The notes under the pieces were generated by a model. The model searched no databases. It worked only from the letters and a program-made list of their open reading frames with translations, and was not told where the DNA came from. From the IMG/VR virus record IMGVR_UViG_3300031226_000008, positions 1-23,457 of that record: a DNA stretch of 23,457 bases. The stretch is one strand, 5' to 3'. The position numbers and the translations under genes are program-made. The stretch is from a virus. Shown one piece after another: positions 1-23,457 of the stretch; positions within the stretch are counted from its first letter, which is position 1, and each line of letters opens with the position of its first letter.

Positions 1-1
1 C

Positions 2-349
2 CATAAGCCGGTCTTCCTTTCCGTGCGCACTGCGCGGAACCCGGAGTTCTCGGCTCTGGCGCATGTCGTGTTCACCAAGCTGGCGGACGGGCTTGGCGTC
101 CCGATGGACGCGATCAAGAACTACCTAAAGGAGCAGACCGGGCGCTTCGATCTGGTGAAGATGCCGGACGGCAGCTACGTCAGGCTGCGCAAGTCGGTGC
201 GCTTCTCGGCCATGAGCGAGGAACAGTTCCGCGCCTTCTGGAACGAGTGCCTGCCGATCATCTTCGAGAGGCTGCTTGGCCGGGTGAAGTCGAGAGAGTA
301 TCAGGACATCGTGGAGTTGCTCGATGGCAAACGTCACCCTCGTTCGTGA
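2..349 (+). CDS. DUF1367-like phage protein, 5' end cut by window edge
   Basis: The reading frame is open to the left edge (it reads H-K-P-V-F-L-S before the GTG at 23), so the true start lies outside the window. About 116 residues are visible. The pattern of an N-terminal helix, then 'GRFDLVKMPDG', then 'SVRFSAMSEEQFRAFWNE' and a final 'YQDIVELLDG' resembles the C-terminal half of DUF1367 proteins. These are conserved phage proteins of about 200 residues, often found near recombination genes, and their biochemical role is unknown to me. The family call rests on remembered sequence pattern only. The gene overlaps the next start by 26 nt, which suggests an operon with translational coupling. 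The GTG at 23 is probably an internal codon rather than the start. Confidence 0.65.
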   Translation, partial: HKPVFLSVRTARNPEFSALAHVVFTKLADGLGVPMDAIKNYLKEQTGRFDLVKMPDGSYVRLRKSVRFSAMSEEQFRAFWNECLPIIFERLLGRVKSREYQDIVELLDGKRHPRS

Positions 350-506
350 GTGTCTCGAAAAGGCGCTCGCCGCGAAGACGATGAACAACGCCCGCTACTT
401 CATCAGCCTCGCCATGAGCCACCTGCCGCCGCCGCTCGACCCGAACATCCAGTACCCCGCCACGGCTGGCGCTCTTGGTGGGCCGTTTCCAGAGGAAGAC
501 CCGTGA
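324..506 (+). CDS. Hypothetical 60-aa phage protein
   Basis: A small protein with an amphipathic N-terminal helix (about residues 1-32, rich in Ala, Leu, Arg and Lys) and a Pro/Gly-rich, acidic tail ending EEDP. I do not recognise a family. The ATG at 324 has a GGAG at 313-316, a reasonable ribosome-binding distance. The gene overlaps the previous one by 26 nt, and its TGA shares four bases (GTGA) with the GTG start of the next gene. This tight packing on both sides is the main reason to call it real. It has no membrane segment and no cysteines. Its role is unknown. Confidence 0.7.
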   Translation: MANVTLVRECLEKALAAKTMNNARYFISLAMSHLPPPLDPNIQYPATAGALGGPFPEEDP

Positions 507-874
507 GGGACAGGCCGACCGACAGGATCGAGGCCGGTCGCCTCGACGGCCAGTTCCACTCACCGAGTGCGGCGCGGTACGGCGCGTTCTCCGTCCTTGG
601 CCCATGCGGTCGCAAGCTGCTGGTGATTGCTGACGATGGTGTCGCGCGGCATGATGCGACCGGGTGGGAGCATGTGTCGGTGTCAATCGCGGGCAAGCAT
701 CCGCCGAACTGGCAGGAAATGAACTGGATCAAGGAGCAGTTCTGGCGCGATGACGAAACGGTGCTGCAATTCCACCCGGCCAAATCCGACTACGTCAACA
801 TCCACCCGAACTGCCTGCACCTGTGGCGCGTCGTCGCCCTCGATCATCCGCTGCCTGAAAGGCTGCTGGTATGA
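503..874 (+). CDS. DUF7694-like phage protein
   Basis: A 123-aa protein. I chose the GTG at 503 because it overlaps the previous stop as GTGA and has GAGGA at 492-496. The same frame is open back to an ATG at 350, but that stretch lies entirely over the preceding genes and is rich in Arg/Pro shadow sequence. The segments 'GWEHVSVSIAGKHPPNW', 'EMNWIKEQFWRDDETVLQFH' and 'SDYVNIHPNCLHLWR' match my memory of the DUF7694 pattern. That is a short phage domain with invariant Trp and His, commonly encoded among small early genes. Function is unknown. The gene ends in an ATGA overlap with the HNH-type gene. Confidence is high that it is a gene and moderate on the family. Confidence 0.8.
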   Translation: MRDRPTDRIEAGRLDGQFHSPSAARYGAFSVLGPCGRKLLVIADDGVARHDATGWEHVSVSIAGKHPPNWQEMNWIKEQFWRDDETVLQFHPAKSDYVNIHPNCLHLWRVVALDHPLPERLLV

Positions 875-1212
875 GAGCCGAATTCACCAAGGCCACGAAA
901 CGGGCGATCCACGCCCGCAGCGGGGGCCGCTGCGAGTGCTGGCGCTGCCCCGGCCTCGTGCCGTGCGGGCAGCGCCTCGGCTTTCCGAGGTTCTACGAGC
1001 ACATCATCCAGTGCGAAATCGGCGGCGATAATTCCATCGAGAACGGGGCGGTGCTAAACCTGACCTGCTGGCGGGCGAAGACTGCCAAGCAAGACCTGCC
1101 GGTGATCGCCAAGGTGAAGCGTGTTCGCGACCGTCATTGCGGCATTGTTACACGCAGCCGTCGCATCATGGGCTGGAAGCGGTTCGACGGCACCCCGGTC
1201 AGGAGGAAGTAG
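871..1212 (+). CDS. HNH endonuclease-like protein (variant active site)
   Basis: A 113-aa basic protein that starts at an ATG overlapping the previous stop (ATGA), with AAAGG at 858-862. It has a cysteine cluster at the N-terminus (C21, C23, C26, C32). An 'E43-H44' pair follows in 'FYEHIIQCEIGGDNSIENG', then N58 and 'LTCWRAKTAKQD'. This is the usual phage HNH layout: zinc cysteines, catalytic His, Asn, then Cys-His followed by AKT. HNH proteins nick or cut DNA and, beside terminases, help packaging; this copy lies among early genes instead. Where the family normally has Cys-His before the AKT motif, this protein has C66-W67, so the third canonical His appears to be missing. It may be a weakened enzyme or a DNA-binding derivative. 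Confidence 0.75.
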   Translation: MRAEFTKATKRAIHARSGGRCECWRCPGLVPCGQRLGFPRFYEHIIQCEIGGDNSIENGAVLNLTCWRAKTAKQDLPVIAKVKRVRDRHCGIVTRSRRIMGWKRFDGTPVRRK

Positions 1213-1213
1213 C

Positions 1214-1426
1214 ATGGCACTCGATCCAATCGTTGAAGGCCGCGCGACCCCGGTCGTGCCTGAGTGGCTGGAGCCATACGTCGAGGTCGCGCCAGCGAAA
1301 CGCGATGCGCTCTCCACCCCGGAGCAGATACTGTTCGACACCTACTGGCGGCGGGCGACCGGCGAGGTCAAACCTGCGCTGTCGGGGCGCGAACGCGGCA
1401 AGCTGCTGTCCTACCTTGAGCGGTGA
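1214..1426 (+). CDS. Hypothetical 70-aa phage protein
   Basis: I chose the ATG at 1214 because an AGGAGG lies at 1201-1206. The frame is open further upstream to 1121, but that part overlaps the HNH-type gene and has no ribosome-binding site. The product is acidic to neutral, begins MALDPIVEGRATPVVPEWLEPY and ends in a basic 'GRERGKLLSYLER' helix. The motif 'TPEQILFDTYWRRATGE' suggests a small helical domain. I know no family for it. It follows the HNH-type gene by one base and is probably co-transcribed with it. Confidence 0.7.
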   Translation: MALDPIVEGRATPVVPEWLEPYVEVAPAKRDALSTPEQILFDTYWRRATGEVKPALSGRERGKLLSYLER

Positions 1427-1445
1427 TCCAACAGAGGGGGCTGAC

Positions 1446-1841
1446 ATGAAGAACGGCGGGGACGCTCTGCACGAAACGGCTGCGCGTGGGGTCGAGGCAA
1501 TCCACATGATCGTAGGGCAGCGCGATCAGTTACTCACCGACAGCGAGCGCATGAAGACCGAAATCATGCTGCTGCGGGAGAAGAACACGCAACTCGATGG
1601 CCGCCTCTCGCAGGCGGTGGCCGAGCGCGACCACTACATGCGCTTCTGCGTCGAACTGACCACCAACCTCAACAACATCCAGAGCACCATCAACATCGCC
1701 ATCGACGCCGCCAAGCACGCCAGCTACCGGCCCTCGCCCATATCGTTGCCGCCGAAGGCGGACGCGATGACGCAGGCCGATGCCGAGGCGCTCGAAGGCC
1801 TGATCAAGCGCCTGCCCGCGAGTGATGGCGAGCCGAATTAA
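1446..1841 (+). CDS. Hypothetical coiled-coil phage protein
   Basis: A 131-aa protein. The ATG at 1446 follows an AGAGGGGG purine tract at 1432-1439; the upstream part of the same frame is a shadow of earlier genes. Residues about 20-65 (VGQRDQLLTDSERMKTEI, LREKNTQLDGRLSQAVAERD) form a heptad-like coiled coil. A region of small polar residues follows, then a Pro/Ser linker and a C-terminal helix (TQADAEALEGLIKRLP). It resembles the many short phage coiled-coil proteins of unknown role encoded between replication and late genes. It is the last gene before a 174-base intergenic region. Confidence 0.75.
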   Translation: MKNGGDALHETAARGVEAIHMIVGQRDQLLTDSERMKTEIMLLREKNTQLDGRLSQAVAERDHYMRFCVELTTNLNNIQSTINIAIDAAKHASYRPSPISLPPKADAMTQADAEALEGLIKRLPASDGEPN

Positions 1842-1849
1842 GGCAGCCC

Positions 1850-1865
1850 CGAAAATTTATTTTCG
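1850..1865. repeat. Small AT-rich inverted repeat downstream of the 131-aa gene
   Basis: CGAAAA (1850-1855), loop TTTA, TTTTCG (1860-1865) form a six-pair, A/T-rich stem 9 bases after the stop at 1839-1841. Its position suits a weak terminator for the plus-strand operon, but the stem is weak and no extra U-tract follows. It may only mark an AT-rich spacer. Confidence 0.35.
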
Positions 1866-1915
1866 CCAATGATTGCGGTGCGGGTTTCCGGCTAACCCAT
1901 TGACGAATTCCAAAA

Positions 1916-1930
1916 TTCGCTGAAAGCGAA
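1916..1930. promoter_or_regulatory. Possible operator: 15-bp dyad TTCGCT-GAA-AGCGAA
   Basis: A perfect inverted repeat with six-base arms and a three-base centre. It lies directly upstream of the extended -10 box at 1950-1958, where a -35 element would sit. A third copy of the half-site TTCGCT lies at 1961-1966, near the expected transcription start. Dyads placed around a promoter like this are typical of repressor or activator sites. No protein for it can be assigned from the window. Confidence 0.4.
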
Positions 1931-1949
1931 ATTCTCTGCCTTATTCGTA

Positions 1950-1958
1950 TGCTAATAT
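1950..1958 (+). promoter_or_regulatory. Extended -10 promoter (TGcTAATAT)
   Basis: TG at 1950-1951, one base, then TAATAT at 1953-1958 matches the sigma-70 extended -10 consensus. It sits in an AT-rich island of an otherwise GC-rich sequence. No good -35 box is found 16-18 bases upstream, which extended -10 promoters can tolerate. Transcription would start at about 1965 and run into the gene at 2016. TATACT at 1956-1961 is an overlapping alternative. Confidence 0.55.
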
Positions 1959-1967
1959 ACTTCGCTA

Positions 1968-1987
1968 GGTCGGGAATGGTCCCGACC
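1968..1987 (+). promoter_or_regulatory. Leader hairpin GGTCGGGA-atgg-TCCCGACC
   Basis: A perfect eight-pair, GC-rich inverted repeat with a four-base loop, 3-22 bases after the inferred transcription start and 15 bases before the Shine-Dalgarno of the 2016 gene. It has no following U-tract, so it is not a terminator. It could be a 5' mRNA-stabilising hairpin or an operator overlapping the start of transcription. The DNA symmetry alone does not tell which. Confidence 0.5.
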
Positions 1988-2015
1988 CGCTGTTTGAAAT
2001 CGTGAAGGAGGACAC

Positions 2016-2423
2016 ATGCAGTTAACGCTGCAAGAGGTCGAACTGCGTTTGAAGCGGTGGCACACCCGGCTCACCAGAGCCAGCAACGAGGTGGCCAAGC
2101 TGGAGAAGAAGCGGCGGCGGATGATGTCGATGACGTTGGCCGACCGCCATCGCGAGCACACCAAGGTGCGCCTCGCCAGCGGCGAGGTGGTTGGCGTCAA
2201 GACCGACAGCGAGATACCGCTGCCGGAACTGGATGCCTTCTTCCAGCCAGAACCGAAGAAGCCGTTCGACGCCGAAGATGCCTTCAGTATCCCGAAAGAA
2301 CTGAAGGTCACCACGGATGTCGAAAAGCTGCGAGCCGAACGCCGGAAGGCCGAGGCCGCCGAGCGCAAGAAGATGCCGTTGACGGGTAAGGCCGCCAGCG
2401 ACTACATCAAGCGCAAGAAGTGA
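2016..2423 (+). CDS. Hypothetical basic coiled-coil protein with its own promoter and terminator
   Basis: A 135-aa protein that starts at an ATG with a strong GAAGGAGG at 2003-2010. Residues 1-40 form a Lys/Arg-rich coiled coil (VELRLKRWHTRLTRASNEVA, KLEKKRRRMM). A more acidic, proline-containing middle follows (PLPELDAFFQPEPKKPFDAEDAF). The C-terminus is a very basic helix (EKLRAERRKAEAAERKK) ending in KRKK. The charge pattern would suit nucleic-acid or protein binding, but I recognise no family. It stands alone, with a promoter-like island before it and a strong terminator after it, facing the end of the convergent late operon. That arrangement is typical of independently expressed accessory ('moron'-type) genes or of regulators. 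Confidence 0.8.
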   Translation: MQLTLQEVELRLKRWHTRLTRASNEVAKLEKKRRRMMSMTLADRHREHTKVRLASGEVVGVKTDSEIPLPELDAFFQPEPKKPFDAEDAFSIPKELKVTTDVEKLRAERRKAEAAERKKMPLTGKAASDYIKRKK

Positions 2424-2436
2424 CCCCCGTCCTTTG

Positions 2437-2462
2437 GGCCGCCCTCCGGGGCGGCCTTTTTT
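2437..2462 (+). terminator. Rho-independent terminator with UCCG tetraloop
   Basis: GGCCGCCC (2437-2444), loop TCCG, GGGCGGCC (2449-2456), then six T's. The eight-pair GC stem closes with C(UCCG)G, a UNCG-type extra-stable tetraloop. It begins 13 bases after the stop of the 135-aa gene and ends plus-strand transcription just before the convergent minus-strand genes. On the minus strand the hairpin is not followed by a T-tract, so it is not a canonical terminator for the late operon. Confidence 0.93.
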
Positions 2463-2488
2463 ATCGGCAGCGCAGGACGTTCTGCTCG

Positions 2489-2713
2489 TCATACAAGCAG
2501 GTGCAGCAGGCTTCCGGCCAGCTTGACCCCAAGGTGGGGAAGCAACACCCGTAGGATCATCAGCAGCGCGATCAGCGCCACGATCACCCAGATGATCTGG
2601 ATGACCTTCTCAGGCAGCGGCACCCCGATGATGCCAAGCACCCAGATGATCAGGTAGACCACGAGTGCGAGGATGCAGACGTAGATCAGTAGCGTGATGA
2701 CTGCCTCGATCAT
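2489..2713 (-). CDS. Small two-TM membrane protein, holin candidate
   Basis: A 74-aa protein that is nearly all hydrophobic. TM1 spans about residues 4-30 (VITLLIYVCILALVVYLIIW) and TM2 about residues 36-60 (VIQIIWVIVALIALLMILRV), joined by a short 'GVPLPEKV' turn. The hydrophobic-turn-hydrophobic layout resembles the small Thivi_2564-type membrane proteins found in phages. A two-TM protein of this size at the end of a late operon fits a holin (pinholin-like or class II), but size and position are the only support. The start is well set: AGGAGG lies six bases before the ATG. It is the last gene of the late operon. Confidence 0.8.
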   Translation of the reverse strand: MIEAVITLLIYVCILALVVYLIIWVLGIIGVPLPEKVIQIIWVIVALIALLMILRVLLPHLGVKLAGSLLHLLV

Positions 2714-2722
2714 TGTTGCCTC

Positions 2723-3019
2723 CTATTTTGGTTGCGCCAAACACTCCTTCCGAAAGATCGCCGGGATCAGAAAGTTCCCCGTCTTCGGTCCCTTCGGGTC
2801 GAAGCCGGGATCGCCGGGTCCGGTGCTCACCGCGATCCGGGGATCGCAAGACGTGCGCCGGATCAGGTCGAACGCGATGGCGGCGGGAGGGATCGCCACC
2901 AGCGCAACGTCAGCAGGTTGCTGCACCGGGGCCGATGGTTTGTAGACGCGCACCTTGGTGCGGGCATCGGCGCTCGCCGGGATCAGCAGCAGCGCGATCA
3001 GCAGCGCAAAGGCTCTCAT
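2723..3019 (-). CDS. Hypothetical exported protein
   Basis: A 98-aa protein that starts at the ATG at 3019, overlapping the stop of the preceding gene as ATGA. Residues 1-19 (MRAFALLIALLLIPASADA) form a clear signal peptide with an A-x-A cleavage site. The frame is open further upstream, but that is a shadow of the preceding gene. The mature part is short, with two cysteines (in RRTSCDP and RKECLAQP) that could form a disulfide in the periplasm. There is no lipobox cysteine after the signal, so it is not an ordinary outer-membrane spanin. It lies in the lysis-type cluster; its function is unknown. Confidence 0.75.
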   Translation of the reverse strand: MRAFALLIALLLIPASADARTKVRVYKPSAPVQQPADVALVAIPPAAIAFDLIRRTSCDPRIAVSTGPGDPGFDPKGPKTGNFLIPAIFRKECLAQPK

Positions 3020-3423
3020 GCGATTTCCTCCTTGGTTGGCGGGATGACGATGACCTCGACCTCGTCGTCTGTCTCGATGCCGAGCGCGTCCATCAGCCCC
3101 GGCGAAATGTCGGCCACGCGCCCGGTCGAGGATGCCGGTCCCCAATCGGATGGCCGCGCCCAGAACGACCGCGCGGTGGCGGGCGAGCGGACCAAGCAGA
3201 TCGTGCGCAGCAGGTCTTCCTTGCTGATCTGATCGTAGTCCCACCGCATGGCGATGTAGAATTCGTCCGGGTCGAGGTTGCGACCGAGCGCCTCCGTCGC
3301 CCCCTCAAGGAACAGGTCGGGCGCTTGCGACACCTCGAAGATGAAGGCCAAAGGCTCGCCTTCGGACATGCCCTGATCGTCGGGGCCGCCGAAGTGGCTG
3401 CATTTCCCGCTGATGATCTTCAT
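3016..3423 (-). CDS. RlpA/expansin-like double-psi beta-barrel protein
   Basis: A 135-aa protein. It begins MKIISGKCSHFGGPDDQGM, runs through 'FYIAMRWDYDQISKEDLL' and ends with 'SDWGPASSTGRVADISPGL' plus 'MDALGIETDDEVEV'. That last part parallels the RlpA/expansin signature (D-x-G-P, then G-R-V-x-D-[LI]-S, then a helix and LG[IL]) and supports a double-psi beta-barrel fold. RlpA enzymes are lytic transglycosylases acting on peptidoglycan. No signal peptide is seen, so export would need a holin or the protein may act differently. Both ends overlap their neighbours by ATGA. In this cluster it is the best candidate for a lysis enzyme, although catalytic activity is not shown and the fold assignment is from motif similarity. 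Confidence 0.7.
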   Translation of the reverse strand: MKIISGKCSHFGGPDDQGMSEGEPLAFIFEVSQAPDLFLEGATEALGRNLDPDEFYIAMRWDYDQISKEDLLRTICLVRSPATARSFWARPSDWGPASSTGRVADISPGLMDALGIETDDEVEVIVIPPTKEEIA

Positions 3424-3686
3424 CGCGTCCTCGCGCTGTTGCCGTTTCCGTCAGGGAGCAGAAGCTGCCGCGCCGATGTGCGCTGCGTGCGGCAGTCGCG
3501 GATGTCCTTCACGAGACTTTCGATCAGTTCAAGCTGCGCCTTGTTGCGCTCGCCAGCGGCAGACGCCACCACGCCGAGCAGGTAGGCCGCAAAGATCAGC
3601 GTGGCGCAGATCACCACCAGCAGCGCGAGCACGATGGGCGTGCCCCGCATCGCGTCGATCAGCTTGCCGGATGTCTCGATAGGCAT
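3420..3686 (-). CDS. TM plus coiled-coil protein, possible inner-membrane spanin or holin-like
   Basis: An 88-aa protein with a short N-terminal segment and one membrane segment at about residues 15-43 (TPIVLALLVVICATLIFAAY). A helical stretch follows (AGERNKAQLELIESLVKDIR), then a polar, Arg-rich tail. The N-in, single-TM, periplasmic-helix layout is like inner-membrane spanins (Rz type), though it is shorter. A holin or antiholin is also possible. No nested outer-membrane spanin with a lipobox was found. GTGAGG sits just before the ATG, and the stop overlaps the RlpA-like gene by ATGA. Confidence 0.72.
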   Translation of the reverse strand: MPIETSGKLIDAMRGTPIVLALLVVICATLIFAAYLLGVVASAAGERNKAQLELIESLVKDIRDCRTQRTSARQLLLPDGNGNSARTR

Positions 3687-3692
3687 GTTGCC

Positions 3693-6128
3693 TCACTGGT
3701 TGTACTTGATGACGATAAGGCCCTGCCCGCCCGTGCCGGGGGTAGCCCCGCCTGCGCCACCGGCACCGTAAAGGCCGCCGTTGCCGCCGATGGTTCCGTT
3801 GCCCCCGCCCCCACCACCGCCCCCGGAGCCGTGCGTGGCATCCCACTCAGTACCGTTGCCGCCGATCCCGCCGTCATTGCCGACAGCGCCACCACCACCG
3901 CCGCCGCCGTTGGAGCCGGGGTTCCCCACGCCACCACTGATCGAGCCACCACCTGACCCTGCCGCGTTGTTGCCGCCCGCGCCGCCGTTATTGTTGTTCG
4001 AGCCGCTTGGCGTCGTGCCGCCTCCGTTGCCGCCGCCGCCCGCGCCGCCTTGGATGCTGGAGTTGACGGGGGCCGCGCCCGCAGCACCGGCACCGAGCGG
4101 ACCAGCGCCGCCGCCACCACCGGCTGACGCTCCGCTTGGCGTCCGGCCAGCCGTGCCGCCGTTGAACTTGGTGGTGCCGTTGCCGTTGGCAGCTTGCCCG
4201 CCGCTGGCGCTGACGGTGGCAGCCGGTGCCCCCTCCGCGCTCACCGATGCGTTGGCGCGGGAGGTGCCGTTGAACCACGTGTCGCCACCGGGGGCATTGC
4301 TGCTTGCGCCGCCGATCCCGACCGAAAGGTTGATGACGGCTCCCGGTGTCAGCGGCAGGTTGACGATCTTGGAGTAGCCGCCACCGCCGCCTGCCCATCC
4401 GTTGGTGTACCCCGCCGCCCCGCCAGCGATCACCTCGATGCTGTTGTTGTTGGACGGCCAATCGCTTGGCACGGTCCAAGTGCCAGCGCCGGTCGTCGTG
4501 ATGAACTGCGTGACGGGCACGGGCGGGTTCGGCAGGTAGGCCGTTGCCGGGGGTGTGAAGGCGGCACCGGCTCCCACCGCCCGCCGCATCACCCTGACCT
4601 CGTCAATGTACCCGGCGAAGGCGGAGGCGGTGCCGGTGCCATCGTTGCCGATGTACGGGCGGTTCAGGCCGTAGTTAATGTAGCGGTTGATGTCGGCGTA
4701 GGACGTGCCGACCTGCGCCCCGTTCATGAACAGCTTGGTGACGCCAGCAAATCGCTCCAGCCTGATGTGCGTCCAGACGTTGAGCGTCAGCGCCGCGCCC
4801 GTGATCTGGGTCGCGCCATTGGTGTGGAATAGGACGACATTGGAGGCGTTGTTGTAGATCGTGATGTAGGGGCCTTCGAAGCCGGGGCGCTGGTCGTAGA
4901 TGATCCGCTGCGCCGTCGCCGTGGGAAACACTTGCAGGTCGATGGCGAAGTCGCCAAGCCCGAACGCGAAGTTGGCGTCCGCCAGCAGGCTGCGGTAGAG
5001 CACGGCGTTGGTCGCGGGCGCAAACCCGGAGGTCGCGCCGAACTTCTTCTGCGTTGCCGAGGTGTTGTAGCCGTTGAGGCTCGCCATCGCCTTCTTGAAC
5101 GGTGACGCATCTGGGAAGACGGTGCCGCCCGGTGCGCCGTCCATGTGCAGCAGCAGCTTGAGGTCGTAGTCGTCCTCCACGAAGGGCGTGCCTGTGCTGT
5201 AGCGGATGATGATGATGCCGGGAGCGCCGTGGCCTCCGGTGCCGGTGCCGCTCAGGCGCTGACCTGCTCCACCGCCACCACCGCCGTACAGTCCGCCGTT
5301 GCCGCCCTGCGTGGCGTTCGACACGCCCGTGGCAAAGCCACCACCGCCCCCGCCACCGGAGCCGAGGAAGCCCGCGACGATGTCCACGCCGTTGCCGCCT
5401 TGGCCGCCGAGCGCGAAGCTGGTCGCGCCCGCGCCGCCGCCGCCGAGCGTGCCCGGTACGCCGGGAGCGCCGGTCGCACCGACCGCGCCGCCTGTGCCGA
5501 GAGAATTGTTGCCGCCATTGGGGATAGCGCCGTTCGCGCCGCCACCATTGCCGCCGCCACCACCACCCGGCGATCCAGCGCCCGCGCCGTTCGCGCCGTT
5601 TCCATTGGGTCCGCCCGCGCCGCCCGCGCCCGCGCCGCAGTTGTTAGTGGTGTCAACGCCAGCGCCGCCCGATCCGCCGCCGAACTTGGCGTTGCCGGTG
5701 CCGGTGGCGTAGCCGCCAGCGGCAGCAGCGCCGGGCGACACCGCGTTGCGGATCGCGGCGGGCGAACCCTTCGCTCCGCAGGCCTGCCCGCTCGACGGGA
5801 AGGCCGCGCTGTTGAACCACGTGTCGCCGCCCGCATTGCCGGTCGTGCTGGTGGAGCCTTGTCCACCCGGCCCGACCCGGTACTGGATCGACGCGCCGGG
5901 GGTGAGCGTCAAGTTGACGCTCTTGGAATAGCCGCCACCACCACCGGCAGACTGCCCGTTCACGCCGCCGAGGCCACCTGCGCCGCCGCCGATGCACTCG
6001 ATGGAATTGTTGCTGTTGCTCCAGTCGGCGGGGACTGTCCACGTGCCAGCACCCGGCTCCGTCAGGATGACGGTGCGCACCTTGGTGCCGCGTCCGAATA
6101 GCGGCGACGGGGTAAGTCCCGGCAGCAT
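3693..6128 (-). CDS. Glycine-rich / LamG-like tail adhesin
   Basis: An 811-aa virion protein in three parts. Residues about 20-310 are a glycine-rich domain that opens with 'GAGTWTVPADWSNSNNSIE' and ends 'GIIIIRYSTG'. Residues about 316-520 look like a LamG/concanavalin-type jelly roll (DLKLLLHMDGAPGGTVFPD, FAFGLGDFAIDLQVFPT, VWTHIRLERF, GYIDEVRVM). Residues about 541-811 are a second glycine-rich domain that opens with almost the same words (GAGTWTVPSDWPSNNNSIE) and ends 'GLIVIKYNQ'. Such domains occur in phage fibres and adhesins and probably bind host surface glycans. The start at 6128 directly abuts the stop of the fibre gene (TAAATG), so the two are co-translated. Long proline-rich frames on the other strand are shadows of the glycine codons. 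Confidence 0.88.
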   Translation of the reverse strand: MLPGLTPSPLFGRGTKVRTVILTEPGAGTWTVPADWSNSNNSIECIGGGAGGLGGVNGQSAGGGGGYSKSVNLTLTPGASIQYRVGPGGQGSTSTTGNAGGDTWFNSAAFPSSGQACGAKGSPAAIRNAVSPGAAAAGGYATGTGNAKFGGGSGGAGVDTTNNCGAGAGGAGGPNGNGANGAGAGSPGGGGGGNGGGANGAIPNGGNNSLGTGGAVGATGAPGVPGTLGGGGAGATSFALGGQGGNGVDIVAGFLGSGGGGGGGFATGVSNATQGGNGGLYGGGGGGAGQRLSGTGTGGHGAPGIIIIRYSTGTPFVEDDYDLKLLLHMDGAPGGTVFPDASPFKKAMASLNGYNTSATQKKFGATSGFAPATNAVLYRSLLADANFAFGLGDFAIDLQVFPTATAQRIIYDQRPGFEGPYITIYNNASNVVLFHTNGATQITGAALTLNVWTHIRLERFAGVTKLFMNGAQVGTSYADINRYINYGLNRPYIGNDGTGTASAFAGYIDEVRVMRRAVGAGAAFTPPATAYLPNPPVPVTQFITTTGAGTWTVPSDWPSNNNSIEVIAGGAAGYTNGWAGGGGGYSKIVNLPLTPGAVINLSVGIGGASSNAPGGDTWFNGTSRANASVSAEGAPAATVSASGGQAANGNGTTKFNGGTAGRTPSGASAGGGGGAGPLGAGAAGAAPVNSSIQGGAGGGGNGGGTTPSGSNNNNGGAGGNNAAGSGGGSISGGVGNPGSNGGGGGGGAVGNDGGIGGNGTEWDATHGSGGGGGGGGNGTIGGNGGLYGAGGAGGATPGTGGQGLIVIKYNQ

Positions 6129-7613
6129 TTATTTGATGTCCGCAGTAAAGGTGCAGGGGATGAACGCGCCGTCTTGACTGACTGCATATGAAATTGCATC
6201 GACCGCGCTAGGCGAGGCGGTCAGCGTCGGCTTCACCCCTCCGGGGAATTTCCACGCCGTTCCCCATGTCGTGATATTGCGCCCGCCCGTGGCGTCCTGC
6301 TGGACGTAGATGATGCCCTTCTGCCCCGGCTTGACATTATTTGGGTTCGGCAGACTTCCCGTGGCGCTGTTGATCGTCCACCAGAAGTCGAACGCTGCGC
6401 TGAACTCCGGGGTATAGGTCGCGACCGGCCCGACTACGGTCGGCACCGCCGCCGCCCACGCCGCCCCCGGCGTCAGCGTCTTGGTTGGCGCGGAGTTGGC
6501 GGCGTATTCCGCTGCGGTCGCGGCTGGCGGGATCAGGGCGGCAACGGCATCGACGTACTGCTTGGTGGCGATGCCGAGCGGGGCGGTCGGGTTGCCGAGG
6601 ATGCTGATCAATCCGGTCAACCGGCTGATTAACAGCGGGGTGTCGATCAGGGCACCTGCATCGTCGTACCGTTGGATGTAGAAGTTCTGGTTGGCGTCGC
6701 CGCCGCCGAAGTTTGCAATCCACAGGTCAAGACCGTTGAATTGCCCGCGCACGAGATTGCCGCTGGCGACCAGCAGCTTGTTGAGCAGGAATTCCGGGGC
6801 GCTCTTGACGACCCTCACATTGCCCGTGATGTCGCCGCCCGTTTTCGGGTAGCCGCCGATGTTGGAAAGCGAGAGCGGCTTGTCGAGCACATCCGACAGG
6901 TTGGCCGAGCGCAGCATGTCGCCCGCCCCGGTGCCTGCGGGGCCGGGAGGCCCCGGCAAGCCTTGGCTCCCGGTGTCGCCTTGCGGTCCTTGCACGCCTT
7001 GGATGCCCTGATCGCCCTTGGCCCCACGGATGTCGGTCGCTTCCGCCTTGGTGCCGACAAAGCTGGTCGGCCCGACATACATGCCGCTCTGCGGCGGCTC
7101 GCTGCCTTCCGGTCCCCCGGTCCAGCCGGTGACCTTGAGCACGCGCCGCTCGCCGTCGATCTCGACTGCGAGCAGCGGTATCCACGTTCCCGGCACCGGG
7201 TCGGGCGAACCATCGGACGAGCGCAGCGCCCGGTTCATGCCCTCCTTGAGTTGCGCCATCGCGTGCCAGATTTTGTCGTAGGCCCACTCCTGATCGCCCG
7301 CGTCCATCGTGGACAAGGTCGTGCCGTCGAGGTCTTGGACGAACTGCACGTCGCGCATGATGACCAGCAACTTGCCGACAGGCGGCGCGACCATCATCGT
7401 CACCGTCCCGGCCACCGGGTCTTCGTGCGTGGTGGCGGCTCCGGTCAGTGTGTAATTGAGGTTCTCGATCTGCGGGACTTCGGCGAGGCTCTCGATGTCG
7501 GTCAGGATCACCTTCACGTCGAGGTTCGACAGGAAAGCGAAGCCGGTCGAGAACACGGTGGTCGTGCCGTTGCCGGTGTACTCAACTCGCGCGAGGTCTG
7601 ATGTGACGGTCAT
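6129..7613 (-). CDS. Tail fibre protein with T7 gp17-like N-terminus and collagen-like repeat
   Basis: A 494-aa protein. Residues 1 to about 130 (VEYTGNGTTTVFSTGFAFLS, 'DAGDQEWAYDKIWHAMAQLK') match the N-terminal domain of T7 gp17-type fibres, which attaches the fibre to the tail tube. Residues about 197-231 are a run of Gly-X-Y triplets (GDQGIQGVQGPQGDTGSQG), a collagen-like trimeric stalk. The rest contains 'APLGIATKQYVDA', common in phage fibres, and a beta-rich C-terminal tip. The start ATG at 7613 has GGGGTGA just upstream and lies nine bases after the stop of the 1510-aa gene. It is a structural, receptor-recognition component; the ligand is unknown. Confidence 0.92.
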   Translation of the reverse strand: MTVTSDLARVEYTGNGTTTVFSTGFAFLSNLDVKVILTDIESLAEVPQIENLNYTLTGAATTHEDPVAGTVTMMVAPPVGKLLVIMRDVQFVQDLDGTTLSTMDAGDQEWAYDKIWHAMAQLKEGMNRALRSSDGSPDPVPGTWIPLLAVEIDGERRVLKVTGWTGGPEGSEPPQSGMYVGPTSFVGTKAEATDIRGAKGDQGIQGVQGPQGDTGSQGLPGPPGPAGTGAGDMLRSANLSDVLDKPLSLSNIGGYPKTGGDITGNVRVVKSAPEFLLNKLLVASGNLVRGQFNGLDLWIANFGGGDANQNFYIQRYDDAGALIDTPLLISRLTGLISILGNPTAPLGIATKQYVDAVAALIPPAATAAEYAANSAPTKTLTPGAAWAAAVPTVVGPVATYTPEFSAAFDFWWTINSATGSLPNPNNVKPGQKGIIYVQQDATGGRNITTWGTAWKFPGGVKPTLTASPSAVDAISYAVSQDGAFIPCTFTADIK

Positions 7614-7622
7614 TGGTCACCC

Positions 7623-10600
7623 CTATTGCGACGGGACGGTGAAGCCACCGCCGCCTACGACTGCTGGCCTGCCGCGATGGTCCGGCAGCGGTTCTTGGAT
7701 CGGTCGGATATTCTCCGTGCGCCGCGCCGTGCGCCGGTCTTCGAGGCCGAGGTCTTGGCGCGGGATCGACAGCTTCTGATGCTCGCGGTGCGCGATGCCC
7801 GCCGCAATTTCGGCGTGAAACGCCGGGAAGCGCCACGGGGCCTCCGACATGATCTGGCGCTGCGCTGCCACCCGGTACTCCTGCACCCAATGCTTGATGT
7901 AGGCGGCCTTGCCGCTGTCGGTGCCGGTGACATCGGGGCCGCTTTTCTTCTCGTAGATGTACGAGTAGCGCGGATCGCCGCCGCTCACCATGCGGTTGAG
8001 GAAGTCTTCCAGCCCGATCTTCTCGCCGGTCACCGGGTTGTGCTGGAGTTCATTGCCAGCCAGCCGCCGATAGTAGTCGAGCACTTCCGGGTGATCGCGG
8101 AAGTTGACCTGCACGCCCATGAACGGGGCCTTCCACTCGATGCGCTGGATGCCGGTACGCAGGTTCACCAGTTCGTTGAAGGTGGCGTGGTCGTTTTTCC
8201 AGTTGAGCCGGAACGGGATCACCATGTTGTACATCGCGCCGCCGAGGCCCTTCGGCGACGGCTCGATCTGGTGACCGAACACGTCGCGGATCGGGATCAT
8301 GCGCTCCGACAGCAGCGGCATGTTCTTGTAAAACAGCGCACTCCACCAGCCGTCGATTTCGCGCTGCTGCGGGTCCATCGCCTGCCCGATTGCTCGCGCG
8401 GGCGCAACGCCGGGGATCACGTTCATCGAGGACGAGCCGAGGTCGCGCATGAAGGTGCCGAGCGAGGTGTCGCTGCCCTTCTTGTAGGTGTCGAGCGATC
8501 CCATCAGCTTCGACATGCCGGTCATGAACGACTGCCCGGTGGTCGAGTAGGCGGCGATGCTGATCGCGGTGTTGAGCCACTCGTCCCAAGTGTCGTAGGC
8601 CTCCGGGTGAACGTCCTTCGACTTCATCACCTGATCCATCGTGCCAGCGAAGGCGATCATCGGCGCAAGCTGGCCGAGGCCGCTGATCTGCACCTGCGCC
8701 CCGCCCGGACGTTGCAGCGCGAACGGCTTGATGCCCGCGCCTTCGAGGCTTTCCTTCCAGCCCTGATCGTTCGGCAATGGGCCGGTCAGGTTGCCGTTGT
8801 GCGCGTAGTCGAGCAGCAGCGCCATCGCCACCGCGCCCGTGGTCATCTTGGCGAGCGCCAGTTCCCGCGCAGCGCCGCCCGCGCCGAAGTCGGTGCGCCA
8901 GCGCCCGATGATCGGAGCCATCGGAGAGTGCTCGACCGCGTTGCGCAAGAGGTTCGACGGCGTGCGCACGTAGGGCATCGCCATGTAGATCGGCTGCACG
9001 TTGGAACGCAGTTGCAGCAGGCTTGAACCCCACTTCCCCGGCATGTCGTTGAAGGTAGCGTAGTTGGCGTGCGACATCGCCGCCAGCTTAATTTCGTCGC
9101 CGGGGTTGGAAATCAGGCTCGCCACCCGGTCGGCGAAGGCATTGCCCTGCAATCCTTCGGCCAGCGCCCTTCGATAGGCCTGCGCTTCGATTTCGCCCCG
9201 GTAGGCGATCACCTTGAAGAAGTCGTCGCCAGCGGCAAGGAAGCGACCCGGCATGCGCACGGTGTGGCCGATCATGTCGATGGCCTTGCCCATCGGGGTG
9301 GCTGCGAAGGCCTGCGCCTCCACCGCCGACTTGCGCATGGTTTCCGCTACCGCCTTCGAGGTGATGGTCGGCTGCATCGAGCCAGCCATCGTCTGCCCAC
9401 CGCCGCGCGACAGGTCGGCCTCCATCGGCCCCAGAGACTGCATCGGGAAGAACTGCCGCTCGCCCGTGCTGACCGCCTTGCCAGCGGTGACCCACGCCTC
9501 CTTGAACGCGCCAAGCTGGCCGCGCAGGTAGGCTGCGGCCTCACCCGGTGCGACCGAGGCTGCCGGGTCGGTGCCGAGCATCATGGCGTACTTTTCCGCC
9601 ACCTTGCGGTCCACCGACTGCCACATCGCGTTTGCGGTGTTGCCGACAAGGTTGCGCACCTGCGTGACGGGCCGCCACAGGAAGCCGAGCGCGTAGGCCT
9701 CCTTGTAGGCATCCCACGTCCAGCGGCCCCACCCGCGATTGAGCGCGACGTTGAGCGCCCCGGCAGGTGCGCCCTGCGCCTTCAGGTCCACGATCATTGA
9801 CGAGAGCCGCTTTGCTCCCTCGATACCGCCCGTGCCTTCGAGGAACGACTGCATCATCTGCGCCCGCGCGACCGCACCTTCCTGATGCACCGCACGCAGT
9901 GCGCCGAGCGCACGGCCCGCTTCGCCCGACACGCCGAGGAACTGTTCCAGCAGCGCCATGTGCGTGACCATCTGCTCGTTGACGCGGAAGGCGTCGAACG
10001 CCTCGCTCGACACCTCAGCCTTGCGGGCCAGATCGAGCAGGCGTGCGTCGGAGGCTTGCAGCAGCTTGCCCGCTGCGATGATCTTCTCAGCCGGAAATGC
10101 CTCGCCGATGCCGCGCTTGAGCAGGTCTTCGTGCGTCATGTTGAGGGCTTCGGCCAGTTGCTTCTGTGCCTGAAGGGTGAGCACGTCGCGCTTGGCGGCG
10201 CTGATCTGCGTCTTCATCTGCCCCGCGATGTCGCCGATCACACCGGGAAGGTTGCCCTTGTCGATGTTCTCCCACGTCACGTTGACGTTGAGGTCGGACA
10301 GCTTGACCGCCTTGGCGCTCTCGATTGCGGCCTTGCCGGTGACCTGTCCCGGTGTGCCGATCTTCGCCGTCGCCACGTCCCACGGCTGCTTCTCCCACGC
10401 CGTGTTGAAGTGCCGCTCCAGCGTTGCCTTGTACTGCTCGATTTCAGCGATTTGCGCAGGTGTTGGATCGGTGATGCGCTTGAACTTGTCGTAGATGCCG
10501 TGCAGTTGCTCCTGCACCGCGTTGATTTCGCGCGGCACGATCTGGATTTCGGCTGACAGGCCGGGGGCGACCTCGACCTGCGCATGGATGGCGCGGTAGC

Positions 10601-12155
10601 CGTCCTTCGGGTTGGCGATCTTGTCGTCAACCTCCAGCACCTTGAAGCGGCGGCCAAGGTCGTTGAGCACATCGGCTGCCGTCTGCGGGCTGTCCACCGA
10701 TACTCGCCCGCCGATATAGTCGCCGATCACTTGGGCTGGCCGACCGGCAGCAATCTTTTCCTCGACCCCGCTGGCCCCCTTGATGCGAACTCCGTTCGGG
10801 GCAACGTCAGAAGTCGCTACTTTCGCGCCGGGGTTGGCGCTGGCGACATCGGCCAGAGCCTGCTCGACCTCAGGCTTAACCTGTTCGCTGGCCGCTAAAA
10901 TTGCTTTGCTATCGCCGCTTGCTTGCTTTATACTTCGGCCTGTAGGTGTATCAATGCCGCCCAACTCAAATTTGCCCGTCAGGGTCGTTGACGGTCCCGT
11001 CCGCGTAGACGGGGTCGCCATGCGGCTGGTCGAACTCACCGATGGCTCCGGCAGGGTCGAGAGTTTCGTCAACGGGGCTTGGGTGCCCGGTGGCGGCTCC
11101 GTCAAAGACGTGCTGACCGGCACTCCCTTCCCAGAAGGGGAGGCCCCCGACAGCGGCTTGCCAACCGACACAGCGACCGCTGGCGCATCCGGCGCAACGC
11201 CTCCCGTCGCCCCCTTAACGAAGTAATCCGCGTGCGCCAGTTGCTCGTCCGGGGCCGCCCCTGCGGGCGAGCCGGGGATCGGCATTTCGGCAGGCGGCGC
11301 TCCGCTCGTCATCTTCGCCTTGATGAAGGCGCGGGTGGCCGACAGCCCGCGCACGATGGCTTCCGCAGCCACCCCCGTGACCAGACCCTCCGTTGCCTGC
11401 CGCAGCCGGTTGAGCGCCTCGTTGTCGTTCGGGTTGGTGGCGAGGAAGTCGCTGATCGGCCCCTTCAGTTGCGGGTACTTTTCCACAACCATGTTGGTCA
11501 GATTTGGCTGGCCGGGATCGGTGCCGAAGAACATCGACACCGCGCCCGCCCCCGGTGCCGCCATGAAGCCGCTGACCCCACCCGTCGCCATCGCCGCCAT
11601 CGCCGGACGGTAGAGCGTCATGAACTGGCTGATGTTGCGCACCAGCCCGCCCGTCACGCTCTCCGGTTTGCCGCCGATGCCAAGCACCTGCTCCGAGGTG
11701 AACTCAGGCGCACCCGGCAGCCCCATCGACTTGCCGATGGCGGTGCGCTCGCCCTCGCGCTGCGTCTTCGTCGCCTTGAGTTCCTCCGTGGTCTGCCCGC
11801 TGATCCACGGTGCATTTTCATCGAGCCAGTCGCCGAACGAGCCGACCGCCTGCCCGGTGTGCCGCCATGCGTCGAACCAGCCGCCCACGATCTGTCCCGG
11901 CGCTTCCATCACGCCCTTGCCGATGTCGGCTGCTGTCGCGCGGGCCTGCCGTTGCGCAGCCGAGCGTGAAATCTCCCAGAACGATCCGTTGGTCGGCGCA
12001 GGCGCATCGGGTGGCGGCGCAGGCGCAGGCTCGTCGGGCGGCGCAGTGCCGCGTGTCTTCATGTCGTCCAGCAGCTTCTGGAACTGCGCCTGATCGGCCC
12101 GCTCACGTGCGCTGGCGAGGTAAGTGCCGTCCGTGGTTTCGTTGCCGAGCGGCAT
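7623..12155 (-). CDS. Large internal virion (ejection) protein with embedded RelA/SpoT-like domain
   Basis: A 1510-aa protein in the position of T7 gp16. Residues 1 to about 300 are a Pro/Ala-rich start followed by Gly/Ala-rich helices. Residues about 425-585 look like a RelA/SpoT nucleotidyltransferase: R457, K459 and K467 in 'GVRIKGASGVEEKI', D479 in 'IGDYIGGRV', Y520 and H524 in 'NPKDGYRAIHAQV', and E536 in 'AEIQIVP', then 'LHGIYDKFK'. From about 640 to 1510 it is a helical ejection-protein body with hydrophobic stretches (KMTTGAVAMALLLDY) of the kind seen in large polyvalent phage proteins. It starts at an ATG sharing one base with the preceding stop (TGATG), with GGAGA upstream. It is probably packaged and injected into the cell. 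Enzyme activity is inferred only from conserved residues. Confidence 0.9.
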   Translation of the reverse strand: MPLGNETTDGTYLASARERADQAQFQKLLDDMKTRGTAPPDEPAPAPPPDAPAPTNGSFWEISRSAAQRQARATAADIGKGVMEAPGQIVGGWFDAWRHTGQAVGSFGDWLDENAPWISGQTTEELKATKTQREGERTAIGKSMGLPGAPEFTSEQVLGIGGKPESVTGGLVRNISQFMTLYRPAMAAMATGGVSGFMAAPGAGAVSMFFGTDPGQPNLTNMVVEKYPQLKGPISDFLATNPNDNEALNRLRQATEGLVTGVAAEAIVRGLSATRAFIKAKMTSGAPPAEMPIPGSPAGAAPDEQLAHADYFVKGATGGVAPDAPAVAVSVGKPLSGASPSGKGVPVSTSLTEPPPGTQAPLTKLSTLPEPSVSSTSRMATPSTRTGPSTTLTGKFELGGIDTPTGRSIKQASGDSKAILAASEQVKPEVEQALADVASANPGAKVATSDVAPNGVRIKGASGVEEKIAAGRPAQVIGDYIGGRVSVDSPQTAADVLNDLGRRFKVLEVDDKIANPKDGYRAIHAQVEVAPGLSAEIQIVPREINAVQEQLHGIYDKFKRITDPTPAQIAEIEQYKATLERHFNTAWEKQPWDVATAKIGTPGQVTGKAAIESAKAVKLSDLNVNVTWENIDKGNLPGVIGDIAGQMKTQISAAKRDVLTLQAQKQLAEALNMTHEDLLKRGIGEAFPAEKIIAAGKLLQASDARLLDLARKAEVSSEAFDAFRVNEQMVTHMALLEQFLGVSGEAGRALGALRAVHQEGAVARAQMMQSFLEGTGGIEGAKRLSSMIVDLKAQGAPAGALNVALNRGWGRWTWDAYKEAYALGFLWRPVTQVRNLVGNTANAMWQSVDRKVAEKYAMMLGTDPAASVAPGEAAAYLRGQLGAFKEAWVTAGKAVSTGERQFFPMQSLGPMEADLSRGGGQTMAGSMQPTITSKAVAETMRKSAVEAQAFAATPMGKAIDMIGHTVRMPGRFLAAGDDFFKVIAYRGEIEAQAYRRALAEGLQGNAFADRVASLISNPGDEIKLAAMSHANYATFNDMPGKWGSSLLQLRSNVQPIYMAMPYVRTPSNLLRNAVEHSPMAPIIGRWRTDFGAGGAARELALAKMTTGAVAMALLLDYAHNGNLTGPLPNDQGWKESLEGAGIKPFALQRPGGAQVQISGLGQLAPMIAFAGTMDQVMKSKDVHPEAYDTWDEWLNTAISIAAYSTTGQSFMTGMSKLMGSLDTYKKGSDTSLGTFMRDLGSSSMNVIPGVAPARAIGQAMDPQQREIDGWWSALFYKNMPLLSERMIPIRDVFGHQIEPSPKGLGGAMYNMVIPFRLNWKNDHATFNELVNLRTGIQRIEWKAPFMGVQVNFRDHPEVLDYYRRLAGNELQHNPVTGEKIGLEDFLNRMVSGGDPRYSYIYEKKSGPDVTGTDSGKAAYIKHWVQEYRVAAQRQIMSEAPWRFPAFHAEIAAGIAHREHQKLSIPRQDLGLEDRRTARRTENIRPIQEPLPDHRGRPAVVGGGGFTVPSQ
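10398..10880 (-). other. Domain: RelA/SpoT-like nucleotidyltransferase inside the ejection protein
   Basis: This is the DNA for residues about 425-585 of the 1510-aa protein. In the family the synthetase transfers pyrophosphate from ATP to the 3'-OH of GDP or GTP. Toxic small members make (pp)pApp or pyrophosphorylate tRNA. The order of key residues is R-x-K-(7)-K, then D after 12, Y-x-x-x-H after 41, and E after 16 from the Tyr. As I remember it, Streptococcus RelA has R241, K243, K251, D264, Y308, H312 and E323, giving gaps of 8, 13, 44 and 15, against 8, 12, 41 and 16 here. No HD hydrolase domain is present. Which product or substrate it uses cannot be told. Confidence 0.75.
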
Positions 12156-15100
12156 CAGATGTTCTCCTGCAAGTCAGTGCGCGTGCGTTGCTGCATCACG
12201 TCCTGCGGCTGGATCGCGAGCCGGTCGGGGTTCGTCGTGCCGGTCGGCGGCGGCACCTCGATCTGGTCGCCGCTTGGGCGGCCCATTGGAGGCAGTGGCT
12301 GCGGTGCAATGGTCGCTCCCATCTTCTGCGGGGCGAGCGGGTTGGCTGGCGCAGTCTTGGGCGCTGCCGGGTTCGACTGCTGCGCCTTCTTGGCTGCGGT
12401 GTCGGCCTTCAGCTTCTGCTCGATCTTGAGCGTCGAGCGCCACTGGTTGAGCAGGTTCTGCTGCTGGTTCATGTCGGCGATGTTGCCGCCCCTGCCTTCC
12501 GACATCTTCACCACGTCGCTGTCCAGCTTGGCCTGCGCCCGGTTGATGTCGTCCTCGTTGATGTCGCGGCGGCCCTTGCCGGTCGCGCCGTTGTCGAAGT
12601 AGCGCGAGAACACCAGCCGGTCGCGCACCGCGTTCGACTGATCGTCGGCGGCCCGCTTGATGATTTCGTCGCCCTTGGCATCGACCGCAGCGTCGGAGCC
12701 GATCACCGGCTTGTTGGCGGGATCGCGCACCCACAGGTCGAACTCGCGCAGCGCGTCGGCCATGCGGTTGCGAGCGTCCATGCCTTCCTCGCCCGCCACG
12801 CCGGGGGTCAGCTTCTCGTGGATGTAGGCCCGCACGCGCTCGACCGGGGTCTTGGTTCCGGCGCGGAAGATGTCGCCGTTGCGGCGTGCCCACTCGCCTG
12901 CCTGTCCGGCGTCGAGGTTGCGGTTGCGGATGTGCGCCTCCAGCGTCTTGCGGAACTCGTCGGGCGGCTGGTTGCGAACGTCTTCATCGAGCGACATCAG
13001 AACGCCAGCGTCCTCGCGCACGGGCGGCTTGTCGCGCAGCGTGTAGGCGGTCTGCAACTGCGTCGGCGACATCCACTTCTTGCTGGCGTCGATCATGTCG
13101 GTGGTGACAGCCTTGCCTGCGAAGGCGGCATCCATGATGCCCTTGGTCGCTTCGTCGCCTAGCTTGTGCATGCGCTTCTCGTTGATTTCGTTGATCTTGA
13201 CCGCCAGCTTGCTGGCTTCCTCGAAATTCTTGACGTGCTGCGTGAAGGCCGCGTCCTGCGGGTTGACGTTGTCGGGCGACAGGTTGCGCAGGTCGGCGGC
13301 CATCTGTTCCGGCGTGGTGTCCTCGCCCCACCGCGTATTCGCGTGGTACTTCAGGTTTGCCTCCCGCGCCGCCAGCCGCTTCTCCGCTTCGGTCGCCCCG
13401 AAGATCATCGCCAGCGCCTCAGGCGTCAGACTTGGATCGACGCCCGCCGCGCCGTGCGTCTTCACCGACATTTCCTCCTGCGTCAGCGTGGCATCGGCTG
13501 TTGTGCGGGCGGTCTTGCGATAGGCTTCGGCCTGCGCCCGCACCGCCTTCATGCGGCTGTCCCAATGTTCCTCGTCCTTCTGGAATTCGTGCGGCGTCTG
13601 CCCCAACATCGGGGACGCACCCACCACGCCGGGAGCCTTGAAGCCGCCCGTGCCGCCGAGCGGCTGCTGCCCGGTCACCGGCTGCTGCTCTGTCACCCCC
13701 TGCTGCTTGGCCGCAAGTGCGCGGGCTTCCGACTGGTGCAGCCGTTCCGCAAAGTCGTCCGCCGCTGCCGAGTTGTCGAAGATGCCGAGGTGTCTGCCGC
13801 TGGCGTTGTACTGCTCGACCGCCGCCCGGTCGGACAGAACGCGGGAGCCGTCATGTGCCACGGTCGGGATCAGCACGGTGCCCTGATCGGTGCCGATGGA
13901 CATCGAGCGCACCGTGGAAATCGAGCCGTCCGCGTTCTTCACCTGCGGCTGCTTCGACACGTCGATGTTGCCGGGGACGGTGAGGCCCTCGCGCCCGCGC
14001 ACCACCAGCGACTGCGTCGGCGTGCCGCCCGCGCTCCGCGCAAGCTGGAAATGCGGCATGTCGCTGCCGCCGAGGTGCTCCAGCCCGAACTCCGCTGCGT
14101 GCTGGCGCAGCCACTCGCGGGCGGGCGAATAGTTGAGGTCGGCGGCTTCCGCGCCGCCAGCGCGTTGCTCGTGCTCGTGCCGCGACTGCCCCGGCTTGGC
14201 CGCCAGCCCTCCGGTGCCAGCCTCGTATTTGGCCCGGTATTTTGCCTGCGTTTCGGTGGTGCGGCCCATTTCGTTGATGGTGATCTTGCTCCCGGTGGCG
14301 TCTTCCGCCGCCTTGATGCCAGCCGCCAGCCGCGAGGCGAACACCGGGTTGACCTTGTCAACGTAGAGTTCGGACGGCTTGCCGTCCTTGCCGACCACGG
14401 CGCGGGACGTGAAGAAGGCCGGGTCCACCACCGCCGCCGCTGGTCCGCCAGCCTCGCCCGTGACCTTGCTGCTCCACGTCGCCACGAAGGCGCGGCTGGT
14501 CACGTTGTTGACATCGTTGCCGAACGCCTTCTTGTCGGCCTGCGACAGGTTGCCCCAGATCGCCGACTTGGCGATTTCGTCGCTCTTGTAGAAGCGCCGC
14601 ACGTTCTGCCACGCCACCCCGTCAGGGTTCGCCATGTGGGCGGCTGCTCCTGCGTAGCCCTGCTGGTGGATCAGGTACTGTTCGGTCGGCGTCGGATCGC
14701 GCCCCATCGCCGTCTTGAAGCGGGCGTTCTCGTCCGCCATCTTCCGCGCCGTCGCGAACACGTTGTCGTTGGCGTCGAAGATGTTGCCACCCGGTCGCCC
14801 GTACTTGGTGAACAGGTCGTCGGACAGTTGGGTCGCACCCTTGTTGTTGCCGGTCACCGCGTTGGGGTTGCCGTTGCTCTCGATGCTGATCGTGGCCTTG
14901 AGCACGCCGGGATCGACCCCGTTCTTCGCGGCGGCGTCGTCGGCGATCTTGCCGAGCGGGGTCTTGTCGATGTCCGACACCCGCTTCGAGTTGACCCCGC
15001 CGAGCGGGGTTTCCGGCAGCGTGGTGACGCCAAGCCCCCGCGCGATGGTGTCCTTGCCCGTCTTCTTGAAGTCGTCCCACTCCTGCAACACCTTCTCGTC

Positions 15101-15763
15101 CAGCGGGTTCTGGAGGGCGCGGGCCTCGTATCCCTTGTTGATGGCATCGTAGTACTGCCGCCCGTACTTGATCAGCAGGTCGCGCTTGGCGAGGTCGTTG
15201 CGGTTTGTCTCAGCCACCAGCGACTTGGTGGTGTCGAGCGCCTGCGGCAGGTTGCCGGGGTTCTGCTGCAACAGCGCCGACTGCTTCTCTGCCGAGCCGT
15301 CGATCTGCTTCTCGACGTAGATGTCGTTGGTCTTGACCGCTTCGGCGTCCCACTGGAGGCCCTTGCGGTTGTGATAGTTGTGAACGGTGGCGTCGGCCTG
15401 CGGCAGGTTGCGCCCGTAGATCGAGCCGCGCCGCTCGTTCCAGTCGTTGGCGGCGAAGTCGCGCAGCATCTGCGGCTTGGCCGAGGCCTGATCGGCGGGC
15501 AGGTCGCGGTCGAGTTTGAGTTCGTACTGGCCGACCGCTGTCTCGTGGTCCGACAGCGCCGACTTCGAGGCGATTGCCCCCTGCTCGTTGGCGTTGGCGG
15601 CGAGCGCCTCGCCCATCTGCGAAATGCCCTGCCCGATGGCCTTGCCCGCGAACGCCTGCGCCTCGCCGATCTGCGCCCCGAAGGCGTTCGGCGTTGCGTG
15701 CGGGGTGTTGCTGGCACCCGGCAGGTCGCTGACGTTCTGCTCCCAGATCGGAACCTTGACCAT
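12155..15763 (-). CDS. Internal virion protein with lytic transglycosylase-like and M15 peptidase-like domains
   Basis: A 1202-aa protein in the T7 gp15 position. The N-terminal 270 residues are helical. Residues about 275-400 look like a goose-lysozyme/SLT transglycosylase: 'GVDPGVLKATISIESNGNPN' with likely catalytic E295, then 'GATQLSDDLFTKYG'. Residues about 475-580 resemble M15 peptidases (VanY/L-Ala-D-Glu type): 'SRHE' with H529, 'AADL' with D542 and 'DMPHFQL' with D568 and H571 as zinc or catalytic residues. Residues about 590-685 (PGNIDVSKQPQVKNADGSIS, 'HLGIFDNSAAADDFAERLH') are a module I recall from many phage proteins. The rest is mainly helical. During entry it would open the cell wall for DNA passage. 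Its ATG directly follows the stop of the 171-aa gene (TAGATG). Confidence 0.9.
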   Translation of the reverse strand: MVKVPIWEQNVSDLPGASNTPHATPNAFGAQIGEAQAFAGKAIGQGISQMGEALAANANEQGAIASKSALSDHETAVGQYELKLDRDLPADQASAKPQMLRDFAANDWNERRGSIYGRNLPQADATVHNYHNRKGLQWDAEAVKTNDIYVEKQIDGSAEKQSALLQQNPGNLPQALDTTKSLVAETNRNDLAKRDLLIKYGRQYYDAINKGYEARALQNPLDEKVLQEWDDFKKTGKDTIARGLGVTTLPETPLGGVNSKRVSDIDKTPLGKIADDAAAKNGVDPGVLKATISIESNGNPNAVTGNNKGATQLSDDLFTKYGRPGGNIFDANDNVFATARKMADENARFKTAMGRDPTPTEQYLIHQQGYAGAAAHMANPDGVAWQNVRRFYKSDEIAKSAIWGNLSQADKKAFGNDVNNVTSRAFVATWSSKVTGEAGGPAAAVVDPAFFTSRAVVGKDGKPSELYVDKVNPVFASRLAAGIKAAEDATGSKITINEMGRTTETQAKYRAKYEAGTGGLAAKPGQSRHEHEQRAGGAEAADLNYSPAREWLRQHAAEFGLEHLGGSDMPHFQLARSAGGTPTQSLVVRGREGLTVPGNIDVSKQPQVKNADGSISTVRSMSIGTDQGTVLIPTVAHDGSRVLSDRAAVEQYNASGRHLGIFDNSAAADDFAERLHQSEARALAAKQQGVTEQQPVTGQQPLGGTGGFKAPGVVGASPMLGQTPHEFQKDEEHWDSRMKAVRAQAEAYRKTARTTADATLTQEEMSVKTHGAAGVDPSLTPEALAMIFGATEAEKRLAAREANLKYHANTRWGEDTTPEQMAADLRNLSPDNVNPQDAAFTQHVKNFEEASKLAVKINEINEKRMHKLGDEATKGIMDAAFAGKAVTTDMIDASKKWMSPTQLQTAYTLRDKPPVREDAGVLMSLDEDVRNQPPDEFRKTLEAHIRNRNLDAGQAGEWARRNGDIFRAGTKTPVERVRAYIHEKLTPGVAGEEGMDARNRMADALREFDLWVRDPANKPVIGSDAAVDAKGDEIIKRAADDQSNAVRDRLVFSRYFDNGATGKGRRDINEDDINRAQAKLDSDVVKMSEGRGGNIADMNQQQNLLNQWRSTLKIEQKLKADTAAKKAQQSNPAAPKTAPANPLAPQKMGATIAPQPLPPMGRPSGDQIEVPPPTGTTNPDRLAIQPQDVMQQRTRTDLQENI

Positions 15764-16279
15764 CTACCCGAACAGCGACTGACCGCCGCCCCCGACAGAC
15801 TTGAAGAAGCCACCGGCAGCGCCTGTGATGCCGCCGATGATTGCGCCCTGCGCCTTGATCTTCCCGGCCTTGAGTGCGTTCGATGCTTCCATTTCGTTGA
15901 GCACGGCCTGATCCTGCCAGCGTTGGCTCTCGATGCGTCCGGCGTATTGCTGCGCCGCCACGTCGCCCTCGATGCGTCCGGCGCTCTCGCCGAACACCGT
16001 GATCGGCGTGCCGCTGCCGACCTCCGCGCCGCCTGAGGCGAAGGCAAGCCTCTGCCGCGCCAGCGCGTATTCTCCCTTGATGGCAACGTCCTGCGACTTC
16101 TCGCTGGCCTTGTAGGCTTCCGCCGTGGCGTTGTTGCGGGCCACCTGCGCCTTGTACTGCGCCGCCTGCGCTTCCGCCTGCGCCTGCTGCTGCGCTCCCG
16201 CCGCCGAGGCCATCGCGCCGACAATGCTGCCGACCGCCGAGAGCACCGGGCCGATGATCGCAAGCGCAGCTACGCACAT
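15764..16279 (-). CDS. Internal virion protein, T7 gp14-like position
   Basis: A 171-aa protein. An N-terminal hydrophobic segment (ALAIIGPVLSAVGSIVGAMA) is followed by a long Ala/Gln-rich helix (AGAQQQAQAEAQAAQYKAQV), then 'LARQRLAFASGGAEVGSGTP' and a Gly-rich end (GGFFKSVGGGGQSLFG). This layout is typical of small podoviral internal core proteins that insert into the outer membrane on ejection and start the channel built with the two larger proteins encoded next. GGGGTGA lies four bases before the ATG. It sits between the nozzle gene and the 1202-aa gene, which matches the position of T7 gene 14. Sequence identity to gp14 itself is not claimed. Confidence 0.85.
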   Translation of the reverse strand: MCVAALAIIGPVLSAVGSIVGAMASAAGAQQQAQAEAQAAQYKAQVARNNATAEAYKASEKSQDVAIKGEYALARQRLAFASGGAEVGSGTPITVFGESAGRIEGDVAAQQYAGRIESQRWQDQAVLNEMEASNALKAGKIKAQGAIIGGITGAAGGFFKSVGGGGQSLFG

Positions 16280-16283
16280 GGTT

Positions 16284-18752
16284 TCACCCCGCGACCCGTT
16301 GACCGATGACCAGCGCCGTCAGCGTGAACGGCAGCGGCTCGTCGTGTTCTATCACGATGTAGCGGTCGCGATCCCACTCGCCGTCGAAAGGGAGCACGCG
16401 ATCCCCTGAGAACATCGGCACCGGGGTCGCCAGCGGCTCGTCCGCCGAACGGTACGGGATCGGGTCCAGCTTGCCGTTCGCCAGTTGCCCTTCGCTGCCG
16501 AAGGTGCCGCCGACCGAGTTCTGGAGCCGCGCGATGATTTCGAACACGCGCCCGATCTGCCCTTGCGCGGTGCCGCCCTGTGCGCCTGCCTCGACGTGCA
16601 GGGTCTTGATGCGGCTCTTGAAGCGGTAGCCGATCAGCACCTTGGAGGCGGGCACCTGCAATTCGATGATGCCATTGCTCACCGCCAGATCGTACAGCGG
16701 CACGCCGTCCGCCAAGACGCTGACCAGTTCGTTGTTGAGGTGCCACAGCCCGCTGATGATGGTGGCGGGCGGCCCATCGTAGAGCAGCGCGTTGTCGAGG
16801 AAGAAGGCATCCTCCAGCGGAGCGCCATCGAGCAGCCCCTGCATGCCGACCTCGATGTGGCGCTTCCAGCCGCCATCAATATAGCGTTCCACGATCAGCC
16901 AGAGTTCGTCGCCCTCGCCTCCGGGGATCGAGGCGCAGTGCTTGACCGCGCCGTTGCCGCCCACGAAGTGGTGATGCCATCCGACCACCTGCTGGTCGCG
17001 CTCGTAGGTCATCGCCGCGATGTGGCCGTCCGTGCGGGCATACCAGATCATCAGGTCGGGCGAGGCGACGTAGGCCCCCTGCACGATGCCGGGGTGCGTG
17101 ATGTGCTCCGACAGGATGGTGAGGTCGGGCGCGGTGTAGCTGTCGGTCTGGAAGTTGTAGACCAGTTCGCGCAACCGCCGCGACGGGTTGGTGTTCTTGC
17201 CCTTGCGCTGCGCGAACAGGATGGCGGGGCCTGCCCGCACCGGCTTCACGTCCGCGATGCCGAATGATGTCTCGCGCGAAATCTTGATGTTGGTCGGGCT
17301 GATCGCCTCGTTGGCGTTGGAGGCCGCCACGATGTACTCGCCGGACGTGGCGTTGATCACCAGCCGCTTGGTGGTGGACATGTGCTTGACCGCGTCCACC
17401 TGATCGCTCGAAATCGTGTAGTGATAGCTTTCGTCGTCCTTGTCGCCGTCCTTGAACTTCAGGTAGGCGTCGAGCATCGACCCCCACAGTGTCGTGGGCT
17501 GGAATTCGGTGTTGGCGGCGACCAGCCTCTGCTCGTGGAAGGTGCCGGTCTTCGGGTAGCCGCGTTCGTCGCTCCACGCGCCCTCCTGCCACTGGTAGGA
17601 CGAGCGCGTGGCATAGGCGGTATAGGGTGTGCGGTTCTTGACGATTTCGACGTTGGCGTTCTGCGTGTCCACCACGTTGGTGATCTGCACCACGCAGTAG
17701 CCTGAGTGCTCGTAGCGCATCTGCGCGATGCCGCCCGTCTTGCCGTAGAACACCTCCACCGTGCCCTTGGTGTGCGTCGGGTACGACGCGGTCGAGGACA
17801 TTTCCTGCCCGCCGCCGCTCACCACGTAGTAGACGTTGCCCTTGTACTCCCAGAAGCTGCCGTCGCTGACGGTGACCACCGCGCCCGGTGCCCAAGTGGC
17901 ATAGCCGAAGGTGGAGCCGTTCGCCTTCTCCCAGATGCGGAACAGCGCACCGAGGTGCGAGGCCTTCAGCGTCGGCTTCGAGAACGTCATGATGCCGTTG
18001 CCGCTCGCCACGTCGATGCTGACGGTGTTGGCTTCGTCGGTGTTCATGTCGAGGAACGGGCCTTCCTCGACGTTGCCTGTCTCCAGCGTCCAGCTTGAGT
18101 GTGTCAGCCGCTTGAGCAGCGCAATCGGCCACTGGTCATTGAACAGGAACAGCGTGTCCGCCGACTGCGTGAAGTTCATCGCCGCGATGTCGGAGGCGGT
18201 GAACGCGGTCGCCACCTCGTAGACGTGGTAGGACGTGCCGCCGCCGATGTAGGTCGTGTAGTTGGTGGAGTTGATGCCCGCCAGTTCGAAGGTGGTCGCG
18301 GTCTTGTTGGCGACAGTGAACTCGCGGTTGTTGATTTCGACCATGCCGGTGACGCCCGCGATGATGACGTGGTCGCCGTTGACGAGCGTGTGTCCCGCCG
18401 CGATGGTGACCGTGGTGGTTGCGCCCTTGCTGATGCCGGTGATGGCGTTGGAGCGGTCGAAGATCAGCCCGCGATCCTTGAAGAAGCGGATGTAGCCGGG
18501 ACCGAACTCCAGCATGTAGGCCTGTTCGGTCGAGAACACGAACGGCACGAGGATAGCGTCGGGGTTGTTGGCCCTGACGTTCGACACGTTGAGCGTGCCG
18601 CCGCGCTTGCGTGCGCCGCCCTGCGGCAGCACCGTCACGTTGGTGAGTTCGCGTGCGCCGTTGGCGTACTTGGCAAGATCAACGCGCCCGTAGACGCGCG
18701 GGGAAATCTCTCCCGCCGTGAAGTTGGTGAGGATGGAGTTGACGGTCCCCAT
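16284..18752 (-). CDS. Tail tubular protein B (nozzle)
   Basis: An 822-aa protein. The N-terminus (NSILTNFTAGEISPRVYGR, 'DLAKYANGARELTNVTVLPQ', 'GGARKRGGT') is the hallmark of podoviral nozzle proteins, which form the distal part of the short tail. The length fits the family. Beta-rich repeats fill the middle, including a segment with Ig-like flavour (AITGISKGATTTVTIAAGHT, 'LVNGDHVIIAGVTGM'). The C-terminus continues the beta-rich propeller-type pattern. The start is preceded by GAGG and lies two bases after the stop of tubular protein A. It would join the adaptor ring to the fibre and form the exit of the DNA channel. Confidence 0.92.
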   Translation of the reverse strand: MGTVNSILTNFTAGEISPRVYGRVDLAKYANGARELTNVTVLPQGGARKRGGTLNVSNVRANNPDAILVPFVFSTEQAYMLEFGPGYIRFFKDRGLIFDRSNAITGISKGATTTVTIAAGHTLVNGDHVIIAGVTGMVEINNREFTVANKTATTFELAGINSTNYTTYIGGGTSYHVYEVATAFTASDIAAMNFTQSADTLFLFNDQWPIALLKRLTHSSWTLETGNVEEGPFLDMNTDEANTVSIDVASGNGIMTFSKPTLKASHLGALFRIWEKANGSTFGYATWAPGAVVTVSDGSFWEYKGNVYYVVSGGGQEMSSTASYPTHTKGTVEVFYGKTGGIAQMRYEHSGYCVVQITNVVDTQNANVEIVKNRTPYTAYATRSSYQWQEGAWSDERGYPKTGTFHEQRLVAANTEFQPTTLWGSMLDAYLKFKDGDKDDESYHYTISSDQVDAVKHMSTTKRLVINATSGEYIVAASNANEAISPTNIKISRETSFGIADVKPVRAGPAILFAQRKGKNTNPSRRLRELVYNFQTDSYTAPDLTILSEHITHPGIVQGAYVASPDLMIWYARTDGHIAAMTYERDQQVVGWHHHFVGGNGAVKHCASIPGGEGDELWLIVERYIDGGWKRHIEVGMQGLLDGAPLEDAFFLDNALLYDGPPATIISGLWHLNNELVSVLADGVPLYDLAVSNGIIELQVPASKVLIGYRFKSRIKTLHVEAGAQGGTAQGQIGRVFEIIARLQNSVGGTFGSEGQLANGKLDPIPYRSADEPLATPVPMFSGDRVLPFDGEWDRDRYIVIEHDEPLPFTLTALVIGQRVAG

Positions 18753-18754
18753 GC

Positions 18755-19351
18755 TCAGACCTCAGACAGCCGCGCCTGCTCCCATGTGCTGATCGGCTGG
18801 ATGTCGGGCGAGCCATCGAGCGCGTCGGCGTATTTGGCGCTTGCCGCGATTTCCGCGTAGGCCTTCTGGTACATCGTCACATCGTTGGCGCTGTCGGTGA
18901 ACGGCTTGCACCAGCGCCACGCCAGCCGTGCCGCAATCGTTGACACCAGCCCCGCGTCGAACAGCGCGGCGTCCACGCGAGCCGTGTAGGTCAGCCGGAG
19001 GCCCTCGACGTTGCAGTGGATGTGATCGCCATGCACCGCGAAACGCTCGACGTTGCCCGACCCTGCGTGCTCGGAATTGTCACCCTCGACGTAGACGATG
19101 CGCACGAAGTCGTCCGGCTTGCGGAACGCCAGCGCGTAGCCGAACAGCGGCGTCTTGGTGGGATCGGAGGCGAGCAGCGCCTGCTTGCGGCAGCAGCGCC
19201 ACGGATGGTCGCGCAGCACTTCGAGCACGGTCGGCTCATAGGTTGCGAGGAAAAGTCGGCCAGCCTTTGATGTGCTGTCTGCCGTCGCGATCAGGGGCTG
19301 GCCTAGGTCGGTGAGAGCGAGGTTGGCGATGCCAAGATCGGTCTGCGGCAT
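18755..19351 (-). CDS. Tail tubular protein A (gatekeeper/adaptor)
   Basis: A 198-aa protein. 'TDLGIANLALTDLGQPLIAT', 'FLATYEPTVLEVLRDHPWRC' and 'PLFGYALAFRKPDDFVRI' match the T7 gp11-type adaptor family: an N-terminal helical domain with a conserved 'HPW' and a small beta domain. Length (about 195) is typical. It forms the ring under the portal that connects head and tail and holds DNA in the filled head. AGGTG precedes the ATG, and it is followed by the nozzle gene after two bases. Its gene order is as expected, though the 167-aa protein lies between it and the capsid gene. Confidence 0.92.
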   Translation of the reverse strand: MPQTDLGIANLALTDLGQPLIATADSTSKAGRLFLATYEPTVLEVLRDHPWRCCRKQALLASDPTKTPLFGYALAFRKPDDFVRIVYVEGDNSEHAGSGNVERFAVHGDHIHCNVEGLRLTYTARVDAALFDAGLVSTIAARLAWRWCKPFTDSANDVTMYQKAYAEIAASAKYADALDGSPDIQPISTWEQARLSEV

Positions 19352-19416
19352 TGGTCACCTCGCCCTCGTTTCCGTGTCCGCCAACTGGCGTAGGGGTATC
19401 GGTTGCGATCAGCGGT

Positions 19417-19920
19417 TCACGAAGACCCTGCGATGTACTCGATCTCCCAAGCGACTTTGCCCGCCGCCGTGCCTGCGGTGGTGAGCGTGAAGCCGAGGTC
19501 GTACCAGAGGTTCGGATCGGCGGTGAGGCCCGCATCCTGCCATACCTGCTGGCCGATCTTGTCGATGGTGCGCACCGCGAAGGCTGTCTCCAGCCCGGTC
19601 GGATGTACGGTCGCCGCATCGAACGCGGTGGCGTAGATGCCAGCCGCGACCGCAGCGCCGCCTTCCGCCGCGATGCGGTAGAGCGTGAGGCCCCACGCGC
19701 CAGCGGCGATGGCGTCGTTGAAGATTTTGATGCCGGTGATGCGCCAAGACGAGTGGACGCGGGCGAGCCGCATCACGGAGCCATCGTCGTCGGCGGCGGC
19801 AATCGCCGCGTTTCCCACGATGGAGTACTTCTTCGCGCCCGACAGATGCACCGGGTTGAGCGACTGCACAGCGGCGTCCGCGTTCTGCACTGCTGTGGAT
19901 TTGATATTCACAACGGCCAT
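19417..19920 (-). CDS. Putative structural protein next to the capsid gene
   Basis: A 167-aa, mostly beta-type, Ala/Gly-rich protein without signal or membrane segments. It starts at an ATG with AAAGGAGG upstream, one of the strongest ribosome-binding sites in the window, so it is probably made in large amounts. Segments such as 'HSSWRITGIKIFNDAIAAGA' and 'GLTLYRIAAEGGAAVAAGIY' look like a small beta sandwich. Its place between the major capsid and tubular protein A genes suggests a decoration, head-fibre or head-completion protein. I do not recognise a named family, so this is inference from position and expression signals. Confidence 0.78.
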   Translation of the reverse strand: MAVVNIKSTAVQNADAAVQSLNPVHLSGAKKYSIVGNAAIAAADDDGSVMRLARVHSSWRITGIKIFNDAIAAGAWGLTLYRIAAEGGAAVAAGIYATAFDAATVHPTGLETAFAVRTIDKIGQQVWQDAGLTADPNLWYDLGFTLTTAGTAAGKVAWEIEYIAGSS

Positions 19921-19952
19921 GAGGCCCTCCTTTGGTTGCGCCGCCCCGGTTG

Positions 19953-19967
19953 GACCGGCGTCCGGTC
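19953..19967. repeat. Short hairpin GACCGG-CGT-CCGGTC
   Basis: A six-pair inverted repeat with a three-base loop between the capsid gene and the 167-aa gene, about 13 bases before the ribosome-binding site of the latter. It adds to the larger hairpin at 19976-20014. There is no U-tract. Confidence 0.4.
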
Positions 19968-19975
19968 AGTTCATA

Positions 19976-20014
19976 GTGCGGTGACGCAAGTGGACTGTGC
20001 TCACGTCACCGCAC
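19976..20014 (-). promoter_or_regulatory. 11-bp perfect inverted repeat downstream of the capsid gene
   Basis: GTGCGGTGACG (19976-19986) and CGTCACCGCAC (20004-20014) are perfect inverse copies separated by 17 bases. In the minus-strand RNA the stem follows the capsid stop by about 20 bases. No U-tract follows, so it is not a normal terminator. It may protect the 3' end of capsid mRNA, be an RNase processing site, or lower read-through. Confidence 0.55.
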
Positions 20015-20033
20015 CGTCGCGTCGTCCGTCCCC

Positions 20034-20936
20034 TTACGCTCCGGGGCCGCCAGTCGGGTTGCACGTGATGATGCCGACCTTGGCTTCTTCCATGCGGGTC
20101 GCCCCGATGATCATCGAGTAGAACACCTGCGTGGCGTAGTTCTTGTCGGCTCGCTCGCTGATGCGGGCCGATGCGTCCTTGCCGATGCCCAATTTGATGC
20201 CGCTCTTGACGTAGTACAGGCACTGGTCGTCGGTGCCGGACAGGGTCGTGCGCTGCGTGCGCTTGAACTTGAAGCCCACGAAGGTGTCGATCTTGCCCTC
20301 GACCAGCGCCTTCACCGTGTTGTAGTCGGCTGACGTGGTCTTGGTCGAGTTGAGCAGCGACGTGATCTGCCGCGCTGGCAGCACGACAAAGCGTTCCTCG
20401 TCGGGGTCCACGTCCTTGCTGTCGAGCATTTCCTTGGCGGCCAGCAGCTTGGCGACGTTCATGCCGTAGTTGCCAGCGGTCGCTGCCGGGTCTTTCACCG
20501 TGACCGGGATGGTCATGCTGGTGTCGTAGGCGGTCTGGATCGAGCCATCGACGCCCGTGTAGGCGGTGCCGATTGCGTTGACGATGATGGCATCGTCCAT
20601 CGCGCGGCCCATCGCCCATGCGGCGGCCTGTGCGTACTGGCTGGCCGGGTCGATCAGCATGCGCACCTTGTCTTCTTGGTCGATCAGGTCCGCCCAATCG
20701 TAGTCAACGAGCGACACGCGCCTGCGGGCGTGCGGGGTATCCATGCGAGGCGTGTCGGAGTGGCGTGAGGTGCGAACGCGAGCGGCCACTTGGCCGATCT
20801 GTTCGAAGAACGCGGTCTTGCCGACCACGCTCTCCATTTCCACGGTTTCGCGAAGCCGCGATCCCTTCTGTTGAGCGAGGTGCGCGACGTTGCCTTTGTA
20901 CTGCTCGACAAAGGCGGTGGTGATCTGGATTGACAC
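20034..20936 (-). CDS. Major capsid protein
   Basis: A 300-aa protein encoded between scaffold and tail-tube genes. It starts at a GTG at 20936 with GGAGG seven bases before it; no better start is seen upstream. Features include 'ESVVGKTAFFEQIGQVAARV', 'SLVDYDWADLIDQEDKVRML' and 'QYAQAAAWAMGRAMDDAIIV', with a conserved helix that fits the HK97-fold spine helix. The later 'RFVVLPARQITSLLNSTKTT', 'FKFKRTQ' and 'AKVGIITC' parts fit the podoviral capsid pattern. About 300-350 residues is normal for this group. No protease gene or cleavable delta domain is visible, consistent with a separate scaffold. It forms the icosahedral shell. Confidence 0.9.
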   Translation of the reverse strand: MSIQITTAFVEQYKGNVAHLAQQKGSRLRETVEMESVVGKTAFFEQIGQVAARVRTSRHSDTPRMDTPHARRRVSLVDYDWADLIDQEDKVRMLIDPASQYAQAAAWAMGRAMDDAIIVNAIGTAYTGVDGSIQTAYDTSMTIPVTVKDPAATAGNYGMNVAKLLAAKEMLDSKDVDPDEERFVVLPARQITSLLNSTKTTSADYNTVKALVEGKIDTFVGFKFKRTQRTTLSGTDDQCLYYVKSGIKLGIGKDASARISERADKNYATQVFYSMIIGATRMEEAKVGIITCNPTGGPGA

Positions 20937-20957
20937 GGCTGTGCCTCCACAAAAATG

Positions 20958-20972
20958 GTTGAACGGTTCAAC
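20958..20972. promoter_or_regulatory. 15-bp dyad just upstream of the capsid ribosome-binding site
   Basis: GTTGAAC-G-GTTCAAC is a perfect seven-base-arm palindrome with a single central base. It ends about 11 bases before the GGAGG of the capsid gene, in an AT-richer patch. The symmetry suits a protein-binding operator; as RNA, the one-base centre would force the stem to open into a 5-pair hairpin. Function is not known. Confidence 0.45.
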
Positions 20973-21015
20973 TCAGTTTTGGGAGTGCCGCCGTAAAGGC
21001 GATCCCTGCATGCTT

Positions 21016-21058
21016 GGGAGGTTGCGGATCGCGAGAGGCGAGTGCCCGCAACGCTCCC
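21016..21058 (-). repeat. Intercistronic hairpin between scaffold and capsid genes
   Basis: In the minus-strand RNA, GGGAGCGTTGCGG (from 21046-21058) can pair with CCGCAACCTCCC (from 21016-21027) in an 11-pair stem with a small internal loop and 18 bases of loop. It begins five bases after the scaffold stop. No U-tract follows. With the hairpin at 19976-20014, the capsid gene is flanked by stems on both sides. Confidence 0.45.
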
Positions 21059-21063
21059 TTCTA

Positions 21064-22014
21064 TCACGCGGGCTGCGGTTCGACAAACAGCCGATTGTGC
21101 AGTTCGGTCAGTTCACGAAGTCGCAGGTCGTGCTCCGGGTGGCTGGCGTCCTTGAGCGCCACATCGTAGGTCGAGCGGAAGGATGCGATGCGGTCCTTGA
21201 TCGCCTGCGGGTCGCTGTCGGCGGGTGCGCCCGGAGGATGCGGGGATCGCTCGCCGGTCACCGCCGCCTTGGTGGCGTACAGGTACTTCACGAAGGACGG
21301 CATCCGCGCGAGGCCTGAGGTGCGGGCGCTCTCCTGAATTTCGGGTGGCATTTCGAGAAAGGCGGCGCGAGCCAGCGCCCGCCTTGCTTCGAATTCGCTG
21401 CCCCAATCGCGTTGCAGTTCGGCCTTGCCCTTGACGATGTCATGGCCGACCTGCGTGTTCTGCAAGTCCATCTGGGCTGCGTAGCGGTCGCGGTACTGGT
21501 CCACCAGCTTCTGCGCTTGGCGCTGCGACAGGCCGCTCTCGAACGCGGCACCCCGCCACCAGCCCTCCATGTTCTCGTCCCACACCATGCCGTCCGGCAG
21601 CTTGTCGGGCTTAACGAAGCTGTAGGCCTGCGGCTCCGGGGGCCTGCCGCCTGCGGTGTAGTAGCGGTCCCACGCCTCCTGATCGTTGGGGTCTTTCGGG
21701 ATCGGCACCTTCTCCTGCCCCAAGGTGCGCTCAAGGTTGACGTAGGCGCGGGCGAGGCTCTCCGGGGTGGAGTAGCGCGACAGCGACGGGTTCTCGGCCA
21801 AGTCCTTCGGCAGAGTGGCGAGGAACGCCTTGGTGGCGTCCGGGGCCAGCTTGTCGGCCACCGCACTAGATGTAGTGGCACTAGATGTAGTGGGTGGCTG
21901 GGGTGGTGACCCACTAGATGTAGTAGGTGGGGCGGCTGGCGGGGGTGCAGCGGGGGGCGGCGGTGCGCCACCGGGAGCCGGTGGTTCGGCCAGCAGTCCA
22001 TCATCCGGGGGCAT
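21064..22014 (-). CDS. Scaffolding (capsid assembly) protein
   Basis: A 316-aa acidic protein encoded between portal and capsid genes. Residues 1-50 are a disordered Pro/Ala/Thr/Ser tail with a PTTSS repeat. Residues about 85-160 ('PSLSRYSTPESLARAYVNLE', 'VPIPKDPNDQEAWDRYYTAG', 'GRPPEPQAYSF') carry the well-known start of podoviral scaffold proteins. A long helical stretch follows ('MEGWWRGAAFESGLSQRQAQ', 'KLVDQYRDRYAAQMDL') and the C-terminus is a helical capsid-binding end. It guides procapsid assembly and leaves before DNA filling. AAGGAG lies before the ATG, and the gene overlaps the stop of the 78-aa gene by 14 bases. Confidence 0.88.
   Translation of the reverse strand: MPPDDGLLAEPPAPGGAPPPPAAPPPAAPPTTSSGSPPQPPTTSSATTSSAVADKLAPDATKAFLATLPKDLAENPSLSRYSTPESLARAYVNLERTLGQEKVPIPKDPNDQEAWDRYYTAGGRPPEPQAYSFVKPDKLPDGMVWDENMEGWWRGAAFESGLSQRQAQKLVDQYRDRYAAQMDLQNTQVGHDIVKGKAELQRDWGSEFEARRALARAAFLEMPPEIQESARTSGLARMPSFVKYLYATKAAVTGERSPHPPGAPADSDPQAIKDRIASFRSTYDVALKDASHPEHDLRLRELTELHNRLFVEPQPA
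21864..21925 (-). repeat. Three copies of a palindromic CACTAGATGTAGT(G/A) unit
   Basis: Copies lie at 21864-21877, 21879-21892 and 21912-21925, with spacings of 15 and 33 bases, both multiples of three. The first two are themselves hairpins (CACTA-GATG-TAGTG). In the scaffold gene they encode TTSSA, TTSSA and TTSSG within its disordered N-terminal tail. They are AT-rich islands in very GC-rich surroundings. Confidence 0.85.
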
Positions 22015-22237
22015 CGGTGTTCTCCTTCTGTTTCGAATATCGGCGCTTGAGTTCGCGCGAGGCCATCAGCACGTCAGTCTCGCGCGAGGCGACCGCGTGC
22101 TCGCGCTGGTCGAGTTCGACCATGCGCTTCTCGATCACGCCCGCAAGGTAATCGAGGTTCGCTGCGCGGGCGAGCAGTTCGGCGGCGTGGCGGTCGAGTT
22201 CCCGCACCAGCGGCTCAAGAACTTCCCGTTCCGTCAT
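22001..22237 (-). CDS. Small coiled-coil protein between head-assembly genes
   Basis: A 78-aa protein that starts at the ATG at 22237, preceded by GGAGGgcgagg. A TTG at 22255 in the same frame is a weaker start. The sequence is a nearly continuous helix ('EREVLEPLVRELDRHAAELL', 'VIEKRMVELDQREHAVASRE', 'SRELKRRYSKQKEN') and would form a coiled coil. It overlaps the preceding gene by 23 bases and the scaffold gene by 14. I do not know the family. Its place between the Bbp19-like and scaffold genes suggests a head-assembly or packaging accessory role. Confidence 0.75.
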   Translation of the reverse strand: MTEREVLEPLVRELDRHAAELLARAANLDYLAGVIEKRMVELDQREHAVASRETDVLMASRELKRRYSKQKENTDAPG

Positions 22238-22520
22238 CCTCGCCCTCCAGTTCAAACTGCGCCAGCATGCCGCTGCGGACCCCCGGTATGTCCTTGGGGG
22301 TCATCTGCATGTAGCGCAGGATGTGGAGTACGACTTCGCGCTGCCCTTCGCAATGGGCCATTGTCAACTGCTCACCGCTAAATGTCGTGCCAAGCACGTA
22401 GTGCCGCGCGATCAGGTCGTACAGCACGCGCTTGCCTTCCTCCGATCCGAACACCACGCGGTAGTCCATCAGCCGCATGCGGTCGTCGTAGCGGATCGTG
22501 CGCTTCTTGGCGTCCGGCAT
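22215..22520 (-). CDS. Bbp19-like phage protein
   Basis: A 101-aa protein. 'YRVVFGSEEGKRVLYDLIAR' followed by 'CEGQREVVLHILRYMQM' matches my memory of the Bbp19-like phage domain, named after a Bordetella phage protein and commonly encoded beside portal genes in podoviruses. Its function is not established; it may be an accessory for head or neck assembly. The ATG abuts the stop of the portal gene (TAGATG), so it is translated by coupling without a clear Shine-Dalgarno sequence. Confidence 0.8.
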   Translation of the reverse strand: MPDAKKRTIRYDDRMRLMDYRVVFGSEEGKRVLYDLIARHYVLGTTFSGEQLTMAHCEGQREVVLHILRYMQMTPKDIPGVRSGMLAQFELEGEDDGTGSS

Positions 22521-23457
22521 CTAGGCTGCGGCCCGCTGCGCGGCACCGGGCGGCCCGATTGCTGCGGGCAGCGCCTTGCGTGCGCCGCCGACCAGCGAGC
22601 CGATGATGTCCTGAATGTTCTGCCCGCCTTGACCCGGAGGCGGACCCATCGGGGCCACGCCCTGCGCCGGACCCGGCAGTTGCGGCACCGGCATCTGCTG
22701 CGACATGCCGATGGTTTCCACGCCCTGCTTGCCTGCGGAGGCGAGGCTGTCGATGCCGGACCCGCCCTGCTGGAACGCCTTCGCCAGCATCGGGATGAAG
22801 GTCTGCATCATCTTCATCATGTTGGCCTGCTGCGTCTGCTGCTCCTGATGGTCATCCGACTTGAGCAGTGCGTCGTCCACGCCGAACCAGTCGAACAGCG
22901 CGGGCGTGATCTTGGCAACGTCAATCGGGCCGAACAGTTGCTGCGCGATTTCCGGCCCCAACTTGGCGAGCGGCTCCAGCGTTGCGATCACCTGCTGGAA
23001 CCCTTGCGCGATCTGCGACTTCTGGGCGCGAGCGAGCGGCGACGAATACTCGATGCGCATGTCGGCGTTCTGGATTTCCTCAGGCGGCTGCTCGAAAGCG
23101 CCCTGCCGGTTCATGATGCCGAACACCCGCTCGACCAGCGGGTTGAGGAACTCGTTCTCAAGGCGTCCAAGCACCGGGCCGAGCAGGCGCATGCGCTCCG
23201 TCTGCCGCTGGATAACTTCGGTCGCCGTCATCTTGAAGTCGCCAACGAACTGCACCTGATCCACGAACATGGTGGTGCGGATCGCGTTGTCGAGTTGCTG
23301 GATGTACTCTGCGGCGTAAGGGAGCGACGATGACGTGGGCATCTGGCCGATTTCGGCCTTGTTGCGCAGATACGTGAGCGACCCTGCGTACTGGCGAACC
23401 GGCCCGATCAGGTTCTCGTGCGGGACCGTGAGCGGCGGATCGACTGCCTTCTCTGCT
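22521..23457 (-). CDS. Portal (head-tail connector) protein, N-terminus cut by window edge
   Basis: The reading frame is open to the right edge, so only the C-terminal 311 residues are visible. They begin 'AEKAVDPPLTVPHENLIGPV' and continue through 'VGDFKMTATEVIQRQTERMR' and 'LLGPVLGRLENEFLNPLVER', the typical wing/stem part of T7-type head-tail connectors. The C-terminal 80 residues are Gln-, Gly- and Pro-rich and probably disordered. The ATG at 23342 is internal, because conserved portal sequence precedes it. The portal forms the dodecameric ring through which DNA is packaged and leaves. The terminase genes probably lie further right, outside the window. Confidence 0.9.
   Translation of the reverse strand, partial: AEKAVDPPLTVPHENLIGPVRQYAGSLTYLRNKAEIGQMPTSSSLPYAAEYIQQLDNAIRTTMFVDQVQFVGDFKMTATEVIQRQTERMRLLGPVLGRLENEFLNPLVERVFGIMNRQGAFEQPPEEIQNADMRIEYSSPLARAQKSQIAQGFQQVIATLEPLAKLGPEIAQQLFGPIDVAKITPALFDWFGVDDALLKSDDHQEQQTQQANMMKMMQTFIPMLAKAFQQGGSGIDSLASAGKQGVETIGMSQQMPVPQLPGPAQGVAPMGPPPGQGGQNIQDIIGSLVGGARKALPAAIGPPGAAQRAAA

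Follow-up and report, generated by a model that had tools for sequence, protein, structure and literature searches.

The principle of a phage protein that carries a RelA/SpoT-type synthetase (RSH) domain is already known, from published polyvalent proteins and MuF-Apk2 toxins. Iyer et al., 2017 (PMC5512222) describe RelA/SpoT domains in phage polyvalent proteins, which are large and thought to be packaged and injected, and already suggest that host expression is shut down or altered through an alarmone-like response. The RSH examples in that paper belong to Spirochaete and epsilonproteobacterial (pro)phages and to MuF fusions; gp16, ejection and internal virion proteins did not come up in text searches of it. 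Paulet et al., 2025 (PMC12226406) report the MuF-Apk2 polymorphic toxins, in which a prophage-encoded MuF virion protein bears an RSH synthetase as its C-terminal toxin and the immunity genes, for the small hydrolase Aph1 and for IapK, are adjacent. For the toxSAS, CapRel and Tas1 toxins, which have the same fold, neutralisation by hydrolases is known, and hydrolases have been published as self-resistance against RSH toxins (PMC9765508).

Here, the domain lies in a large homologue of internal virion protein D within a T7-like module, and relatives of the phage encode a hydrolase that is not linked to it; this carrier, the unlinked hydrolase and an exchangeable slot in the carrier appear to be new within the open-licence literature. 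Our main reading, to which we assign a probability of roughly 0.5, is that of an ejection protein holding an RSH pyrophosphokinase as cargo between its N and C blocks, the action of which would later be cancelled by a phage hydrolase. As in MuF-Apk2, a virion protein is fused to an RSH synthetase and a small phage-encoded hydrolase is the candidate immunity protein. Unlike in MuF-Apk2, the domain is internal, a whole-protein Pfam scan gave no MuF match (no family at E ≤ 1), the neighbours of the domain gene are structural with no IapK or Aph1 among them, the hydrolase gene is ~15 kb away from gp16 where measured (G004), and no integrase (PF00589) scored over the cut-off in the RSH-bearing records. 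In contrast to toxSAS, CapRel and Tas1, there is neither a toxin-antitoxin operon nor a secretion domain.

On the minus strand of the window, by which we mean the whole 23,457-base virus record analysed, lies a T7-like structural module, in the order portal fragment, scaffold-like protein, major capsid protein, tail tube A and B, gp14-like, gp15-like and gp16-position proteins, and then fibre genes. The carrier is the gp16-position protein (7623–12155, minus strand, as are all module features below), a very large multidomain protein of 1510 aa encoded amid virion genes, with the gp15-like gene on one side and the fibre genes on the other. It matches an internal virion protein family (phrog_6651, E 1.3e-18) and aligns in hhalign with internal virion protein D of marine Autographiviridae (E 9.9e-73, 1106 columns), and gene order agrees with the position of that protein. 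T7 gp16 shares this gene position, but the carrier has no significant sequence link to it (hhalign E about 0.1), a fold search of the carrier in the PDB gave no clear match and did not reach T7 gp16, and an extra enzyme domain is present here. In T7 the transglycosylase sits in gp16. In the window it is the gp15-position protein (1202 aa, 12155–15763) that has an SLT-like transglycosylase region (residues 275–350; Pfam SLT E 0.002, below the Pfam cut-off), together with an endolysin-like region (residues 469–581; phrog_22520 and phrog_2649, endolysin). The gp14-position internal virion protein follows at 15764–16279 (phrog_418, E 4.9e-19).

Within the carrier, family profiles delimit a conserved N block (residues 141–290, 11286–11735) and a conserved, all-helical C block (residues 601–1510, 7623–10355), the latter also seen in an AlphaFold2 model of the insert-free relative L022. 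Between them lie a linker rich in Pro, Ser and Thr (residues 291–410, 10926–11285; 50–59% identity in homologues) and the RSH domain. No LPD domain matched in the whole-protein Pfam scan, which misses divergent domains.

The sequence-only reading had proposed a RelA/SpoT-type domain inside this protein because seven residues follow the order, and come close to the spacing, of the synthetase active site. Both the residues and the domain were confirmed. R457, K459 and K467 form the donor-phosphate motif R-x-K-x7-K (10755–10787), the spacing of the RelSeq synthetase; they are followed by D479 (10719–10721), equivalent to the metal-binding aspartate, by Y520 and H524 (spacing +4) in the acceptor-side motif GYRAIH (10584–10598), aligned to GYQSIH of RelSeq, and by E536 (10548–10550), equivalent to the catalytic glutamate, in an EIQI that aligns to those of RelSeq and RelA. 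All seven are invariant in an alignment of 11 rows (the window and ten homologous records), with the equivalents of D479 and E536 retained in every record; R484, K512 and Q538 are invariant across the ten records as well. As to its extent, the position first given (10398–10880) was right but the bounds were slightly too narrow, and we place the domain at residues ~415–600 (~10356–10913).

Profile and fold searches agreed with the motifs. The isolated residues 420–590 scored 28.1 bits against PF04607 RelA_SpoT (cut-off 27, E 2.6e-6), while the Pfam scan of the full-length 1510-aa protein did not list this family, so the match is weak without homologues. With a family profile, GTP pyrophosphokinases came out on top among PDB sequences (YwaC, E 8.5e-4). 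An AlphaFold2 model of the domain, built on seven sequences, reached a pLDDT of 87.4 and a pTM of 0.83; Foldseek found 63 PDB matches to it at E ≤ 1e-3, and the best 50 of the 63 are all RSH enzymes. By VIA, the model resembles B. subtilis SAS1 with pppGpp (Z 15.8 over 163 residues), RelP (15.7), an exported synthetase (15.1), CapRel (13.4) and Tas1 (12.9). The fold is thus of the RelQ/RelP type, not an unrelated one, and the match is far above chance level. The closest solved structures, RelQ/SAS1 and RelP/SAS2 (Z 15.2–15.8), differ in being stand-alone enzymes with about 20–24% identity to the domain; the BFVD database includes large proteins of uncultured phages with this RSH fold. A chance motif was considered and is ruled out by the fold, the Pfam match and the homologues. 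We are almost certain that this is a RelA/SpoT-type synthetase domain. dN/dS over the domain is 0.14–0.39, and we hold a catalytically competent enzyme to be quite probable.

The substrate is a different matter, as it is not readable from the RSH fold. The Asn of the guanine-side NGY motif, present in RelSeq, RelA and the aligned RelP sequence, is lost here, the homologues having D, Y, G or H in its place, and the alignment has one residue fewer before this position than RelSeq. With this Asn not kept, GDP or GTP as acceptor, and (p)ppGpp as product, are not to be assumed.

The fusion is a recurrent one. The tail tube B protein brought in 75 relatives, and with further scans the same domain was located in the same protein in ten records (L010, L012, L014, L020, L025, L091, L095, L097, L098 and L024/L100), on contigs of several metagenomes, with a core (residues 457–560) 65–71% identical to that of the window; most relatives lack it. 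On the tail-protein tree the RSH-bearing genomes cluster in a single group. Our own RSH profile, run on the loci gathered, found the domain in this phage group and in L113, and otherwise in two cellular RelA/SpoT genes only. When the domain or gp16 served as a single-sequence query against viral contigs, nothing matched, although the tail-tube protein did find matches; a PF04607 genome scan (0/89) is a weak negative, as it also missed the known positives G002–G004 and G051. The tblastn matches of the domain in phages and plasmids that we inspected were cellular RelA/SpoT genes. L113:1-2139, a contig of an alphaproteobacterial MAG, encodes another large, helical, polyvalent-like protein, which has a related RSH domain (35% identity) as its C-terminal part. 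In L024, L090 and L100 (G008), gp16 and tail tube B carry apparent frameshifts, probably sequencing errors; the 48% tail-tube identity of L024/G008 is misleading as a distance because of these frameshifts in the contig.

We consider it highly probable that the carrier is present in the virion, and its injection with the DNA is likely, judging from its family and gene position. In the T7 model given in a review (PMC8954989), gp16 residues 411–1118 lie in the host cytoplasm, with a membrane region on either side. Weakly hydrophobic stretches occur in the window protein and its close homologues near 265–287 and 1099–1211, with the RSH domain in between, so cytoplasmic exposure is a reasonable analogy with the T7 model. 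It is by analogy that the domain is placed on this side, given the missing sequence and fold links between the carrier and T7 gp16, and we favour its delivery to the cytoplasm with a confidence somewhat above even.

The middle of the carrier varies across its family. A family-profile scan gathered 80 relatives, most of which consist of an N block and a C block with a variable middle. As an example, in the L123 ORF that starts at 482 (2994 aa) the two blocks flank a Zeta-toxin-type kinase (E 1.9e-14); this protein is a giant relative of the carrier, with ~1700 aa, kinase included, separating N and C blocks. In L180 and L171 an ART-PolyVal domain lies N-terminal to the C block, accompanied in L171 by an inorganic pyrophosphatase; no N block was detected in these two. 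More distant gp16-position proteins contain ART, ddrB-ParB, LPD38, LPD22 or GNAT domains, but hhalign did not show them to be homologous to the carrier.

The earlier remark that no hydrolase is adjacent to the domain is correct for the 23-kb fragment, but larger RSH-bearing relatives encode one elsewhere. All four RSH-bearing records above 25 kb (G004, G008, G048 and G049) contain an ORF of 174–187 aa matching PF13328. The protein (~171–182 aa, HD_4 domain) retains an intact H...HD...ED motif, with H41, H65-D66, E69-D70 and KLAD-x-IDN invariant, and its best PDB match is Mesh1 (E 5e-20). No such hydrolase was found in 38 other tail-tube relatives, in the domain-free G006 and G007, or in 43 further carrier relatives; counting only RSH-free relatives of at least 24 kb, it occurs in 0 of about 58, against 4/4 large RSH-bearing ones. 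A Fisher test of 4/4 against 0/16 gives p 2e-4, uncorrected for kinship, and since the RSH-bearing genomes are one clade the four cases are not four independent events. Among deposited phages a similar hydrolase is present in 136 of 50,697. Hydrolase contigs L214 and L215/L216 end before gp16 and overlap the RSH-bearing contig L020 at 98% and 92% DNA identity, and thus probably represent the remaining part of that type of genome. In five other hydrolase-bearing phages that we examined no RSH domain was detected, so the hydrolase is not exclusive to RSH-bearing phages. Low copy number per virion, which the sequence-only reading had offered as the possible safety control, is weakened as the only one by the Mesh1-type hydrolases of the four large relatives. 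The co-occurrence suggests a toxin-immunity or shock-and-reset pair, and on balance we think the hydrolase is the functional partner of the domain.

A sister genome without either the domain or the hydrolase bears on this pairing. G007 is close to the RSH-bearing phages in capsid (83% identity), portal (78%), tail tube B (74%) and gp14 (72%), while its gp15 (39%) and gp16 (32%) have been swapped for divergent, RSH-free versions. It retains the HTH-GcrA pair that adjoins the hydrolase gene in RSH-bearing genomes, with other ORFs at the place of the hydrolase. The tail-tube tree puts it inside the RSH-bearing group with moderate support (forks 91/91 and 84/89, not firm). This is a single event, suggestive of a functional link between domain and hydrolase. 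By eye, the two ORFs at that place (L107:18229-19577) have signal peptides and PEP-CTERM-like C termini.

From these data we propose the following course of events. The gp16-position protein would be ejected into the cell with the DNA, and its RSH domain would end up on the cytoplasmic side, as is modelled for the central and C-terminal regions of gp16 in T7. There it may transfer pyrophosphate from ATP to GDP/GTP, to ADP/ATP or to the CCA ends of tRNA, slowing host translation or growth ahead of phage gene expression. The Mesh1-type hydrolase known from the relatives, expressed once the DNA has entered, would afterwards clear the RSH product. This would protect phage synthesis, and the cell when many copies of gp16 are made late, and could also guard against later virions of the same type. 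In its widest form, the proposal is a two-part entry programme (immediate host arrest by a preformed RSH enzyme brought in along with the DNA, then a reset of the signal by the hydrolase, which also confers immunity to later virions) run from an ejection-protein family whose slot is a general cargo bay for RSH, Zeta-type kinase and possibly ADP-ribosyltransferase domains. All of this holding together is a tentative suggestion, somewhat short of an even chance.

The timing of the enzyme could be otherwise. In T7-like phages gp16-type proteins are late structural genes. An active RSH domain might exert its effect late, inside the cell that makes the virions, where gp16 copies are then many, or against competing phages, with injection incidental and the hydrolase, needed exactly at that stage, limiting the damage. 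We find this improbable: the domain is built into a structural protein of the ejection module instead of being a free protein, and other family members have other enzymes near the same place, which fits delivery. It is also unlikely, to a similar degree, that the domain has given up catalysis and serves the ejectosome as a structural or nucleic-acid-binding module, as could be argued from the loss of the NGY Asn and from DNA binding by the T7 counterpart of the carrier (PMC8954989); seven catalytic residues invariant across diverged homologues, purifying selection on the domain and the co-occurring hydrolase all speak for an enzyme.

The pairing itself may be fortuitous, if the hydrolase serves to reduce the (p)ppGpp made by the host itself, a role proposed for instance in Pseudomonas phage Adele, and accompanies the domain by common descent. 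Small alarmone hydrolases are indeed present in phages in which no RSH domain was detected (PMC12846349) and all RSH-bearing genomes share one group on the tail-protein tree, but G007, nested in that group on forks that are not firm, is without both domain and hydrolase, and we regard an unrelated hydrolase as doubtful. Should delivery of an RSH cargo, later cancelled by the hydrolase, prove true, a podophage would bring in a nucleotide- or tRNA-modifying enzyme at the onset of infection under the control of a hydrolase encoded elsewhere in its genome. This would provide a testable system for the roles of virion-delivered alarmone enzymes, be it host arrest, counter-defence or exclusion of rivals. 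In a widespread podophage group, the ejection protein would then be a carrier of exchangeable enzymes, an aid to annotating the many unexplained inserts of proteins of this kind.

Near the left end of the window (871–1212), a small ORF looks by eye like an HNH endonuclease. In L109, L110, L111, L112 and L107:17466-17969, GcrA-like proteins, read from the sequence, adjoin an XRE-like HTH gene, and their presence in these phages is a pointer to alphaproteobacterial hosts.
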